This document shows, piece after piece, positions 1 through 59,118 of a stretch of DNA of 59,118 bases. The notes below the pieces were generated by a model. It searched no databases. It was not told where the DNA came from and was given only the letters and a program-made list of their open reading frames with translations. Origin of the DNA: a virus. Numbering within the stretch: the stretch's first letter is position 1; each line of letters begins with the position of its first letter. The stretch lies in the IMG/VR virus record IMGVR_UViG_3300048804_000103, positions 1-59,118 of that record, one strand, 5' to 3'. The position numbers and the translations under genes were made by a program.

Positions 1-629
1 CCAAAGAATTTTTTCGTCCTATTTATCAGATATAAAATATCATAACCGAGAACATTCCAACCTGAAATTACATCACAAGGATACCTATTCATGAAAATAA
101 AAAACATTCTCAAAAGTGTCTTTTCGTCTCTAGCATGAATATAATTCAAAAATTCCTGGCCTTTCCATTTACCATTATATTCCTTCAAACCAAAAACGGT
201 TGTCCTGTTTTTCAATGCATTATGAACAGAAATAGAAACTATAGGAGCATTTGCTTCTGAAGGTTTAGAAAATCCCGTCTCGCTATAGTTTTCTATATCC
301 AAAAAATAAACGGTAAGTTTGGGAACTTCCATCTTATCGTCAGCAATTCCACTATATCTTTCAGCAAGAAATTGAATTTCTGGTTTTACATTATTTTCAA
401 AAACATTTTCATCATCACTATTCTTTTTCAGATATTCATAATATTCTGTGTAAGATTTGAAAATTTTTTTCTGAACAGACTGGCCTTCGATGCTCCTGAT
501 TTCTCCATCGACAGAGGGCACAAACACATATGGCGTCCAATCTATACATGTATACTCATCCTTTCCAGAAAATTGTTCCCATAAATGTATTTGACTATTT
601 CTTGAATTATAAAATATATTCCGAAACAT
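1..629 (-). CDS. 43: DNA polymerase, family B (T4 gp43-like), N-terminal part
   Basis: Template-directed DNA synthesis with 3'-5' proofreading in the phage replisome. The reading frame starts at ATG 629 and runs off the window start, leaving about 209 residues, so only the N-terminal and early exonuclease regions are visible. The segment FLDIENYSE matches the Exo I DxE motif, and SGWNVLGYDILYLINR matches the Exo II region, aligning closely with TGWNIEGFDVPYIMNR of T4 gp43. The start region has no Shine-Dalgarno; a strong promoter ends six bases before the ATG, so the mRNA may be leaderless. The catalytic polymerase domain lies outside the window. Confidence 0.9.
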   Translation of the reverse strand, partial: MFRNIFYNSRNSQIHLWEQFSGKDEYTCIDWTPYVFVPSVDGEIRSIEGQSVQKKIFKSYTEYYEYLKKNSDDENVFENNVKPEIQFLAERYSGIADDKMEVPKLTVYFLDIENYSETGFSKPSEANAPIVSISVHNALKNRTTVFGLKEYNGKWKGQEFLNYIHARDEKTLLRMFFIFMNRYPCDVISGWNVLGYDILYLINRTKKFF

Positions 630-635
630 ATTATT

Positions 636-664
636 ATTATACCATATTCGGAAGCAATTGTATA
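636..664 (-). promoter_or_regulatory. Sigma-70 promoter of the DNA polymerase gene
   Basis: On the minus strand TATACA and TATAAT are separated by 17 bases, with TGG before the -10 (extended -10). Only six bases separate the -10 from the ATG at 629, which places the expected transcription start at or next to the start codon. Confidence 0.75.
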
Positions 665-698
665 GGTAAAATTCTTTCTTCAAGGACACCATTTTATA

Positions 699-727
699 TT
701 TACAATTCGTTCAATTTGTGTTATAAT
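699..727 (+). promoter_or_regulatory. Sigma-70 promoter
   Basis: TTTACA, 17 bases, TATAAT, reading towards the gene at 763. This TTTACA form with an intact TATAAT recurs at many intergenic positions in the window. Confidence 0.8.
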
Positions 728-762
728 ATAAGCAGAAAATCCTATATAAAGGAGAACACAAA

Positions 763-1260
763 ATGCTACAATCAAAAAAATATTTTAATATCAGTAGTTT
801 ACAAAAGCAAGGAACGAACATAAATAGATACATGAGAAAGAGAATTTTCAATCTTAAAAATTACATCATCCCTTTTTTCCTTCTCATGATGCTCTTTTTT
901 ACATCTTCTTCAAATGGTCAAGACCCCAAATTTGAAGATGGAGCATATACCTTAACAAAGAATACTGTAACAATTAATTGGGATGAAACATCAACAGTAG
1001 ATTATTATGATGTTTGGCTTATAAGAGACATTTCGGGACAAATCTGGAAATATCAAATAACCACAACAGGCATAACCATAGCAAAACCGATGAGTGGAGT
1101 ATTTACTGTAGAGGTGAGGGCAGCAAAAGCAGGGGTTGACCCATCTGATTGGTGCCAATCAACAGATGCTGGTTGTGCGAAATTAATAACAGGAGTAAAT
1201 GGAGCATGGAAAATACGGTGGAGACCGTCAGGACCAATAGGTCCTATAATAATAAAATAA
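763..1260 (+). CDS. Exported fibronectin III-like protein
   Basis: 165 residues. The start has AAGGAG eight bases upstream and lies just after a promoter. Residues 1-24 are polar, followed by a basic and hydrophobic stretch (RKRIFNLKNYIIPFFLLMML) that looks like a signal peptide or anchor. The rest (VTINWDETSTVDYYDVW and GVFTVEVRAAKAG) has the strand pattern of a fibronectin type III domain. The unusually long region before the hydrophobic stretch means the start could instead be ATG 832, but that site lacks a ribosome site. It probably forms a two-gene unit with the next gene. The role is unknown. Confidence 0.6.
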   Translation: MLQSKKYFNISSLQKQGTNINRYMRKRIFNLKNYIIPFFLLMMLFFTSSSNGQDPKFEDGAYTLTKNTVTINWDETSTVDYYDVWLIRDISGQIWKYQITTTGITIAKPMSGVFTVEVRAAKAGVDPSDWCQSTDAGCAKLITGVNGAWKIRWRPSGPIGPIIIK

Positions 1261-1275
1261 GGAGGTGAAGAAGTA

Positions 1276-1575
1276 ATGGCAAAAATAAGGACATATACAT
1301 TGACGTGGGGCGCAAGCGTTGATACTGATGTTGTGGGATACAGGTTGAGATGGGCCGTACCCCCTGCTGTAATTGATTATAGCACGACATATTTGGATTT
1401 AGGAAAGGTAACAACCATACAAATTCCTGTAGCAGGAATGCCATCCGTAAACGGAAATGTAACTTTGGGATTAACTGCTGTCGATAATGCAGGAAATGAA
1501 TCTGACATAGCAACGATAACAACCCCTTTCGATTTCATTGCACCTGCGCCACCTACCAACTTGAAAGTATCGTAA
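1276..1575 (+). CDS. Fibronectin III-like domain protein
   Basis: 99 residues following AGGAGG and an A-rich spacer. TYTLTWGASVDTDVVGYRLRW and LGLTAVDNAGNESD are typical fibronectin type III sequences (the C-terminal D-N-A-G-N-E-S pattern is characteristic). There is no signal peptide. It lies 15 bases after another fibronectin-like gene and before a bidirectional terminator. Phage proteins of this type often bind carbohydrate or decorate virions, but the role here is not determined. Confidence 0.6.
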   Translation: MAKIRTYTLTWGASVDTDVVGYRLRWAVPPAVIDYSTTYLDLGKVTTIQIPVAGMPSVNGNVTLGLTAVDNAGNESDIATITTPFDFIAPAPPTNLKVS

Positions 1576-1643
1576 GCTATATTTGGTGCATTATAAGATG
1601 GAAAATAATATATTCTCTTTTCGGTAGGTAAGAGAAAATAAAG

Positions 1644-1671
1644 AAAAAGGGGAACGAAGTTCCCCTTTTTC
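1644..1671. terminator. Bidirectional intrinsic terminator
   Basis: AAAAAGGGGAAC, loop GAA, GTTCCCCTTTTT: a perfect 12-base stem with A and T runs on both sides, between convergent genes ending at 1575 (+) and 1672 (-). Confidence 0.9.
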
Positions 1672-1935
1672 TTATAATCTATCATCAACAAGTGTTTTTA
1701 CTTTGGCCAAATTTTCTGAAACCAACCACATATTTTCGATGCCTTTCGTTTTCCTTTTTCTTTGCATATCTCCTAATAAGTCTTGAACCATGACCAAAGA
1801 ATCATCGAGTAAATCATATATCTGTTTTTTTGTTTCATCTTTCATCTGAAAATATACACTTTCTGAAACATCACCAGGAATGATTTGTTGTTTCTTCTTT
1901 TCTTCCAATTGAATTTTATTCTCCATATTTAGCAT
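1672..1935 (-). CDS. Hypothetical protein, helical
   Basis: 87 residues, starting at ATG 1935 after AAGGAG; a second ATG three codons later is possible. Mostly charged and helical (KDETKKQIYDLLDDSLVMVQ). No family recognised. Last gene of the leftward helicase operon, ending next to a bidirectional terminator. Confidence 0.55.
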   Translation of the reverse strand: MLNMENKIQLEEKKKQQIIPGDVSESVYFQMKDETKKQIYDLLDDSLVMVQDLLGDMQRKRKTKGIENMWLVSENLAKVKTLVDDRL

Positions 1936-2002
1936 TTTAATTCTCCTTCCATAATAAAAGTTTTACTATCTGCTACAATGGCCAAAGTTACTATTTCACC
2001 TC

Positions 2003-2218
2003 CTATAATAAAAATTTTCCTGCTTTCAATTCCTCTTGGGGCATATCAGAAATATTCTTATGCTGATTCGCCACTATCCAATACTTTCCCACATTTTCCA
2101 AAACTTTTATACCAAACATATCTTTTATAATCTTTTTCTTTTCGTCCTCATAAACAACATCAACATCCACACCCGCGACACGACCAATATAAGTTTCCAC
2201 TCTTAGGTACTGTCTCAT
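2003..2218 (-). CDS. Hypothetical small protein
   Basis: 71 residues with a good ribosome site (AGGAGAACACA) before ATG 2218. Alternating charged and hydrophobic residues suggest a small beta-rich domain (VETYIGRVAGVDVDVVYEDE). No family recognised. Confidence 0.5.
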   Translation of the reverse strand: MRQYLRVETYIGRVAGVDVDVVYEDEKKKIIKDMFGIKVLENVGKYWIVANQHKNISDMPQEELKAGKFLL

Positions 2219-2227
2219 TGTGTTCTC

Positions 2228-2647
2228 CTATTTGTTTTCTAGTTTATATGTTGACAAATACTCAGGATTTATATCTCTCTTCGATACAATCCTACCTTTA
2301 GCATCCACCTTCCCATATTTAAATCCTGGGAGCAACCCCAAATCAGAACAATTCAGATGAATGTTTACAGCTATTTGCTGTAGTTCTTCTAATGTATATT
2401 CCCTTTCTTTTAAATGTGTTATTATTGAACCAATTTTTCTATTAACAGAAGCATCTTTTCCTTCGCTTGTTTCCTTCACCATCTCACAAGCCTGTTCAAT
2501 CCATTTGATTATAGCATCTTCGCTCATATATTTTATTATTGAAATACATGGAGCAATAATATAACCTATTGCTTTTTGTTCTTCAATAAGACCAACATAT
2601 CCTCTGCCGTCAACCAAAATATCAACGTATTTAGTTTGTTTGCTCAT
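2228..2647 (-). CDS. Hypothetical protein
   Basis: 139 residues. ATG overlaps the stop of the uracil-DNA glycosylase gene as ATGA, implying translational coupling. An N-terminal beta-rich half (DILVDGRGYVGLIEEQKAIGY) is followed by a helical, charged region. No family recognised; co-translation suggests a nucleic acid or nucleotide metabolism role, but this is only context. Confidence 0.5.
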   Translation of the reverse strand: MSKQTKYVDILVDGRGYVGLIEEQKAIGYIIAPCISIIKYMSEDAIIKWIEQACEMVKETSEGKDASVNRKIGSIITHLKEREYTLEELQQIAVNIHLNCSDLGLLPGFKYGKVDAKGRIVSKRDINPEYLSTYKLENK

Positions 2648-3264
2648 AATAATTCACTAAACTTTCTTATGCTTTCCTCTAATAATTTTTTTCCTTGATT
2701 TTCATTATAGATACAAAAGGCTGGGTGAACAGAAAACATCATCCATGCTCCATAAACTTTATTTACGGCAACGTCACTGTTGATGCTAATAATACTTCTT
2801 ACAGGAGACCACATAGTTTCTACCGCGTATTTTCCCAATAAAAGAATTTTTGTGGGTTGCAGAACATACAAGTATTTATCTATCCACGATTTGCACAGCC
2901 TCATTTGAGTTGGAGTTGGTTTACCATTCTTATTTCCATCTACAGGACGACAATTGACAGAATTGATAATAAGAAAATCCTCTCTATACAAACAATATCT
3001 CTTCATGGTATTCCAGAGAATTTCTCCTGCCTTGCCAACAAAAGGTGTGCATTGTTGAATTTCTGTCAATCCTGGTGCTTCTCCTACAATGATATATCGA
3101 GCATCTTCAATCCAATAAGGCTTGGCATGACCATTGACATGAAGTTCGCACTTGGTGCAGGATAAAATTTGTTCATCCAATAATTGGAGCATTCTGATTT
3201 GTTTATCAGTCAATTTTAAATAATTCCTTATCAATTTTGGGTATTCCTTCTTGACGGATTTCAT
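2644..3264 (-). CDS. Uracil-DNA glycosylase, family 4-like (Fe-S)
   Basis: Excises uracil from DNA to start base-excision repair. With the start at 3264, residues 36-39 are CTKC, 61-65 are GEAPG and 74-80 are PFVGKAG, and SVHPA follows near the C-terminus. These are the hallmark motifs of family 4 enzymes. Cys 36, 39, 91 and 105 have the spacing of the four cluster ligands. The start is uncertain: 3264 overlaps the upstream NADAR gene by 59 bases and has no clear ribosome site; TTG 3213 (with AAGGA upstream) or ATG 3192 would keep all motifs. A phage copy suggests repair of deaminated virion DNA. Confidence 0.85.
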   Translation of the reverse strand: MKSVKKEYPKLIRNYLKLTDKQIRMLQLLDEQILSCTKCELHVNGHAKPYWIEDARYIIVGEAPGLTEIQQCTPFVGKAGEILWNTMKRYCLYREDFLIINSVNCRPVDGNKNGKPTPTQMRLCKSWIDKYLYVLQPTKILLLGKYAVETMWSPVRSIISINSDVAVNKVYGAWMMFSVHPAFCIYNENQGKKLLEESIRKFSELL

Positions 3265-3661
3265 CTCTTACTTGCATAATAAGTTTACCCAAGTTATTTT
3301 CTCCCAGCCCAGTTCTCAAATCTATACCCCAAAAAGTATCATACCATCTGTTCCCTTCTTGAAGAATTTTATTTCCTGTTGCCAGAAGGTTCTTTCTCAA
3401 TATAGGATTTTTGAATTTTCTTTGAAGAAGATTGTGCATAATACCAACTTTTATATCTTCCCACTCTTCGCGCAGGTGTATCATTTTCGCTCGACGTTTT
3501 GCAACACCAGGATTAGAAGAAGAAAGAATATATTCTTCATCTTTCTTATTGATTGCTTTCGCAGCTTGATATAAATGTTCCACCGTTGTCCCATCAAAAA
3601 ACCAGAAATTTGACAACCATCTGTATTTGCCTTGAAATTCTCTGATAATATCTTCTTCCAT
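3206..3661 (-). CDS. NADAR (YbiA-like) family protein
   Basis: Family members act on N-glycosidic bonds, including riboflavin pathway intermediates and ADP-ribose attached to guanine. Conserved segments are visible in order: WLSNFWFFDGTTVEHLYQAA, NPGVAKRRAK, REEWEDIKVGIM, LLATGNKILQEG, WYDTFWGID and GENNLGKLIMQVRDEI. The start is ATG 3661, one base after the stop of the preceding peptidase gene; a longer frame begins with TTG. Phage-borne NADAR proteins are known to reverse DNA ADP-ribosylation by DarT-type toxins, so an anti-defence role is plausible. Assignment to the family is secure; the substrate is inferred. Confidence 0.85.
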   Translation of the reverse strand: MEEDIIREFQGKYRWLSNFWFFDGTTVEHLYQAAKAINKKDEEYILSSSNPGVAKRRAKMIHLREEWEDIKVGIMHNLLQRKFKNPILRKNLLATGNKILQEGNRWYDTFWGIDLRTGLGENNLGKLIMQVRDEIRQEGIPKIDKELFKID

Positions 3662-3662
3662 T

Positions 3663-4244
3663 TTATCGTCTTTCTTCTGTATGTTCAACAGGTAAAATTT
3701 GTTCCCGTGTTTTCTCTTTCATATAATCAGCAATCACTTTCATTGCCTCTGAACAAATTATAATGTCTGACACTTTTGCTTTATTATGAAGATTGTGCAA
3801 TCCAAGTGCAACAGGGACATCAATCTCTACACAGGAAAATCCTTCTCTCTTATAAAGCCATGCTTCGCTTTCGACACCAAACTCCCTCAATTTATATTTT
3901 CCATAGAAAGGTCTCAATGCCCTCTTGATATGTTTTATATCAACATGACCTGGATTTTCTACCGTGAACTGTATATTTTTCCAATGAGTTGACCTATCAG
4001 TAGTATCAACCACAATGATAAACCATTCACTCGCAGAATAATGATTGGCAACCCATTTCGCACCTTCCAAATTTGTCTCTTCCCCGTTCGTAAATTCAAT
4101 ACAAATATCATCATTCTGTATAAGTTGTGCAACTGCCAATACACCGCTGAGATTATCACAGCATCCTGTATGTATTCCGTTCTTTACATCTGCCATTGGA
4201 GAAGTAAACACGCTGTCAAGATGGCAACTTATAATTGTTTTCAT
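3663..4244 (-). CDS. M28-like zinc peptidase
   Basis: 193 residues from ATG 4244, preceded by GAGGAG. Metal ligand pattern of the M28/M42 type: HLDS (His8 and Asp10), CCDNLSG (Asp30), NGEE (glutamates near 55), VVDTTD and a late LHNLHNKAK. The chain is shorter than typical bacterial M28 aminopeptidases (about 300 or more), and no signal peptide is present, so it acts in the cytoplasm. It sits between small zinc proteins and the NADAR gene in the leftward operon. The substrate is unknown. Confidence 0.7.
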   Translation of the reverse strand: MKTIISCHLDSVFTSPMADVKNGIHTGCCDNLSGVLAVAQLIQNDDICIEFTNGEETNLEGAKWVANHYSASEWFIIVVDTTDRSTHWKNIQFTVENPGHVDIKHIKRALRPFYGKYKLREFGVESEAWLYKREGFSCVEIDVPVALGLHNLHNKAKVSDIIICSEAMKVIADYMKEKTREQILPVEHTEERR

Positions 4245-4252
4245 AAAACTCC

Positions 4253-4369
4253 TCAATCTCTGAAAGATTTATACTCTTCGCCACAATTCGGGCATTTGGT
4301 TCTTACATCGTGAATGAAATAAAAAAATTGGCCACATTTCCAACATTTTATCATAACTGGACTTGACAT
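4253..4369 (-). CDS. Small zinc-ribbon protein
   Basis: 38 residues from ATG 4369, with AAGGAG upstream. CWKC and CPNC pairs 16 residues apart form a rubredoxin-like zinc ribbon. The stop of the upstream gene overlaps this start. Possible transcription or nucleic-acid accessory factor; role unknown. Confidence 0.6.
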   Translation of the reverse strand: MSSPVMIKCWKCGQFFYFIHDVRTKCPNCGEEYKSFRD

Positions 4370-4560
4370 TATTTTATCACTCCTTTTTTCCTTAATTCCT
4401 TCATTTCTTTTTCTCCCCACTCTATCATCTGTTTCTTTTCTTCTCTTGTTGGTGGTTTCCAATAAAGAATATCATTTATTGCAAAACAACAACCGCCTGA
4501 TGAAAGTTTTCCATCTCCCCAATCTTTTATTGCTTCTTTTATTCGATTAAGTTTTGTCAT
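4369..4560 (-). CDS. Small hypothetical protein, paralogue of next gene upstream
   Basis: 63 residues after AAGGAAG. The core (IKEAIKDWGDGKLSSGGCC, then INDILYWK) resembles that of the 4547-4711 product (IKNTMVAWKEGGLSDKTVC, IIHDILFTK), so the two are probably tandem duplicates. No family recognised. Confidence 0.55.
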   Translation of the reverse strand: MTKLNRIKEAIKDWGDGKLSSGGCCFAINDILYWKPPTREEKKQMIEWGEKEMKELRKKGVIK

Positions 4561-4711
4561 TTTTTCTTCCTTGAATTTTTTCTTCCTCGGCTATTGATTT
4601 TGTAAAAAGAATATCATGGATTATTTTACAGACTGTTTTATCAGATAATCCACCTTCTTTCCATGCTACCATTGTATTTTTTATCAAATCAAGTTTTCTG
4701 GTTTCTGTCAT
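4547..4711 (-). CDS. Small hypothetical protein, paralogue of downstream gene
   Basis: 54 residues from ATG 4711 (AGAGGAAGAAA upstream); a longer frame to 4750 lacks a ribosome site. It overlaps the start of the neighbouring paralogue. Helical, charged C-terminus. Function unknown. Confidence 0.5.
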   Translation of the reverse strand: MTETRKLDLIKNTMVAWKEGGLSDKTVCKIIHDILFTKSIAEEEKIQGRKNDKT

Positions 4712-4923
4712 TTTCTTCCTCTTCTTTTTATTCGAGCCTTGCCCTTCCATTTACCTAATACTTTTATCTCGTTTGGATACACCTCAGTTATCCACCAACA
4801 CCAAGAAGGGCGTACCAGAATATAAGCACCATCAATACTTCTTATTCTTCCAGTACGAATTTTGCGATGGTTCAAAGCAAAAATATCTTGTCTCAATATT
4901 TCTACTCTATCACCAATTTTCAT
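4708..4923 (-). CDS. Small SH3/KOW-like protein
   Basis: 71 residues. MKIGDRVEILRQDIF and RIRSIDGAYILVRPS resemble the beta-barrel start of SH3-like or KOW domains, followed by a very basic tail (KGKARIKRRGRK) suited to nucleic-acid binding. ATG overlaps the TGA of the preceding gene. Assignment is tentative. Confidence 0.5.
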   Translation of the reverse strand: MKIGDRVEILRQDIFALNHRKIRTGRIRSIDGAYILVRPSWCWWITEVYPNEIKVLGKWKGKARIKRRGRK

Positions 4924-5069
4924 TTTTTGTCCTCTTTTTCTTTCCGCTCTTTTTTCATCTCCGCTCCAAATTTTTTTGCATCTTCAGTTTCATGCCACTT
5001 GGAAAATACTCCCTCAAAACAAGATGGACAAATCATAAAACATTTTATCATACATGTAGGACAAATCAT
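4920..5069 (-). CDS. Small zinc-binding protein
   Basis: 49 residues, starting at ATG 5069 with GGAAGGAG upstream, overlapping the helicase stop. CPTC and CPSC pairs (residues 3-6 and 14-17) give a compact zinc-binding motif, followed by a charged helix rich in Lys and Glu. Translationally coupled to both neighbours. Function unknown. Confidence 0.6.
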   Translation of the reverse strand: MICPTCMIKCFMICPSCFEGVFSKWHETEDAKKFGAEMKKERKEKEDKK

Positions 5070-6433
5070 CTCTTACTCCTTCCTGGAACCCTTTTCTCTT
5101 CCTTCTGCTCGGCAAGTTTTCTATCATCACCAGAAATCTTTGCTTCTTCCATCCACAAATCCAATTCCGATTGGTCATACATCTTCAATGAACGAGAATC
5201 ATAGTAAAATTTGTTCTGCTCCCTTACACGACCACCCAATCTATTTTTTATGATGATATAATTCAACTCGCTTTCATAAACCATTTTGTCCTCATCTTCA
5301 CCATATATCATCATGAAGTCTGCGGTAGCAGGAAGACCCATCGACTCACAGATATATACGAAATCCAATTCATCGAATGCAACAACCGATCCTGGCCTAT
5401 TCAACTGTGAGACCGTAATAACAGGACAATCAAAAACAAAAGACAATGCTCTCAATTCTTCAGATATTTTTTTGACTTTGGAATATAATTCTGTTCCAAC
5501 ATCTTCCGCTGACTTCATCAAGTTTATATAATCAACAAGAATGATAGAGGGAATGACGCCCCTCATTTTCAATTCTCTGACATATCGCTTGAAATCGAGA
5601 ACTGTTGCTTCCCCAGTAGGAAATTGTTTTATCCATAACTGGCCCCTGCCTGGAGTTTCTTTTACTGCCTTCAACCCCTGTATCATCTTCAAGGTTTCTG
5701 TCTTTACATTATACATTTTGTTTATATCAAGTTTTGTAAAGATAGCATCAAACCTTTGGGCAAAGGCATCTTCCGCCATTTCCATAGTCAATAACAAAAC
5801 ATTATGACCATGCATAACTTGTCGAGCCGTGAAGTTTGCCAGTGTTGCCGACTTCCAACCATGAATCCTGGAAACAAAAACAGACAATGTATATGGAGGA
5901 AAGCCACCATTTATATATTCATCAAATTCTGGATAGTATGTCGGAACTCGAATGGTACTGTTTTCCAAAATCCTTCTGATGCGTTCATTCAATGTATCAA
6001 AATAATTGATGCCCAAATCAATCCGTAAATCTCTGATAAGAGCATCTTCAATCAAAGAAGAAATCTGCGCATATGCTTCCTTCTTCTCAATCAACTCAAC
6101 TGAATCCAATATAGCACACTTGATTGCTCTTTCCTTCAGATATTTGTTCGTTTCGTCAAATACCCATTCGTAGTTTTTTGTAACATTGAAATCCAGAGCA
6201 TCTATTTCTTTGAATAGATTTTTTACTTCATCCGTTCCTATTTCAGAAATAACACCAGACCTTGGCATTATGTTATCATACTTTTGAACATGGCCTTTCA
6301 GTAATGTAAAAACACTTCTGATAGTCAAATCTTCAAAGTAATTATCTTGAAACACAGAACTTATAGTCACCAAGAAAGGCTTGTCTTCCAATGCCGTCTT
6401 TATTATCAGGCGTTCCAAATTTACACTATCCAT
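5066..6433 (-). CDS. 41: Replicative DNA helicase, DnaB-family (T4 gp41-like)
   Basis: 455 residues, close to T4 gp41 (475). Unwinds the replication fork with 5'-3' polarity and works with primase. An N-terminal helical domain (1-150) precedes a RecA-like core. GHNVLLLTMEMAEDA matches GHNVLYISMEMAEEV of T4 gp41, and SIILVDYINLMKS matches its Walker B region. The P-loop is atypical: FVSRIHGWKSATL (HGWKS at 191-195) keeps the Lys-Ser but lacks the first Gly and GK pair of the canonical motif. It heads the leftward operon that runs to 1672, apart from a 49-residue gene just upstream. Confidence 0.88.
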   Translation of the reverse strand: MDSVNLERLIIKTALEDKPFLVTISSVFQDNYFEDLTIRSVFTLLKGHVQKYDNIMPRSGVISEIGTDEVKNLFKEIDALDFNVTKNYEWVFDETNKYLKERAIKCAILDSVELIEKKEAYAQISSLIEDALIRDLRIDLGINYFDTLNERIRRILENSTIRVPTYYPEFDEYINGGFPPYTLSVFVSRIHGWKSATLANFTARQVMHGHNVLLLTMEMAEDAFAQRFDAIFTKLDINKMYNVKTETLKMIQGLKAVKETPGRGQLWIKQFPTGEATVLDFKRYVRELKMRGVIPSIILVDYINLMKSAEDVGTELYSKVKKISEELRALSFVFDCPVITVSQLNRPGSVVAFDELDFVYICESMGLPATADFMMIYGEDEDKMVYESELNYIIIKNRLGGRVREQNKFYYDSRSLKMYDQSELDLWMEEAKISGDDRKLAEQKEEKRVPGRSKR

Positions 6434-6436
6434 GTT

Positions 6437-6586
6437 TTACCACCAATATGGTTCATAGGTCGGAGAACATGACACAATCTCCGAACTGGATTTTTTACAT
6501 TCCATAATACAGAACACGCAGACTTCATTTATATCTTCTTCATCATCAGGATCTCTTTCATCGCATCTATAAATAATTTTTCTCAT
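6437..6586 (-). CDS. Small hypothetical protein, possibly leaderless
   Basis: 49 residues: acidic N-terminal half (DERDPDDEEDINE) and a Cys-rich C-terminal half. ATG 6586 lies six bases after a TATAAT with no ribosome site, the same arrangement as the polymerase gene. It ends three bases before the helicase start. It may instead be an untranslated leader for the helicase. Confidence 0.4.
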   Translation of the reverse strand: MRKIIYRCDERDPDDEEDINEVCVFCIMECKKSSSEIVSCSPTYEPYWW

Positions 6587-6592
6587 ATATCT

Positions 6593-6621
6593 ATTATAAC
6601 AGAAAATAGGCCAAAAGTAAA
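6593..6621 (-). promoter_or_regulatory. Sigma-70 promoter of the helicase operon
   Basis: TTTACT, 17 bases, TATAAT on the minus strand, divergent from the uvsY promoter at 6676-6704. Confidence 0.75.
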
Positions 6622-6675
6622 CCCATTGAATTTTCCTTATTTTACAATAACTCTTTGAAACAAAAAAAGAAAATG

Positions 6676-6704
6676 ATTACTTTCCTGCTCATTTATGCTA
6701 TAAT
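6676..6704 (+). promoter_or_regulatory. Sigma-70 promoter of uvsY-uvsW
   Basis: ATTACT, 17 bases, TATAAT with a TGC extended -10. The transcript would have a short leader containing AGGAG before ATG 6730. Confidence 0.75.
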
Positions 6705-6729
6705 AAATAGAGATATTACAGGAGAAATT

Positions 6730-7158
6730 ATGGCCGAAGAACCAGAAAAAACTGAAGAAGAATTATTGCAGGAACTGATACAACAACATCCAATAGAAAC
6801 GATGGTACAATTTACAGAGTTCAGCATATTGGAAAAATTACAAACCAATACATTTGAAGTGGTCAAATATAAAGAGCTTTACATGAAAGAAAGAATACAA
6901 CTTGACAAATTGAATGCGCTGAAAGAAAAAACAATCTGTGATTTATATGACCATTATCGGTTTGAAGGCGATAAAGATTTGAAACCATCAGAAATTACAA
7001 CATACTACCTTCCCAAAGATCCCAAAATTATTCAGTTGAATAAATTGATACGAAGACAACAACAGAGAGTAGATTTCTTCGAACTTTGCGCATCCTCTCT
7101 TGAAAAAATGTCCTGGTCAATGAAGTCCTTCATTGAGACAACCAAAATCGGTATGTAA
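6730..7158 (+). CDS. uvsY: UvsY-like recombination mediator
   Basis: 142 residues, matching T4 UvsY (137). UvsY loads the UvsX recombinase onto gp32-coated ssDNA. ATG 6730 follows AGGAGAAATT; a longer frame to 6655 would start upstream of the promoter -10. The layout is that of UvsY: a helical block with KYKELYMKERIQLDKL, then DLYDHYRFEGD, then a C-terminal helix DFFELCASSLEKMSWSMKSF, comparable to LLDFCSGALDAIKSRGFAI in T4. The stop directly abuts the uvsW start, as in T4 where the genes are also neighbours. Confidence 0.75.
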   Translation: MAEEPEKTEEELLQELIQQHPIETMVQFTEFSILEKLQTNTFEVVKYKELYMKERIQLDKLNALKEKTICDLYDHYRFEGDKDLKPSEITTYYLPKDPKIIQLNKLIRRQQQRVDFFELCASSLEKMSWSMKSFIETTKIGM

Positions 7159-8604
7159 ATGATAAGAGTAGAGAAGTACGGAAAGTTATTTATAACATTG
7201 GATGCAGACTTCGAAGAGAAAGGTTTTCTTGATGCAGTAAAAAATCACTTTTCAGACTATGTAGAAAACTATCAATTCAACCCGAAATTCAAATCGGGCT
7301 ATTGGTCTGGGAAGATAAGCATGTATAATGCATACCGAAATACCCTTCCTTATGGCTTATTCATAGATCTCATCCGTTTCAAAAAAGACGAATATCCGAT
7401 GCTGGAAATGAAAGTAGAAAAAGATGTAATGGATATGTTCAAAAATCCATCAGTGGGCGAAATAAAATATGATTTGAAATTGCCCCCAAGAGATTACCAG
7501 CAAGAGATGATAGAAATCGCTTTGAAGTATTCCAAAGGAATTTTCAGGGCAGCAACGGCAAGCGGGAAGAGTTTGGTCATAGCTTATATCATAAAAAATC
7601 TTCCAGTAAAACATTCGTTGATTATTGTTCCTACAATTTCCCTTGTCGAACAATTCAAAAATGATATGATTGAATATGGCATACCAAAAGATGATATAGG
7701 ACAAGTTTGGGAAAAGGCAAAAGAGTTTGACAAACCGATTGTTATATCAACTTGGCAAACATTGAAAGACAACCATACCGCATTGAAATTATATGATTGT
7801 GTTATCTGTGATGAGGTCCATCAGGCAAAAGCACATGAAATAAAAAAGATCATGGAAAAATGCACAAGCGCAGAATACCGATATGGTCTTACTGGAACCC
7901 TCCCCTCATCAAAAATGGATTTATGGAATGTCAAGGCGTTCATCGGCCCTGTATGGAGAGAATATACAGCAAATGAATTGGCAGAAAAAGGTTATATAAG
8001 CAAATGTAATGTTGTCTCAATCAACCTGAAATATCAGCAAGAATATGATGGAGAATATAACGATATAAAGGACAAGATTTTCAGAAACAAATATAGAATG
8101 ATGTTGCTCCATTATATAGTATCAGCCGTTGACCATAACATTCTTCTGCTTGTTGGAAAAATAGAAAAAGAAGGACAGTTATTATTTGATTATTTCAAAG
8201 GATGTAATAATTTATGGTTGCGAGAAATCGTATTCATCCATGGTGGAGTAGATGTTGAAGAGAGAGAAAAATGGAGAAAGGAATGCGAAAAAAGAAAGAA
8301 CATAATTCTCATAGCAACCTATGGAACATTCCAGATGGGCATAAACATCCCATCCCTCAAATATATCGTTCTGACATCCCCATTCAAAAGCAAAATAAGA
8401 GTATTACAATCCATCGGCAGGTCACTGAGACTTCATACCGATAAATCAAAAGGTTCTGTTGTATTCGATATAGTGGATGAAATCAAATATTTATTGGAAT
8501 TTGGTGTGAAGAGGTCTCGATATTATGGTTCTGAGGGTTTCAATATCATCGAGCATGTATTGGAGGAAGGCGATGCCATTGATGGGATTGTTCCAGATTT
8601 ATAA
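7159..8604 (+). CDS. uvsW: UvsW-like superfamily 2 helicase
   Basis: 481 residues (T4 UvsW 503). Remodels branched DNA and R-loops and helps shift replication modes. The first 100 residues form the small N-terminal domain (YWSGKISMYNAYRNTLPYG). Motifs follow: RDYQQ at 111-115, ATASGKS at 132-138, DEVH at 218-221, GLTGTLP at 243-249 and QSIGRSLR at 417-424. Start and stop abut uvsY. The C-terminus overlaps slightly with the convergent cargo cluster, whose last gene ends at 8599. Confidence 0.9.
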   Translation: MIRVEKYGKLFITLDADFEEKGFLDAVKNHFSDYVENYQFNPKFKSGYWSGKISMYNAYRNTLPYGLFIDLIRFKKDEYPMLEMKVEKDVMDMFKNPSVGEIKYDLKLPPRDYQQEMIEIALKYSKGIFRAATASGKSLVIAYIIKNLPVKHSLIIVPTISLVEQFKNDMIEYGIPKDDIGQVWEKAKEFDKPIVISTWQTLKDNHTALKLYDCVICDEVHQAKAHEIKKIMEKCTSAEYRYGLTGTLPSSKMDLWNVKAFIGPVWREYTANELAEKGYISKCNVVSINLKYQQEYDGEYNDIKDKIFRNKYRMMLLHYIVSAVDHNILLLVGKIEKEGQLLFDYFKGCNNLWLREIVFIHGGVDVEEREKWRKECEKRKNIILIATYGTFQMGINIPSLKYIVLTSPFKSKIRVLQSIGRSLRLHTDKSKGSVVFDIVDEIKYLLEFGVKRSRYYGSEGFNIIEHVLEEGDAIDGIVPDL

Positions 8605-9201
8605 TAGATATTCTTCGTATAGAGGGTCTATCATATAATATGCTTCACACAAAAAAGAAATCTCATGGGATTTATTTGTTTTCATTGCTTTTGATAAATC
8701 TTTATCTATATATGTATCAACAGATTTTTCCAAATATTTTTCCTCGCTTGGTTTGATACTCGTCATATGCATCAAATCTTTGAAAATACCGGTATTTTTA
8801 TCAAACAACTTCCAAAGATCAGGTATTTTCGGAGACCAAACATATTTGTAATTACCTATTGGGAAAAATAAGTATAGATCACCATATTCTTCAGCCTCGC
8901 GATCATCTGAAGTAGCAAATACGCCATTTCTTACTGGCCATCCAAACTTTTTTGCGAATACTATATTCAATTCATTGTGCAAAAATCGTGGCATATCAGA
9001 AGGTTTTCTTTCTTTTCTTGGAATTATTTTCTCTATTTCACCTATACTTTTATTTGTACCGCGATAGAGAAATCTACCAGAAGTATTTTCCTTGAAAAAG
9101 GGCTGGCAATCCGTCTTAATAATAGATGCATTCTTTTCCATATCATAGCCCGGAATATCAACTGGTGATCTTTTTTCTGTTATGTATTGTTCAAGTCTCA
9201 T
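8599..9201 (-). CDS. Tagged ADP-ribosyltransferase-like protein, family A (copy 1)
   Basis: 200 residues from ATG 9201, overlapping the previous TGA. It begins MRLEQYITEKR, a capsid-targeting-like peptide with I-x-E. Family A pattern: LYRG, RKPSDMP, WPVRNGVFATSDD, then LYLFFPIGNYKYVWSP and HEISFLCEAYYMID. The Arg, Ser/Thr and Glu blocks are spaced as in R-S-E ADP-ribosyltransferases, but no key residue was tested by alignment. T4 packages the ADP-ribosyltransferase Alt with a similar N-terminal signal, so an injected effector is plausible. Last gene of the leftward cargo operon. Confidence 0.55.
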   Translation of the reverse strand: MRLEQYITEKRSPVDIPGYDMEKNASIIKTDCQPFFKENTSGRFLYRGTNKSIGEIEKIIPRKERKPSDMPRFLHNELNIVFAKKFGWPVRNGVFATSDDREAEEYGDLYLFFPIGNYKYVWSPKIPDLWKLFDKNTGIFKDLMHMTSIKPSEEKYLEKSVDTYIDKDLSKAMKTNKSHEISFLCEAYYMIDPLYEEYLL

Positions 9202-9407
9202 TGTAATGTAGGTTTTGTTAGAATTTCTTCCAAACTCTTTCCACATTTACTACAAATCATAAGAGGAATTGGCATAGCTTCTTCTTTGCCTGTTGGGCTT
9301 TGTAAAGCAGAAAGTTTTTTCACGATAAATAGGTTTTCGAAAAATTCATTACCGCAATCACAAACTACATTAGGCAACGTTCCCACATTGATGTTTACTT
9401 TTTCCAT
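9198..9407 (-). CDS. Small zinc-ribbon protein
   Basis: 69 residues. CDCG and CSKCG pairs form a zinc ribbon. ATG 9407 overlaps the stop of the preceding gene (TAATG), and its stop overlaps the next start, so it is translated as part of the cargo operon. Unlike its neighbours it lacks the MRLN-type tag. Function unknown. Confidence 0.6.
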   Translation of the reverse strand: MEKVNINVGTLPNVVCDCGNEFFENLFIVKKLSALQSPTGKEEAMPIPLMICSKCGKSLEEILTKPTLQ

Positions 9408-9730
9408 TATTTTGTCCTTGCTAATCTCGATTGATAGCCACTTGTATTGGCCGATTTTCTTTTATTTATAACGTCTGAATGTCGTTGTCTCTGACTTTTG
9501 ATTTTATTCCACCATTCTTTATTACTAGATGGGCCTTGAGTGCTTTTCTTTGGAGTTGCTTGTCGAGCCTTTTGTGTTCTTACTCTTGAAGCGGCAGCAG
9601 ACCTCTGAGCCGTGACAGATGATTTATATGCACTTGATGTGGCGGTTTTCTGCTGTTGAGCCTGTCTGCCATATGAAGTTACTGCGTTCTGTTCCAAAAT
9701 AAATTTTATTTTCTCAAGTATATCTATCAT
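9407..9730 (-). CDS. Tagged basic low-complexity protein (internal-protein-like)
   Basis: 107 residues. The N-terminus MIDILEKIKFILEQN is an amphipathic helix ending L-E, resembling the second tag type of this window (KIIxKYLxE). The rest is rich in Gln, Ser, Ala, Lys and Arg (QKARQATPKKSTQG), with almost no acidic residues. Small basic proteins behind a capsid signal are what T4 internal proteins look like; DNA association in the head is an inference. Overlaps both neighbours by stop-start contacts. Confidence 0.5.
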   Translation of the reverse strand: MIDILEKIKFILEQNAVTSYGRQAQQQKTATSSAYKSSVTAQRSAAASRVRTQKARQATPKKSTQGPSSNKEWWNKIKSQRQRHSDVINKRKSANTSGYQSRLARTK

Positions 9731-10632
9731 TTGTATTCCCTCAATATTTTAAAATATTCAGAAAGTATCTTTTCCTTTTCAGTTGACTCAACTCTCGGCA
9801 CCCATATCATAATATATTTATCACAATTGAAAAGAATTTCATGTTTTTCGTTCGCCGCAACTAAAACTTTACCTGTATATGTATTAACAATACTTCGCAT
9901 TTCTCCTTCCAGTTGAAGCCATTCTTCTTTCTTAAATTGGTTAAAATCAACTGTTGGCTTCCAAAAAACATTTATTCTTTCTGCTCGTTTATGATAGACA
10001 CCAAGAACTATTTCATCTCCTACTTTATGGTTAGATAAAAAGACTTTACTTTTCTTTTCATAACTATCCATTTTGATAATTTCATTTTTAACAACATCAA
10101 ACCATTCACCACCATTATCATGAATTGTTTTTGGCCCATATTTTTCTATCCATAAACGATACATCATAGCATCAGGATCACCACCGCCAATATCAAAATA
10201 TGTTAATTTAGTAGTTTGTGATGTTACATACATATAAAAATCTGAAATTTTAGGAGACCACGCATACTGATAACTATCCACAGGAATAAAAATAAATGCT
10301 CTCCCATAACTATCTGCTACACTAAAATCTTTGGTGGTAAAAATCCCGTCTCGAACAGGCCAACCAAATTTCTCAATGAATGTTTTATTTGCCAGATCAT
10401 GAAGAAATTTACTTGTACTCATCGGTGCTCTTCCACTAGAAATACGAGATGGATATACATCCCATATGTTATAGGGATCAATAGGAAATTTATTAGAACC
10501 TCTCCACAAGATAATATTCTTTTCGGCGCATTCTATCATGAATTTGACACAATGCTTCTGAATGAAGACTTTCAGTTCTTCCCACCTGGTATTTCTATCT
10601 TCTTCTTCTTTCAAAATAGTATTCAATCTCAT
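9727..10632 (-). CDS. Tagged ADP-ribosyltransferase-like protein, family A (copy 2, long)
   Basis: 301 residues, the longest family A member. Tag MRLNTILKEEED. ILWRGSN, SGRAPMSTSKFLHD, WPVRDGIFTTKD, FIPVDSYQYAWSPKISD and HEILFNCDKYIMIW match the family in order. The extra length is an insertion between the WSP block and the C-terminal Glu block. ATG 10632 overlaps the stop of copy 3. ADP-ribosyltransferase identity is tentative, family membership is clear. Confidence 0.55.
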   Translation of the reverse strand: MRLNTILKEEEDRNTRWEELKVFIQKHCVKFMIECAEKNIILWRGSNKFPIDPYNIWDVYPSRISSGRAPMSTSKFLHDLANKTFIEKFGWPVRDGIFTTKDFSVADSYGRAFIFIPVDSYQYAWSPKISDFYMYVTSQTTKLTYFDIGGGDPDAMMYRLWIEKYGPKTIHDNGGEWFDVVKNEIIKMDSYEKKSKVFLSNHKVGDEIVLGVYHKRAERINVFWKPTVDFNQFKKEEWLQLEGEMRSIVNTYTGKVLVAANEKHEILFNCDKYIMIWVPRVESTEKEKILSEYFKILREYK

Positions 10633-11081
10633 ATAGCATTCCTGATAGCTTTATCATATTTCATGTTTACCAAGTAATAATATTCACACAAAAATGTAAC
10701 TTCATGTGGTGTATCCATAGGAAGACTATTGTCTATATAACTGCTAACCAATCTTTTGGCCTCTTCGTTTTTATCCTTGCCACGTAAAGCAGGAATAGAA
10801 CCATATAAATCAATTATTCTTGAAGACCAAATATACTTATATATTCCAATAGGAAAAAATATAAATTGTTTGCCATAATTATATGTCGCATCATCCAGTA
10901 TTTCAGATTGAGGCAAAGCAAATACACCCTCTGATCGTGGTTTCCATCCAAATTTTTTAAAAAACATATGGTCAAATATTCTTTGCATATCAAGTGACAT
11001 ATCTTTTGGTTGTCGATCTTTTCTTACATCCATTTTCAGAATATTATCTACCATAGGAAACCGCCTAAATCTATAATACAA
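10629..11081 (-). CDS. Family A ADP-ribosyltransferase-like protein (copy 3), N-terminally truncated
   Basis: Family A blocks are present: RQPKDMS, FGWKPRSEGVF, FIFFPIGIYKYIWS and HEVTFLCEYYYLVN. There is no ATG and no tag: the frame opens only about 15 codons upstream of TTG 11081 (KELGGRGLYYRF), and those codons still resemble the region before LYRG in paralogues. The preceding gene ends inside this area in another frame. It is either a decayed copy or is translated by coupling from TTG. Without the tag it would not be packaged. Confidence 0.5.
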   Translation of the reverse strand: MYYRFRRFPMVDNILKMDVRKDRQPKDMSLDMQRIFDHMFFKKFGWKPRSEGVFALPQSEILDDATYNYGKQFIFFPIGIYKYIWSSRIIDLYGSIPALRGKDKNEEAKRLVSSYIDNSLPMDTPHEVTFLCEYYYLVNMKYDKAIRNAI

Positions 11082-11622
11082 TCCACGACCACCAAGTTCT
11101 TTTATAAATAATTCTATCAGCAGTTATAGGTATTTGTTCTTCCATTACCTTATCAGAAACATCAACCATCAATACTTTCGGTGTTATTTCCATAATGAAT
11201 GATGTATCAAGTCTTGTATTACCTGCCATTATCCACATTCCTTTGCTGCCTTTCAATACAATAGGATAAGGAATTTTATCATTGTCCTCGAAACCGCTAA
11301 CTATTCTATCAACATCGCGCGGGCGAATATATGAAGAAACCAAACCTTTTAAATTTTCTATGCTAAATGAATGGCTTCTATTCATTATTCTATCATCAAT
11401 ATTTTTTGTCAATATTATTACTTTGGCATTTTTCAACGCTTGTTGAAAATGTTCAAAATCTTTGAATATCGGAAATCGTGAACCAATGCGATCAACCCTA
11501 GATTTCCACTTGGTCTGTTCCTTTTTCTTATATTCTTCATAATCCGCCACCATTGTTTCGTGAGAAGGAAACATCCAGTTATTATAATTTTTAGCTTCAT
11601 TTATATTCTTATATAATCTCAT
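11071..11622 (-). CDS. Tagged ParB/Srx-like domain protein
   Basis: 183 residues from ATG 11622. Tag-like start MRLYKNINEAKN. Near the C-terminus PYPIVLKGSKGMWIMAGNTR followed by LDTSFIMEITPKVLMVDV resembles the ParB/sulfiredoxin fold (P-I-V...G-N-T-R-L). No CTPase or helix-turn-helix domain follows. The ribosome site is poor; the upstream stop is five bases away, suggesting coupling. The C-terminus runs into the truncated family A copy. Activity unknown. Confidence 0.5.
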   Translation of the reverse strand: MRLYKNINEAKNYNNWMFPSHETMVADYEEYKKKEQTKWKSRVDRIGSRFPIFKDFEHFQQALKNAKVIILTKNIDDRIMNRSHSFSIENLKGLVSSYIRPRDVDRIVSGFEDNDKIPYPIVLKGSKGMWIMAGNTRLDTSFIMEITPKVLMVDVSDKVMEEQIPITADRIIYKRTWWSWIVL

Positions 11623-11626
11623 ATTT

Positions 11627-12244
11627 TTACGCAAATAAATAATGATATTCTTCGTCCACTAAAACATAATTACCACATTTGAATGATATTTCGCAACCTT
11701 CGTCTCTTACCAAATGAACTCTGTGTTTTATTGCTTCAACCAAATTTTTATCAGTATATGTTATTAACAATGTTCTCACCACTTTCTTTGCTTCTTCTGG
11801 CTTTTTTTTCCACCATACACCCATAGAACTTGAATGTTCGAAATATTCTTTTGGTATAAAAGAATATAACGCACCGAAAAGATCAGATACATTAGGAGAC
11901 CATACAAACTTATAATCCCCAATCGGAAAAAACATATAAGGCTGACCATAAAAATATGTTTTCTCTTTGTCACTATATGAAAATGTTCCGTTTCTAACAG
12001 GCCAGCCAAACTTTTCTTCAAAAATAGAATTGAGATAATGATGAAATTCCAAAGGAACATTCATTGGTGCCCTATTGCTAATATGCGATTGAACAACTTC
12101 ATACTTATTGATTCTACGCGGAATCGCTCTCCAAAGAGTATTACCTTTTGATTCCGCAAGATATTTACTGCATTGTTTCTTGACAAAATCAAGTATTTCT
12201 CTATCACCTGCTATTGCTTCTGCTATATATCTTTTGGCTTTCAT
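11627..12244 (-). CDS. Tagged ADP-ribosyltransferase-like protein, family A (copy 4)
   Basis: 205 residues. Tag MKAKRYIAEAIAG contains YIAEA, nearly identical to the FIAEA end of the T4 capsid targeting sequence. Family A blocks: LWRAIPRR, RAPMNVP, FGWPVRNGTFSYSD, MFFPIGDYKFVWSP and CEISFKCGNYVLVD. Of all copies this one best links the tag to the known T4 signal. ADP-ribosyltransferase identity rests on motif order only. Confidence 0.55.
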   Translation of the reverse strand: MKAKRYIAEAIAGDREILDFVKKQCSKYLAESKGNTLWRAIPRRINKYEVVQSHISNRAPMNVPLEFHHYLNSIFEEKFGWPVRNGTFSYSDKEKTYFYGQPYMFFPIGDYKFVWSPNVSDLFGALYSFIPKEYFEHSSSMGVWWKKKPEEAKKVVRTLLITYTDKNLVEAIKHRVHLVRDEGCEISFKCGNYVLVDEEYHYLFA

Positions 12245-12245
12245 T

Positions 12246-12608
12246 TTACTTATATATCGTAAGAGTTTGTGTGTTTATTTGTCTTTCTTTATCATACTTG
12301 GTGGTATAATTTAAATCGTCACATAAATCAACCATTTCCTGTGTAAATTCCAAGAAATCAGCATTATAAGTCAACACGATTCTTGTTCTTCCTTCCAGAG
12401 CAAGAATGTCTACTTCTCTTTCTTCATCAGTATAATTATTCCTGTAACTCCTTAATACATATTTTCCATGTGTAGGATTTTTCAATACCTTTTTGAAGTG
12501 CTCCATATCAGTATTTTCTATATGGGTGGATTCAGAAAGAACAAATCGTTCTTCTATATCTTCCGTTTTCTTCATAATGGGTCTTTCATAAAAATCTTTA
12601 AATTTCAT
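12246..12608 (-). CDS. Hypothetical protein in the cargo operon
   Basis: 120 residues. The start MKFKDFYERPIMKK is only a weak match to the tag pattern. Contains an alternating segment (REVDILALEGRTRIVLTYNA) suggesting beta structure. ATG 12608 lies inside the end of the HNH gene. No family recognised. Confidence 0.45.
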   Translation of the reverse strand: MKFKDFYERPIMKKTEDIEERFVLSESTHIENTDMEHFKKVLKNPTHGKYVLRSYRNNYTDEEREVDILALEGRTRIVLTYNADFLEFTQEMVDLCDDLNYTTKYDKERQINTQTLTIYK

Positions 12609-13149
12609 TTTTTATTTTTCCTCCCTTACAAATATTATCTTTTGCCCACAATGGTTGAAGATTGGTATAATGAAAACATTTTCTCTGTTCTTCTTCTTTG
12701 CTCATATCAAATAAAGCACATGGTCTTACATGATCAATATGCCATTTACCATAATTATCCCAATTCATTCCAAGCTGAAATTTCTCTTTAAAATATTTTT
12801 TGAATTCATCAATAGAACATCCAAGTAATTCAATTGTATGACCAAATTTCCAATTTCCTTTTAATGCTGAATACATACGACTTCTTAATCTTTTAATTAC
12901 TTTGAATTGTATATCACTTTGAATACGATTTTTTTCACATTGTATAATTTGTTTAATCATTTCTCCTTTATTATTCTCGTAATATAAATGTAGATAATTT
13001 AATTGTTCATCTCTATGTTTCAAATTATATTGTCTTTGATTATCAATAACACATTCTTTACATATTTTTCTCAATCTTCCATTGTCTGACCTTCTATAAA
13101 AATATTCGTCTGTCCATAATTTATCAATTTCACATTTTTTACAAGTCAT
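12598..13149 (-). CDS. HNH endonuclease, probable free-standing homing type
   Basis: 183 residues. An N-terminal Cys4 module (CKKCEIDKLW, CKECV) precedes a linker and an HNH-like core, WHIDHVRPCALFDM, then NLQPLWAKDN. This arrangement is common in phage HNH endonucleases. It interrupts the cargo operon between a P-loop protein and other tagged genes and lacks the tag itself, as expected of a mobile insertion. Confidence 0.7.
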   Translation of the reverse strand: MTCKKCEIDKLWTDEYFYRRSDNGRLRKICKECVIDNQRQYNLKHRDEQLNYLHLYYENNKGEMIKQIIQCEKNRIQSDIQFKVIKRLRSRMYSALKGNWKFGHTIELLGCSIDEFKKYFKEKFQLGMNWDNYGKWHIDHVRPCALFDMSKEEEQRKCFHYTNLQPLWAKDNICKGGKIKNEI

Positions 13150-13161
13150 TTTTATCTCCTA

Positions 13162-13887
13162 TCATTTATACCAATCAGCAATCTTACTTTTCAATTCTGC
13201 CATGGGCATTACATTGGGAGTAAAATATTTCCAGCCATAACTTTTCATTAAATTATAATAACCCTGGCCAATTGGATTTTTTATACTTGATTCATAAAAA
13301 TATGAAACCTTCTTATATGATCCTAAAACAACCTCATCAGTCAATTCCCCCGTATCGTTCTTCGCTTCTATATAAAATGGAAATTTACCTTTTAGAAATT
13401 CCTTCGTTTTTTGGATTTGATCATAGTATCTTAAAAAACTATCTCGATCAACTTTTCTTGATCTTTGCTGTATCCTCTCCCATGATGTTTCGGCAGAAGT
13501 ATTTACAAATATCATACCCATATCATAACCCAAATTTTCCAGAATATTATATCTTCTGATAACCGTGGTTGACTTTGAAGATGTAACATCAACGGCAAGA
13601 GGAAGAAGAGAATTGATATAAAGAAGAAGTTGTGTGGCTGTTACAGTTTTTGATCTATCATAAAACGCCATATAATCTTTACCATTGGGATCTTTAAATT
13701 CAACATATCTATCAACACTAACCATTCGCGGTTCAATTTGTCCCGATTTAACTTTTGTCAAGACATATGTTTTCCCTGCGCCAGGGAAGCCTGCCATAAA
13801 AACAGCTTTGAATATACCCAAGTCATTTATGCTTTCTTGAATTAATTCAGTTTCATTTATTTCGTCTATAAATCCACCAAGTCTCAT
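13162..13887 (-). CDS. Tagged zeta-toxin-like P-loop kinase
   Basis: 241 residues. Tag MRLGGFIDEINE (I-D-E) followed by GIFKAVFMAGFPGAGKTYVL, a clear Walker A, then MVSVDRYVEF with a zeta-like Asp. Zeta toxins phosphorylate UDP-N-acetylglucosamine; other members of this P-loop group phosphorylate different small molecules or proteins. The C-terminal 80 residues are unassigned. Packaged with the DNA, such an enzyme could act on host targets at once. Kinase class is probable, substrate unknown. Confidence 0.55.
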   Translation of the reverse strand: MRLGGFIDEINETELIQESINDLGIFKAVFMAGFPGAGKTYVLTKVKSGQIEPRMVSVDRYVEFKDPNGKDYMAFYDRSKTVTATQLLLYINSLLPLAVDVTSSKSTTVIRRYNILENLGYDMGMIFVNTSAETSWERIQQRSRKVDRDSFLRYYDQIQKTKEFLKGKFPFYIEAKNDTGELTDEVVLGSYKKVSYFYESSIKNPIGQGYYNLMKSYGWKYFTPNVMPMAELKSKIADWYK

Positions 13888-13901
13888 AATCGGCCCTCAT
13901 T

Positions 13902-14714
13902 TTAATAAAATATTTTTTTCCAGACATCCCTGTTGACTAAAACAGATTTATCTTCAATCCAGACTTCTCTATCAAGAGGAAGAGAATCACCAGATGTTTT
14001 CAATTCAAATTTACATGTCTCTGGATTGAAAATCTTTCGCAAAAAATCAATAGAAGAGACCTTCTTGGAAAAATATTTCAATTCATTCCAAATCTTACAA
14101 TAATATTTCTTAGAATAATATTCCTGCCCTGTGTTTTTGTACTCATGCGCAAATTTCTCAAAGTTCTTATCAATAAGTTCCATAGCTTTTTTAAACTTAT
14201 TATAATCCCTGTCTATCAATTCGGGTTTGGCCTCGTGTAAAATGTTATTATAAAAAATAATCAATAAGTCATCAATAGCTTCAACAAGGTCGCTCAATTG
14301 GGCTTTACCACCAATATTTGTTGGCCATATATCAGAATTAGGGCATACTCCAATTCTTGCTCCATCAATAGGAAACACTTTATATAAGTTTTCACCAAAG
14401 GCTTCGGCATATATTGGGTTTGTAGAACAAATGATTGATTTGCTTCTTTTGGGATACTTTTGCCATTCTGGAAAATTATCTATCATCAACGTATAATAAT
14501 TAAAAGTATTGGCAGAATATCTTTCATATTTTGATGGTTCCACAAGAAGAACATCTCCTGTTGTGGCCGAATCTCTATATATAGCATAAGGAGCATCAAG
14601 TGCTTTAGAGCAAGATGAATAAATAAATTCTCGGCCCTTTGCCAAATCCAAAACTGAAGACCTTGTTTTATCATCATATTTTATTTTTTCTTCAAGATAA
14701 TTTTCTAATCTCAT
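13902..14714 (-). CDS. Tagged ADP-ribosyltransferase-like protein, family B (copy 1)
   Basis: 270 residues. Tag MRLENYLEEKI (Y-L-E-E). Family B blocks: YAIYRDS, DNFPEWQKYPKRSKSIICST, LYKVFPIDGARIGVCPN and DREVWIEDKSVLV. The order Arg, RSxSI with Thr, and a C-terminal E-V-W block mimics ADP-ribosyltransferases. In this copy the position of the final Glu seen in copy 3 (DSECVLV) is Lys-Ser, so the active site may differ. The next gene starts by overlap. Confidence 0.5.
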   Translation of the reverse strand: MRLENYLEEKIKYDDKTRSSVLDLAKGREFIYSSCSKALDAPYAIYRDSATTGDVLLVEPSKYERYSANTFNYYTLMIDNFPEWQKYPKRSKSIICSTNPIYAEAFGENLYKVFPIDGARIGVCPNSDIWPTNIGGKAQLSDLVEAIDDLLIIFYNNILHEAKPELIDRDYNKFKKAMELIDKNFEKFAHEYKNTGQEYYSKKYYCKIWNELKYFSKKVSSIDFLRKIFNPETCKFELKTSGDSLPLDREVWIEDKSVLVNRDVWKKIFY

Positions 14715-15502
14715 TTTATCAACTCCGAAAATCCTCGGCGTTCTGCTTTTCCTTTAAAAATAAGAACACAATCCGAATCTGTCCACACTTCCTTCCCCTC
14801 TGGAATTTGTGTTTTGATATTAGCAATACGAAATCCATTCTTTTTAGGGTCAAGTGCTTCATCAAGAGCATCCAAAAAACTGATATTCCTACCAAAATAT
14901 TTTACATGGTCTATAAAATATTTTTGTACCAATTCTGGCTGTGTTGTTCTATACCACTTCTCAATCTTATCTTTATTCTTATCACATAGACTTAAAACTT
15001 TAACAAAGTCTGTCCATTTTTCTATGTTCCCCTTCAAATTAAAAATTTTGTCAAATATATCTTGAAGATAATATAATAGTCTTGCTTCACCTATATCACC
15101 CAAAGATTTCTTAAATGAACCCTGATTAAAATCTATTGCTGGGCAGACCGCCAATTTCGCCCCATTAAAAGGATACACTCTATATAAAACACTACCAAAT
15201 TCACCTGGCCCCATCTTCCCTGTTATAGTAGAAATAGATAATGACCTTTTTGGATATTCTTTCCATGATGGAAGATTGTCGGCAAGTAACATCAAAAATT
15301 CTATTCTAATTTTTGAATGTCTCGGTGATAATGATGGCTTATAGATAAAGGCGGGATCGGTTCTATTCAATCCCCTAAATAATCTCGTATCACTATTATG
15401 GGCATCGGAACATTTGGCCTTGACTATTTCCATTGCTTTCTTTTCAGAAATCATTGTATACTTATCTGCTTTATCTTCCAATATATAATTATTTAATCTC
15501 AT
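14711..15502 (-). CDS. Tagged ADP-ribosyltransferase-like protein, family B (copy 2)
   Basis: 263 residues. Tag MRLNNYILEDK (Y-I-L-E). Blocks LFRGLNR, LPSWKEYPKRSLSISTITG, LYRVYPFNGAKLAVCPA and GKEVWTDSDCVLIF follow family B, with Asp where copy 3 has Glu in the last block. Its stop overlaps the start of copy 1. Family membership is clear; enzymatic class tentative. Confidence 0.5.
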   Translation of the reverse strand: MRLNNYILEDKADKYTMISEKKAMEIVKAKCSDAHNSDTRLFRGLNRTDPAFIYKPSLSPRHSKIRIEFLMLLADNLPSWKEYPKRSLSISTITGKMGPGEFGSVLYRVYPFNGAKLAVCPAIDFNQGSFKKSLGDIGEARLLYYLQDIFDKIFNLKGNIEKWTDFVKVLSLCDKNKDKIEKWYRTTQPELVQKYFIDHVKYFGRNISFLDALDEALDPKKNGFRIANIKTQIPEGKEVWTDSDCVLIFKGKAERRGFSELIK

Positions 15503-15512
15503 CTAAAAACCC

Positions 15513-16316
15513 TCAAAGCAATGATGGATCTAAAATATTTTTTAAAGAATTTACGCTCACCAGAACACATTCACTATCCGTCCACGCTTCCCGTCTGGGA
15601 GGAAGAATCATATGTTTATTCAGAGTTATCAATTCAAAATTGTTATTTTTAGGACTAATTTTTTCTCTCAAAACATCCACTAATTTAAGTTTAGGTGTAT
15701 TGATATATTCAGATTTATCATGAAATATTTTACTGCGCATTAAGCCTAAACTCATTTCTTGATAATATGTTTTAATTCTTTCTTTATTTCTGGGCCTATC
15801 CGCGATACTAAATTTTTTCAATAATTCTTCATATGTTATTTTTTGTTCCTTGTGTATCTCTTCGCGAAAAAGACCAAAAATAGTATTCAATTCAATGCTA
15901 AAAGTTTCAATTCCCGAGCCAAGAGAAAAGACAAAAGCAGACCACACATCAAATTTCGGGGAGATTGCTATTTTAGCATTATTTACTGGAAAAACTCTAT
16001 ATATAGCCGTACCATAAGAATAGGCAACATCATCACTCGTTCCCATAATAATTGATTTGCTTCGTTTTGGATATTCCTTCCATTCTGGAAAATTATCCAT
16101 CATTAACACATAGAATATAAAGGTGTCTCGTGAACCTCTCTCCCCTTTAGATGGGTCTGTAAAATAATATGGTTCTGTTGCCCCTTTGATGCCTCTATAT
16201 AATGAAGAAGATTCAACAGAATTATCATTATGAGAAATGAAATCTTTCACCCATTTCGTCGTAACACTAACACTTCTGCTTCGTCTTTCTTCTTCCAAAT
16301 AATTGTTTAGTCTCAT
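15513..16316 (-). CDS. Tagged ADP-ribosyltransferase-like protein, family B (copy 3)
   Basis: 267 residues. Tag MRLNNYLEEER. SLYRGIKG, FPEWKEYPKRSKSIIMGTS, IYRVFPVNNAKIAISP and REAWTDSECVLVS give the most complete set of R, S/T and E blocks in family B. Overlaps the stop of the C39-like peptidase gene. Likely an injected effector if the tag works as a capsid signal. Confidence 0.55.
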   Translation of the reverse strand: MRLNNYLEEERRSRSVSVTTKWVKDFISHNDNSVESSSLYRGIKGATEPYYFTDPSKGERGSRDTFIFYVLMMDNFPEWKEYPKRSKSIIMGTSDDVAYSYGTAIYRVFPVNNAKIAISPKFDVWSAFVFSLGSGIETFSIELNTIFGLFREEIHKEQKITYEELLKKFSIADRPRNKERIKTYYQEMSLGLMRSKIFHDKSEYINTPKLKLVDVLREKISPKNNNFELITLNKHMILPPRREAWTDSECVLVSVNSLKNILDPSLL

Positions 16317-16891
16317 TCTATTTTTTTAATTACCTTATTACTGAAATTTGGTTTCTTTCCTGAAACTGCAAAACCATAATGTTCTACTTTTTTCCCTGTT
16401 TCGTCAACTGCATGCCATCTCGCATTCAATTCATCAAAATCCAGCCATCCCCTTGTTTCCAAAGACGGGTCGGCGAAAAATAATCTCTTCTGAAATAAGT
16501 TATAACCGATAGCAACAATATAGTGACCATCGGTATATGTCATAGAATAGTCTTTTGGTCTTTGCTCTGCCCATGCTTGCATCAGGACAATTACAGGAAT
16601 GTCCCGTTGAATATATTGAACAACCTCTTCTATAGTAAAATATTCCTTATGTTCAAGAGTATATCCACGCTCTGTTAGAAAAGATATAACGGATTGAATT
16701 GCCGAGCCGATATTCATCACATCACAGGGAACGGTATGAAGCCATTTCATCACTTCGGTTTCTCTCGGCATATCGTTTTCATAATATGCTATAACTGATT
16801 GAACAGCGGCTGCACCACAAGAGTAATTTGTGCTCTGCCTTACATGAGGAAAATCCATCATTTTTTCTGATATAAATTCATTCAATCTCAT
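16313..16891 (-). CDS. Tagged C39-like cysteine peptidase (copy 1)
   Basis: 192 residues. Tag MRLNEFISEKM (I-S-E). Papain-like C39 pattern: NYSCGAAAVQSV with Cys25, GHYIVAIGY with the His, and FFADPS with the Asp. C39 peptidases cut after double-Gly leaders in transporters, but stand-alone phage forms have unknown substrates. A second tagged C39-like gene lies at 57302-57940 in the other cargo cluster. Confidence 0.7.
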   Translation of the reverse strand: MRLNEFISEKMMDFPHVRQSTNYSCGAAAVQSVIAYYENDMPRETEVMKWLHTVPCDVMNIGSAIQSVISFLTERGYTLEHKEYFTIEEVVQYIQRDIPVIVLMQAWAEQRPKDYSMTYTDGHYIVAIGYNLFQKRLFFADPSLETRGWLDFDELNARWHAVDETGKKVEHYGFAVSGKKPNFSNKVIKKIE

Positions 16892-16902
16892 CTATAATCC
16901 CT

Positions 16903-17532
16903 CTACTTTATATATTTCTTCCTAACCTTCATAGCTTTTCTTATATCTTCCAAATACACTTGACTGACAAGATAATATTCTTTACAATTAAAAACTACTT
17001 CCGCATCTTGATGAATTGCTTCTGCAAGTCTATCATCGTTATATGATTTCACTAATTGTTGTAATCTTATTTTTGCTTCTTCCTTATACTTATCCAAAAA
17101 GAAGAGATGAGGAATAGATCTCTGGCCCGTAACCTCATCAGCAATATCATTTATTTTAATATATATATCATAAATATCATCTGCCCAAGCATACTGATAT
17201 TCGCCTACAGGAAAAAACAAATACGCATAACCATAATAACCAGATTCATGCCCCATTGTAGAAACACCATCTCGTTCCTTCCATCCAAGATGTTCTATAA
17301 ACAAGTCATTCAAATAATCATGAACCTCTGGTGGTGTATTTCTTGGCTCACGACCGCTTTTAACATGAGATTGAAATAATCTATAATGATTCACAGGCTG
17401 ATATGTTGCCCTATAAAGAGATTGACCTTTGGATTCCACGATAAAATCAAAGCATTCTTTTCTTAATATATCGCATATTTCTTCTGATTTCTTTGAAAAA
17501 TCTTCTTTACTTAAAAATTCATTTAGTCTCAT
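16903..17532 (-). CDS. Tagged ADP-ribosyltransferase-like protein, family A (copy 5)
   Basis: 209 residues. Tag MRLNEFLSKEDF. Family A blocks: SLYRATYQ, REPRNTP, GWKERDGVSTM, YLFFPVGEYQYAW and AEVVFNCKEYYLVS. It is separated from copies 1-4 by family B and other genes, so the duplication is not purely tandem. Its start overlaps the stop of the carboxypeptidase gene. Confidence 0.55.
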   Translation of the reverse strand: MRLNEFLSKEDFSKKSEEICDILRKECFDFIVESKGQSLYRATYQPVNHYRLFQSHVKSGREPRNTPPEVHDYLNDLFIEHLGWKERDGVSTMGHESGYYGYAYLFFPVGEYQYAWADDIYDIYIKINDIADEVTGQRSIPHLFFLDKYKEEAKIRLQQLVKSYNDDRLAEAIHQDAEVVFNCKEYYLVSQVYLEDIRKAMKVRKKYIK

Positions 17533-18353
17533 GTATTATCTCGTATCCAATTTATGAATGCTTCAATCATCTCAACATTACACTTCAATCGTTTTTCCAA
17601 TGGTTGATTTCCAGGAGTTTCCGTAACAACGGCCCTGTCTGTCATGCCCTCTCTAAAAAGCCAATCCTGAAATCCACCATCAAATCTTTTGAAAACAATC
17701 GAATCAATCACGGCATCGCATTTACTTGGAGATTCACCAAATCCAAAAGGAAGGAAATATTTGGTTTCTATGTCTCTGAATAGATTGGTGAAATTTCCTG
17801 GTTCTGCCGATTTTTCATATCCGTATATGAAATAGTCAAAATCGTATCCAGGATTCTCGTGGAGACATATCAACCCATCCTTGGCCAAGTCTTTATAGAT
17901 AGCCCCGTGTGACCTCAAAATCTCTCCTTCTTTAGACAATTGAGGAATATGTTGTATATCATCAGTTTTTATATATCCCCTGTTAGAATCGTCACCATAT
18001 CCCCCATGCCTCATATTCATTCTAAACCCCATGGGATTTACTAGGGGAATAATTGAAACGTTTATATTGTCAAATATATTCAAATCGGTATTTTCTAAAA
18101 ACCTCACGACGCCCCAAGGGCCAGCAATTTCATTTCCATGAAATCCCGATGTAATAAGACCGTTTCCACCATTTACCTTTGGTCGTTTCAATAGGTAAAT
18201 ATGGTTTTTTGTATCACCAATTTCTCCTAATGAGGAAATAGAAAAATTACATCTTCTCGCAGCATCAAAAAGTCTTTTGTTGAAGTAATAAAGATTATTC
18301 ATTACTTCATAAGCAATATTCATTTCAGGAGCAATAAAATCCAACCATTTCAT
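17529..18353 (-). CDS. Tagged M14-family zinc carboxypeptidase (AstE/AspA-like)
   Basis: 274 residues. N-terminus MKWLDFIAPEM resembles the capsid tag. Zinc motif FHGNE (His72, Glu75), an N-P-M-G-F substrate-binding segment with NRG, a second His in LHENPG and the catalytic Glu in VTETPGN are in M14 order. The pattern is closest to the succinylglutamate desuccinylase/aspartoacylase branch, so the substrate may be a small acyl-amino acid, a peptide or cell-wall stem peptide. First tagged gene of the leftward cargo operon. Confidence 0.7.
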   Translation of the reverse strand: MKWLDFIAPEMNIAYEVMNNLYYFNKRLFDAARRCNFSISSLGEIGDTKNHIYLLKRPKVNGGNGLITSGFHGNEIAGPWGVVRFLENTDLNIFDNINVSIIPLVNPMGFRMNMRHGGYGDDSNRGYIKTDDIQHIPQLSKEGEILRSHGAIYKDLAKDGLICLHENPGYDFDYFIYGYEKSAEPGNFTNLFRDIETKYFLPFGFGESPSKCDAVIDSIVFKRFDGGFQDWLFREGMTDRAVVTETPGNQPLEKRLKCNVEMIEAFINWIRDNT

Positions 18354-18356
18354 ATT

Positions 18357-18785
18357 TTAACCATCAATCTTTAGAACACCAGGAGGCTTTACACCATCTT
18401 CGCTTACAACCCCTGGGCCTGGATCATAACCTACTGGTTGAGTAACACAAGAAGCATCAGGAGGTTGTTGATAAACAACAGGTTGTGGGGGCTGGCCTGG
18501 AACAGGAGAAGGTGTTTTAGGAAGCACATTTCCTTGTTCTATATTAGCAATATTTTCTGCTGAGTTTAATCTACTATCCATATGTTTCTTTAAACTCCAC
18601 AGACCGTAACTTGATGTAAAAAATCCAATAATAAAAGTCGCTAACTTCTCAAGTCGAACAGTTACAAGATCACTAAATAATAATCCATATACCGTACAAG
18701 CCAGAATTGAAATAGTTATCATACCATTAATAAATGATCCACGAACTGATTTATCATCTTTATCTAAAATATAATCTTTTATCAT
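18357..18785 (-). CDS. Membrane protein, holin-like candidate
   Basis: 142 residues from ATG 18785 (GGGAG upstream); longer starts to 18836 have no ribosome site. Two predicted membrane segments (FINGMITISILACTVYGLLF and LATFIIGFFTSSYGLW) and a Pro-rich C-terminal tail (PSPVPGQPPQPVV). Topology and position at the head of a late-type operon fit a holin. The N-terminus MIKDYILDKDD also resembles the cargo tag, so a packaged or inner-membrane role is an alternative. Confidence 0.45.
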   Translation of the reverse strand: MIKDYILDKDDKSVRGSFINGMITISILACTVYGLLFSDLVTVRLEKLATFIIGFFTSSYGLWSLKKHMDSRLNSAENIANIEQGNVLPKTPSPVPGQPPQPVVYQQPPDASCVTQPVGYDPGPGVVSEDGVKPPGVLKIDG

Positions 18786-18815
18786 ATATAATTTAACTCC
18801 CATTAAAAAAGTATG

Positions 18816-18844
18816 TTTACAATTCCCTTCGTACATGCTACAAT
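18816..18844 (+). promoter_or_regulatory. Sigma-70 promoter with no downstream gene on its strand
   Basis: TTTACA, 17 bases, TACAAT with a TGC extended -10, nearly the same as the promoter at 37993-38021. It reads rightward into about 200 bases without a gene and then antisense to the JAMM-protease gene. Confidence 0.7.
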
Positions 18845-18951
18845 AGATTTATCACAGCCGGTCGTGATACATATTATTATTATAATGTGTTTTTGAATGT
18901 TTTATTTCCCTTTTATACTTCACTTTTTATAACATTCCTTTTATCCAATAT

Positions 18952-18959
18952 TATTTATA
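18952..18959 (-). promoter_or_regulatory. Possible T4-type late promoter for the leftward cargo operon
   Basis: TATAAATA on the minus strand, 167 bases upstream of the first gene of the operon running from 18785 to 8599. This octamer is the T4 late promoter, but chance copies are expected in AT-rich DNA; position is the only support. Confidence 0.4.
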
Positions 18960-18973
18960 AATTCTGTGAGCAT

Positions 18974-19009
18974 AAAAAAACCATCTTAAAGAAAAATCTC
19001 TAAGATGGT
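18974..19009 (-). terminator. Intrinsic terminator of the JAMM-E1-E2 operon
   Basis: On the minus strand ACCATCTTA pairs with TAAGATGGT and is followed by seven T. It lies 35 bases after the JAMM-protease stop. Confidence 0.85.
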
Positions 19010-19044
19010 CTTATTGGAGTTATGATTTAGATAAGATGGACTTC

Positions 19045-20976
19045 TTATTCTACTACTGGGAACTCCTGTATTGGTTGCGGTTGTATTCCACTTTCTGTTA
19101 CTTTCGATTCTACTACAGGAACAGTGGGCTTGATAGATGCGGGGGCATCTTCCATTATTTTTATGCTCACAAATTCATAATCTTTGGGAATAAAGATTTT
19201 AGAGAATTGACCTTTTGCTATCTCTTCTGTTTCCCCATCAATGATAAATGTGTTTTCCTTGGCATCTTTTCCTATACCTTTGTATGTTACTTCATATTTG
19301 TTTCTCTTTGCGGATATAGAAGATGTTGGTGTGTTTGTATTCCATTCATCTTTATTCGCAACTGGAATATGAACAATTGGTCCAAGTTTTTCATAGGATT
19401 TACAATCATCTTTTCCTATGCAGAATAAACCCGATACCTTTTGGTTACGGCATCTTCCTGCTGGACTTTCATTTGTAACAAAATAATGTTTGCAGGTAAT
19501 GGATTCATCATCACTTCCACTACCATTTCCTTGCGCTATTTTTCTGTTGGGGGAAAAGTTCGTTCCGCATGCAGACCATCCCAAACATTTCTTCGACATT
19601 ACTTTATTGTGGCGGCAATCGCCTTTTGAGAAATAATAACACAATTTTGCAGAATTGCCAGAGACGAGAGTAGGAGTGGGCGAAGGTGGTGTGAATTTAT
19701 AACTGAAAACTCCACACTTTCCTCTTCCTATACATTCAACACCCGTGACATTTCTATTGTGGCACCCGTGAGGTTTTGTAGATGATTGTGCTGCTGTGTA
19801 ATAATCAGAGCATTTCTTCGATTGTTCATCTACTACCTCACCATTCTTATTTTCGAATTGAGGACAGCCATTGAAATAGGTGCAATATGGCCCTGTAATC
19901 TTGTTATTTGAGCATCCTTTATTATCCATGTAATGGAGACAGTTCATTTCCAATTTTTCTGTTGTCTCATCACTCTTCTTTGTCTCTTTTTCCACTTCTT
20001 CAGTTGTTTTTTCGTCAGATGTGGGGGAGGTTGTGGAAGACTTTTGTCCTTCTTCACTCCCCCCGTTCCGAAAAAAGTTAGCGTCATAGTCGCCATACAT
20101 TTCAGGTCCGTAAACCCCATGTGCTGGTTGACTATATACTGTAGTTGGTGGATTGATTTTCTCTTCTGCGAGTTTGATAAATTCAGTTTCGTCAAATTCA
20201 ACATTGTAAAGCATCTTCAGTTTACCTGGAACAATTATCAATGAACCACAAGGAGTTTTTACTCTGCAACGGGTCTTGCTTCCCGTATGAGTAACAACTG
20301 TACTGATATTGTGGTTTTGATTAATCCAGGCATCATCTGTTCCTGAAAAATCCTTAAACATGCTGTGATGGGAATGAATTACTCCAACAACGCATTGACC
20401 TTCTGGAACGGAATATTCAACCTCTCCTACATGGGCAGAAGATGCCTTTTGCTCTGGAATTACCAAATCGTTGACAATATATTGGTCTTTTGGCCCAACA
20501 TAATAAGCAAGCCATTCCTGATTTTTATATTTACTCATCAGGGAATCAATTTTCATTTTGACAATAGGCTGAAGTTTGACTTCCTTTTCCGATGGTGCTT
20601 TGCTACAAGAAGTTACACAATCCAGCTTGACTTCCCACGAATCTGCTTCGCTTGCCAATTTTCCCCCCTTAAATGTCTGAAATCCTGCTCTATGGGCAGT
20701 ATATGTTCTAACTTCTTCTTTTGGGGCTGAAGGACTGATTTCATCTTTCTTTTCAGAATTTTTCAACTCTATTTCCTTTGTGGTGTTTGCCCTGCCGGCC
20801 AGCATTTTTCCCATGATTTTATTCCCTGCTGGAACAGCAGAAAATTCTGTTAGTTTTTTGAAAGAGCTGACCGTCTTACCATCACCGATCAAATAAACCC
20901 AAGTATTAGGTTCTTTCTCTCCCAGTTCTTTTATACCCGCGAATACCTCTTTCTTTATCGGCATCTGATCACCCAT
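19045..20976 (-). CDS. JAMM/JAB metalloprotease with four Cys4 units
   Basis: 643 residues. JAMM proteases remove ubiquitin-like proteins or trim their C-termini. The metal motif is exact: H201-x-H203, seven residues, S211-x-x-D214 (HSHHSMFKDFSGTDD), with Glu154 a candidate catalytic base. A Glu/Lys/Thr-rich linker (300-342) leads to four similar Cys4 units (Cys 346/355/365/371, 389/405/415/421, 446/454/464/470, 495/509/519/525), each with C-x-N and G-x-x-C; these may bind zinc and substrates. A beta-rich C-terminal domain follows (about 545-620). Downstream of E1 and two E2-like genes, so it is probably the deconjugase. Confidence 0.75.
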   Translation of the reverse strand: MGDQMPIKKEVFAGIKELGEKEPNTWVYLIGDGKTVSSFKKLTEFSAVPAGNKIMGKMLAGRANTTKEIELKNSEKKDEISPSAPKEEVRTYTAHRAGFQTFKGGKLASEADSWEVKLDCVTSCSKAPSEKEVKLQPIVKMKIDSLMSKYKNQEWLAYYVGPKDQYIVNDLVIPEQKASSAHVGEVEYSVPEGQCVVGVIHSHHSMFKDFSGTDDAWINQNHNISTVVTHTGSKTRCRVKTPCGSLIIVPGKLKMLYNVEFDETEFIKLAEEKINPPTTVYSQPAHGVYGPEMYGDYDANFFRNGGSEEGQKSSTTSPTSDEKTTEEVEKETKKSDETTEKLEMNCLHYMDNKGCSNNKITGPYCTYFNGCPQFENKNGEVVDEQSKKCSDYYTAAQSSTKPHGCHNRNVTGVECIGRGKCGVFSYKFTPPSPTPTLVSGNSAKLCYYFSKGDCRHNKVMSKKCLGWSACGTNFSPNRKIAQGNGSGSDDESITCKHYFVTNESPAGRCRNQKVSGLFCIGKDDCKSYEKLGPIVHIPVANKDEWNTNTPTSSISAKRNKYEVTYKGIGKDAKENTFIIDGETEEIAKGQFSKIFIPKDYEFVSIKIMEDAPASIKPTVPVVESKVTESGIQPQPIQEFPVVE

Positions 20977-20988
20977 TGCATCCCCCTT

Positions 20989-21576
20989 CTAATGTTTTAA
21001 CGAAAACAATCTTTGGATTGTTGTTGAAATTTCTTCTTTGTCATACTTCATAATTTTTGCTACGGTCAGCGCGGCGACAATGACAGCAGGAACAACCCAA
21101 GACGGAATTACTGTATATCCATCTTCGGCAACACCCCATTCTGCCAAATTGTTATTGATAGAGATATGTTCTCCATCATAACCCGCTTTTACATATTTGC
21201 TTCCGAATTTTTTGGCTATCTTCAAATTTTCTTCTTGGGACTTTGACAAATCGGTGCAATCAATAACCCAATCGGTTTTTTTGGCCAGATGTTCCTGATA
21301 TTTGAAAGGCATTGCATAGCAAGACACTTCGGGCCTCAATTCAACGATAAGGTCTTTGAGAACTTGTGCTTTATTTACACCGATTGCTTTTTCGGTCAAA
21401 TCCAATCGGTTTCTATTATGATCTTCAATTGTATCAGGGTCGAATAAATGGATTGTCTCTATCCCGGCCATGGCGCAAAATTTTCCAACCCAAAATCCAA
21501 TACCACCGCATCCTACAACGGTAATAGATGGGGTTCTCAACTGTAAAGCCTTTTGCCTATCATACAACATTGTCAT
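20989..21576 (-). CDS. E1-like adenylyltransferase (ThiF/MoeB family)
   Basis: 195 residues, ATG 21576 after AGGAG. ThiF-type enzymes adenylate the C-terminal Gly of a ubiquitin-like protein. TVVGCGGIGFWVG is the nucleotide-binding loop, DPDTIEDHNRNR holds the conserved Asp, Asn and Arg, and VIDCTD is the following motif. No Cys occurs after that point and no zinc CxxC pair, so it may only adenylate, passing the product directly to an E2-like partner. Between JAMM and E2-like genes. Confidence 0.85.
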   Translation of the reverse strand: MTMLYDRQKALQLRTPSITVVGCGGIGFWVGKFCAMAGIETIHLFDPDTIEDHNRNRLDLTEKAIGVNKAQVLKDLIVELRPEVSCYAMPFKYQEHLAKKTDWVIDCTDLSKSQEENLKIAKKFGSKYVKAGYDGEHISINNNLAEWGVAEDGYTVIPSWVVPAVIVAALTVAKIMKYDKEEISTTIQRLFSLKH

Positions 21577-21594
21577 TTTTCATTCTCCTTTCTT

Positions 21595-22341
21595 TTAATA
21601 GTCATCTCCATCACCATATTCATCATATTCGCTTGAACTGCTTCTGCTATACCATGCTGATTTGTTTTTCACAATCCTTTTGTTTATTAGTGTTTTTCTC
21701 AAATATTTCTTTTTCAAAACATCAATCTCTGGTAAATCTTTTGGGTCACGGCGAGCAATAGAATGTGTATTGATATTTTCCAAGACAGTCTCTGCATTTA
21801 TTATTATATGAAATAATTCTTCAGGGGAATTAATTTCTTCTGGCCACCGATAACTACCCCAACAATCAGGATGTGCTTGATGATAGTGGTCAAAAAAAGC
21901 AAGGTCTTTTATTCTTCTGGTTGAAATGCTGTATATCTTGCTTTTTACCATTTCAACCAAAAAATAAATATCATGCCTCATTTTTTTCGCCTGAATAGAA
22001 GAAATAAACGCATTATCAACCATTTTGGGGCGATATTCTCCCTTTATCAAATAACATACTCTTCCATTTTTCCCATTGAATACTGTCATTCCCCTTCTGG
22101 CATAATCAAAATCTACATCAGGCATGGGAGCAGTATTTTTCATTTTGTTATATAATGATTTTTCTTTTCTCTCATATTCTTTCCGTATTTGATCAACCAT
22201 GACAGTCATTTCTTCCATCCATCTCTTGAAATATTTCGGGTCAACGGGTTTGGGTTCTGTTGCTTTCATAGTTTGAACACACCTTTTTTTATATTCTTCA
22301 AAGTCTACCTTCAAATCGCTTGATTGCCATATGAATGCCAT
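21595..22341 (-). CDS. E2-like conjugating enzyme candidate (copy 1)
   Basis: 248 residues. Paralogue of the next gene upstream. A coiled N-terminal region (MVDQIRKEYERKEKSLYNKM) leads to a conserved core: MPDVDFDYARRGM, VCYLIKGEYRP, QAKK, STRRIKDLAFFDHYHQAHPD followed by CWG. The His-Pro then Cys within DHYHQAHPDCWG is reminiscent of the HP and active Cys of E2 folds. Position between E1 and Ubl genes supports this, but the fold was not verified. The C-terminus is Ser/Asp/Tyr-rich. Confidence 0.5.
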   Translation of the reverse strand: MAFIWQSSDLKVDFEEYKKRCVQTMKATEPKPVDPKYFKRWMEEMTVMVDQIRKEYERKEKSLYNKMKNTAPMPDVDFDYARRGMTVFNGKNGRVCYLIKGEYRPKMVDNAFISSIQAKKMRHDIYFLVEMVKSKIYSISTRRIKDLAFFDHYHQAHPDCWGSYRWPEEINSPEELFHIIINAETVLENINTHSIARRDPKDLPEIDVLKKKYLRKTLINKRIVKNKSAWYSRSSSSEYDEYGDGDDY

Positions 22342-22347
22342 ATTGGT

Positions 22348-23301
22348 TTACCTTCCTGTATCCCAAGTTTCCGTGCCTTCTCGTCTCTGAGGTCTTAATT
22401 CTTCTCCTGGTAGGGGCTGGGCCACTTCTGGTTCCGGCATTCTTCCTTCAGCAAGTCTTTCCAATTCCAATTCATCCATTTCCATCCAGGATTTCTTCTT
22501 TCCCTTTTTCATGCCATCCAATTCAGATTTCAATTCATCAGTGTCAATAATGTATTTTCTCAGAACATCAATCTTTGGATATATCCTTGGATTTCTATTT
22601 GCTATAGAACCAGTATTGATATTTTCCAAAACACCTTCTGCTGTTCTAGCAATAGAAAACAGATCATAAGGAGTTTTAAAATCTTTCGGCCACATCCATT
22701 TCCCCCAACAATCGGGTTTTGCTTGGTGATAATGATCAAAATAGTCAAGAGTGTTTATATCTCTGGTAGACACCATTGATATGTTTTTTCCATCTTTTAC
22801 ATTGAACATAATGAAAATATCTGCTTCAAGTTTTTTGGCCTGGACAGGTTTAAGGGGCTTCTGGTCGATCATAAGAGGACGATATTTTCCCCTGATAAGA
22901 TAGCAAACTTCTCCACTATCTCCCTTGAAAACATACATTCCCTTTCTTGCCATATCTAAATTTACATCAGGCATGGGAGACATATTTCTCATTCTGTCAT
23001 TTATGATTTTTTCTTTTCGATCATATTCACTTTTGATCTGACTGACCATGGCCGTAACTTCACTCATCTTGTTATTGATTATATCTCCAATTTGAGCAAG
23101 TTTCTTGGTTAGTTTTTCGCTATATTCTTTTCTGATTTCCTGATCAACAGATGTGGAAGAAGCATCACCGACAACGGCAAGCTGAACGATCTTGTTTCCA
23201 ACTCTCATTGTCACTTTATCCAATTTGATCTTCTCAATATCTACAACATTGAGGCAATTGGTCATTTCCGATTTCAGATCATCAAGATTTTTTTCTGCCA
23301 T
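22348..23301 (-). CDS. E2-like conjugating enzyme candidate (copy 2)
   Basis: 317 residues from ATG 23301 with AGGAGAGAAAAAC; a longer frame to 23337 has no ribosome site. Shares with copy 1 MPDV, R-x-GM, VCYLIRGKYRP, QAKK, STRDI and FDHYHQAKPDCWGKW, then VLENINTGSIA. An extra N-terminal region of about 100 residues and a Pro/Glu-rich tail distinguish it. Only the Pro-Asp-Cys-Trp-Gly part of the HP motif is kept (Lys-Pro instead of His-Pro). First gene of the transcript that ends with the JAMM protease. Confidence 0.5.
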   Translation of the reverse strand: MAEKNLDDLKSEMTNCLNVVDIEKIKLDKVTMRVGNKIVQLAVVGDASSTSVDQEIRKEYSEKLTKKLAQIGDIINNKMSEVTAMVSQIKSEYDRKEKIINDRMRNMSPMPDVNLDMARKGMYVFKGDSGEVCYLIRGKYRPLMIDQKPLKPVQAKKLEADIFIMFNVKDGKNISMVSTRDINTLDYFDHYHQAKPDCWGKWMWPKDFKTPYDLFSIARTAEGVLENINTGSIANRNPRIYPKIDVLRKYIIDTDELKSELDGMKKGKKKSWMEMDELELERLAEGRMPEPEVAQPLPGEELRPQRREGTETWDTGR

Positions 23302-23347
23302 GTTTTTCTCTCCTATATTGAAAAATAGACAATACAATTCTACTTAT

Positions 23348-23376
23348 ATTATAACATAAAAACATCAATATGTAAA
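23348..23376 (-). promoter_or_regulatory. Sigma-70 promoter of the E2-E1-JAMM operon
   Basis: TTTACA, 17 bases, TATAAT on the minus strand, beginning five bases after the terminator of the Ubl gene. Confidence 0.8.
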
Positions 23377-23380
23377 CATA

Positions 23381-23414
23381 AAAAAAGAGGAAGAAAAATT
23401 TCTCTTTCTTCCTC
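23381..23414 (-). terminator. Intrinsic terminator of the Ubl gene
   Basis: GAGGAAGAAA pairs with TTTCTTCCTC; six T follow on the minus strand. It separates the Ubl transcript from the E2-E1-JAMM transcript. Confidence 0.85.
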
Positions 23415-23457
23415 AAGCAACGCTGGCGTTTACAAATTTTCGAAAATTTGACAGCTT

Positions 23458-23733
23458 TTATCTACCAGCAACGTCAAAAGCTCTTATCTCCATTTTGTCA
23501 CCCTCATTCAATGTTTCGGGTGCCTGGGATGGGGTAATCTCTGAACCGTTTAGATAAACACGGAACTTTCCGAAACCCGCATCACGGGAAAGCTGGAGAC
23601 AAGTATCCTTGAAGCTGGCACCTGCGGTCAAAGGAATCTGTGCTCCATTGACTAACGCAAAGGTTCCCAATCCCTCAAGGTTTCTGGGACTTTCTTCTCT
23701 TGCCCATACTTCTCTTTCGTCTCTCTCTGACAT
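23458..23733 (-). CDS. Ubiquitin-like beta-grasp protein
   Basis: 91 residues. Small modifier expected to be activated by the neighbouring E1. After a charged N-terminal tail of about 28 residues comes TFALVNGAQIPLTAGASFKD, then CLQLSRDAGFGKFRVYLNG, ITPSQAPETLNEGDKMEI and a C-terminal AFDVAGR. The strand-helix-strand order and late EGD are typical of ThiS/MoaD-type folds. It ends Ala-Gly-Arg rather than Gly-Gly; trimming of the Arg would expose a C-terminal Gly. Own promoter and terminator. Confidence 0.7.
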   Translation of the reverse strand: MSERDEREVWAREESPRNLEGLGTFALVNGAQIPLTAGASFKDTCLQLSRDAGFGKFRVYLNGSEITPSQAPETLNEGDKMEIRAFDVAGR

Positions 23734-23765
23734 AATTAACCTCCAAATTTGGATTTTGCAACTTT

Positions 23766-23778
23766 ATCGTTTTACGAT
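23766..23778 (-). promoter_or_regulatory. Perfect inverted repeat at the start of the Ubl transcript
   Basis: ATCGT, three bases, ACGAT, about ten bases downstream of the Ubl promoter -10. Could be a 5' stabilising hairpin or an operator. Confidence 0.4.
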
Positions 23779-23787
23779 TATGAAATA

Positions 23788-23816
23788 ATTATAACATATT
23801 CATTTCAAATTGTAAA
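23788..23816 (-). promoter_or_regulatory. Sigma-70 promoter of the Ubl gene
   Basis: TTTACA, 17 bases, TATAAT on the minus strand. It lies just past the clamp gene stop, so Ubl is expressed apart from the clamp operon. Confidence 0.8.
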
Positions 23817-23820
23817 CGTC

Positions 23821-24576
23821 CTATTGATCTAATTTTGATAAAAGATAATATTTTTCGCTACTATCCGTTTTAATGAATGAAATCATTCCTAAATCTTGAG
23901 ATTTAGTCCATGACAAACTAAGAACAAAATCAGCATACTCTTCCCCGATAACAGAGAAAACATTTACCAAATCTTTATATTGGAAGAATAAAGCCAAATT
24001 TTCCATCTTGAGAGGAACTAAATTCACCCTCAAAGAATTTGCATAAGTATTTTTCTGGTCCGTAGTCTCCATATATAAAATGTTATTATCAACCCCGAAA
24101 TAAACTTTCCCGAATGTTGCTCCTATTTTCTTGATCTTTAGAAAGTTTCTGATGAAAACATCATCTAATTTCATTTCATGAAAACATTTTACATCAGAAC
24201 GTATGGTATCACTTGTGAATATTGTAACAAGCTCTGATGGGCAGAAGTGAATATTAACCTTCTGTGCGTCCATAGATAGAACCATTTTTTCCAAAGATGT
24301 TTCAACATTAATTACATCCCCATCATCATATACATTTAGATAAGGCAGAACATTTGTATTGGGGTCATTGAAATTAAGAGATATATCCTGGACTGTATCC
24401 ATTTCAATAAGGGCATCATTGCTCGGAATATTAATGATAGATATGACATCATTTGCCTTCGCTATCATTCCACTCTTTACTGAATTTTTCTTAAAGTTAA
24501 TTTGAACACTTTCAAAAGCAAAATTCACTGTTGCTTTTTTGAGAATTTTTTTGAACTCTCCCACATGTAAGCGCAT
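23821..24576 (-). CDS. 45: Sliding clamp (T4 gp45-like)
   Basis: 251 residues (T4 gp45 is 228). Ring-shaped processivity factor for DNA polymerase, and in T4 also a late transcription activator. MRLHVGEFKKILKKA and FESVQINFKKNSVKSGMIAK match the opening of clamp domains (compare MKLSKDTTALLKNFATI in T4), with two beta-rich halves around 1-125 and 126-251. Identification relies on this layout plus its place after the clamp loader genes. The MRL start is probably coincidence, as no cleavage-like x-E follows. Confidence 0.7.
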   Translation of the reverse strand: MRLHVGEFKKILKKATVNFAFESVQINFKKNSVKSGMIAKANDVISIINIPSNDALIEMDTVQDISLNFNDPNTNVLPYLNVYDDGDVINVETSLEKMVLSMDAQKVNIHFCPSELVTIFTSDTIRSDVKCFHEMKLDDVFIRNFLKIKKIGATFGKVYFGVDNNILYMETTDQKNTYANSLRVNLVPLKMENLALFFQYKDLVNVFSVIGEEYADFVLSLSWTKSQDLGMISFIKTDSSEKYYLLSKLDQ

Positions 24577-25017
24577 TTATTCTTCCTCCTTCTTTTCTTT
24601 TGGTGGTGTTATCACCACTTCTAATTCACCATTCCCCAAGTTAAATCCTGCTTTCTCTTTGGGTTTAACATCAATCAGTGTTGCTATTCCAGACATATCC
24701 GCCAAGTCTAATTGTCCTTTAGGATAATACATGGAACATTCAACAATGGGGTCTACCTTATTGGGTTGTGACCAAATAACATTTTCACCATAATAACCAC
24801 TATCACACAATGCTCTGTCGCCACCAAATTCTAAAATCTGCATTCTGAAATGTTTACATTGGTTACATACACCATAATTACTTTTCTTTTTTCTTCCAGG
24901 CGAACCCTGAAAAGATTCTTCCAAGGCTTTACTTTCTACCCAAAAATTTTTTGACATTCTCTTTCTTCCTTTTTGGTTTTCTTCCCAATAAGAATCAAAA
25001 CTACTTCCCATCCCCAT
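24577..25017 (-). CDS. Cys4 protein between clamp and clamp-loader genes
   Basis: 146 residues; ATG 25017 (GGAAAG upstream) overlaps the gp62-like stop, while ATG 24957 with AAGGAAG is an alternative start. CNQCKHF, LCDSG and VECSMYYPKG give four Cys in a pattern also seen in the 27929-28120 protein. The C-terminus is acidic and Lys-rich (PPKEKKEEE). T4 has no equivalent here. Function unknown. Confidence 0.5.
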   Translation of the reverse strand: MGMGSSFDSYWEENQKGRKRMSKNFWVESKALEESFQGSPGRKKKSNYGVCNQCKHFRMQILEFGGDRALCDSGYYGENVIWSQPNKVDPIVECSMYYPKGQLDLADMSGIATLIDVKPKEKAGFNLGNGELEVVITPPKEKKEEE

Positions 25018-25372
25018 TTTTTTCTTTCCATTTCATTTTTATAAAGGGCAAGAATTTAGACATTTCCAATCTTGATATTCCCAGTCTTTCCCGCGCCTCT
25101 TCTAATTGTTCATCCAAAATACCACTCTCTTCTTTCTTTACCCACTTTATCCATCGTCTGCCTTTGGGTATCTTGTAAAAATAGTATTTATAAATCATTT
25201 TTGCCGGCAGGAAGAATTGGATTTCATTTATTCTATTTACAATTTCAATCAGGTTTTTGTCGTGGGAAAAATACAAGGATAGTATATAAGGTGGAAGATC
25301 GCTTTGTTTATAATCAATCTCTCTCTTATCATAAATCGAATTTATAACTTCCCCAAATTTATTCACAGCCAT
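25001..25372 (-). CDS. 62: Clamp loader small subunit (T4 gp62-like)
   Basis: 123 residues (T4 gp62 is 187). Works with gp44 to load the clamp. YKIPKGRRWIKWVKKEESGI aligns with AVPRGKRYGKWAKLVEDSTE of gp62, the best conserved part. ATG 25372 overlaps the gp44-like stop (TAATG), as expected of coupled subunits; a GTG further upstream is less likely. The N-terminal collar region is shorter than in T4. Confidence 0.65.
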   Translation of the reverse strand: MAVNKFGEVINSIYDKREIDYKQSDLPPYILSLYFSHDKNLIEIVNRINEIQFFLPAKMIYKYYFYKIPKGRRWIKWVKKEESGILDEQLEEARERLGISRLEMSKFLPFIKMKWKEKNGDGK

Positions 25373-26280
25373 TATATGTATTTTTCCTTTATACACCTAG
25401 CAATAAATCTCATGAAATTAATTTCCTTGATTGAGAAGAAACTATCTCTATACAACGCATCCCCGATTTCAATTATCATATCCCCTGGCGATTTAAATTC
25501 ATCTATGCTTGAAAATAAGAAATTGTATAGGTCTGAATAGTTTACCGCATTGCTTCTCAAAATTCTTCTTATCTCATTGAGATCGACCTTTTTAATATTT
25601 TCCAACACTTCTTTATATATAATGCTGACTTCTATTATTTTTATTTCATCAATCGTGTTATCTATTGTATTGTATTGAAGAGTATTTATTATTCCTCTTA
25701 TATCAGGATAGAGTTTTCTTATCATTTCGATGATTGCTATCTTATCCTTTATAATAACTTTTTCTTTTTTAAGTATTTTCCAGCAAAAAATTATTATATC
25801 CTTTTCTGGTGGAGCATTAAGTGAAATTACTTGGCAGCGGGACACTAATTCGGGCATCAATTTATCTCCATAATTACACATGAAAATAAATCGAGTTATT
25901 TTTTCGACCTTTTCTATCAAATCTCTCAACATAGCTTGCGCGGGGAGACTGAGCCAATCCATTTCATTCATTATAACAACCTTCAATGGATTTCTACCAA
26001 GTGCGGTAGCAAAAGATTTTATATTATTCCTGACATTATCAATGGATGTTTCATCAGAACAGTTTATTTTCATGCTATCCAATCCTGTTTCTTTCAGAAA
26101 TATATTGGTGAATGTTCCCTTACCAACTCCCGCAGGACCGATTAATAATATGTTGGGTCTAGTTTTTATAATTTTTTTCAGTCTCTCTCGTATATCATTA
26201 CTCAAAACCATTTCGTCAAGAGAAACTGGTTCATGCTTGAAGGGCCACATTTCTGTGCTATCAAATTCATTTGTCATCAT
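25372..26280 (-). CDS. 44: Clamp loader large subunit (T4 gp44-like AAA+ ATPase)
   Basis: 302 residues (T4 gp44 319). WPFKHEPVSLDEMVL is the usual RFC-type N-terminus. Walker A GPAGVGKGT at 48-56, a Walker B-like VVIMNEMD with NEMD at 105-108 in place of DExD, and the SRC motif at 147-149 that supplies the arginine finger. ATG follows AGGAAAAAC. The order gp44, gp62, then clamp partly keeps the T4 order. Confidence 0.85.
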   Translation of the reverse strand: MMTNEFDSTEMWPFKHEPVSLDEMVLSNDIRERLKKIIKTRPNILLIGPAGVGKGTFTNIFLKETGLDSMKINCSDETSIDNVRNNIKSFATALGRNPLKVVIMNEMDWLSLPAQAMLRDLIEKVEKITRFIFMCNYGDKLMPELVSRCQVISLNAPPEKDIIIFCWKILKKEKVIIKDKIAIIEMIRKLYPDIRGIINTLQYNTIDNTIDEIKIIEVSIIYKEVLENIKKVDLNEIRRILRSNAVNYSDLYNFLFSSIDEFKSPGDMIIEIGDALYRDSFFSIKEINFMRFIARCIKEKYI

Positions 26281-26300
26281 GTTTTTCCTGGAAATTATTT

Positions 26301-26318
26301 GGGGGCCTTTCAGCCCCC
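26301..26318 (-). terminator. Hairpin after the HU gene
   Basis: GGGGGC and GCCCCC with a short loop, seven bases past the HU stop and before the gp44-like gene. There is no strong T run, so termination may be partial. Confidence 0.5.
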
Positions 26319-26325
26319 ATCATAA

Positions 26326-26643
26326 TTATTCTGTTGGTTCTTCTGGCGCGGATTCTTCAGGAACATCGGCGTTTCTTACCAGTGCCTTCAATGCTTTTGC
26401 AGCCTTGAATTTGGGAACAATCCTTGCAGGAACGGTTACTGCTTCACCCGTTCTTGGATTTCTGGCTGGTCGGGCTGGTTTGTGAACTGCCATGAAAGAA
26501 CCGAAATCGACTATTGTAACTTTTCCCTCTGATACCATTCCTTTTGCAATCTGATCAAAGATTAATGTTACAGCGTCTTTCGCTTGCTTTTTGGAAATTC
26601 CCAATTCAGCGGCCAAATCAATTGTTAAATCTGCTCGATTCAT
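26326..26643 (-). CDS. HU/IHF-family DNA-binding protein
   Basis: 105 residues from ATG 26643 with TAGGAGG. Histone-like dimer that bends DNA. MNRADLTIDLAAELGISKK, VDFGSFMAVHKPARPARNPR and TGEAVTVPARIVPKFKAAK are the HU signature, including the Arg-Asn-Pro-Arg-Thr-Gly arm. An acidic C-terminal tail (DVPEESAPEEPTE) goes beyond the usual 90 residues. Preceded by its own strong promoter; probably shapes phage DNA during replication or packaging. Confidence 0.9.
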   Translation of the reverse strand: MNRADLTIDLAAELGISKKQAKDAVTLIFDQIAKGMVSEGKVTIVDFGSFMAVHKPARPARNPRTGEAVTVPARIVPKFKAAKALKALVRNADVPEESAPEEPTE

Positions 26644-26691
26644 ATACTTTCCTCCTATAATTTTATAAGGCAATTGCCATATTCACTCATT

Positions 26692-26720
26692 ATTATATAC
26701 TATCCAATCCGAATTGTAAA
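26692..26720 (-). promoter_or_regulatory. Sigma-70 promoter of HU and the clamp-loader genes
   Basis: TTTACA, 17 bases, TATAAT on the minus strand; gene start at 26643. Confidence 0.8.
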
Positions 26721-26823
26721 CATCGGATATTATTCAAATAATGACTTACAAATATTTGAAATGAAATAAATATTATGAGTAAACACTTTTTTCAAAACCA
26801 GAAAAAATTTTTGAAATCAAATG

Positions 26824-26853
26824 TTTACAATTATATTCTTGATATGCTATAAT
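26824..26853 (+). promoter_or_regulatory. Sigma-70 promoter
   Basis: TTTACA, 18 bases, TATAAT with TGC before the -10, reading into the KTSC gene at 26887. The 100 bases between this and the leftward HU promoter show no other feature. Confidence 0.8.
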
Positions 26854-26886
26854 AAGAGTAATAAATCTCAAGAAGGAGGAATTTCG

Positions 26887-27090
26887 ATGAGAGTAAAGTC
26901 AAATGCAATAAGTAATGTGAAGTATGATGTGGAAAGTCAGAGACTATCCATCACGTTTCGTCACGGCGGAAGAACATATGATTATTATGATGTGAACAAA
27001 AGAACATATGATCGTCTGATGAATGCTGAATCAAAGGGTGTCTTTGTCAACAAATGGATTACCCCTCTCCATGATTATCTTCCCAGATAA
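26887..27090 (+). CDS. KTSC-domain protein (copy 1)
   Basis: 67 residues from ATG 26887 after AAGAAGGAGG. The KTSC domain is a small beta-rich module named after the lysyl-tRNA synthetase C-terminus. ISNVKYDVESQRLSITFRHG, YDYYDVNKRTYDRLM and SKGVFVNKWI fit it. Two further KTSC proteins are encoded at 30951 and 36327. Monocistronic, with its own promoter and terminator. Function unknown. Confidence 0.8.
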   Translation: MRVKSNAISNVKYDVESQRLSITFRHGGRTYDYYDVNKRTYDRLMNAESKGVFVNKWITPLHDYLPR

Positions 27091-27106
27091 TCAGCAAAGG
27101 TAGTGC

Positions 27107-27128
27107 GGGGGCCTTCTGGCCCCCTTTC
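27107..27128. terminator. Terminator between convergent genes
   Basis: GGGGGCC, loop TTCT, GGCCCCC, then TTTC on the plus strand. It lies between the KTSC gene and the convergent basic protein gene. Confidence 0.75.
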
Positions 27129-27309
27129 AAAAATCATCACCATAATCCCAATAGAATTTTCTTTGTTCCTTTCCCCCTTTCCTATCATATCCTTTTTTGC
27201 CCTTCTTTGTTCCAATGCGATGCCCTGACCTTGTTGAAAGAGGAATACGAATTTTTATTCTGTTTGTATTTTTTATCCTTTTCATTTTCATTTTCTTTTT
27301 CGCCACCAT
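27127..27309 (-). CDS. Small very basic protein
   Basis: 60 residues from ATG 27309. Almost half Lys or Arg (MVAKKKMKMKRIKNTNRIK) with an aromatic-acidic end (FYWDYGDDF). Likely nucleic-acid binding; no family recognised. Overlaps the J-domain-like gene. Confidence 0.45.
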   Translation of the reverse strand: MVAKKKMKMKRIKNTNRIKIRIPLSTRSGHRIGTKKGKKGYDRKGGKEQRKFYWDYGDDF

Positions 27310-27929
27310 TTTTTCTTTTCCTCTTCCGCTTGTTTCGTTTCCCAATATTCCTTTTTCGTTTTTATATCTCTATGAATATCTCTCACTATATTTTTTACTT
27401 TTTCATGTTCCCTATCCAACGTCCTTTGTTTTATATTATTGAAGTATAAAACACCCTCATTATATAAGGGGTTGTAAACCATTCCAGAATGATAAATTTT
27501 GCTGAAAAATTTCGGCAAGTCTTTCCTTCTTATTTTCAATTCAAAAAGACCTACACCCCTGACATAAATCGTGTATTTTTTCTCCCCGTTAAATTTCCCG
27601 CCATTGATGTTTTGAACCAATATAACCACACCCGTTTTTCCTAAAACTTTGTAACTTCCCGTTTTGAAAATTACATATGTTGCAAACCTCAAATCGGTTA
27701 TGGTTTCCCAATATTGTGTTTCTCTCGTTCTTGTTCTCGTTCTTTCGGGTGGCGGTGTTCCCTTCATGAATCCCCATCGTATTGCTAATCGTATGAGGGC
27801 ATTCAAATTATTTTTTACTGAATTTACTTCTTGGGTTTTCCTGACAGCATCAGGCACATTTGGATTTCTGTCAGGATGAACCCGCTTGATCAGCATTATG
27901 TAAAATTCTTTTGTTGTAATGGCTGGCAT
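27288..27929 (-). CDS. J-domain-like protein
   Basis: 213 residues. The N-terminus (KEFYIMLIKRVHPDRNPNVP then a helix with VNSVKNNLNALIR) carries the His-Pro-Asp tripeptide of DnaJ J-domains in the right place, so it may recruit host DnaK. The middle (GKTGVVILVQNINGG, VGLFELKIRRKDLP) is beta-rich and unassigned, and the end is a basic coiled region. No Gly/Phe or zinc domain. Starts by overlap with the previous stop. Confidence 0.6.
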   Translation of the reverse strand: MPAITTKEFYIMLIKRVHPDRNPNVPDAVRKTQEVNSVKNNLNALIRLAIRWGFMKGTPPPERTRTRTRETQYWETITDLRFATYVIFKTGSYKVLGKTGVVILVQNINGGKFNGEKKYTIYVRGVGLFELKIRRKDLPKFFSKIYHSGMVYNPLYNEGVLYFNNIKQRTLDREHEKVKNIVRDIHRDIKTKKEYWETKQAEEEKKKWWRKRK

Positions 27930-28120
27930 TATACCTTCTCAAATAATCGGCAGAAAAAGGTATTCTCATCGGAAGGCTCAACTTCCCTTACGTATCCATC
28001 TCCACCAATGTCAATATCAATTTCATGGCGAAGGGCAGGACAACGATGGGAATATCCGTTATGGTAACTCTCATAATTCTTGCAATTTTTGCAACAAACA
28101 TATGATCCTAAATCAAGCAT
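27929..28120 (-). CDS. Small Cys4 protein
   Basis: 63 residues from ATG 28120 (GAGGAAGCG). CCKNCKNYE, RCPAL and FFCRLFEKV place four Cys as in the 24577-25017 protein. Overlaps both neighbours. Function unknown. Confidence 0.55.
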   Translation of the reverse strand: MLDLGSYVCCKNCKNYESYHNGYSHRCPALRHEIDIDIGGDGYVREVEPSDENTFFCRLFEKV

Positions 28121-28571
28121 TCGCTTCCTCTTTTGCTTTCTTGGTATATGACTTGCATTGAACGATGGTAACAAAACCACTCTGTTTGCAAGACTTGGTG
28201 CAGGATAAACAAATTTCATTCGATGCTGACCACCAATGTTTTTCGACCTTTTTGTCGGAAATCTTCTCACCAGGGTTGAGTGTTTCCTTATTCACTGCCT
28301 TTACCCTCTTCGCCTTCTTCACCCTGACGGGTTTCTTAAATTTGATGTAAAGCCGTTCAACAGCAAATCCCTTGAGAATTTTTTCCTCATTCTCTTTGAT
28401 TTTATTCAGGCGAAGATAAGCCGCGAGAGTGACAAATTTCTTACCTCTCGTTTCGGATAAAGAGGAAATTCTGTCCATGCCATAAAACGCATCACGCTTT
28501 CCACCGAAACGGGCACGATACCATTTATATCCACGCTTGACGATACAGAGTGTTCCTTTTTCCAGTAACAT
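28113..28571 (-). CDS. Hypothetical protein with C-terminal Cys motif
   Basis: 152 residues, ATG after AAGGAGAATAAAT. An N-terminal SH3-like start (MLLEKGTLCIVKRGYKWYRA), a basic middle (KKPVRVKKAKRVKAV) and a C-terminal CLSCTKSCKQ with a later Cys. No family recognised. Confidence 0.5.
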   Translation of the reverse strand: MLLEKGTLCIVKRGYKWYRARFGGKRDAFYGMDRISSLSETRGKKFVTLAAYLRLNKIKENEEKILKGFAVERLYIKFKKPVRVKKAKRVKAVNKETLNPGEKISDKKVEKHWWSASNEICLSCTKSCKQSGFVTIVQCKSYTKKAKEEANA

Positions 28572-28583
28572 TATTTATTCTCC

Positions 28584-28787
28584 TTATTTGAAAGATATGG
28601 GTCTTTCTGCCCGAAGTTTGAAACATTTGCTTCCACGTTCAATACTGCAATTCCAGTTTTCTTTTTTGACTTTAAATCCCTCTTTCTTCAATCTCTTTGC
28701 CTCATTATCCCTCAATTTTTTGGCATCAGGATTGAAAAAATCAAACCATTGCTTTGTGATTATATGTTTGCTGCCAATGAAAAACAC
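28584..28787 (-). CDS. Small hypothetical protein
   Basis: 67 residues starting at GTG 28787 with AAGGA nine bases upstream and overlapping the previous stop (TAGTG). Basic and helical (NEAKRLKKEGFKVKKENW). No family recognised. Confidence 0.45.
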   Translation of the reverse strand: MFFIGSKHIITKQWFDFFNPDAKKLRDNEAKRLKKEGFKVKKENWNCSIERGSKCFKLRAERPISFK

Positions 28788-29026
28788 TATTTACTTTCCT
28801 TCTTGATGTTTGGGTTACTAACATGCATCCAGGACAAACCGAAACCGAAACCTAAAACTCTTGCCACAACTGCCCATTGCCATTCCCAACTCTTATTGGG
28901 ACGATACAAAAGCATTGTGGGGGCAAAAAATCCCTTGGTTGTTTTTGACCATTGAAAATCTATCCAATAGACTTCAAATGTCAACTTACCAAACCAAAAA
29001 GTAATTCTATCTCTTTTGACTTCCAT
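28787..29026 (-). CDS. Small hypothetical protein
   Basis: 79 residues rich in aromatic residues (ITFWFGKLTFEVYWIDFQW). No family recognised. It lies directly after the 29027-29212 gene on the same transcript. Confidence 0.45.
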   Translation of the reverse strand: MEVKRDRITFWFGKLTFEVYWIDFQWSKTTKGFFAPTMLLYRPNKSWEWQWAVVARVLGFGFGLSWMHVSNPNIKKESK

Positions 29027-29212
29027 TTATTTCACTGATTCATCTTGATTTACGGGTTTAACTTCATTCTTCCAGCCTTTGGCATTCCAATGATTTGAAA
29101 CACTTTCAGCAGTTCCACGTTTTGAACCAAAGAAGACAAAAGAACAATCTTCAAATAAAACTGCAAATTTTGCCCAAAAAGGAACAACCACATTTTCCAT
29201 ATTCACTTTCAT
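29027..29212 (-). CDS. Small hypothetical protein
   Basis: 61 residues, ATG 29212 after GAGGGAAGAA, 15 bases from a strong promoter start. First gene of the leftward transcript that runs to 27127. No family recognised. Confidence 0.5.
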   Translation of the reverse strand: MKVNMENVVVPFWAKFAVLFEDCSFVFFGSKRGTAESVSNHWNAKGWKNEVKPVNQDESVK

Positions 29213-29233
29213 TTCTTCCCTCCATTTTCTCTT

Positions 29234-29262
29234 ATTCTACCATACAAAAAATGCAATGTCAA
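29234..29262 (-). promoter_or_regulatory. Sigma-70 promoter
   Basis: TTGACA, 17 bases, TAGAAT with TGG extended -10, reading into the gene at 29212. Confidence 0.75.
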
Positions 29263-29333
29263 GAAATTTTTTTGCCAATTTCAAAAAATATTACATTGAT
29301 CAAAAAGCAATAAAACATAATTTCTAAAAACAT
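29259..29333 (-). CDS. 24-residue hydrophobic peptide
   Basis: ATG 29333 follows TAGAAAGTGAGAGAAA, the same leader as two rightward genes at 29505 and 29802. The product is hydrophobic (FLEIMFYCFLINVIFFEIG), possibly membrane inserted or a leader peptide. The stop overlaps the -35 of the next promoter. Translation is inferred only from the shared leader. Confidence 0.4.
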   Translation of the reverse strand: MFLEIMFYCFLINVIFFEIGKKIS

Positions 29334-29355
29334 TTTCTCTCACTTTCTATTATCT

Positions 29356-29384
29356 AGTATACCAAAAATTGAATATTTTGTCAA
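29356..29384 (-). promoter_or_regulatory. Sigma-70 promoter
   Basis: TTGACA, 17 bases, TATACT with TGG extended -10, upstream of the 24-residue frame. Confidence 0.7.
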
Positions 29385-29453
29385 GAAAAATCTTTCATAA
29401 TGATTTCAAGAAGTTATACCCCAAAATAATTTGAAGAAAAATGAAAAAAAGAC

Positions 29454-29482
29454 TTGACAGGCAAGCAAAATTTTGGTATAAT
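29454..29482 (+). promoter_or_regulatory. Sigma-70 promoter (cassette copy)
   Basis: TTGACA, 17 bases, TATAAT with TGG. Followed by ATTAGAAAGTGAGG leader. Nearly repeated at 29751-29779. Confidence 0.85.
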
Positions 29483-29504
29483 GATATTAGAAAGTGAGGG
29501 AAAA

Positions 29505-29741
29505 GTGGACATAAACAAAAAATTGATGAATAAATACAATATGTTGTTAGAAGATTACAGGCAAGAAACAATCACCTCAATTTCCGAATTTTCTGGAAAT
29601 GAAGTAAGAGACATTGAAATATTAGATAAAAGAATCAATAGGTTAAGAAAATCTTTCAAAAAATTGGTGGATGAACAACAAAAAAAAATTGATAATCTTG
29701 ACAATGAAATTATAGAAATGAGAGCGGGGGAAAATATCTAA
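29505..29741 (+). CDS. Coiled-coil hypothetical protein
   Basis: 78 residues from GTG 29505; the leader AGAAAGTGAGGGAAAA matches that of the next gene, fixing this start. Mostly charged helix with heptads (KRINRLRKSFKKLVDEQQKK). No family recognised. Confidence 0.5.
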   Translation: MDINKKLMNKYNMLLEDYRQETITSISEFSGNEVRDIEILDKRINRLRKSFKKLVDEQQKKIDNLDNEIIEMRAGENI

Positions 29742-29750
29742 AAAAAAGAC

Positions 29751-29779
29751 TTGACACAGAAACCAAAATTTGGTATAAT
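29751..29779 (+). promoter_or_regulatory. Sigma-70 promoter (cassette copy)
   Basis: TTGACA, 17 bases, TATAAT with TGG and the same leader sequence as the upstream copy. Drives the long rightward early-type operon from 29802. Confidence 0.85.
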
Positions 29780-29801
29780 AAATTTAGAAAGTGAGGAAAA
29801 A

Positions 29802-29960
29802 ATGAAAATCGTATTGTCTATCGAAGAAGTAGAAAAAATCGTAAGAGAAAAATTGGAGAAGGATGGTTTTTCTGTTGCTAATACCGGAGAGTTTTTATTT
29901 GCTGGGCAATATGATGAACGCGAAGTATCTGCCATTCAATTTGAAATCGTGAAGGAGTAA
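29802..29960 (+). CDS. Small hypothetical protein
   Basis: 52 residues from ATG 29802 (GTGAGGAAAAA). Contains VEKIVREKLEKDGFSVANT followed by GEFLFAGQYDE. No family recognised. Confidence 0.5.
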   Translation: MKIVLSIEEVEKIVREKLEKDGFSVANTGEFLFAGQYDEREVSAIQFEIVKE

Positions 29961-29963
29961 AAA

Positions 29964-30515
29964 ATGGAATACACAGGCATCAAAGAAATCGCGCTGAAAG
30001 TCAGAAATCAACTCAAAAGGGAATTTCCGAAAGCCACGTTTTCTGTTACCATTCAAAGATACTCTATGGGTCAATCTCTTCATGTTTCCTTGATGAAAGC
30101 CCCCTTTGATGTGTTTCGGTATGACATTTCCCGATTCAATCCTACCAGTGAAGATCACAAAAAGACTATTGAATACCTCCAAGAAAAAGGATATGCTCAA
30201 TTGAACCAATACCAATTAAGGGATGAGTATGATGAACATGATCCATTTTGTAATGGTACTCCACTAACCCATAAAGCCTGGACTGCAATGAGAAGGACAT
30301 ACGCGATTATCGGTCAATATCATTGGGACAAGTCTGATATTCAAACCGATTATTTCAATTGCAATTTCTACATGCATCTGAACATCGGTCATTGGAATAA
30401 GCCCTTTGAAAATACCCAAAAAAATGTTTCTTCACCTATCAGCATAACCAATATGCAATTCAGCAAAAAAACCGATAAAAGGACCGCAAAGGTTCTTTCA
30501 CAAATTCTTTCATAA
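29964..30515 (+). CDS. LPD29-like domain protein
   Basis: 183 residues, four bases after the previous stop with AAGGAG. KEIALKVRNQLKREFPKATF followed by SVTIQRYSMGQSLHVSLM resembles the large-polyvalent-protein-associated LPD29 domain found in phage and plasmid proteins. The rest is unassigned. Part of a rightward string of small genes. Confidence 0.5.
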   Translation: MEYTGIKEIALKVRNQLKREFPKATFSVTIQRYSMGQSLHVSLMKAPFDVFRYDISRFNPTSEDHKKTIEYLQEKGYAQLNQYQLRDEYDEHDPFCNGTPLTHKAWTAMRRTYAIIGQYHWDKSDIQTDYFNCNFYMHLNIGHWNKPFENTQKNVSSPISITNMQFSKKTDKRTAKVLSQILS

Positions 30516-30524
30516 GAAAGGAAA

Positions 30525-30938
30525 ATGATGGATAGTCTGAAAAAATTATCTGCCCTGATGTTGAGTAATGAAGACCCCTACCACAATTCTGAATTGAAGC
30601 GAAGATTTTGCCGGACGGGCAAAAAGGCCATGCGGGAATTGGCCTCTGTGCTGGAATTGAAGGAATTTGATGTTCGTTTCAATCATGCTGGCCCTGCCTG
30701 CTCTGGTGATCTTACCCTTATGGGTATGTGGAGTGAAGGCAATGGGATTTATATCACGATGAACAAAGATCAGTTCCACAGCAATCCACAGTACAATATT
30801 CTCTATCGAACGATCACGAATATGAAGGATTATACTGGTGGATGCAATAGATATACGCAATTTCAAATTCTTACCGATAATGATAAGATGTTGCGTACCT
30901 TCCTGTCATTGAACCAAAACATTCAGATCGGTGAATAA
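30525..30938 (+). CDS. Hypothetical protein
   Basis: 137 residues after AAAGGAAA. Mixed helix and strand (KAMRELASVLELKEFDVRFN). No family recognised. In the early-type operon. Confidence 0.45.
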   Translation: MMDSLKKLSALMLSNEDPYHNSELKRRFCRTGKKAMRELASVLELKEFDVRFNHAGPACSGDLTLMGMWSEGNGIYITMNKDQFHSNPQYNILYRTITNMKDYTGGCNRYTQFQILTDNDKMLRTFLSLNQNIQIGE

Positions 30939-30950
30939 GAAAGGATAAAA

Positions 30951-31382
30951 ATGAAGATCAAAGAAGCTGGAAAAATTCTCAACGTATCGGAAACCATCAG
31001 AAGTCTTTTGGATGAATTGGATAATACCCCAATAAATGATGATGAAAAACTCAGGAACATCATTGGGGGGATCAAAACGCAATCGGATAGTGTTTTCGCT
31101 TTAATTACTGGCCTGACCATTGCTGAAGCACAGAGAACGCCGAGAAGGATGATTTATGGAGTCGAGTCGTCTAACATTCAATCAGTGGAATTTGATGACA
31201 GGCCACAACCCAATGTGGATTCTCCCAAAGTTGAATTGATTATCAATTTCATCAGCGGTGCATCTTACAAATATTCAGATGTTCCCTTGTACCTTGCCCA
31301 AGATTTACTTTCCGCCTCTTCTGCTGGTAGTTTTTACCATCGGGAAATCAGGGGAAATTATACTTCCGAAAAGGTGAGATAA
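30951..31382 (+). CDS. KTSC-domain protein (copy 2)
   Basis: 143 residues. The N-terminal 65 are helical and unassigned; the C-terminal part (VESSNIQSVEFDD, VELIINFISGASYKYSDVPL, SSAGSFYHREIRG) is a KTSC domain. AAAGGATAAAA before ATG. Confidence 0.7.
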   Translation: MKIKEAGKILNVSETIRSLLDELDNTPINDDEKLRNIIGGIKTQSDSVFALITGLTIAEAQRTPRRMIYGVESSNIQSVEFDDRPQPNVDSPKVELIINFISGASYKYSDVPLYLAQDLLSASSAGSFYHREIRGNYTSEKVR

Positions 31383-31396
31383 TAGGAGAAAAAATA

Positions 31397-32008
31397 ATGG
31401 CAAAAATTCTTGATGCAAAAATGGATTGGGCAGAGAAATGGGATAATTCCCCACGGCTCATGCTTCTGGTGGATGAATTTCCTAACAATGCCGATTTTCT
31501 TTATCGGTATAATAAAGGTCTTTGGTTTGCTCGTAACAAAGAGGGATGGGTGAAATTTTATTCCCATGACGGGAGTGATAAAAATCGCAATGGATTTGGT
31601 GGTTCTTCTTTTACCATCAAAACCAAAGAGGGCGAAAAGGTATTGAAAGGTCCATGGTCTTCTCGTGCAAGTTATGCAAATACCATCGGCTTTCCTCTTT
31701 GCTTGGAAGTTTCAATCACCGATAAGAGGGGAGACTTTGAACGTGGTTACACTTTTTTCTTCGGGTACAATATTACCTTTACCGTTCTGAAAAGGGTTGT
31801 CAAAAAATTTCTCTTGGGTTGCTGCATCCTGACACAATTGGAACATGGAGAAACGAGTTTAAAAATTGCCCTGACAAATGGGAAAAGGAAACCAAATCCC
31901 GAAACTTTTTTTGGAAAGAAAGAAAACAACTGGAAAGAGGATTTTTCACCGAAAGCCGAAACATTGGAGAAAGAGAAAAATCTGGTACTTTCAGTCTGGT
32001 TTGAATAA
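31397..32008 (+). CDS. Hypothetical protein
   Basis: 203 residues after AGGAGAAAAAATA. Rich in aromatic residues in the first half (LYRYNKGLWFARNKEGWVKF), charged at the end. No family recognised. Confidence 0.45.
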   Translation: MAKILDAKMDWAEKWDNSPRLMLLVDEFPNNADFLYRYNKGLWFARNKEGWVKFYSHDGSDKNRNGFGGSSFTIKTKEGEKVLKGPWSSRASYANTIGFPLCLEVSITDKRGDFERGYTFFFGYNITFTVLKRVVKKFLLGCCILTQLEHGETSLKIALTNGKRKPNPETFFGKKENNWKEDFSPKAETLEKEKNLVLSVWFE

Positions 32009-32037
32009 AAAGGGCAGAAAAGGTAAAAAGGATAAAA

Positions 32038-32142
32038 ATGGCAAACGGTGTAAGTGGCCTAAAATTTTTGTGGGGATGTTTTTTAGGTTTGGTTATTTTC
32101 GGTATACTCTATTTGATCGGGTCATGCATGGTTTTCCCTTAA
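32038..32142 (+). CDS. Small membrane protein
   Basis: 34 residues, with AAAAGGATAAAA before ATG 32038. One membrane segment (LKFLWGCFLGLVIFGILYLI) spans most of the chain. Last gene before a hairpin. Confidence 0.5.
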   Translation: MANGVSGLKFLWGCFLGLVIFGILYLIGSCMVFP

Positions 32143-32189
32143 AGATACCAAAAATCGCTCAAAATTGCCCTGTGGCTGGACTTTCTTGG

Positions 32190-32215
32190 TGGGGTAATAC
32201 AAAACCATTACCCCA
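32190..32215 (+). terminator. Strong hairpin, possible terminator
   Basis: TGGGGTAAT, eight-base loop, ATTACCCCA. No T run follows, so it may be a partial terminator or an RNA-stabilising hairpin at the end of the operon. Confidence 0.5.
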
Positions 32216-32291
32216 CAATACAAAAAACCTCAATAAAATTACCTACCTATTTTACTATCCAACCTCTTGAAATCATTATGAAAGATTTTTC

Positions 32292-32320
32292 TTGACAATA
32301 CTTTCAAAATTTGTTATAAT
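32292..32320 (+). promoter_or_regulatory. Sigma-70 promoter, leaderless arrangement
   Basis: TTGACA, 17 bases, TATAAT; the ATG at 32327 is six bases past the -10. Confidence 0.8.
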
Positions 32321-32326
32321 CTATAT

Positions 32327-32665
32327 ATGAAAATGACAATTGACAAGGAAATCGAAAAGGCTTTTGAAGAGTACATGGAAATCGCAGGACTTCCCCTTTC
32401 AAGAATCCGTTTTGGAATTACCAGAAAACTTCCCCATGCATGGGGAACAACCTGGAAAATTGGAAATTTTCTTGCTATCCAGGTCTCAAGATTTCATCTT
32501 AGACTTCATCCCGAAGAAATCGAAGACACAATTGCCCATGAAGTTGCCCATTGTAAAACTTGGATTGACCGAAAATATTGGGGACATGGAAGGCCGTGGA
32601 AATCAGTCATGAAACAATTTGGTTTGGTTCCTTTAGCAGAAAAAGAATTTGTCATTTACAGATAA
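32327..32665 (+). CDS. SprT-like zinc metalloprotease
   Basis: 112 residues. HEVAH at 71-75 with a third His at 87 (WGHGRPWKSVM) is the SprT signature; eukaryotic Spartan uses this domain to clear DNA-protein crosslinks. It is only the catalytic domain. No ribosome site, and the promoter -10 ends six bases before the ATG, so the mRNA may be leaderless; a second ATG two codons later is also without one. Confidence 0.8.
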   Translation: MKMTIDKEIEKAFEEYMEIAGLPLSRIRFGITRKLPHAWGTTWKIGNFLAIQVSRFHLRLHPEEIEDTIAHEVAHCKTWIDRKYWGHGRPWKSVMKQFGLVPLAEKEFVIYR

Positions 32666-32674
32666 GAGAAAAAA

Positions 32675-32803
32675 ATGCAAGGCAAAGGGCTGAAAAGAAA
32701 ATATACATGGTGGTGTAAAGGTTGTCGAAAATTCATTCCCAAATGGGAATGGCAATCACACAAAAAGATTTGTCACAAAGCATATTTGAAAAGGAATGAA
32801 TAA
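32675..32803 (+). CDS. Small zinc-finger protein
   Basis: 42 residues. WWCKGCRKF then WQSHKKICH gives C-x2-C and H-x4-C-H zinc ligands. Basic. Follows the SprT-like gene by nine bases. Confidence 0.5.
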   Translation: MQGKGLKRKYTWWCKGCRKFIPKWEWQSHKKICHKAYLKRNE

Positions 32804-32804
32804 A

Positions 32805-33017
32805 ATGAGACAGTATTTTTTCGTGAAAGAATATGACAAGGAAGAAGATGTTCATGTTTGCGTGGATGAAGATGGGATGGATGAACGCATCAAATTCAGT
32901 TTCTTTGATGAGCCTGGTCTCATTGATTTCAAGAAAGAAGACATTGTAGGAAAGAAAGTATCTGTCAGTTATACCGAGCCAGTTATCAGCATGGCCTTCG
33001 ATGCGCGGATTGAATAG
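32805..33017 (+). CDS. Small acidic hypothetical protein
   Basis: 70 residues from ATG 32805 with AAGGA nine bases upstream. Acidic (KEYDKEEDVHVCVDEDGMDE). No family recognised. Confidence 0.45.
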   Translation: MRQYFFVKEYDKEEDVHVCVDEDGMDERIKFSFFDEPGLIDFKKEDIVGKKVSVSYTEPVISMAFDARIE

Positions 33018-33026
33018 GAGAAAAAA

Positions 33027-33161
33027 GTGAAAAAGATTTCCGGATTGATTTGGTGGTGGTTGAAGGAATTTTGTGTGGGTGAAAGAATATCTACTCCCGA
33101 AGATGCGATGTTTGAAGGATACATGGCAATTATAAACGAAAACAAAAGTAGGGGAAAATAA
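33027..33161 (+). CDS. Small hypothetical protein
   Basis: 44 residues from GTG 33027 after AGGAGAAAAAA; the stop overlaps the next ATG (TAATG). A Trp-rich N-terminus (SGLIWWWLKEF). No family recognised. Confidence 0.45.
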   Translation: MKKISGLIWWWLKEFCVGERISTPEDAMFEGYMAIINENKSRGK

Positions 33162-33559
33162 TGTACGAAAAACATTACATCGAAGCTGGAGTGACCTACA
33201 CTTTCTTGGAAAGGGAAGCACTCGAATTAAGTCTGCGAGAATTTTTCTATACTTGGAAACATACCGTAAAGGGTGATTCGGGTGTTCAGAGAATTTTTTG
33301 CCATACTCACAAAGACCTTCAGACCTTGCTTAATTTATGGGGTAAGCGTGATGGCCGATGGGAATACAAAATTCAATATGAAAAGATGCTCTCCATCATA
33401 AGTAAAAATCCTGGTCTTGATGCCATTGCTCTGAAAGGAAAAGGCTGGAGGCCAAATTCTCATGGTTCTCTGCGGGAGGCTGAAATTTTCGGCCTGGTCA
33501 AATTTGTAAATAGTGGATGGTATTTGTCAGATCAATTTTGTGTAAAGGAAGGAAAGTAA
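33161..33559 (+). CDS. Hypothetical protein, possible winged-helix C-terminus
   Basis: 132 residues. The last 50 (MLSIISKNPGLDAIALKGKG, LREAEIFGLVKFVNSGWYL) have the helix-turn and wing pattern of a winged-helix domain. Tentative. Confidence 0.4.
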   Translation: MYEKHYIEAGVTYTFLEREALELSLREFFYTWKHTVKGDSGVQRIFCHTHKDLQTLLNLWGKRDGRWEYKIQYEKMLSIISKNPGLDAIALKGKGWRPNSHGSLREAEIFGLVKFVNSGWYLSDQFCVKEGK

Positions 33560-33561
33560 AA

Positions 33562-33768
33562 ATGGACTTGACTAAAGAAAATAAGGAATATATTGACAGC
33601 CTTGACGTTGAACAACTTCTTGGCCGTGTTCGCTTCGCCCCTGTGGGTGATAAATGGTTTATGGGAGAGACAGGACCGTATTGGCTGAAAAGGCTGTCTG
33701 AACTCCGAGATCAAGATAATGATGCCTATGTCGCTGCCTCAAAAAGAATTGGATGGGAGAGAAGGTAA
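33562..33768 (+). CDS. Small hypothetical protein
   Basis: 68 residues from ATG 33562 (GGAAAGTAAAA). Contains RFAPVGDKWFMGETGPYW, a distinctive segment I cannot place. Followed by the Lar-like gene. Confidence 0.45.
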   Translation: MDLTKENKEYIDSLDVEQLLGRVRFAPVGDKWFMGETGPYWLKRLSELRDQDNDAYVAASKRIGWERR

Positions 33769-33770
33769 AA

Positions 33771-33962
33771 ATGAAAGTAAAAAAATGTCCATTTTGTAAA
33801 AAAACCAATATTGATTATCAATTTGGCACCCCAGACAGAGAAGGAACACCCGTCAATGTAATTTGTGTTGAATGTGGCGCATGTGGCCCTTGGATTTATG
33901 CCAAAGGAACACAAGAGCATATGGAAATGGAAGCATTATTGAAATGGAATGAAAGGAAATAA
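33771..33962 (+). CDS. Lar-like restriction alleviation family protein
   Basis: 63 residues from ATG 33771. KKCPFCKKTNI, VICVECGACGPW and a final ALLKWNERK follow the Lar pattern (C-P-F-C, C-x-x-C-G-A-x-G-P, W-N). Lar of the Rac prophage modulates type I restriction; in phages this zinc-ribbon family is common and the exact role here is unproven. Confidence 0.65.
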   Translation: MKVKKCPFCKKTNIDYQFGTPDREGTPVNVICVECGACGPWIYAKGTQEHMEMEALLKWNERK

Positions 33963-33964
33963 AA

Positions 33965-34210
33965 ATGTACGTTTATTCTGCTGAACGCGGTGTCAGGAAG
34001 TTGAAAGAAGATGTTACCCTTGAACAATACGCCGTGGCGCATGCCTTCGCCGTGAAACCCATTGTTTGTAAGAAGCCGCCTACCCTCAAGACCCTGGAAA
34101 AATGGTCCTTTGACGGTGTGGCAAAGGCCCTTGATGGTTGCAAGGTCGAACCTGATGGACATTGCCAACACGGTTTGCCCTCTTGGTTGCTGGCATTGAA
34201 CTACATTTAA
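33965..34210 (+). CDS. Small hypothetical protein
   Basis: 81 residues after AAGGAAAT. No family recognised; DVTLEQYAVAHAFAVKP suggests a helical core. Higher GC than neighbours. Confidence 0.45.
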   Translation: MYVYSAERGVRKLKEDVTLEQYAVAHAFAVKPIVCKKPPTLKTLEKWSFDGVAKALDGCKVEPDGHCQHGLPSWLLALNYI

Positions 34211-34220
34211 GGAAGGAAAT

Positions 34221-34463
34221 ATGGATAAAATAATTTTGAAGCATGTATCCGACAGCATATATACTTCAGATAGTGGATTGACTATAATGCGCCGAGAATT
34301 TGGCCAAACACCCAATGGAAATGACATGGCTGGTCGATGGGTACTCCGCGATTCAAAGAATAACATAATTGACCTTGACCAATTTCGGAATGATCTGGCA
34401 GAGCGAAATAATTTGATTTTGGAGGAAGTAATAAAATGCGAATATCCAAGAAAAATCCAATAA
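34221..34463 (+). CDS. Small hypothetical protein
   Basis: 80 residues after AAGGAAGGAAAT. Contains AGRWVLRDSKNNIIDLDQ. No family recognised. Overlaps the next gene. Confidence 0.45.
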   Translation: MDKIILKHVSDSIYTSDSGLTIMRREFGQTPNGNDMAGRWVLRDSKNNIIDLDQFRNDLAERNNLILEEVIKCEYPRKIQ

Positions 34464-34741
34464 AAATTCACGCTCGAATTTCCCGCTTGCAAATAGCGAT
34501 AAATCAACTGGCCATCTGCACATGTAAACTTGTCGATGATTTTGGAGAGGCCAATCTCACCAATAAAGACACCATGGTGTCAGAGTTGAAGATTGAATAT
34601 CTTTTGGGATTATTGGGCGGCAATCTTTGTCTGGCAGAAGAGACTTGTGAGAAAATTCTCGAAATCACGCGATATGAAATCCAGGAAAGAATGGAAAAAG
34701 CAAGAGCCTGGAATAACATTCTAACCAAGGAAGGAAAATAA
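34436..34741 (+). CDS. Helical hypothetical protein
   Basis: 101 residues, ATG after GAGGAAGTAATAAA. Mostly helical with a Cys-containing middle (LCLAEETCEKILEI). No family recognised. Confidence 0.45.
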   Translation: MRISKKNPIKIHARISRLQIAINQLAICTCKLVDDFGEANLTNKDTMVSELKIEYLLGLLGGNLCLAEETCEKILEITRYEIQERMEKARAWNNILTKEGK

Positions 34742-34742
34742 A

Positions 34743-34994
34743 ATGTTTATCTCACGAAATTTATTAGATCGAAAACAGATCAGAAGAATACCCAAAGCAA
34801 AGAGGCTGAGATTTCTGGAAATGTTTCTTTTATACAATGTTTTCGGAAAGCAGAAATGGGGTATAGAAAAACTCCGTGATAGATCACTCAAGATTTATAT
34901 GACCGAAGATATGAAAACGGCGGGAAATGCATTCTTTGAAGTGCAGTTCATCAGAATGCTAAAGTGTAAGAGAGAAAAAAATGCGGAGAGATAG
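34743..34994 (+). CDS. Basic hypothetical protein
   Basis: 83 residues, two bases after the previous stop. Very basic (RKQIRRIPKAKRLRFLEMF). No family recognised. Confidence 0.45.
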   Translation: MFISRNLLDRKQIRRIPKAKRLRFLEMFLLYNVFGKQKWGIEKLRDRSLKIYMTEDMKTAGNAFFEVQFIRMLKCKREKNAER

Positions 34995-35202
34995 ATGGGT
35001 ACAAAGGTGGCAAGTTGAAGGTACAGATAGCATCCGGACCGTTGCTATTGACCGTAATGGTAATTATGGGTGTTCCTGTCCGAAATGGATATTCAAGCGG
35101 ATAGAGTGTCAACATATCCAATTCATAAAGACGAAAAGGTCTTTGGTTGACCCATTTGATGATTTCAAGAAAGAAATTGAAAAATTGACTTCAGAGATAT
35201 AA
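34981..35202 (+). CDS. SWIM zinc-finger-like protein
   Basis: 73 residues overlapping the previous gene. CSCPKWIFKRIECQHIQF is a SWIM-type C-x-C, C-x-H motif, which binds DNA or proteins. The rest is a charged helix. Confidence 0.6.
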   Translation: MRRDRWVQRWQVEGTDSIRTVAIDRNGNYGCSCPKWIFKRIECQHIQFIKTKRSLVDPFDDFKKEIEKLTSEI

Positions 35203-35227
35203 ATAAAATAGGAGAGGGAGAAAGACA

Positions 35228-35425
35228 ATGATACCAGAAAACAGAAGAAGAACTGTAAGAAGACATGGAGAAGATGAATTTTGGAAACGCACCATTGATA
35301 GCGAGTGCCGAGAAATTGAAAACATTATTGTTCATCGAAAAGAACTCTCAGAATATTTTACTTGGGAGCAAATCATTCTCATCAAAGAATTGAAGATCGG
35401 CCAAGCGTTGGCCCTGAAAAATTAA
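35228..35425 (+). CDS. Small hypothetical protein
   Basis: 65 residues after AGGAGAGGGAG. Basic N-terminus (NRRRTVRRHGEDEFW). Its stop codon ends at the base before the tRNA. Confidence 0.45.
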   Translation: MIPENRRRTVRRHGEDEFWKRTIDSECREIENIIVHRKELSEYFTWEQIILIKELKIGQALALKN

Positions 35426-35512
35426 GGAAGGGTGGGCATTTGGTAGGCCAAACAGTTTCGAAAACTGTCAGGGGTAAAACCTTTGCGGGTTCAAATCCCG
35501 CCTCTTCCTCCA
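35426..35512 (+). tRNA. tRNA-Ser (anticodon CGA)
   Basis: 87 bases. Acceptor GGAAGGG pairs with CTCTTCC, D-stem GGC/GCC, anticodon stem ACAGT/ACTGT with loop TTCGAAA (anticodon CGA), a long variable arm (about 16 bases), T-stem GCGGG/CCCGC with TTCAAAT, then T and an encoded CCA. The long arm marks a class II tRNA. Position 73 is U rather than the G usual in bacterial tRNA-Ser. It directly follows a stop codon and is processed from the operon transcript. Confidence 0.85.
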
Positions 35513-35541
35513 TTTACAATTTACTTTGTTTATGGTATAAT
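35513..35541 (+). promoter_or_regulatory. Sigma-70 promoter
   Basis: TTTACA, 17 bases, TATAAT with TGG extended -10, beginning right after the tRNA CCA. Confidence 0.8.
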
Positions 35542-35562
35542 AATAAAATAGGAAGGTAGTAT

Positions 35563-35760
35563 ATGGGTTTTTACAATTTATATCCTAACAGAAAAGATTG
35601 GAGAACGGCCTATCCTGGTTTTGATAGCAGAAATTTTGATAGTTCCTGCTGTAACCATGGTGGATGCTCACGATGTAAAAGCAATAGAACATTCCATGAT
35701 ACAAAAGCAAGAATAATTGCTGATGAAAAAATAAAAGAATATCGTGATGGTGTAAAATGA
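35563..35760 (+). CDS. Small Cys-rich hypothetical protein
   Basis: 65 residues after AGGAAGG. SSCCNHGGCSRCKSN holds four Cys and a His within twelve residues, probably metal binding. No family recognised. Confidence 0.5.
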   Translation: MGFYNLYPNRKDWRTAYPGFDSRNFDSSCCNHGGCSRCKSNRTFHDTKARIIADEKIKEYRDGVK

Positions 35761-36137
35761 TAAAATATTCTGTTACAGGCATACCATATATACCGATAGA
35801 TGAAAAGAGTATGTTGATATTTTCAGGCATCGGGTATGAGACATATAAACGATTTACTTATGCTGGTCAGGCAACTATTTCTTTCAAACTTAAAAATGGC
35901 AGAAATGGAGACGCAGCAGAGATACGAGAGACAAAACAGAGAATTGGTTTTTCTGTTGGGTTGACCTTTTTCAAAATTCCCCGAGAGGCGAGCAGAGTTT
36001 CTTTTCCTTCCCAAAAAACTCGAAGTGCAATATCGGGTGCTATAAAAAAATATCTTGATGAGAATAAGGAATTACCCAAGAATAGAATAAAAGATGTAGA
36101 AAAAGACCTTGCAGAAATACCTATGGAGTTGGAATAA
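35757..36137 (+). CDS. Hypothetical protein
   Basis: 126 residues; ATG overlaps the previous TGA. Beta-rich first half (QATISFKLKNGRNGDAAEI) and basic helical end. No family recognised. Confidence 0.45.
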   Translation: MIKYSVTGIPYIPIDEKSMLIFSGIGYETYKRFTYAGQATISFKLKNGRNGDAAEIRETKQRIGFSVGLTFFKIPREASRVSFPSQKTRSAISGAIKKYLDENKELPKNRIKDVEKDLAEIPMELE

Positions 36138-36138
36138 A

Positions 36139-36330
36139 ATGATATTTGAATTGATAAACATACTTTGGGGAAACAAAATAAGAAATCGCGCGAGAGAAGA
36201 ATTGAAAAGAAAATGGGCTTGCCCGTGCGGGAAGACTGAAAATGAATGTAATGAAGCAATAGAGGCGTTCAAAATCCAAGAAGGAATAAAGGAAGAAGAA
36301 CAAAAGAAAAAATATAGGAGGACGTTATGA
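36139..36330 (+). CDS. Small hypothetical protein
   Basis: 63 residues from ATG 36139, one base after the previous stop. CPCG plus a later Cys; charged helical end. No family recognised. Confidence 0.4.
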   Translation: MIFELINILWGNKIRNRAREELKRKWACPCGKTENECNEAIEAFKIQEGIKEEEQKKKYRRTL

Positions 36331-36542
36331 TTAATGTTAGTTATGAAATGGATTCTTCATTGATTGAAGATGTGGGTTATGATGTAGAAAACAAGACTTT
36401 GGAAATCAGTTTCCAGAGCGGAGACACTTACCAATACTTTGATGTTCCGAAGGGATTGGTAACAGAGTTTATGTTTTCAGAATCCGCTGGAGTATTTTTC
36501 AATGAGCAGATCAAAGACAATTTTGATTATCAGAAAGTCTAA
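36327..36542 (+). CDS. KTSC-domain protein (copy 3)
   Basis: 71 residues, TATAGGAGG upstream. DVGYDVENKTLEISFQSGDT, YQYFDVPKGL and SAGVFFNEQI form a single KTSC domain. About the same size as copy 1 but diverged from it. Confidence 0.8.
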   Translation: MINVSYEMDSSLIEDVGYDVENKTLEISFQSGDTYQYFDVPKGLVTEFMFSESAGVFFNEQIKDNFDYQKV

Positions 36543-36565
36543 AGAAAGGATGTTTTAGTAGCAAA

Positions 36566-36763
36566 ATGAAAATGAAAATTATCCGTAACAGGATACAATG
36601 TAAGTTTTGTGACGATGTTATTGAGAGCAAGCATCGTCACGATTTCCAAACTTGCAAGTGTGGTATGGTTTCTGCTGATGGCGGTCATGATTATCTTCGA
36701 AGATGTGGTGATTATGGAGACTGGATTGAATTGTCAGAGACAGAAGAAATAAAAGAAGGATAA
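36566..36763 (+). CDS. Small zinc-binding phage protein
   Basis: 65 residues. CKFCDDVIESKHRHDFQTC then CGMVSADGGHDYLRRCGD is a conserved small-phage-protein pattern with four Cys and clustered His. Function unknown. Confidence 0.6.
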   Translation: MKMKIIRNRIQCKFCDDVIESKHRHDFQTCKCGMVSADGGHDYLRRCGDYGDWIELSETEEIKEG

Positions 36764-36765
36764 TT

Positions 36766-36969
36766 GTGAAAGAAGAAAAACTGTTCATATGTAGTGCAGA
36801 AGTCAGTGGTGACTGCTTTCATAAAGACTGAAGGGGCAAACAACCCGCACCGTGGGGTGGGGGATGGGGACCAGGGAATTGTAGTTTTGCTCCCGTCGGG
36901 GCCGATGCCCAATGTGTTGAATATAAACCATTCAAAGTAGAAATTCCTAAAAGTGTGTTTAAGATATGA
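36766..36969 (+). pseudogene. Cys-rich small gene interrupted by an in-frame TGA
   Basis: GTG 36766 follows AAGGATAATT. The frame stays open to TGA 36967, which overlaps the RNA ligase ATG as ATGA, except for a TGA at codon 22 (36829-36831) inside DCFHKD-stop-RGKQPAP. Cys at 9, 17, 47 and 58 suggest a zinc protein, and TGA is one base from a Cys codon. Either a nonsense mutation, a sequencing error or recoding. Confidence 0.45.
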
Positions 36970-37961
36970 GAGAAGCAACAATCCAAAAAATTCTTGATAC
37001 TCGTCCCGCTGAAAATTCTGATAACTTAGATGTTGTCAAAGTTTTGGGATGGCAGATCGTCACGAAAAGAAACGAATTCTCTGTGGGGGATTTGATTTGC
37101 TTTGTGGAGATTGATAGTCTTCTGCCTGACAGCAATCCTGCATTTGAATTTTTGAGAAACAAGAAATTCAGGATAAAAACAGTAAAACTTCGCGGAAATC
37201 TATCTCAAGGAATTGTCTTTCCTATGTCTATTCTTCCTGAAACCGATAACGTATTATTTCTGGAAGACACAGACGTTTCAGAAATTCTTGGCATCATTCA
37301 TTATGAGAAACCCATTCCTGCTTCCTTACGTGGACAGATCAAAGGCAATTTCCCTGCTTATGTTTCCAGGACCGATGAACCACGGATTCAAAGTTATCCT
37401 GGTGTAATTGAAGAATTTCGAGGGGTGGAATGTTATTCTACCGTAAAGTGTGATGGAACAAGCAGTTCATTTATAAACAAAGATGGAGACATTTGGATTT
37501 GCTCTCGCAATTGGGGATACAAAGAAACAAACGAATTGCTTTACTGGCAGATAGCAAAAAAATTCAACATCGAAGACGTATTAAAGGATGCCGGAAACAT
37601 TGCTATCCAGGGCGAAATTTGCGGTCCCTCAATTCAGAAAAACAGAATGCAACTTACCAGCCATGAAATTTTTATATTCGATGTTTGGGATATTGACAAA
37701 CAAGAATACTTTGACTTTCCCGAATTAAGGGATTTCTGTACCAGATATGAGATACCAATGGTTCCTCTTGCCGACATTTTTATTTTTAATCACACGATTG
37801 AACAACTTTTGGAAATGGCAAAAGGTGTTTATCAGGGAACGCAAAACAGAAGGGAAGGAATTGTCATTCGACCTACCATAAATCGCTTCAGTGAAGCCTT
37901 GAAGAGAAGATTATCTGTAAAGATTCTGAATAACGACTATTTATTGAAAGATGAAGAATAA
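36966..37961 (+). CDS. RNA ligase (DraRnl/Rnl5-like)
   Basis: 331 residues, close to Deinococcus RNA ligase (about 340). Seals RNA or RNA-ended nicks through a ligase-AMP intermediate. The N-terminal 100 residues (VLGWQIVTKRNEFSVGDLIC, VEIDSLLPD) are the OB-like domain of that family; the nucleotidyl Lys is K161 in VKCDGTSSSF; IQGEICGPSIQKN and EGIVIRP are later motifs. Phages use such enzymes to repair host-cleaved tRNAs. Start overlaps the previous stop. Confidence 0.85.
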   Translation: MREATIQKILDTRPAENSDNLDVVKVLGWQIVTKRNEFSVGDLICFVEIDSLLPDSNPAFEFLRNKKFRIKTVKLRGNLSQGIVFPMSILPETDNVLFLEDTDVSEILGIIHYEKPIPASLRGQIKGNFPAYVSRTDEPRIQSYPGVIEEFRGVECYSTVKCDGTSSSFINKDGDIWICSRNWGYKETNELLYWQIAKKFNIEDVLKDAGNIAIQGEICGPSIQKNRMQLTSHEIFIFDVWDIDKQEYFDFPELRDFCTRYEIPMVPLADIFIFNHTIEQLLEMAKGVYQGTQNRREGIVIRPTINRFSEALKRRLSVKILNNDYLLKDEE

Positions 37962-37992
37962 TAATGAATTGTAAAATTCTTGAAAAAATATG

Positions 37993-38021
37993 TTTACAAT
38001 ACAATCAGAATATGCTACAAT
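37993..38021 (+). promoter_or_regulatory. Sigma-70 promoter of the exported-protein block
   Basis: TTTACA, 17 bases, TACAAT with TGC extended -10. A leader of about 100 bases with two small hairpins (GGTGA...TCACC and GGGT...ACCC) precedes the gene at 38131. Confidence 0.75.
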
Positions 38022-38130
38022 GGTTATTGAATAATTGAAAGGGTGATTATTTGATTGTCACCAATAGTAAAATTTGTCAAGGGTAAGACATAAAAATAAC
38101 CCGAAAAAAAATATGAAGGAGAGAAAAAAC

Positions 38131-39378
38131 ATGTTGAAGAAAATTGTTTTATTGGTTTTTGCGTTAATGCTGATTTTCGCAATTCCTGCATTGGCTACTG
38201 ATAATGGTATCGGCAATGGGGGAGTAAACAACGGTGGCCAGGGCGGCAACGGTGGCCAGGGCGGCAATGGTGGCCAGGGTGGGGATTCTAATAATAGCGT
38301 TACCAATACTAACACCTTAACAGGCGGAAACGCATCAGCAACAGGGGGTTCTGTAAGGGATAGCGGGAACTCTACCAATAATATTGGTAATGGAATTGGG
38401 AACTTTTCACCTTCTGCTACAATTCAGAAGGGTGCAGTGCAGAACACCGTTACCGTTGACCCGAAAATTACCGTTGACCCGAAGATGACCAATATTCAGG
38501 GTCAGCAACAGGGCCAGAAGCAACAGCAGCAACAGGGACAAGCTATTGTTGGTAGTGGTAATTCCACAATTGCAGCGGGTGCCGTACAGAACGATGTTAA
38601 AAATGTAAATATCGTTAAACCTACACAAACCAATACCCAAACGATGAATCCTACTTTAGTTCAAGGTCAGAATAATGGCCAGACGATTGCCCCTCAGCAG
38701 TCTTTGACTCAGAACGTGGCAGCGGTTGCTCCTGGGACGGGAAGACAGTTCACGAATAATCTGGAGATGCCTGGTCCCATGAATACTCAGAGACATGAAG
38801 GCACTGGCAAGGGTTGGGTTATTCTTCCGAAAGAATTGATGGATGCCTCTGGTATTCCTACAAAGTTTTGCCAAGCAGATGCGAAGATGCTGGTTAAGGG
38901 TACAGTGCAGTCTACTGTTAGAATGACGGTTGAGCTTAAGTATGAGTTTGACTATGTGAATCGCTTGAGCTATATTCCTGTGGATGCAAAGCTGATTGGT
39001 CGTGCCTATTTACGCACAAAGCAACCATGGCTTTTTGGAGAGCCTGGAGTTACGGACGATTTAGTAGGTACAGCAGCACTTCTTACCATGCAGAGTGGTC
39101 GGAATGCATTTGTTATCCTGACCCAAAACGAACTGACTGAGCCAAGTTCAACTACGGTTGGTTTAGGACTGGCCTATACGCAAAGTCAATTAAGTGGATC
39201 TGAGAAAGAGAATGGCCTTACGGGTGGCGGTGGTACTGGTATTGCGCACTCATGGGGATCTCGTGTATACGATGCCACGATGATCGTGGTTTTCTTCCAG
39301 ACGGAAAAGGGCCAGACAGAAGTACAGCATCAAATCTGTGATGGACGAGACGCCGGCGTAGATTGTTGCCCTAAGTAA
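38131..39378 (+). CDS. Exported Asn/Gly/Gln-rich protein
   Basis: 415 residues from ATG 38131 (AAGGAGAG upstream). LKKIVLLVFALMLIFAIPAL is a signal peptide. Then come Gly-Asn-Gln repeats (NGGQGG, three times), a long low-complexity region with KITVDPKM and QQQGQ, and a folded C-terminal half (KGWVILPKELMDASG, TKQPWLFGEPG) ending in paired Cys. Gene GC is higher than its neighbours. No family recognised; secreted or periplasmic. Confidence 0.6.
   Translation: MLKKIVLLVFALMLIFAIPALATDNGIGNGGVNNGGQGGNGGQGGNGGQGGDSNNSVTNTNTLTGGNASATGGSVRDSGNSTNNIGNGIGNFSPSATIQKGAVQNTVTVDPKITVDPKMTNIQGQQQGQKQQQQQGQAIVGSGNSTIAAGAVQNDVKNVNIVKPTQTNTQTMNPTLVQGQNNGQTIAPQQSLTQNVAAVAPGTGRQFTNNLEMPGPMNTQRHEGTGKGWVILPKELMDASGIPTKFCQADAKMLVKGTVQSTVRMTVELKYEFDYVNRLSYIPVDAKLIGRAYLRTKQPWLFGEPGVTDDLVGTAALLTMQSGRNAFVILTQNELTEPSSTTVGLGLAYTQSQLSGSEKENGLTGGGGTGIAHSWGSRVYDATMIVVFFQTEKGQTEVQHQICDGRDAGVDCCPK
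38230..38283 (+). repeat. Three tandem 18-base repeats
   Basis: AACGGTGGCCAGGGCGGC three times with a single change in the third copy, coding for NGGQGG inside the exported protein. Confidence 0.85.
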
Positions 39379-39397
39379 ACAGACAACCATAATCTAG

Positions 39398-39422
39398 GGT
39401 GGGGATTTAGTCCCCACCTTTT
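39398..39422 (+). terminator. Intrinsic terminator
   Basis: GGTGGGGA, loop, TCCCCACC, then TTTT, just after the exported-protein gene. Confidence 0.9.
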
Positions 39423-39445
39423 AAAAATTAAAAAAGGAGAGTGAG

Positions 39446-40036
39446 ATGAAACGTTTTCTGATTTGTATTCTTGCATTGGTTTCACTATTTTTACTGCCGA
39501 TGGCTGCCCCAGCCGATCAGGTAGATGTTACCCTGACAGGAGTAGGAGGGGTTAACAATGGACAATACTATATTGCCCCATACTACCTTACAGTAAATGG
39601 AATTTCAAATGTTTATGCTTTCTGTGTTGACTTCAACCATGAATCCTATCTGAATACGTCATGGTTGGCAAATACCACTACCTATTCTGGCTCATTTGAT
39701 TTAACATATCTGAAAAATCCAATGGCATACCTGGAGATGGGCTATCTTGCTTCCATTTATAACAATGGGGGGAATCAGGTTTCTATTCAACAAGCCATTT
39801 GGAATTTTAGTGGTGGCCATTATGCTGATTCAGACACCCTATATTATGTTACACTTGCCCAAAACAATTATGGTACATTCAATGGGTCTGGATGGACTAT
39901 TCTAACAGATACCAGAGGTACTGCCCAAGAATTCCTTGTCCATCAATCAGTCCCTGAGCCAGGAACTATGATGCTCCTTGGTATCGGAATGGTTGGTATT
40001 GTTCCCTTCATTAAGAAGAGAGTAAAAAAGAATTGA
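39446..40036 (+). CDS. PEP-CTERM protein with thioester-domain-like region
   Basis: 196 residues after AAAAGGAGAG. Signal peptide (LICILALVSLFLLPMAAPA) and a C-terminal sorting signal: VPEPGTMMLLGIGMVG followed by a hydrophobic stretch and KKRVKKN. Such signals are cut by exosortase in EPS-forming Gram-negative bacteria. The middle has YAFCVDFNHES and SIQQAIWNFSGG, a Cys and a Gln placed as in internal-thioester domains. Its presence on a phage is unusual and suggests capture from the host. The role could be cell-surface modification. Confidence 0.75.
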   Translation: MKRFLICILALVSLFLLPMAAPADQVDVTLTGVGGVNNGQYYIAPYYLTVNGISNVYAFCVDFNHESYLNTSWLANTTTYSGSFDLTYLKNPMAYLEMGYLASIYNNGGNQVSIQQAIWNFSGGHYADSDTLYYVTLAQNNYGTFNGSGWTILTDTRGTAQEFLVHQSVPEPGTMMLLGIGMVGIVPFIKKRVKKN

Positions 40037-40097
40037 ATAGTTCCTTAAATAGAAGGAATGATTTCAATATCGTAAAATAAAAAAGAGGTAAAATAAA

Positions 40098-40673
40098 ATG
40101 AAAAAAATTTTGATTTTTGGTTTGTTAGCAGGAATTTTTGTTTTTATGGGTTGCGCCATGTCGGTTCGCCCATCAAGTGTTGAAGTATCAGGCCCCACAG
40201 GAGAAGTGGCAGTTTCCGAACCAGTAGAAGTTGATTTGGCAATTGGTGCACCAGGACCTGAAGCATCCCCCGAAATATTTTATGACGGGCCGTTTATTGT
40301 CGATGGAGTTTCAGTGTTCTATTATGATGGAGCGTTTTTCACGATTGGAGGAAGTGGAGCATATTATTTCCATCACAGAGTTCCATTTGGTGAAAGAGGC
40401 TTTTATCACGATCATTGGAATAATGGACACCGTGGACATTTTGAAAGATTTCATCATGATCATCCAAATTATCGAAATGAACATCGTGGAGGAATAAATC
40501 GCGGTCCCGGTATTCATCATGAACCACTACATAATACCCCAAGGCCAGCACCGCAAATTCACAATAGACCCGCGCCTGCTCAAAGGCCAGCACCGCAAAT
40601 TCACAATAGACCTGCGCCACAATCCGCGCCAGCAAGACCTGCTCCGAGACCAGTTCCTCAAAAGAAAAGGTAA
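40098..40673 (+). CDS. His/Pro-rich lipoprotein
   Basis: 191 residues. Lipobox FMGCA after a hydrophobic leader marks a lipoprotein (Cys19). The middle is rich in His, Gly, Arg and Asn (FHHDHPNYRNEHRGG) and the end has two 14-residue Pro repeats (RPAPQIHNRPAP). Could bind metal or wall polymers. AGAGG ribosome site. Confidence 0.65.
   Translation: MKKILIFGLLAGIFVFMGCAMSVRPSSVEVSGPTGEVAVSEPVEVDLAIGAPGPEASPEIFYDGPFIVDGVSVFYYDGAFFTIGGSGAYYFHHRVPFGERGFYHDHWNNGHRGHFERFHHDHPNYRNEHRGGINRGPGIHHEPLHNTPRPAPQIHNRPAPAQRPAPQIHNRPAPQSAPARPAPRPVPQKKR
40541..40618 (+). repeat. Two direct repeats of about 36 bases
   Basis: Copies start at 40541 and 40583 (42-base period) and differ at one base; they code for the RPAPQIHNRPAP segments of the lipoprotein. 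Confidence 0.85.
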
Positions 40674-40700
40674 ACGAAAAGGATCATAGTAGAGAAACTG

Positions 40701-40732
40701 AAAGGGAATTGAGAAATCAGTTCCCTTTTTTT
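40701..40732 (+). terminator. Intrinsic terminator
   Basis: AAAGGGAA-T-TGA, loop GAAA, TCA-G-TTCCCTTT with a run of seven T. Confidence 0.9.
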
Positions 40733-40737
40733 GTTTA

Positions 40738-40766
40738 TTGACATTTCCTTACAGATATGGTATAAT
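40738..40766 (+). promoter_or_regulatory. Sigma-70 promoter
   Basis: TTGACA, 17 bases, TATAAT with TGG extended -10. Confidence 0.85.
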
Positions 40767-40783
40767 ATACATAGGAGTGGAGT

Positions 40784-40933
40784 ATGAAGAAGATGATTAT
40801 ATTTCTGATAATGATTGTTTTATTTACTGGTTGCGCGACAGTCAAAACTCTTCGATGCCCCGACAATACAATTACTATAATTGAAAGGGACACAGAAAGA
40901 CAATGGCAGGGCGTGACCTTAATTTGTTGGTAA
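40784..40933 (+). CDS. Small lipoprotein
   Basis: 49 residues after AGGAGTGGAGT. Lipobox LFTGCA (Cys17) then a short polar tail with two Cys. Size and type are like Rz1-class outer-membrane spanins, but no inner-membrane partner overlaps it. Confidence 0.55.
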   Translation: MKKMIIFLIMIVLFTGCATVKTLRCPDNTITIIERDTERQWQGVTLICW

Positions 40934-40948
40934 ACAGGAGGAAGTAAA

Positions 40949-41317
40949 ATGAAAAAACTGATGTATGCGGTGTGTTTATTTTTATGTATCTCATTCTTGG
41001 GTGTAGTGATTGCAGATTGTCAGACAAGTCTTACCCCATATGCCCGTGGTGGTCACGGTGGTCGTGGGCCTGGAATATGGTGCTTTATTGCAACCGCAAC
41101 CTATGACGATGTAAATCATCCTCATGTGATGATTTTGAGAGAGTTCAGGGATAAATACCTATTGACAAATAGTGTTGGTACATTCCTAACAGATGAATAT
41201 TACAAACATTCACCTGTTGTAGCAGAATTTATTACAGAACATGGGTATTTAAAACCTATTGTAAAACTGGGACTAGAACCCATTGTCGGGTTTAGTTACT
41301 TAATGAACCAATTATAA
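40949..41317 (+). CDS. Exported CFI-box-CTERM-like protein
   Basis: 122 residues. Signal peptide (LMYAVCLFLCISFLGVVIA), Gly-rich linker, then WCFIATATYDD, ILREFRDKYLLTNSVG and YYKHSPVVAEFI, the pattern of CFI-box C-terminal domains usually found at the ends of large exported bacterial proteins. Here the domain stands almost alone. Confidence 0.7.
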   Translation: MKKLMYAVCLFLCISFLGVVIADCQTSLTPYARGGHGGRGPGIWCFIATATYDDVNHPHVMILREFRDKYLLTNSVGTFLTDEYYKHSPVVAEFITEHGYLKPIVKLGLEPIVGFSYLMNQL

Positions 41318-41332
41318 AAAAGGGGAATTACT

Positions 41333-41854
41333 ATGAAAAGAACAATTTTTTTGGTTTTGATTTTGGTGTTAGCATTAGTCGGGTGTAGAGGAGCCGCACC
41401 ATTTATCCTTGGTGGGATAGCAGGCACTATCATTGCAACAGAAGTCTTAAGACCCGCTGTTGTTGTTCAACAACCAGTTGTTGTCGCCCAAGTTCAATCA
41501 CAAATTCCTCCACCAGATATGGAAGACGTTCAAGGTCAGATTCCCCCATCTGAATTTGAAGCATATCCAGGATATCCAGGATATTATTATTATCCATATA
41601 GTTCATATCCTTATTTCTGGTATGGTGGTTTCTATTATAGATACTATAATGGAGGTTGGTATGGAAGACGCGGAATAAGCGGATCATGGGGACATCGTTC
41701 CTTCCCTGGACATAGTTATGGATTCCATAGAGGGTATGCTCCAAGAGGGGGAGGTCACGGTGGCGGTTATGGCGGTGGACACGGCGGTGGTTATGGTGGT
41801 GGTCATGGTGGTGGTGGTTCTCATGGTGGAGGACACGGCGGAGGCCATAGATAA
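41333..41854 (+). CDS. Gly/His/Tyr-rich lipoprotein
   Basis: 173 residues. Lipobox ALVGCR (Cys18), a hydrophobic Gly segment (LGGIAGTIIATEVL), a Tyr/Pro region (YPGYPGYYYYPYSSYPYFWY) and Gly-His repeats at the end (GGGYGGGHGGG). Similar in style to the 40098 lipoprotein, so the two may act together at the cell envelope. Confidence 0.6.
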   Translation: MKRTIFLVLILVLALVGCRGAAPFILGGIAGTIIATEVLRPAVVVQQPVVVAQVQSQIPPPDMEDVQGQIPPSEFEAYPGYPGYYYYPYSSYPYFWYGGFYYRYYNGGWYGRRGISGSWGHRSFPGHSYGFHRGYAPRGGGHGGGYGGGHGGGYGGGHGGGGSHGGGHGGGHR

Positions 41855-41856
41855 TT

Positions 41857-41864
41857 TATAAATA
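41857..41864 (+). promoter_or_regulatory. Possible T4-type late promoter
   Basis: TATAAATA between the lipoprotein gene and the sigma-70 promoter at 41869. Support is position only. Confidence 0.3.
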
Positions 41865-41868
41865 AGTA

Positions 41869-41897
41869 TTGACAGATTATTCTGTTTATGATATAAT
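41869..41897 (+). promoter_or_regulatory. Sigma-70 promoter
   Basis: TTGACA, 17 bases, TATAAT, reading into the gene at 41919. Confidence 0.85.
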
Positions 41898-41918
41898 AAG
41901 ACAATATAGGAGTGAAAT

Positions 41919-42185
41919 ATGCCGAAATGCGTGAAATGTAATGCATTTTTCCCTCCTGATTTTGTAGATGAGGTTCCAAAACATCCCGAAGACAAGATGT
42001 GTATTTTTTGTATGAACAATATAGGCGAAATCAGGTATGGAAAAAATAAATCGTTACGAGCAACAAGACAAGATATAATTGAAGAGTATAAGAAATTTAT
42101 GAGAATGTTGAGAGAAAAACAAGACATTCTCAAAGACACTGCGCATGGGAAAAGCGATAAAATCCCAAAGAAGTTAGTAATTTAA
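41919..42185 (+). CDS. Zinc-binding hypothetical protein
   Basis: 88 residues after AGGAGTGAAAT. CVKCNAFFPP and CIFCMNN pairs, then a charged helix. No family recognised; followed by the HNH gene. Confidence 0.5.
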   Translation: MPKCVKCNAFFPPDFVDEVPKHPEDKMCIFCMNNIGEIRYGKNKSLRATRQDIIEEYKKFMRMLREKQDILKDTAHGKSDKIPKKLVI

Positions 42186-42200
42186 AGAAAGGAAAAGACA

Positions 42201-42776
42201 ATGTTATCACAAGAGCAGAAGCAAATTCTGGATGAATTACCTTTCAGGCCAGTTGCTACACTAACTGTTGATCAAACAATTTTGCTTAACGCAGATTATC
42301 GCCCAATGGGTGTTATCAATTGGCGCAGGGCTATTCGTTTGGTTATGAAAGGAAAAGCAGAGGTACTAAAATATTCTGAAAAGGTTATCCATACCGTTTC
42401 AAGAACAATTACTTTTCTTGTACCGAAGTTAATCCGTTTGCTGAAGTTTGTCCGTATGCTATATAGACAGCGGGTTCCTTTCAACAAGAGAAACGTTTTC
42501 ATCAGAGATGGGTTTACTTGTTGCTATTGCGGAGTGAAACATCCACGTTTGTCTTTGGATCATGTTACCCCAAGATCAAAAGGTGGACAGTCTACCTTTG
42601 AGAACGTGGTAACAGCATGTTTCCCATGTAACAACAAAAAGGATAACAGAACACCAGAAAAGGCAGGAATGTTTCTGAAGAAACGCCCCTTTGCCCCAAC
42701 CATTCATGAATTTATGCTTATCCAAATTCAGAGATTGGGATTGGATGGTGTATTGAAAGAATATGGATTGATATAA
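42201..42776 (+). CDS. HNH endonuclease
   Basis: 191 residues after AAAGGAAAAGAC. The C-terminal half is an HNH domain: FIRDGFTCCYCGVKHPRL, LDHVTPRSKGGQSTFEN, VTACFPCNNKKDNRTPEKAG. The N-terminal part (LLNADYRPMGVINWRRAIRL) is shared by widespread HNH_5-type proteins. Role may be homing or phage DNA processing. Confidence 0.8.
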   Translation: MLSQEQKQILDELPFRPVATLTVDQTILLNADYRPMGVINWRRAIRLVMKGKAEVLKYSEKVIHTVSRTITFLVPKLIRLLKFVRMLYRQRVPFNKRNVFIRDGFTCCYCGVKHPRLSLDHVTPRSKGGQSTFENVVTACFPCNNKKDNRTPEKAGMFLKKRPFAPTIHEFMLIQIQRLGLDGVLKEYGLI

Positions 42777-42785
42777 TCCATGCTT

Positions 42786-42813
42786 GGGGGGTCAACAATG
42801 GCCCCCTTGTTTT
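42786..42813 (+). terminator. Intrinsic terminator
   Basis: GGGGGGTC, loop, GGCCCCC followed by TTGTTTT, ten bases after the HNH stop. Confidence 0.8.
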
Positions 42814-42938
42814 AAAATTTTATCAAACACAATAAAATTGTGAGAGAGGAAAAAGGTGGTGATGCCAAAGTGAATGGTTTAACTCCCATCAAATCCCCAA
42901 CCTCGATTAGTTTTTTTTCGTATGCTGGGGATTTGTAA

Positions 42939-43985
42939 TTGCAAGGTTGTGGACATATCCGTGTTGTTTTTCCTACCATGCTTCTTAATCTTGCCCGTAT
43001 TCCAAATTATCGTTTTGTGGCATTGTACTCCGTGAATTTTGTCCTTGATGCGCGGTTCTATAAGAATTTCACGTTTGTTCAATTCCAACGTTCTGCCCTT
43101 AGTTCCCATTATCAGGTATTCAAGTATTTCCATGATAATATTAGAAAGCAATGCAAAATTCCTATTATCTATGAAATAGATGATCTACTTATGAACATAC
43201 CCGAATGGAATTATGCCCATGATTATTACAAAGAAAATTCTGTCTATATCAAAGAAATGATGAAGATCAGTGATGGAATAACAACATCAACTGAAACATT
43301 GAAAAAAATCTATTCTGAATTTAATAAGAACATTGTAGTCATTCCCAATCATCTTCCTAAATTTCTTTGGGGCAATACTTGTTCTGTTACTGATCTTGAT
43401 GGATTTTTAAAAAGGAAGAGACCACGAATACTTTATGCTGGGAGCGAAAATCATTTTGCTACAAAGCAATTGATAAAGAAAGGCATCAAAGGCGGTGATT
43501 TCGGTCAGAAATTAATTCACTTCATAAGGAAAACAATAAATGATTATCAATGGGTTATTTGTGGCGGGTTCCCCAGTGAATTAGACGATCTAAAGAATAA
43601 TGGAATTGAATATCATGGATGGACAGATATTCTCCATTATCCTGCATTTTTGAAAAGCCTAGAGATGGATATATGCATTGCTCCTTTAATGTCAGGAGTT
43701 TTTAATGACAGCAAAAGCAATATTAAGATGCTTGAATTTACTGCTATTGGTTGTCCCGGAGTATATTCCAAAGCCGAGCCATATAAAGATGCTTATTTGG
43801 TATCAGAGACAGAAGATGAATTTATATCTAACATAGAACGATTAGTTGAAGATGTAGATTTGAGGAAATTGACATTTGAGAAGGATTATGCTACAATAAA
43901 AGATCAACTTTATTGGGAAGATAACAATAATATTAGAAAATATATTGAAGCATATTTGAGTTTATTTGGAAAGAGATTAGAATGA
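42939..43985 (+). CDS. Glycosyltransferase, GT4-like, N-terminus interrupted
   Basis: 348 residues if begun at TTG 42939. QGCGHIRVVFPTMLLN, PIIYEIDDLLMNIPEW, SDGITTSTETLKK, PRILYAGS and the late SNIKMLEFTAIGCPGVYSKA are typical of GT4-type sugar transferases. In frame upstream, GTG 42870 with SISFFSYAGDL extends naturally to this start but a TAA (42936-42938) breaks it. The gene may be decayed, mis-sequenced, or restart at TTG. It could modify phage DNA or host glycans. Confidence 0.65.
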   Translation: MQGCGHIRVVFPTMLLNLARIPNYRFVALYSVNFVLDARFYKNFTFVQFQRSALSSHYQVFKYFHDNIRKQCKIPIIYEIDDLLMNIPEWNYAHDYYKENSVYIKEMMKISDGITTSTETLKKIYSEFNKNIVVIPNHLPKFLWGNTCSVTDLDGFLKRKRPRILYAGSENHFATKQLIKKGIKGGDFGQKLIHFIRKTINDYQWVICGGFPSELDDLKNNGIEYHGWTDILHYPAFLKSLEMDICIAPLMSGVFNDSKSNIKMLEFTAIGCPGVYSKAEPYKDAYLVSETEDEFISNIERLVEDVDLRKLTFEKDYATIKDQLYWEDNNNIRKYIEAYLSLFGKRLE

Positions 43986-44539
43986 AAAAAATAGCTTATG
44001 ATATTGACGGCTGTGTTGTAGATATGAATCCTGCCCTTTTTCATTATTTCGACAAACTCCATGGAATAAAATTTCCTGGATTATGGAAAAGTTATAATCT
44101 TGAAAAAGAATTGGGTGTATCAAGAAAAATTGTTGATGAATGTATTGATGCCGCATTGGCAGATATTGATATGCTGAAACCATATCCAGAGGCAATATCC
44201 TTTATTGAAAAATATCACAAAAGAACACAGGATACTGTATTATTTGTAACTGGAAGAGATATGAGACATCTTCGTTGTACTCTTGATCTCTTAGAAAAAC
44301 ATATAACTGTTCCTTTTGATGTTATATTTACCTCCCAGGCCGAAAAAGGAAAATCATTATTGAATAATGCCGTGAAGATTTTTATTGAGGATCGTCTTGA
44401 CTTCGCAAATGAGATAGCATCAAAGGGAATTCAAGTATATCTTATCGACAAATCATATAATCAAGGAAGCATTCATGGTAATATCACACGAGTATACGAT
44501 TGGCTAGAAATAGATAAAATAATAAACTATGAAACATAA
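43982..44539 (+). CDS. HAD-family 5'(3')-nucleotidase-like protein
   Basis: 185 residues. YDIDGCVVDMNP carries the DxD nucleophile pair (Asp7, Asp9), LFVTGRD the second motif and IFIEDRLDFANEI the metal-binding Asp. Closest in layout to phage and bacterial 5'(3')-deoxyribonucleotidases, which recycle nucleotides. Starts by overlapping the glycosyltransferase stop. Confidence 0.75.
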   Translation: MKKIAYDIDGCVVDMNPALFHYFDKLHGIKFPGLWKSYNLEKELGVSRKIVDECIDAALADIDMLKPYPEAISFIEKYHKRTQDTVLFVTGRDMRHLRCTLDLLEKHITVPFDVIFTSQAEKGKSLLNNAVKIFIEDRLDFANEIASKGIQVYLIDKSYNQGSIHGNITRVYDWLEIDKIINYET

Positions 44540-44741
44540 ACCAGAACAATACTACAAAAGAAAAAACAAAATTTGGGCGAATAATGATACCTATCCATTG
44601 ACTGAAGAAGAATGCCTTTGTTGGAATTGTGGCATAAGATTTAAGAAATGCCAATGGTCAGTTCTATTTTCAAATATTTCCCGATTATCCAATGTTGATA
44701 TGATGATAACAAGATGCCCAAATTGGGAAAAGGGAGAATAA
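44529..44741 (+). CDS. Small zinc-binding hypothetical protein
   Basis: 70 residues overlapping the previous gene. CLCWNCGIRFKKC and a final RCPNWEKGE supply Cys ligands. No family recognised. Confidence 0.45.
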   Translation: MKHKPEQYYKRKNKIWANNDTYPLTEEECLCWNCGIRFKKCQWSVLFSNISRLSNVDMMITRCPNWEKGE

Positions 44742-44742
44742 A

Positions 44743-45078
44743 ATGTCAACCCGCAAAACACCCGAATACCGAGCAATAAAAAACTATATTATCAATACAG
44801 AAAAGATAAACCGTGAAGTGATTTTTGATATTGTCCGTGAGCATATTGAAAAATGTGTTGAGAAAGAATTGAAAGGAATGCTCAACAGCAAATGGTTACA
44901 ACAACAGATTTTGAACACGATTATAACGATTGTAAAAGAGGGATTTAAGGACAGACGTTTTTATGGCGATCCAGAACCTTTAGAAGATTGGATAAAAGAA
45001 GAAATAGGACGAATGCTTAAACGAGCCTTATTGCAAAAGTATGAAGTGGTGGTAAAAGAGAGAGGAAGTGATGATTGA
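44743..45078 (+). CDS. Helical hypothetical protein
   Basis: 111 residues, two bases after the previous stop, GGGAGAATAAA upstream. Almost entirely helical (FDIVREHIEKCVEKELKGML). No family recognised. Confidence 0.45.
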   Translation: MSTRKTPEYRAIKNYIINTEKINREVIFDIVREHIEKCVEKELKGMLNSKWLQQQILNTIITIVKEGFKDRRFYGDPEPLEDWIKEEIGRMLKRALLQKYEVVVKERGSDD

Positions 45079-45376
45079 TATAGTAACACCGAAAGAAATT
45101 CATCAATTAGCAATAGATAAAGGATGGTATGATAGAGAAAGACCTATACCAGAAGTATTGATGCTTATGGTAACTGAATTGGCAGAAGCAATGGAAGCAC
45201 ATAGAAAACAAATTTCTCCTGGAGAGAAAGGATGGATAGGAGAGGAACTCGCAGATTGTATAATAAGAATATTTGATACGGCGGAAGCAAATGGGATTGA
45301 CATCATCGTTGAAGTAAATAAGAAACATGAGTTCAACAAAACAAGACCATATAGACATGGCGGGAAGATATGCTAA
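45071..45376 (+). CDS. MazG-like NTP pyrophosphohydrolase
   Basis: 101 residues from ATG 45071 (AGAGGAAGTG). VTELAEAMEAHRKQ and GEELADCIIRIFDTAEANGI give the E-x-x-E and E-x-x-D metal sites; KHEFNKTRPYRHGGK is a common MazG-like end. Cleaves NTPs to NMP and pyrophosphate; phage versions may adjust nucleotide pools or (p)ppGpp. Confidence 0.85.
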   Translation: MIDIVTPKEIHQLAIDKGWYDRERPIPEVLMLMVTELAEAMEAHRKQISPGEKGWIGEELADCIIRIFDTAEANGIDIIVEVNKKHEFNKTRPYRHGGKIC

Positions 45377-45672
45377 CATGGGAAGATTTTGAAAATCGGA
45401 TAATAATGAACGACGGCGGAAAAGGGCAAAAAGCACAGGAAGTGGCGCGCATTTACGACCGCATTCAAGTCCGTATGTTTGAATTGGAAAGAAAGGTGGA
45501 AGAATATGAAAAAAACAGAAGGATGCAAGAGCTTGCATCCCCACCTCCTATTAGAAATTTTGAGCAGATTGATTATGAATATTTTGTTAGAGAGATAATG
45601 AAGCATACGGTGACTAAAGAAGAAGAACCAGAAAAATTTAAACTTCCAAAAGAATTATTTGAAATAGAATAG
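45370..45672 (+). CDS. Hypothetical protein
   Basis: 100 residues overlapping the MazG-like gene. Coiled middle (MFELERKVEEYEKNRRMQEL). No family recognised. Confidence 0.45.
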   Translation: MLTWEDFENRIIMNDGGKGQKAQEVARIYDRIQVRMFELERKVEEYEKNRRMQELASPPPIRNFEQIDYEYFVREIMKHTVTKEEEPEKFKLPKELFEIE

Positions 45673-45679
45673 AGGTAAT

Positions 45680-46303
45680 ATGTTATCGACATATGATATT
45701 TATTTATTATTCAGAATAGCACAATCAGATTGTTTGAACAGGCCATATCGTATTCCCAAAGATTTTGACAATTATCTTGAAACCAAAATGAACCCAAGAA
45801 ACAGGGAAGCATTGGAAATGGCAACAGGGCATTTCAATACTATTTGGAGAAACATAGCCCCTGAAAGATTTTTCCAATGCGGTTTTGAATTGTTCAAAAA
45901 GAATTTCACCTACACAAAATTCTTTGACCGCAGGATATTGCGGTTGTATATCGAAAGGGATAAGATAATTAAACGGGAATGGGATTTGAATTTGATTGGT
46001 ATAAAAAAATCTATCGAATTTATAAAAGGGTATATGAGAATACGACCCCATAGAGAAGACCTATCAATGATAAAACAATACTGTCTTTTCAGAGAAGGGG
46101 AAAGTATGCCTATCAGACATTTCATTGAAAACAATATAGACAAATTTACAGTATCTTGGCTTATAGGAAAGCATTATCTTGTTCTTACCGATGAAGAAAG
46201 AATGGTTGTGCCTCTTATAGTTCAAAATTACAATCTCTATCATACAAAACTTTATAGCCAACCAGACATCGTGAAATGGTTGGAGGAGGAATTGAATAAG
46301 TGA
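45680..46303 (+). CDS. Helical protein, possible gp59-like helicase loader
   Basis: 207 residues (T4 gp59 is 217), all helical and basic. PERFFQCGFELFKKNFTYTK recalls the DKYFFQKLSEKYKLKELALI region of gp59, and it lies in the same strand and neighbourhood as the gp32-like gene, as in T4. Similarity by eye is weak, so this is a candidate only. Confidence 0.4.
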   Translation: MLSTYDIYLLFRIAQSDCLNRPYRIPKDFDNYLETKMNPRNREALEMATGHFNTIWRNIAPERFFQCGFELFKKNFTYTKFFDRRILRLYIERDKIIKREWDLNLIGIKKSIEFIKGYMRIRPHREDLSMIKQYCLFREGESMPIRHFIENNIDKFTVSWLIGKHYLVLTDEERMVVPLIVQNYNLYHTKLYSQPDIVKWLEEELNK

Positions 46304-46449
46304 GCAAAAAAATAAAGCAAGGGAATAAACTATGGGGAACACAAACTCCAAGTGGAGCAGAATTGTTGCACGATAAAGATTATCCCAAAATATATAAAAT
46401 TGGTTATAGTGAAAATAATCTGAATGAGAAAAAGGAGATCAAAAAATGA
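46300..46449 (+). CDS. Small hypothetical protein
   Basis: 49 residues from GTG 46300, overlapping the previous TGA; its own TGA overlaps the DHH gene ATG. Polar and basic (SKKIKQGNKLWGTQTPSGAE). The double overlap supports translation. No family recognised. Confidence 0.5.
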   Translation: MSKKIKQGNKLWGTQTPSGAELLHDKDYPKIYKIGYSENNLNEKKEIKK

Positions 46450-47318
46450 AAGTGTTCTTTCATAACGATTTGGATGGAAGATGTTCAGCCGCCATCATTT
46501 ATATTTATAAAATAAAAGCAACTGGAATAAGAGGATGTGAATTTATAGAAGCCGATTATAAAGACCCAATCAATGTTGATAATATAAGAAAAAATGAAGA
46601 AGTAATAATTGTTGATTTTTCTTTCAAACCAGAAGTAATGGATGCTGTCTCAAAGAAGACAGGATATATTACCTGGATTGACCATCATGCAACAGCAAAA
46701 GATTATCCATATAATAATTTTATAAATGGCAAGAGAGATTTCAGAGACAAAATGAATGCAGCATGTGAATTGACATGGAAATATATTGTGGCGGCAGAAC
46801 CCGTTCCTGAAGCAATACAATTACTTGGGGATTATGATAAATGGGCATTGAAATTTGCTCCACGATGTTTCCAATTTTATGAAGGATTAAAATTGGCAAA
46901 TACAGAACCAAAAGCGAAAATATGGGAAATGCTCCTGGAAACCGACCAATTCTTTGCAAAGGATTTGGTAAATGAAATAGTAGAAACAGGAGATACGTGT
47001 ATAAAATATCGAAACAACTATTGCAACGATATGATCAAATCTTATGGATATGAAATAGATGTTTATGGTCATAAAGGATTTGCAGTCAATCTTTACCGAT
47101 TTGGTTCTCAAGGATTTGGAGACCTATTAAAAAAATATAATTTTGTAGCATCCTATGTTTTTGATGGAACAAATTATTCCCTCTCGTTCTATTCGGAGAT
47201 AATTGATGTGTCAGCACTAGCAAAAAAATTAGGGGAAGAAAAAGGTGCAATATCAGCAGGGGGCCATAAAGGTGCAGCAGGAATGGTGATAAAAAATCTT
47301 CCTTTTGCAAAGAGATAA
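46446..47318 (+). CDS. DHH-family phosphoesterase
   Basis: 290 residues. HNDLDGRCSAAI (Asp8, Asp10) and WIDHHATAKD are the DHH motifs; GGHKGAAG at the end is the DHHA1 substrate-binding motif. Size fits NrnA-type nano-RNases or oligonucleotide phosphodiesterases rather than full RecJ. Ribosome site AAGGAGATC. Could recycle short oligonucleotides. Confidence 0.85.
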   Translation: MKVFFHNDLDGRCSAAIIYIYKIKATGIRGCEFIEADYKDPINVDNIRKNEEVIIVDFSFKPEVMDAVSKKTGYITWIDHHATAKDYPYNNFINGKRDFRDKMNAACELTWKYIVAAEPVPEAIQLLGDYDKWALKFAPRCFQFYEGLKLANTEPKAKIWEMLLETDQFFAKDLVNEIVETGDTCIKYRNNYCNDMIKSYGYEIDVYGHKGFAVNLYRFGSQGFGDLLKKYNFVASYVFDGTNYSLSFYSEIIDVSALAKKLGEEKGAISAGGHKGAAGMVIKNLPFAKR

Positions 47319-47409
47319 TGTCCTGTAATGATAACTCATCAAATGCACAGATCGTAAATTTTTCAACCATCAACGAATTACACATATAATATAACAATAA
47401 TATCATACA

Positions 47410-47438
47410 TTTACAATACGTTCTGTATCTGTTATAAT
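47410..47438 (+). promoter_or_regulatory. Sigma-70 promoter of the gp32-like gene
   Basis: TTTACA, 17 bases, TATAAT. A leader of nearly 100 bases, rich in CAAA and lacking G, precedes the gene; T4 gene 32 mRNA is self-regulated through such an unstructured leader. Confidence 0.8.
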
Positions 47439-47536
47439 AAATTTATATATAGATACTTTGGCATCAAAACTTATACAAAAACAAACCACAATAGAACAAA
47501 TCAAACAAACGGGCCAATAGTATCAAGGAGAAAATA

Positions 47537-48538
47537 ATGACGAAATGGGTAAACAAAGCACTATTTGACAAGTATGTAGAAACTAAAGAAAAGGAGGAAG
47601 AAGAGAAGAAGCCAGGAGGGATGTTCCGAAGCAATATGGTATGGAGAACACCACAGGCGGGAACAGTAGACAAACCGAAAGTTTATGAAGGAAGATTTCT
47701 TCCTGACAAGAAAGGAAATTTCACGAAAAAGTATTACTATCATATGTTCAGGACAGGCGAAACATGGGTTCATTATCTATGCCCAAAAACCGAAAACTTT
47801 TCCCACTGGTGCCCAATGTGCTCAATAACTTCAAAGTTATATATGGGAACACAGAAAGACAAAACAGCAGCGAATAACTACAAGAGAAAGGTGAAACACG
47901 CAGGAAATTTTTATATTATTGATGACCCCAGAGATGCTGAAGCAAAAGAACCAAATCATAAAGTGGCCAATACCTTAAGGATTTATGAGTTCCCTGATAA
48001 AGTAGAATCTAAAGTCAAGATGGAAATTACCGATAAGAGAGAAGGTCTTGGTTATAAGATATTTGACCCAGGTGAAGAAGGATATAATTTCATCCTGAAA
48101 GTAAAGTCAACCAAACCAGATCAGTCAGGAAAGACATATCCTGATTATAGTGATTCCGTATTTTCAAGAAAAGCATCGGCACTTGGTTCTGATGCTGATA
48201 TAAAGAAAATTATGGAAACAACATTCGACCTTGATGAATATATTCAAAGCCTGAAAATTCCCATTGAGAATTTGATAACGGCTCTCAAAACAGAAATGTT
48301 GTGGGATATGATTGAAAGCGATTGGACTGCAAATATGGGTCGAGCAGAAGCAGCCAAACCCGTCAAAGAACAAATACCCCCAAGTCAGGAAGAAGATATT
48401 CCTAATTTGACCCCGCCAGAAAAAATAGAAGAAGTTGTTCAACAAGCAAAAATGGAAAATAAGAAAGATGCTCCAAAGAAAGGCGCAGAAAGAACACAGA
48501 CAGATGAAGAACTTCTAAGAGAATTAGATAAAATTTAA
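47537..48538 (+). CDS. 32: Single-stranded DNA-binding protein (T4 gp32-like)
   Basis: 333 residues (T4 gp32 301). Coats ssDNA and organises the replisome. The N-terminal basic region (MTKWVNKALFDKYVE) is followed by the DNA-binding core with zinc ligands in VHYLCP and FSHWCPMC (compare the His and three Cys of gp32). The core includes KVANTLRIYEFPDK and GYNFILKVKS. The acidic C-terminal tail (QTDEELLRELDKI) is the protein-interaction arm. Own promoter; AAGGAG ribosome site. Confidence 0.85.
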   Translation: MTKWVNKALFDKYVETKEKEEEEKKPGGMFRSNMVWRTPQAGTVDKPKVYEGRFLPDKKGNFTKKYYYHMFRTGETWVHYLCPKTENFSHWCPMCSITSKLYMGTQKDKTAANNYKRKVKHAGNFYIIDDPRDAEAKEPNHKVANTLRIYEFPDKVESKVKMEITDKREGLGYKIFDPGEEGYNFILKVKSTKPDQSGKTYPDYSDSVFSRKASALGSDADIKKIMETTFDLDEYIQSLKIPIENLITALKTEMLWDMIESDWTANMGRAEAAKPVKEQIPPSQEEDIPNLTPPEKIEEVVQQAKMENKKDAPKKGAERTQTDEELLRELDKI

Positions 48539-48560
48539 TCTCCAACCTCTCTCGAAAAAC

Positions 48561-48610
48561 AGCCTCCACAGATTGTATTTACCCTTTACAACCTCTGGGG
48601 GCTTTCTTTT
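48561..48610 (+). terminator. Terminator after the gp32-like gene
   Basis: AGCCTCC at 48561 pairs with GGGGGCT at 48596-48602 with further inner pairing, then TTTCTTTT. Confidence 0.7.
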
Positions 48611-48645
48611 TACTACCATTCTCCCCACCATTCTTATATAATTTT

Positions 48646-48653
48646 TATAAATA
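48646..48653 (+). promoter_or_regulatory. Possible T4-type late promoter for the lysis and cargo cluster
   Basis: TATAAATA 33 bases before the lysozyme ATG. No sigma-70 promoter is visible here, which makes it the best late-promoter candidate of the window. Confidence 0.5.
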
Positions 48654-48685
48654 ATAGAGAAATATAATGTCCATGGGAGAATATT

Positions 48686-49234
48686 ATGACGGAGAATTTC
48701 AATTATGCTGTATCACAGACATTGGATTTAGAAGGTGGATATAGTAATGATCCTGGAGACCCGGGCGGGGAAACAAAGTTTGGAATTACTCATATAACTC
48801 TTGATGAAGCATATAGAAGAGGAATTGTTTCTCATAATGTTGTAAAGAACCTTACAGCAGATGAAGCAAAACAAATTTATTTTGTCATGTATTATCAAGA
48901 TGTAAAACTTGATTTGATAAGCGACAAGTATATATCAGCAACACTTTTTGATTGTTGTGTAAATATGGGTCAGGGTGCCCCTGGAAAAATAGCGCAAAAA
49001 GCATTAGTTCATTTAGAAGAAATCATTACAGTAGATGGTGCTATTGGCCCGATAACAATCAATTTGATAAACAAATGGGGCCAAAAAGATAGAAGGGCCT
49101 TTTTCACAACGATCAATTGTGAAAAATATATACATTATAAAGAAATAATTGCTAACAAGCCATCACAGGCGCAGTGGGCGCGAGGGTGGATGCATAGAAT
49201 ACAACAATACCAATTTGTTTGGGAAGGAAAATAG
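48686..49234 (+). CDS. Endolysin, glycoside hydrolase 108 family
   Basis: 182 residues. Muramidase that degrades peptidoglycan at lysis. EGGYSNDPGDPGGETKFGIT near the N-terminus is the GH108 signature, with Glu16 as the catalytic acid. ADEAKQIYFVMYYQD and the late DGAIGPITINLINKWGQ are also typical, the latter a peptidoglycan-binding region. No signal peptide, so release needs a holin; candidates lie at 53870-54433. First gene of the rightward late cluster. Confidence 0.88.
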   Translation: MTENFNYAVSQTLDLEGGYSNDPGDPGGETKFGITHITLDEAYRRGIVSHNVVKNLTADEAKQIYFVMYYQDVKLDLISDKYISATLFDCCVNMGQGAPGKIAQKALVHLEEIITVDGAIGPITINLINKWGQKDRRAFFTTINCEKYIHYKEIIANKPSQAQWARGWMHRIQQYQFVWEGK

Positions 49235-49755
49235 TGACAGAAGAGCATAAAAGAAAGTTAAGTATAGCACATATGGGGAAAGTGTTTTCAGAAGAGCATA
49301 TAAAAAATTTAAGCATTGCTCATAAAGGACAAATCCCATGGAATACAGGAAAGAAAAGACCTGATGTATCGGAAAGAAATAAAAAAAGAATAGGGCAAAA
49401 ACATCCATTTTTTGGAAAGAAAAGACCCGAACATTCAGCATTAATGAAAGAAAAAACAAAAGGAGAAAATAATTCAAATTGGAAAGGTGGCGTTTCTTTT
49501 GATGAATATCCACAAGAATTTGACCATAAATTAAAAACTCAAATTCGTGAACGAGACAATTATACTTGTCAACTTTGTATGGAATATGGAAATATTGTTC
49601 ATCATATTGATTATAATAAGAGACATTGCCATCCAAACAATTTAATTACACTATGCCTGAAAGATAATCTGAAAGTAAATCATAATAGAACCCAGTGGGA
49701 AATATATTTCAGGTTATATATGATGTTCAAAAAAGGACAAATAATATGGATATAA
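49234..49755 (+). CDS. NUMOD3-HNH homing endonuclease
   Basis: 173 residues from GTG 49234, overlapping the lysozyme TAG, with GGAAGGA upstream. Repeated DNA-binding NUMOD3 modules (TEEHKRKLSIAHMGK, SEEHIKNLSIAHKGQ, and a GQKHPFFGK) precede an HNH domain with RDNYTCQLC, VHHIDYNKRHCHPNN and LITLC. A selfish free-standing element inserted after the lysozyme gene. Confidence 0.85.
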   Translation: MTEEHKRKLSIAHMGKVFSEEHIKNLSIAHKGQIPWNTGKKRPDVSERNKKRIGQKHPFFGKKRPEHSALMKEKTKGENNSNWKGGVSFDEYPQEFDHKLKTQIRERDNYTCQLCMEYGNIVHHIDYNKRHCHPNNLITLCLKDNLKVNHNRTQWEIYFRLYMMFKKGQIIWI

Positions 49756-49946
49756 ACAAAATAATAGATAAATATTTAATAGAAGGATTGAAACCAAGAA
49801 TGTCTAAAGGTTCAATGATAGCAATAAAAAATCGGGGAGCAGTAAAATCAAAGCAAGTAAAATGTCCTGGATGTGGAAAAACATTTCAATCATTTCATCC
49901 AGACGAGCCAAACAGAAAATGCACAACGTGCAGGGAGAAAGAATAA
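49746..49946 (+). CDS. Tagged zinc-ribbon protein
   Basis: 66 residues from ATG 49746. Tag of the second type, MDINKIIDKYLIEGL, with L-I-E before Gly, an ideal prohead-protease site by the T4 rule. The rest is basic (MIAIKNRGAVKSKQVK) with CPGCGKTF and CTTC forming a zinc ribbon. Packaged DNA-binding protein is a reasonable guess. Confidence 0.55.
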   Translation: MDINKIIDKYLIEGLKPRMSKGSMIAIKNRGAVKSKQVKCPGCGKTFQSFHPDEPNRKCTTCREKE

Positions 49947-50813
49947 ATGTCATATACAAATAAAAATTTAGCAGATGATATTATTCATAATAATATTTGG
50001 AATGTTCCAGCAAATGAAAAAGATTTAGCTGATAAAATTATTCATAATAATCTTAGTGGGCTTTCTGGAAATGATCAAATATTGGCAAAAGAAATTGTTC
50101 ATAATCAATTGGAACAAATTATTGTTTCACCATATCTTCCAGTAGATTCGGATTGTGTTCTCTATCATGCTTACTGGGATGGGACAGCAATAGATCATTC
50201 TAGTTATAGAAATAATGGAACAGTCAATGTGGCTACATTTGGACTTTTAGGTTTAGAATTTGATGGGACAACTGGGAAGTATGTTTCAGTACCCCTTGCT
50301 CCTTCTCTACAATTTGGAGCCAGTGACTTTGCTTATTTCTTTTGGGCAAATCTTACGAATAATGGGAGTTCCCAGATTTTGTTTAATATTTTTCCATTCT
50401 CATCCCCATCATTATCAGGCGGGTTTATGTTTATGGCTCCTAATTTTTCTACAGGTGCTGTATTTGCGGAAAACAACATATTTCCAGCACCATCACCACC
50501 AGGACTTCGTTATTTTGTAAGTAATACTCCAACTTCAATAACAGGTTGGCGTTTATTTGGGTACGAAATTGACAGAAATGTTGGAGCGGTTATTTCTATT
50601 GATGGAGTAGCCCTTGACGTTCCAGCGGGTACTTTATATACTCCCTCTGAGCCAAACTCACAATTATTTTATATAGGAGCACAAGCACCTGCGGGGACAG
50701 GATCTTTAGATGGTATTCTTGGAGAAACACTTTGGTTTAACGCCTATGGAACTTATTCAGGAATGACCAGAGAACAACTTTACAATGCAACGAAAGCAAG
50801 ATATGGATTATAA
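49947..50813 (+). CDS. LamG/ConA-like lectin-fold protein
   Basis: 288 residues. The first 55 hold three similar units, LADDIIHNN, LADKIIHNN and LAKEIVHNQ. The rest has the LamG pattern: YWDGTAIDHSSYRNNGT, GLEFDGTTGKYVSVPLAPSL, a central sheet and GSLDGILGETLWFNAYGT. Such domains bind glycans; a virion decoration or fibre role is possible. Starts directly after the previous stop. No tag. Confidence 0.7.
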   Translation: MSYTNKNLADDIIHNNIWNVPANEKDLADKIIHNNLSGLSGNDQILAKEIVHNQLEQIIVSPYLPVDSDCVLYHAYWDGTAIDHSSYRNNGTVNVATFGLLGLEFDGTTGKYVSVPLAPSLQFGASDFAYFFWANLTNNGSSQILFNIFPFSSPSLSGGFMFMAPNFSTGAVFAENNIFPAPSPPGLRYFVSNTPTSITGWRLFGYEIDRNVGAVISIDGVALDVPAGTLYTPSEPNSQLFYIGAQAPAGTGSLDGILGETLWFNAYGTYSGMTREQLYNATKARYGL

Positions 50814-50827
50814 TAGGAGATTTACAT

Positions 50828-51067
50828 ATGAGATTAAATAAGTTTTTAAAAGAAGAATTGAGTAGTGCGGAGTTCAATTTCACATATCCCAATTCAGATA
50901 AGGATATATCCACTTTCTTTCATGAGGAAGAACAATTCAATAATGTAGTTGTTCCGAAAAAAATTCAGGTGGAGATTGACTCTTTTCGAAAACATCTTGA
51001 AGACTTAAAGAAAATGATGACTACTAAACAAGTAATGTATGATAAGGATGTAGACAGTCTTGTATAG
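50828..51067 (+). CDS. Tagged small protein
   Basis: 79 residues after ATAGGAGATTTACAT. Tag MRLNKFLKEEL (F-L-K-E). The remainder is charged and helical at the end (FRKHLEDLKKMMTTKQ). No other family recognised. Candidate internal head protein. Confidence 0.5.
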   Translation: MRLNKFLKEELSSAEFNFTYPNSDKDISTFFHEEEQFNNVVVPKKIQVEIDSFRKHLEDLKKMMTTKQVMYDKDVDSLV

Positions 51068-51077
51068 AGAAAAGCAT

Positions 51078-51653
51078 ATGTTGACAAACGAAGAATTTAT
51101 GGGCGCGGTAGATGATATCTCCAGTTTCCAAGACTTGTCAAATAAAGATCCTGGGCCTAAAAGATGTAAGAAGTGTAAGAGATTAATGAAAGATATATTT
51201 GTGCCCGATCCCAATTTGCCCGATACACCATTGGGCGATAAGGCCAACCCTAATAGGTGGCCTCGCGGAGAACTTTGCCCTCAATGTATGCACGCAACAG
51301 ATAAGCCCAAGAAAGTCAAAAAGGAAGATATAACAATAAGAATGAATAAATTTCTACTATGCGAGAGAAGATCGAAAGATACTTGGATGCCAGGAAGAGA
51401 AGCATTCAAGGAAAGAAAATATTCAAGTAATGACCCATATGTAAATTTCAAGGAATTATATGATAGAAATAAGAGAAAGCATCTAATAGAACTGGTAAGT
51501 GATTCACCATTTCATCAATATGGCAAAGAAGTCGATTTCTATATGGATGGTAAAAAAATGGGTTCATATAAAGGACTTTCAAAAGCAGAAGATGAAATGT
51601 GGACAAAATTGGGATATGCCGATGAAAATTCATATCAAGATGTAAATTTTTAG
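51078..51653 (+). CDS. Hypothetical zinc-binding protein
   Basis: 191 residues from ATG 51078. CKKCKRL and CPQCMHA pairs in the first third. The C-terminal half is basic and polar (KRKHLIELVSDSPFHQYG). No tag at the N-terminus (MLTNEEFMGAVDD). No family recognised. Confidence 0.45.
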   Translation: MLTNEEFMGAVDDISSFQDLSNKDPGPKRCKKCKRLMKDIFVPDPNLPDTPLGDKANPNRWPRGELCPQCMHATDKPKKVKKEDITIRMNKFLLCERRSKDTWMPGREAFKERKYSSNDPYVNFKELYDRNKRKHLIELVSDSPFHQYGKEVDFYMDGKKMGSYKGLSKAEDEMWTKLGYADENSYQDVNF

Positions 51654-51662
51654 GAGAATATT

Positions 51663-52010
51663 ATGATAGATAAAATTATAGAAAAATATTTGAACGAAGC
51701 AGATTGGAAGCCCCGTGGTGGAAGAGGAGGAGCAACATATTCTGGAAGTAAAAGAAGCCCATATAGTCATAGTGCAATTAAAGCGGCTTCCAGGTCAACA
51801 TACAAACCATCTAAAGAACAGGGAGAAAAACCAGAGCAGAAAAAAGAAGAGCCTGATTGGAAAGTAGAATATGAAGATAAATACGGGCAGAAGCTGAAAG
51901 ACACAAGAACAGGAAGGAAAACAGAAAAAGAAGTGAGAGATGAATTGACCAAACACGGGTTCAAGATAATATCCATAAAAAGAGAAAAAAGTTCTGAAAG
52001 ACACGATTAA
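51663..52010 (+). CDS. Tagged basic low-complexity protein
   Basis: 115 residues. Tag of the second type: MIDKIIEKYLNEADW, with L-N-E before Ala. Gly/Arg/Ser/Lys-rich afterwards (WKPRGGRGGATYSGSKRSPY), like small T4 internal proteins. Candidate packaged protein. Confidence 0.55.
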   Translation: MIDKIIEKYLNEADWKPRGGRGGATYSGSKRSPYSHSAIKAASRSTYKPSKEQGEKPEQKKEEPDWKVEYEDKYGQKLKDTRTGRKTEKEVRDELTKHGFKIISIKREKSSERHD

Positions 52011-52019
52011 GAGGTGTAT

Positions 52020-52550
52020 ATGTCAAATGGTAAAGCAAAAGGTAGTGAATTTGAACGGAAGATTGCAAAGATTTTAACAAAGTGGGTATCAGGCAAAGAA
52101 TCGCCTTATTTATATTGGCGTTCACCAAGCTCTGGTGTATTACAGACAATATCAAAAGAACGAGAAAATACTTCGGGAGATATAATTTCGTTAGCACCAG
52201 AAGCAGAATTTTTGACTGATAAATTCAGCATTGAAGTAAAAACTGGATACCCGCAAGCAGATTTCTGGAAACATTTTAAAAGTTTAAAGAATGATGAAAT
52301 AAAAGAGTTTTGGAAGCAATGCACAAGAGATGCAACTAAAGCAGAAAAAAGAGGAATGTTGATATTTAAAAAGAAAGGTAAGAATATAATTCTGGCAGTT
52401 GATGTTATTACTGTAAATTCATTAAGTCAACAAATAGAATTACCAGAAAGCCTTACAGTAACTTATAAAGATTTAATTAGAGCAGAATTTTTTGATATGG
52501 AAGAATTTTTTAAAGTGGTTCGACCAGAACATATAAAAGGATTGGCATAA
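52020..52550 (+). CDS. PD-(D/E)xK nuclease-like protein
   Basis: 176 residues from ATG 52020 (AAGAGGTGTAT). GSEFERKIAKILTKWV, SGDIISL and FSIEVKTGYP give the Glu, Asp and E-x-K of a PD-(D/E)xK fold, as in resolvase and restriction-like nucleases. No tag. Could act in recombination or packaging. Confidence 0.65.
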   Translation: MSNGKAKGSEFERKIAKILTKWVSGKESPYLYWRSPSSGVLQTISKERENTSGDIISLAPEAEFLTDKFSIEVKTGYPQADFWKHFKSLKNDEIKEFWKQCTRDATKAEKRGMLIFKKKGKNIILAVDVITVNSLSQQIELPESLTVTYKDLIRAEFFDMEEFFKVVRPEHIKGLA

Positions 52551-52915
52551 TGAAACTTACACTTTCAGCATCAGAATTTGCAGATTTTTGTTTGTTCTTT
52601 TTATTGGATAAATTACAACATCCAGAGGAAGTTGAACCGCCTGAATATGCAGAAAAGTTCAATGCTATTGCTGAAATAATGAAGAGAAGAGGATTTAGGT
52701 CTGCTCTCCTATGGTATTATGTTAAAGCAAATCCACAAATGAGAGTAAGATACAGAATGATGAGAAATGTGTTTAGGCCCCATAATCCATCAAAGATAGG
52801 TCATTGGATTGAAATCAGAAAAGACGATGCGCCTAAAGATGAAAAGATAGGCATCATCGGCAGAATTTTGAAACATATAAAAAATATTATTACAATGGAG
52901 AAACAGGAAAAATGA
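52550..52915 (+). CDS. Hypothetical protein
   Basis: 121 residues; start overlaps the previous stop (TAATG). Helical with a basic middle (QMRVRYRMMRNVFRPHNP). No family recognised. Confidence 0.45.
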   Translation: MKLTLSASEFADFCLFFLLDKLQHPEEVEPPEYAEKFNAIAEIMKRRGFRSALLWYYVKANPQMRVRYRMMRNVFRPHNPSKIGHWIEIRKDDAPKDEKIGIIGRILKHIKNIITMEKQEK

Positions 52916-52992
52916 GTAAACCATTATTACTATTAGTCGGAACGATAATTCTTTTTGTAGCACTTGGTTTGATTTATAAATTTTATTTATAG
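52912..52992 (+). CDS. 26-residue membrane peptide
   Basis: ATG 52912 overlaps the end of the previous gene. Almost all hydrophobic (PLLLLVGTIILFVALGLIY). Small membrane peptide, possibly related to lysis. Confidence 0.45.
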   Translation: MSKPLLLLVGTIILFVALGLIYKFYL

Positions 52993-53003
52993 GAGATAAT
53001 GAT

Positions 53004-53063
53004 ATGTTGGGATTAGGTTTAGTAGGAACAATTTTAGTTATCTTGTTGATGTATTTCTCATAA
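53004..53063 (+). CDS. 19-residue membrane peptide
   Basis: ATG 53004 with AGGAG eight bases upstream. Hydrophobic throughout (GLGLVGTILVILLMYF). The strong ribosome site is the main argument that it is translated. Confidence 0.4.
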   Translation: MLGLGLVGTILVILLMYFS

Positions 53064-53076
53064 AAAGAATGTAGTT

Positions 53077-53481
53077 ATGATTATAACAGAAGAGATAAAA
53101 AACATGACATTCAAGATTGTGGGCGATTTAGCCACAAATGGGGACGAGAGTGCTCGTTTATATTGGATGGCCCTTGCCCGATTAACCAGTATGGTAGATG
53201 AATATAAGGTTAAGACACCAGATGAAGTTCATGAGATAATCATGAAATTGGTAAAGGAAATATATGAAGACAACCCAATATTTGGAGTGAGTGAAACAAT
53301 AGAAAGAAAAATAGAAAAATTCTTATTAGGAAGCACGAATGAAGGAATAAAAGATACTGTTAAAAAAATCTTCGGAAAGAAACCAAAAGATAAAGATAAG
53401 AAGAAGATCGGAAGGCGAGAACATACTGCTAAAGATTTGGCAGATTTTCATGATAGATATGTAAGAATTGGAGGAAAATAA
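53077..53481 (+). CDS. Hypothetical protein
   Basis: 134 residues, helical, with a Lys-rich C-terminal third (KKPKDKDKKKIGRREH). An internal tag-like segment, IERKIEKFLLGSTNEG, occurs near residue 80. No family recognised. Confidence 0.45.
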   Translation: MIITEEIKNMTFKIVGDLATNGDESARLYWMALARLTSMVDEYKVKTPDEVHEIIMKLVKEIYEDNPIFGVSETIERKIEKFLLGSTNEGIKDTVKKIFGKKPKDKDKKKIGRREHTAKDLADFHDRYVRIGGK

Positions 53482-53482
53482 A

Positions 53483-53794
53483 ATGGGTGAATTAGGATAT
53501 GGAACAGGAACATCACCGGAGCAAGACGCGACGGTGGCGACACATGATAAGGGAAGTGTTGAGCCCGGAAAGATTGCAACAGATGTAGATGATATTTTTG
53601 CAGATGGTATGAAACAAGATCTTCCTGTATTTGATGTAGAGACAGATGATTTTTATAACAATTTGCGAGCAGACAGACAGAGATTGAGATTTAAGTCAAG
53701 TGATGCAATAACTCAATATATGCAGAAAACAAGATATAACCGTCCATTTTGGGTAAGAACAAAAGATGGAAATTATATGAGAAAAGTAAAATAA
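53483..53794 (+). CDS. Hypothetical protein
   Basis: 103 residues from ATG 53483 (GGAGGAAAATAAA). Acidic first half (DVDDIFADGMKQDLP), basic end. No family recognised. The 75 bases after it show no gene. Confidence 0.45.
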   Translation: MGELGYGTGTSPEQDATVATHDKGSVEPGKIATDVDDIFADGMKQDLPVFDVETDDFYNNLRADRQRLRFKSSDAITQYMQKTRYNRPFWVRTKDGNYMRKVK

Positions 53795-53869
53795 TTTGAC
53801 CTTTTAGGAGAGAGTGATTATATTAACAATGTAGTAAACCACATAAAATAATTGTAGGAGGGAAATACA

Positions 53870-54121
53870 ATGGAACTTTTATATTTGGGAGCAGTAGGTG
53901 TAATTGGTGTTATAATAATTGTTGTCAACTATTTTCAAAATAAATCAGTCAAAACATATTTTGACAACCAATGGTTAACAGTTGGTGCAGAGATCGAAAC
54001 AATAAAAAATCATTTGATTTTAGATACTATTCCAGATTTAGAGAAAATCAGTTCTCAATTGGCAGGGGATGCAAAGACTTTTATTGAGAATATTATATCA
54101 AAGATTAAATCGAAAGTATAG
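53870..54121 (+). CDS. Membrane-anchored protein, spanin- or holin-like candidate
   Basis: 83 residues after GTAGGAGGG. One N-terminal membrane segment (YLGAVGVIGVIIIVVNYF) and a charged helical tail. An inner-membrane spanin would have this shape; no partner was identified. Confidence 0.5.
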   Translation: MELLYLGAVGVIGVIIIVVNYFQNKSVKTYFDNQWLTVGAEIETIKNHLILDTIPDLEKISSQLAGDAKTFIENIISKIKSKV

Positions 54122-54133
54122 TGAGGTGATAAA

Positions 54134-54433
54134 ATGCCACTACCAAGTTTTATAGATATTAATGCTATATTGGAAATCGGGTCGTTCACGATTTTAGTTA
54201 CTCAATATATAAAGAAATGGTTGCCAAGTTGGGCAGTACAGCCGGCGGCTGGTCTTATAACTGTTCTTTTGGCCCTTGCTGAAACAGGATACAATACAAC
54301 ACCGTTTAATTGGGTGCATTTCGTGATCATTGGTGGTTTGTCTGTTGCAGGAGCAGAATTCGGCTACAAATTCTTAAATGGTGTAGCAAGCGGTACACTA
54401 TCACAACCAACAACGACAACTCCAACGAAATAA
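54134..54433 (+). CDS. Holin-like membrane protein
   Basis: 99 residues after GAGGTGATAAA. Two or three hydrophobic segments (EIGSFTILVTQYI, VQPAAGLITVLLALAETGY, FVIIGGLSVAGAEFGY) and a Thr-rich tail. Resembles small phage holins; it lies in the late cluster with the lysozyme. Confidence 0.55.
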   Translation: MPLPSFIDINAILEIGSFTILVTQYIKKWLPSWAVQPAAGLITVLLALAETGYNTTPFNWVHFVIIGGLSVAGAEFGYKFLNGVASGTLSQPTTTTPTK

Positions 54434-54490
54434 TAATAAAATAATAAAAGTGCTAAAAGCTGTGAATGCATTTTCGAAAAAGGAAGTGAA

Positions 54491-54715
54491 ATGAAGCTAA
54501 ACAAATATCTAACAGAATATGATGAAGTTGAAGCATCGGACGAAGAAAAGAAAGAGTTTATAAAAAAAGCAATAGATGAAGAACTTGATGAAATATTTGC
54601 GAGAATGAACAAAATCCTTCATCCACCAGGAACAAGAAGTGTAAATAAGGCATTAATGAAATTTGCCATTGATTATTTGAAGAAAGAAGCATCAGGCAAA
54701 ATGCCAAGGTGGTAG
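54491..54715 (+). CDS. Tagged small acidic protein
   Basis: 74 residues after GGAAGTGA. Tag MKLNKYLTEYDE (Y-L-T-E). Acidic helical rest (DEEKKEFIKKAIDEELDEIF). No other family recognised. Confidence 0.5.
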   Translation: MKLNKYLTEYDEVEASDEEKKEFIKKAIDEELDEIFARMNKILHPPGTRSVNKALMKFAIDYLKKEASGKMPRW

Positions 54716-54716
54716 A

Positions 54717-55346
54717 ATGAGACTTCAACAATTCATTTCAGATAAGAGAACAAATAATGTTATCATCGTTGACGTTCAACCTCAATATAAAAAATATATT
54801 CACTTTAAAATGAATGCCTTTGTTGAATTTTTGAATGTTCAGCGAAATCTTCTGTTTTTCTATAATGGGGAAACCGTTGGTTCAGAAGATAATAAAGACT
54901 CAATAAAAAATTGGTTATATGATTATGATATGAATGAAGCCAAAGTAGAAGATGCTGAATATATAGATAAGGGATATGGTTTCTTTCGGGGCTGGATGGA
55001 TATAGGTATAGAACCAGGAACATTGAAGAAAGCAATTCGTTTTATGCTGGAAAAAAGAGTTACCGATTCCAGAGATATAGAAGAAGAAGATTGGCGAAAA
55101 GCAATACCCAATTTAGATGCCGAATCTGGAGGAACACCAAAACATATTGCACCATGGCGTAAAGAAAGTAGTGTCTGGTATAGTGAACCCATTTTTCTTC
55201 CAGGAGAAATAAATATTGGTTTTCTAAAGCAATGGCAGGGGTCTTATATTTGTGGTGGTGGAAAGAATGAATGCCTGAAAGAAGTTCTCATTCTTTTTAG
55301 CACCTTTAATATAACGGTTCATCAGGTGGGGGAGTTTATATACTAA
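54717..55346 (+). CDS. Tagged hypothetical protein
   Basis: 209 residues. Tag-like MRLQQFISDKR, with Asp instead of Glu at the presumed cleavage position. The rest includes NVIIVDVQPQYKKYIHFKM (an isochorismatase-like opening strand) and a Cys-containing segment GGGKNECLKEVLILF near the end, so an alpha/beta fold is likely. Function unknown. Overlaps the CCA-adding gene start. Confidence 0.5.
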   Translation: MRLQQFISDKRTNNVIIVDVQPQYKKYIHFKMNAFVEFLNVQRNLLFFYNGETVGSEDNKDSIKNWLYDYDMNEAKVEDAEYIDKGYGFFRGWMDIGIEPGTLKKAIRFMLEKRVTDSRDIEEEDWRKAIPNLDAESGGTPKHIAPWRKESSVWYSEPIFLPGEINIGFLKQWQGSYICGGGKNECLKEVLILFSTFNITVHQVGEFIY

Positions 55347-56788
55347 TGGACTTCAGACGATTTTATCTATTTGAAGCAGAACAACTCAAAAAATGGCAAG
55401 CATATGTCAAATCTAATTCTATGCTCCGTGCCGCCATCAAAGTCTTAGAAAAAATTACTGCTAAAGGTTATGAAGCATACATAACGGGCGGAAGTGTGCG
55501 AGATATTATCTTGGGCATAGATCCACATGATATTGATATAGCATCCAACATGCCCATTGAAGAACTTCAAAAACTATACAAAACATATGACATAGGTAAA
55601 TCAAAAGATTTTGGTATAGTAGTTGTCAGAGAAGAGGGGCATAGTTTTGAAGTTGCTCAATTTAGAGAAGATGGAGAATATCTCGATGGCAGACGACCCG
55701 AGAGCGTGAAGGTCGCTGTGTCATTTGAAGCAGATGCAAAAAGAAGAGATTTCACTATCAATGCAATGGCAGTTGATAAAGATGGAAATATCATTGACTA
55801 CTTTGACGGGCAGAAGGATATAAAAAATAAAGTTTTGAGAACTGTTGGAAATCCAAGAGACAGATTTGGTGAAGACCATCTTCGTATGATGAGGGCAGCG
55901 CGATTTGCATCCAGATTTGATTTAGAAATAGACCCCGAAACAAGCAAAGCAGTTAAAGATTTAGCACCAAACATATTGAAACTTTCTGTGGAAAGAGTAA
56001 AGGACGAAATATGGAAAGCAGCGGGACAGACAGGAGATAAATTTGCAAAGTATCTTATCTATCTTGATGAAATGGGAATATTGGAATTGATACTTCCCGA
56101 AATTACCAAACTGAAAGGAATGGAACAGAAAATAGAACATCACCCCGAAGGTGATGTTTGGCAACATATTTTATCAGCATTGAAAGCAAACAAACTCAAA
56201 GACCCTCTTATCAATATAGCAATTTTATTGCATGATGTAGGCAAGGGTATTACATTTGCTCGAAAACCAGATGGAACACCAACATACCTTGAGCATGAAG
56301 AGAAGGGTATAGATTTAGTCAACCAGATTGGTGATAGATTGAAGTTCAGCAATGATGAAAAAGAAAAACTTTTCTTTGCTGTTGCTAATCATATGAAGTT
56401 TCATAAAATAATGGATATGAAACCAAGCAAAATTTTCAAGATTGCCACAGATAAGAATTGGGACGTTCTGGTTGCTGTTGCTAAAGCAGACTGGGCATCC
56501 CGTGGTGAGCAATTTATGGATAGTCACGAATTTGAAGAAATCGTGAACAAGGCAATAGAGACGAAGGAAAAGTTTGGGCAGAAAGTCATAAATAATACGG
56601 TGAAGATAGTAAGTGGCGATAATGTCATGAAACTTACTGGAATGAAACCAGGGAAACAGGTCGGTGAGATAATAAAGTATGTAACCGAATATGTTTTAGA
56701 TCACGGCATTACCGATGAAAAGGAAATTGACAAACTGATTATAGACTATTATTCTCATCAATTAGTAAAAAATGGAGAATCACGATAA
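55346..56788 (+). CDS. CCA-adding enzyme / tRNA nucleotidyltransferase with HD domain, tagged
   Basis: 480 residues. Adds or repairs the 3' CCA of tRNAs. YITGGSVRDIILGIDPHDID holds the GGS and catalytic DxD (Asp62, Asp64); RRDFTINAMAVD and GEDHLRMMRAARFASRF are later nucleotidyltransferase motifs; an HD domain follows (EHHPEGDVWQHI, LLHDVGKG). The N-terminus MDFRRFYLFEAEQ (L-F-E before Ala) looks like the cargo tag, which ordinary CCA enzymes lack. It lies among tagged genes, away from the phage tRNA. Confidence 0.9.
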   Translation: MDFRRFYLFEAEQLKKWQAYVKSNSMLRAAIKVLEKITAKGYEAYITGGSVRDIILGIDPHDIDIASNMPIEELQKLYKTYDIGKSKDFGIVVVREEGHSFEVAQFREDGEYLDGRRPESVKVAVSFEADAKRRDFTINAMAVDKDGNIIDYFDGQKDIKNKVLRTVGNPRDRFGEDHLRMMRAARFASRFDLEIDPETSKAVKDLAPNILKLSVERVKDEIWKAAGQTGDKFAKYLIYLDEMGILELILPEITKLKGMEQKIEHHPEGDVWQHILSALKANKLKDPLINIAILLHDVGKGITFARKPDGTPTYLEHEEKGIDLVNQIGDRLKFSNDEKEKLFFAVANHMKFHKIMDMKPSKIFKIATDKNWDVLVAVAKADWASRGEQFMDSHEFEEIVNKAIETKEKFGQKVINNTVKIVSGDNVMKLTGMKPGKQVGEIIKYVTEYVLDHGITDEKEIDKLIIDYYSHQLVKNGESR

Positions 56789-56964
56789 TGGAAACACATA
56801 AAAATGAATTTAAATGTAGTCATTGCGGTCATACATTACAATCTGAATTTTCATCATATAGAAGCAGTTGTCCAAAGTGTGGAATGAAGGGAATGAAACC
56901 AATGATGAAAAAGGAAAGTATAGACCAATTAGTAGACAAATATCTCATTGAAGAGAGGAATTAA
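56788..56964 (+). CDS. Zinc-ribbon protein with tag-like C-terminus
   Basis: 58 residues, start overlapping the CCA gene stop. CSHCGHTL and CPKCG form a zinc ribbon; the chain ends SIDQLVDKYLIEERN, the same V/I-x-K-Y-L-I-E segment seen at the N-terminus of the 49746 protein, which is also a zinc ribbon. The two look like mirror-image fusions of the same parts. Confidence 0.6.
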   Translation: METHKNEFKCSHCGHTLQSEFSSYRSSCPKCGMKGMKPMMKKESIDQLVDKYLIEERN

Positions 56965-56965
56965 A

Positions 56966-57298
56966 ATGAGACTACAAAAATATATAACCGAATCATTTAC
57001 GCCAGAAGAAGCGGATTCAGCAATAGAAAAACTGAAAACAGGAATAAAAGCACCTTATGTCAAGGTATATAAAAGCACTCTTGGTGGGGAACATCGTACA
57101 TCAATATTGATAACTATATCTCTTGACCCAAAGGAAAAATGGATTAGTGGAATAATAGAAAATTCTAACTATGTAAAACTCCACTATTCATATGCTGGTA
57201 TTATAGAATATATTTCAGGTAGAATAAAATTTCGTAAGACAACAGTAAATAGTGTTAAAGATGCTATCAACAAAATCAATAGAGCAATAACGGTATAA
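56966..57298 (+). CDS. Tagged hypothetical protein
   Basis: 110 residues from ATG 56966 (GAGAGGAATTAAA). Tag MRLQKYITESF (Y-I-T-E before Ser), an excellent match to the rule. The rest is beta-rich (TSILITISLDPKEKWISGII). No other family recognised. Confidence 0.5.
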   Translation: MRLQKYITESFTPEEADSAIEKLKTGIKAPYVKVYKSTLGGEHRTSILITISLDPKEKWISGIIENSNYVKLHYSYAGIIEYISGRIKFRKTTVNSVKDAINKINRAITV

Positions 57299-57301
57299 AC
57301 A

Positions 57302-57940
57302 ATGCGCCTAAAAAAATATATAGTAGATGAACAAATTGGCGGAGGGGCAGTTGGAGTAATACCCAAAACAGCAAAAGTTTTGGACTTCCCCGAATTGCGC
57401 CAAGCATATGATTATGACTGTGGAGCATTATCATTACAATCTGTTCTGGCATATTATGGTTTGGATATGAGAGAAGAGATGATAATGAAACAATTAGGAT
57501 CATCACCCGAGCATGGGACACCCGTTACAAGTTTAATTGTGGGGGCAACATATTATGGTATAGATGTAGAAACAAGAAGTGGGTTGACAATAGATGACCT
57601 TAAAAATTCTATTGATAATGGTTGGCCTGTCATAATAACTTTACAAGCATGGGCAGATTATGATAAAAGACATCAAATAGGATTTACATATAATGATATA
57701 TGGAATGAGGGACATTATGTTGTGGCAATAGGATATGATGACCAGAAATTTTATTTTGAAGACCCATCTGATCCCCGCAGAACATGGTTAAGTTATCAAT
57801 TATTAAACGACAGATGGCACGATCAAGACGATACAGGGGAGAAGTATGAGCATTGGGGAATGATCTGTAAAGGCTCTCCAATATTCAGAGCAAATCAAAT
57901 GGTTTATATGGAAGGGAAGCAAAAAAGACATATAAAATAA
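57302..57940 (+). CDS. Tagged C39-like cysteine peptidase (copy 2)
   Basis: 212 residues. Tag MRLKKYIVDEQ. Active-site pattern: YDYDCGALSLQSVLAYYG (Cys40), GHYVVAIGYDD and FEDPSDPRRTW. LLNDRWHDQDDTGEKYEHWG also aligns with ELNARWHAVDETGKKVEHYG of the copy at 16313, so they are true paralogues located in the two separate cargo clusters. Confidence 0.7.
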   Translation: MRLKKYIVDEQIGGGAVGVIPKTAKVLDFPELRQAYDYDCGALSLQSVLAYYGLDMREEMIMKQLGSSPEHGTPVTSLIVGATYYGIDVETRSGLTIDDLKNSIDNGWPVIITLQAWADYDKRHQIGFTYNDIWNEGHYVVAIGYDDQKFYFEDPSDPRRTWLSYQLLNDRWHDQDDTGEKYEHWGMICKGSPIFRANQMVYMEGKQKRHIK

Positions 57941-57953
57941 CAATAATTTGATG

Positions 57954-57982
57954 GTTACAATTGACAAGTTTTATGGTATAAT
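57954..57982 (+). promoter_or_regulatory. Sigma-70 promoter
   Basis: GTTACA, 17 bases, TATAAT with TGG extended -10, reading into the last two genes. Confidence 0.75.
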
Positions 57983-58000
57983 AGTAGGATGGAGAAAGTA

Positions 58001-58210
58001 ATGAATATAACCGAAAAAATTGACAATTTTCTAAATGAAGGCAATGATAAAAAAGAGGGAATAAGAATACAAATAAAAGAGTTAGAAAAAGATATAGCAA
58101 CAATGAAAAAAAGCAGGAAGGGAGATTGGAAGCCCTATGATGATTATCTTGTGAAGGCAAAAAAAGAAAAAATAGAGCAACTTAAAAAAAGACTTGAAGC
58201 AAAGGAATAG
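58001..58210 (+). CDS. Tagged small coiled-coil protein
   Basis: 69 residues from ATG 58001 with GGAG eight bases before; an in-frame ATG at 57989 sits six bases after the -10. MNITEKIDNFLNEGN ends L-N-E before Gly, like the second tag type. The rest is a charged coiled coil (GIRIQIKELEKDIATMKK). Under a sigma-70 promoter, unlike other tagged genes. Confidence 0.45.
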   Translation: MNITEKIDNFLNEGNDKKEGIRIQIKELEKDIATMKKSRKGDWKPYDDYLVKAKKEKIEQLKKRLEAKE

Positions 58211-58222
58211 GGGTTTGATATT

Positions 58223-59110
58223 GTGTTGGATAGAAAAAATGTAATTTTGGTTGATTTCAACAATCTTGTATACAGAGTATTTTTCACAAAAGAAGTAAGT
58301 TTGGAACAAGCGGAACCAAACTTCCAGTTATGGAAATACATGATTATCAATAATGTATATCGTTCTTTATATAAGGCGAATAATGTCTCTGGTGTAGTTC
58401 TGGCGGTTGATGATTTTATCTCTTGGAGAAAAGTGTACTGGAAAAGATATAAAGAATCCAGGAAAATACAAAGAGATAAAACAAAAGGTGTCAACTGGCA
58501 AGTATTTTTTGATGAATTGAATAATTTTACAGATGAGTTACGAGAAAATTTGCCGTTCAAAACAATAAAAATTCAATCGGCAGAAGCAGATGATATAATC
58601 GCTATATTATGTATGGATAAACCAGAGAATGATTATGTCATTATTTCCAATGATGAAGATTTTCTTCAACTGACAGGATTGCCAAATGTAAAATTGTTTT
58701 GCCCTAATGAAGAGACATATATAAAGGAAGAAAATACAGAAAAATTTATTGCTAAATTATGTTTGATGGGGCAGAAGAAAGACGATATATTCAATATAAG
58801 AACACCTTTAGATTGGCCAGCAGGAAAGAGAAAACCATCATTTGGTGATAAAATGCTTCGAGTTGTTATGGCGGAAGGTGTTGAAAAGTGGATTGAAGAT
58901 AACAACCTTGTAGAAAGATATAAGGCAAATAAAATTTTAGTTGATTTTAGAAAAATCCCTCAAGTAATAAGAAAGAGGATTTTGAACCAATATGAAACAT
59001 ACGAATTACCCAATCCAAGTAATATGTATAAATTCTTTAGCAGGAATAAATTCAAAGGTTTTTTGGATGAGTATGATAAAGTAGAAAATAAATTGATGAT
59101 GTTATATTAG
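58223..59110 (+). CDS. rnh: RNase H / 5'-3' exonuclease (T4 Rnh-like)
   Basis: 295 residues (T4 RNase H 305), starting at GTG 58223. Removes RNA primers and adjacent DNA from lagging-strand fragments. VILVDFNNLVYR, VVLAVDDFISWRKVYWKRYK, SAEADDIIAILC and VIISNDEDFLQLTGLPNVK are the FEN/PIN-like acidic motifs and align along the whole length with T4 Rnh, including the end (PNPSNMYKFFSRNKF against PPRGKIYSYFVKAGL). Confidence 0.88.
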   Translation: MLDRKNVILVDFNNLVYRVFFTKEVSLEQAEPNFQLWKYMIINNVYRSLYKANNVSGVVLAVDDFISWRKVYWKRYKESRKIQRDKTKGVNWQVFFDELNNFTDELRENLPFKTIKIQSAEADDIIAILCMDKPENDYVIISNDEDFLQLTGLPNVKLFCPNEETYIKEENTEKFIAKLCLMGQKKDDIFNIRTPLDWPAGKRKPSFGDKMLRVVMAEGVEKWIEDNNLVERYKANKILVDFRKIPQVIRKRILNQYETYELPNPSNMYKFFSRNKFKGFLDEYDKVENKLMMLY

Positions 59111-59118
59111 GATAAAAT

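Follow-up and report, generated by a model that had tools for sequence, protein, structure and literature searches.

A putative phage-encoded ubiquitin-like conjugation cassette adjoining the sliding clamp genes of uncultured T4-type phages

The window analysed here is the whole stretch of virus DNA, 59,118 nucleotides in length. Five neighbouring minus-strand genes at 19045-23733 encode a ubiquitin-like protein (Ubl), two E2 candidates, an E1 and a JAMM protease. An earlier note, made from the sequence alone, had described five adjoining leftward genes at this locus, and all five open reading frames were found there on one strand. The gaps between them measure 6-18 nt, with the exception of 156 nt from the Ubl to the first E2 candidate, and each gene is preceded by a Shine-Dalgarno-like sequence. 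For the first E2 candidate the most probable start is the ATG at 23301, which has AGGAGA ahead of it, rather than the mechanically assigned TTG at 23337. Genes for a sliding clamp and a clamp loader adjoin the cassette, confirming its placement beside replisome genes. The features are as follows (a slash marks the start of a tail past the Ubl terminus).

25372..26280, minus strand: clamp-loader gp44-type ATPase (phrog_168, 3.9e-57)
25001..25396, minus strand: clamp-loader gp62-type subunit (PF16790 Phage_clamp_A, 1.4e-5, 26 bits against a cut-off of 27)
23821..24576, minus strand: sliding clamp, T4 gp45-type by position, between the clamp loader and the cassette (aligned in 16 relatives)
23458..23733, minus strand: Ubl, 91-aa beta-grasp modifier with a disordered N-tail (AlphaFold2, Foldseek, homologue C-termini)
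23704-23712, minus strand: W10 motif EVW in the Ubl N-tail
23461-23475, minus strand: Ubl C-terminus ...FDVAG/R
22348..23301, minus strand: E2 candidate 1, 317 aa, orthologue of the single copy of other phages (motif, AlphaFold2)
22702-22734, minus strand: HYHQAKPDCWG of E2 candidate 1, including Cys198
22351-22371, minus strand: C-terminal tail ETWDTGR of E2 candidate 1
21595..22341, minus strand: E2 candidate 2, 248 aa, duplicate specific to this phage (43% identity to copy 1)
21856-21888, minus strand: HYHQAHPDCWG of E2 candidate 2
20989..21576, minus strand: E1, ThiF/MoeB-type adenylation enzyme, 195 aa (PF00899, 6.8e-22)
21496-21513, minus strand: E1 nucleotide motif GCGGIG
21250-21261, minus strand: E1 DCTD
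19045..20976, minus strand: JAMM/MPN+ protease, 643 aa (Prok-JAB, motif)
20335-20376, minus strand: JAMM motif HSHHSMFKDFSGTD, H-x-H-x7-S-x2-D, residues 201-214, with Glu154 upstream
19402-19941, minus strand: four Cys4 units of the JAMM protein, residues 346-371, 389-421, 446-470 and 495-525

Within the cassette the identities of the Ubl, the E1 and the JAMM protease are secure, and that of the E2 candidate is not. The Ubl was predicted by AlphaFold2 to adopt a bb-a-bbb fold with a core pLDDT above 90, and ubiquitin, ISG15, SUMO, ThiS, MoaD and TtuB made up nearly all of the 50 PDB matches listed by Foldseek, with probabilities mostly of 0.8-0.99, yet E-values of 0.02-0.12; fold and matches agree with the beta-grasp protein proposed earlier. 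Almost all of 40 distinct homologues carry a C-terminal [DE]-x-[AVP]-[GA] followed by 0-7 residues, and the activatable position is Gly in nearly all 40 sequences and Ala in a few. The termini are mainly AG, with PG, VG and AA also occurring, and tails past AG are found in this phage (AG/R) and in others (AG/AIILCQ, AG/NVVLV).

The E1 has a Rossmann adenylation domain of the GxGGxG type whose nucleotide motifs are invariant across homologues, which together with the Pfam match bears out a ThiF-type E1 with intact nucleotide motifs; its closest solved relatives are MccB and Uba1 (E about 1e-14). The catalytic cysteine domain is missing from this protein, C107 of DCTD being the only invariant Cys among homologues, and an extra C-terminal Cys (RCRQ) is present in a small distant clade. 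With no such domain in the E1, it would fall to a Cys of the E2 candidate to accept the Ubl. As for the protease, both the exact H-x-H-x7-S-x2-D motif and the four Cys4 units reported previously were located. The motif arises in 21 of 20,000 shuffles of the JAMM protein and H-x-H...S-x2-D is present in 39 of 39 homologues, a few of them with longer spacers; the Glu of EW[LV] was detected, by the pattern used, in all but a few. Prok-JAB matched each of the 15 homologues aligned (best 4.7e-7), and Cys-rich tails occur in some members only.

The two E2 candidates are paralogues with a common HYHQAxPDCWG block, as the earlier note had stated, the second being devoid of the N-terminal region and of the C-terminal W motif. 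Two intact copies were found in this phage only; other loci are single-copy, the second match in L130 being a 166-aa fragment without the motif. Neither the duplicated E2 candidate nor the Cys4-rich JAMM tail is thus a core part, the former being phage-specific and the latter confined to some members, so that of the traits singled out earlier for this set the position next to replisome genes stood and these two traits fell outside the core system. HYH-x(0-10)-CWG is invariant in 42 of 42 intact homologues, with a spacer of 0 to about 10 residues, so an active-site-like Cys with a His nearby is a feature of the family.

A UBC or RWD fold had been expected for these proteins, and here the outcome was mixed. 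The AlphaFold2 model of copy 1 has, besides a long N-terminal helix, a core at about 90 pLDDT with a helix, four strands, the His/Cys loop and a helix, which is the UBC order; on the other hand, no fold or profile match was significant. UBC, UEV, RWD and Cap2 proteins accounted for 7 among the 50 PDB matches listed by Foldseek (UBE2N, Cap2, Tsg101 UEV, UBE2S and Spc24/25 being among those listed), none of them significant, with a best E-value of 0.07, and BFVD returned nothing recognisable. Pfam and NCBIfam gave no match for 18 family members, and PADLOC, PHROGs and a PDB profile search gave no E2 match. In hhalign comparisons with Prok-E2_A, Prok-E2_B and UBE2D2 the probability was at most 0.12%, no better than for unrelated controls, in a test of low power whose positive control, Prok-E2_A against Prok-E2_B, itself reached just 9%. 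The E2 candidate scored higher in hhalign against the JAMM protein, but this was discarded as a chance pairing of DCWG with DYWE. What speaks for a UBC fold is the weak fold resemblance, the invariant H-Y-H/Cys site and the gene context; the protein is a probable transfer enzyme.

The set occurs far beyond this window. The order clamp loader, clamp, Ubl, E2 candidate, E1 and JAMM is present in 41 of the 63 contigs surveyed, the clamp lying directly upstream of the Ubl in these 41, and another 8 hold partial or relocated sets; the linkage that the earlier note had looked for in other phages is therefore kept. The carriers are a group of uncultured T4-type phages in which the set is inherited as a unit and nearly always adjoins the replication clamp genes. 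In a distant clade, Ubl, E2, E1 and JAMM stand beside different neighbours (L135, L142; in L141 the contig start cuts the set to E2-E1-JAMM), and this other gene context argues that the genes act as a module. The set is accessory, since related replication loci were also found that do not have it. L034 carries the Ubl and the E2 candidate with E1 and JAMM absent, and L108 carries E1 and JAMM with the E2 candidate absent. The Ubl, the E2 candidate and JAMM had no match in 50,697 GenBank phage records; the gp44-type ATPase is about 30% identical to those of cultured T4-type phages. A host assignment from the single match in a Thermoplasmata MAG (L016) was rejected, this being a viral-looking contig within the bin and not host evidence.

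We take operon type 6d of Iyer et al. 2006 to be the PRTRC system. Type 6d operons have separate genes for a Ubl with a conserved terminal Gly, an E1-like, an E2-like and a JAB protein (PMC1779556). The cassette shares these separate genes, the terminal Gly and a mobile-element setting, whereas its conserved His stands before the Cys and not after, and its neighbours are clamp genes. Membership in PRTRC was rejected on scores of 15.1 bits for PRTRC_A and 18.1 for PRTRC_ThiF, against cut-offs of 101.8 and 144.75, and the PRTRC Ubl and E2 models found no match in the cassette. BIL/Bub operons encode Ubl, E2, E1 and JAMM as separate proteins with no recognised E3. The same four separate parts, likewise with no E3 recognised, are present here, but the E2 candidate is missed by all E2 models, the E1 is adenylation-only and the context is phage replication; no labelled Bil profile was matched by the cassette in NCBIfam/PADLOC-type profile scans. 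The 6A-MBL E2-E1-JAB fusions are alike in their E1 (NF058523, 6.4e-12) and in an H...C followed by a helix, but combine a triple fusion with a metallo-beta-lactamase where the phage has separate genes, and the hhalign alignment of the E2 candidate to the 6A-MBL E2 domain was not significant.

In type II CBASS, Cap2 is a fused E2-E1 beside a CD-NTase acting as Ubl (PMC10097602). The E1 domain is similar and is likewise paired with a JAB/Mov34 protease; the phage, in contrast, has separate genes and a true Ubl, and a CD-NTase was not recognised in the block. With no fused Cap2 and with clamp and clamp loader as neighbours, membership in type II CBASS was rejected. Lambda-type tail assembly also involves a phage Ubl with a JAB peptidase, TAPI/TAPK (PMC1779556). 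Here, however, an E1 and an E2 candidate are present and JAMM is not fused to NlpC/P60, and a tail-assembly Ubl was rejected because the neighbours are replication genes, not a tail module.

The composition of Ubl, E1, E2 candidate and JAMM and the phage origin having been borne out, we consider it likely that the cassette encodes a ubiquitin-like conjugation system of the phage's own, and a reversible one. The Ubl would be adenylated by the E1 at the carboxylate of its ...AG C-terminus and, once activated, would pass straight into a thioester with the Cys that is invariant in the HYH...CWG protein (Cys198 of E2 candidate 1). The HYH...CWG protein would in this way do the job of an E2, since its Cys would take the Ubl from an E1 that has no cysteine domain, and would hand it to substrate amino groups, perhaps with no need of an E3. 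Acting as an isopeptidase, JAMM would cut tails off those Ubl precursors that have one, e.g. AG/R, and would also strip the Ubl from substrates; as most Ubls end in AG already, trimming would not be generally needed. The lack of a significant E2 fold or sequence match and the incomplete sets of L034 and L108 were counted against conjugation.

The HYH...CWG protein may instead be no UBC-fold protein at all, being either a new fold that supplies the missing cysteine of the E1 or the main Ubl substrate or scaffold. We hold this to be unlikely: besides the lack of a sequence match or a significant fold match to UBC, the distance from HYH to Cys varies more than that which typically separates HPN from Cys in E2s, and the long N-terminal helix and conserved tryptophan tail suggest a scaffold, but the predicted core order fits UBC, several of the weak fold matches are E2s, and an invariant Cys beside a His fits catalysis better. 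More improbable still is a sulfur-carrier pathway, in which the E1 would make a Ubl thiocarboxylate (as with ThiS, MoaD and CysO), JAMM would free the product and the Cys protein would be a sulfurtransferase. Ubl-JAB-E1 operons linked to sulfur do occur (PMC1779556), and the Ubl has a weak likeness to ThiS (TIGR01683, best 0.029). Sulfur-metabolism genes, however, were not recognised among the scanned neighbours. MoeB, like this E1, has no cysteine domain, but sulfur carriers usually end in GG, whereas the Ubl ends in AG and its homologues also in PG, VG and AA. Finally, the system may tag host defence proteins or compete with host Ubl systems, a counter-defence role to which we give a small chance; this concerns purpose, and its mechanism overlaps with that of conjugation. 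Ubl systems of hosts do work against phage (PMC10097602), the PADLOC defence models that come closest to the E1 are those of E1-E2 proteins (2.1e-15), and gains and losses of the cassette within the lineage resemble those of accessory anti-defence genes, although its position in the replication block is fixed in 41 contigs.

Complete Ubl systems otherwise come from cells and from their plasmids or islands, and we know of none with a constant place among the replication genes of a phage. If the proposed conjugation system works, a complete Ubl on/off cycle would stand beside replication genes in dozens of environmental phages, with an E2-like enzyme family absent from Pfam and NCBIfam. Ubl conjugation would then be not just a defence trait of hosts but also a tool of phages, and the minimal four-part set of adenylation-only E1, E2, Ubl and JAMM would offer a means of testing the origin of E2 transfer.

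Gene order suggests that replisome proteins may be modified, and host proteins may be modified as well; it is speculative that the Ubl is attached to the adjoining clamp or to some other protein of the replisome. It seems rather doubtful that these phages tag their own sliding clamp or another replisome protein with a dedicated Ubl that an E1 and a new family of E2 would attach and JAMM would erase; such tagging would be a viral counterpart, perhaps convergent, of PCNA ubiquitination and SUMOylation and would switch replication, repair or late transcription. The clamp ORF had no profile match of its own, and the case for it as a substrate from conserved Lys residues was dropped, as K14, K147 and K150 are conserved but could equally contact DNA. 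A common W motif serving as a clamp-binding peptide was not supported, the polymerase C-terminus (...LSLFFK) looking different; a scan for W-[DNSG]-[TS]-[GNS] gave 16 matches against 9.4 in shuffles, weakly above expectation.

The cassette consists of five consecutive minus-strand ORFs (19045-23733) with a Shine-Dalgarno sequence ahead of every start, in agreement with the five adjacent leftward genes of the earlier note. The ThiF-type E1 proposed there was confirmed as a member of the ThiF/MoeB/E1 family (PF00899, 6.8e-22; MccB and Uba1, about 1e-14); it consists of the adenylation domain alone, and its sole invariant Cys among 15 homologues lies in a common DCTD motif. The JAMM protease carries Glu154 and the exact HSH-x7-S-x2-D motif, the four Cys4 units claimed for it were located in its tail, and all aligned homologues matched Prok-JAB. 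Cys-rich homologues (16-24 Cys) were also present in contigs L066, L081, L122 and L138, most others not being Cys-rich. The presumed beta-grasp protein (Ubl) was unrecognised by sequence (ThiS, 0.21). Its AlphaFold2 model showed a confident beta-grasp core, as anticipated, and nearly all of the Foldseek PDB matches listed were ubiquitin, ISG15, SUMO, ThiS, MoaD or TtuB, with high probability yet E-values of only 0.02-0.12. We regard the assignments of E1, JAMM protease and Ubl as secure.

Searches with Pfam, NCBIfam and other profiles found no recognised family for either of the two paralogous HYH...CWG proteins. HYH, 0-10 residues and CWG were present in all 42 intact distinct sequences, relatives collected via E2, E1 and clamp searches. 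In the AlphaFold2 model of copy 1 (22348-23301), a long N-terminal helix lies ahead of a core formed by a short helix, four strands (122-126, 132-140, 160-169 and 173-181), a His/Cys loop where Cys198 sits, and a helix (211-225). These predicted elements follow one another as in a UBC domain, and UBC, UEV, RWD or Cap2 proteins, UBE2N among them, make up 7 of the 50 PDB matches listed for copy 1, where the best E-value was 0.07 and TM-scores of E2 matches did not exceed about 0.3. Against two collected bacterial E2 families and UBE2D2, profile-profile comparison did no better than against unrelated controls. The E2-like proposal of the earlier note is compatible with this element order, and no fold or profile match to an E2 family was significant. 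Because fold matches are weak and the profile comparison stays at control level, we use the label "E2 candidate": judged by the accompanying genes, an E2 function is likely, and E2 ancestry is unproven. Among the loci surveyed, only the window phage has the duplication.

A near-identical locus is also found on the 156-kb contig L001, which encodes a T4-type DNA polymerase, a DnaB-like helicase, a primase, a second DNA helicase and an RNA ligase. Given these genes and the about 30% identity of its clamp loader to those of cultured T4-type phages, the 59-kb IMG/VR virus record belongs to a T4-type lineage lacking a close cultured relative. A search for the same gene order in other phages recovered the two clamp-loader subunits, clamp, Ubl, E2 candidate, E1 and JAMM, in this sequence, in 41 of 63 contigs, a few being near-copies of one another; eight held a partial set, some truncated at contig ends, and 14 the clamp block without the set. 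Ten of these 14, including contigs of 171 and 133 kb, were searched whole and no E1 was found. On the clamp tree, presence or absence of the set has to change seven times, and well-supported branches force no fewer than two of these changes. The cassette is therefore a real, conserved phage module and, since set-less clamp blocks exist and the tree demands these changes, an accessory one, repeatedly gained or lost at one fixed place. In three distant members (L135, L141, L142), E2 candidate, E1 and JAMM stand beside other neighbour genes; two have the Ubl gene and the third is interrupted by the contig end. Contig L034 (19 kb) holds Ubl and E2 candidate without E1 or JAMM, and the 57-kb contig L108 holds E1 and JAMM without an E2 candidate; these may be either split loci or losses. 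No relative of Ubl, E2 candidate or JAMM was found in 50,697 GenBank phage records, where E1 matches were distant ThiF proteins.

The same parts list occurs in predicted bacterial operons, type 6d of Iyer et al. (PMC1779556), and in type II CBASS real Ubl-like conjugation is carried out by an E1-E2 protein, with a JAB protein acting as the eraser (PMC10097602). Membership tests for both PRTRC and CBASS failed with the window set. No account of such a set in phages turned up in searches of an open-access library, outside which most subscription papers fall. We consider it probable that the cassette is a working, reversible Ubl conjugation system, and from gene order alone we infer a tie to replication.

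Almost all of 40 distinct Ubls end in [DE]-x-[AVP]-[GA] with 0-7 extra residues after it (...FDVAG|R in the window, ...YDDAG|AIILCQ in L005, ...YDNAG|NVVLV in L018), a pattern compatible with a modifier matured after AG. Since many Ubls have no residues past AG, trimming would not always be required, and stripping Ubl off substrates is the expected commoner task of the JAMM protease. As E1 has no cysteine domain, activated Ubl would most obviously be accepted by the E2 candidate's invariant Cys. Complete single-copy E2 candidates bear a C-terminal tail with Trp, typically [DEQ]VW[ST], absent from copy 2 of the window phage. A similar [DE]xW occurs in most Ubls that have an N-terminal tail; through this common motif, both proteins may dock on the same partner. 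In L039, a contig of the same phage type, an 83-aa, probably disordered protein (6610-6861, plus strand) has three W-[NS]-T repeats (GGWNTGNPQKNWSTGRKPKDVWNTSNP) resembling the JAMM and E2 candidate 1 tails; this protein could be a partner or a substrate of the Ubl system.

Other features of the window are as follows.

9201, minus strand: MRLNxYLxE-like N-terminal peptide
13162-13887, minus strand: Zeta-toxin/AAA_33 kinase-like protein (PF06414, 5.6e-9)
14711-17532, minus strand: MRLNxYLxE-like N-terminal peptides
16313-16891, minus strand: C39-like peptidase with MRL-type N-terminal peptide
17529-18353, minus strand: AstE/AspA-like or M14 metallocarboxypeptidase-like protein (weak match), directly downstream of the cassette
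24577-25017, minus strand: Cys-rich protein (CxxCKHF...C...C) between clamp loader and clamp, also in L011
56966 and 57302, plus strand: MRLNxYLxE-like N-terminal peptides
57302-57940, plus strand: C39-like peptidase with MRL-type N-terminal peptide

In none of the other related loci checked was the AstE/AspA-like gene seen beside the cassette, and the Cys-rich protein had no Pfam match. Eight window ORFs start with MRLNxYLxE-like peptides (e.g., MRLNNYLEEE, MRLNEFISEK), which resemble the capsid-targeting sequences of T4 internal head proteins; in T4, these are cleaved by the prohead protease. The S77 protease family was present in three of five related contigs and was not found in the 156-kb contig. 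The two C39-like peptidases are possibly injected together with the DNA.
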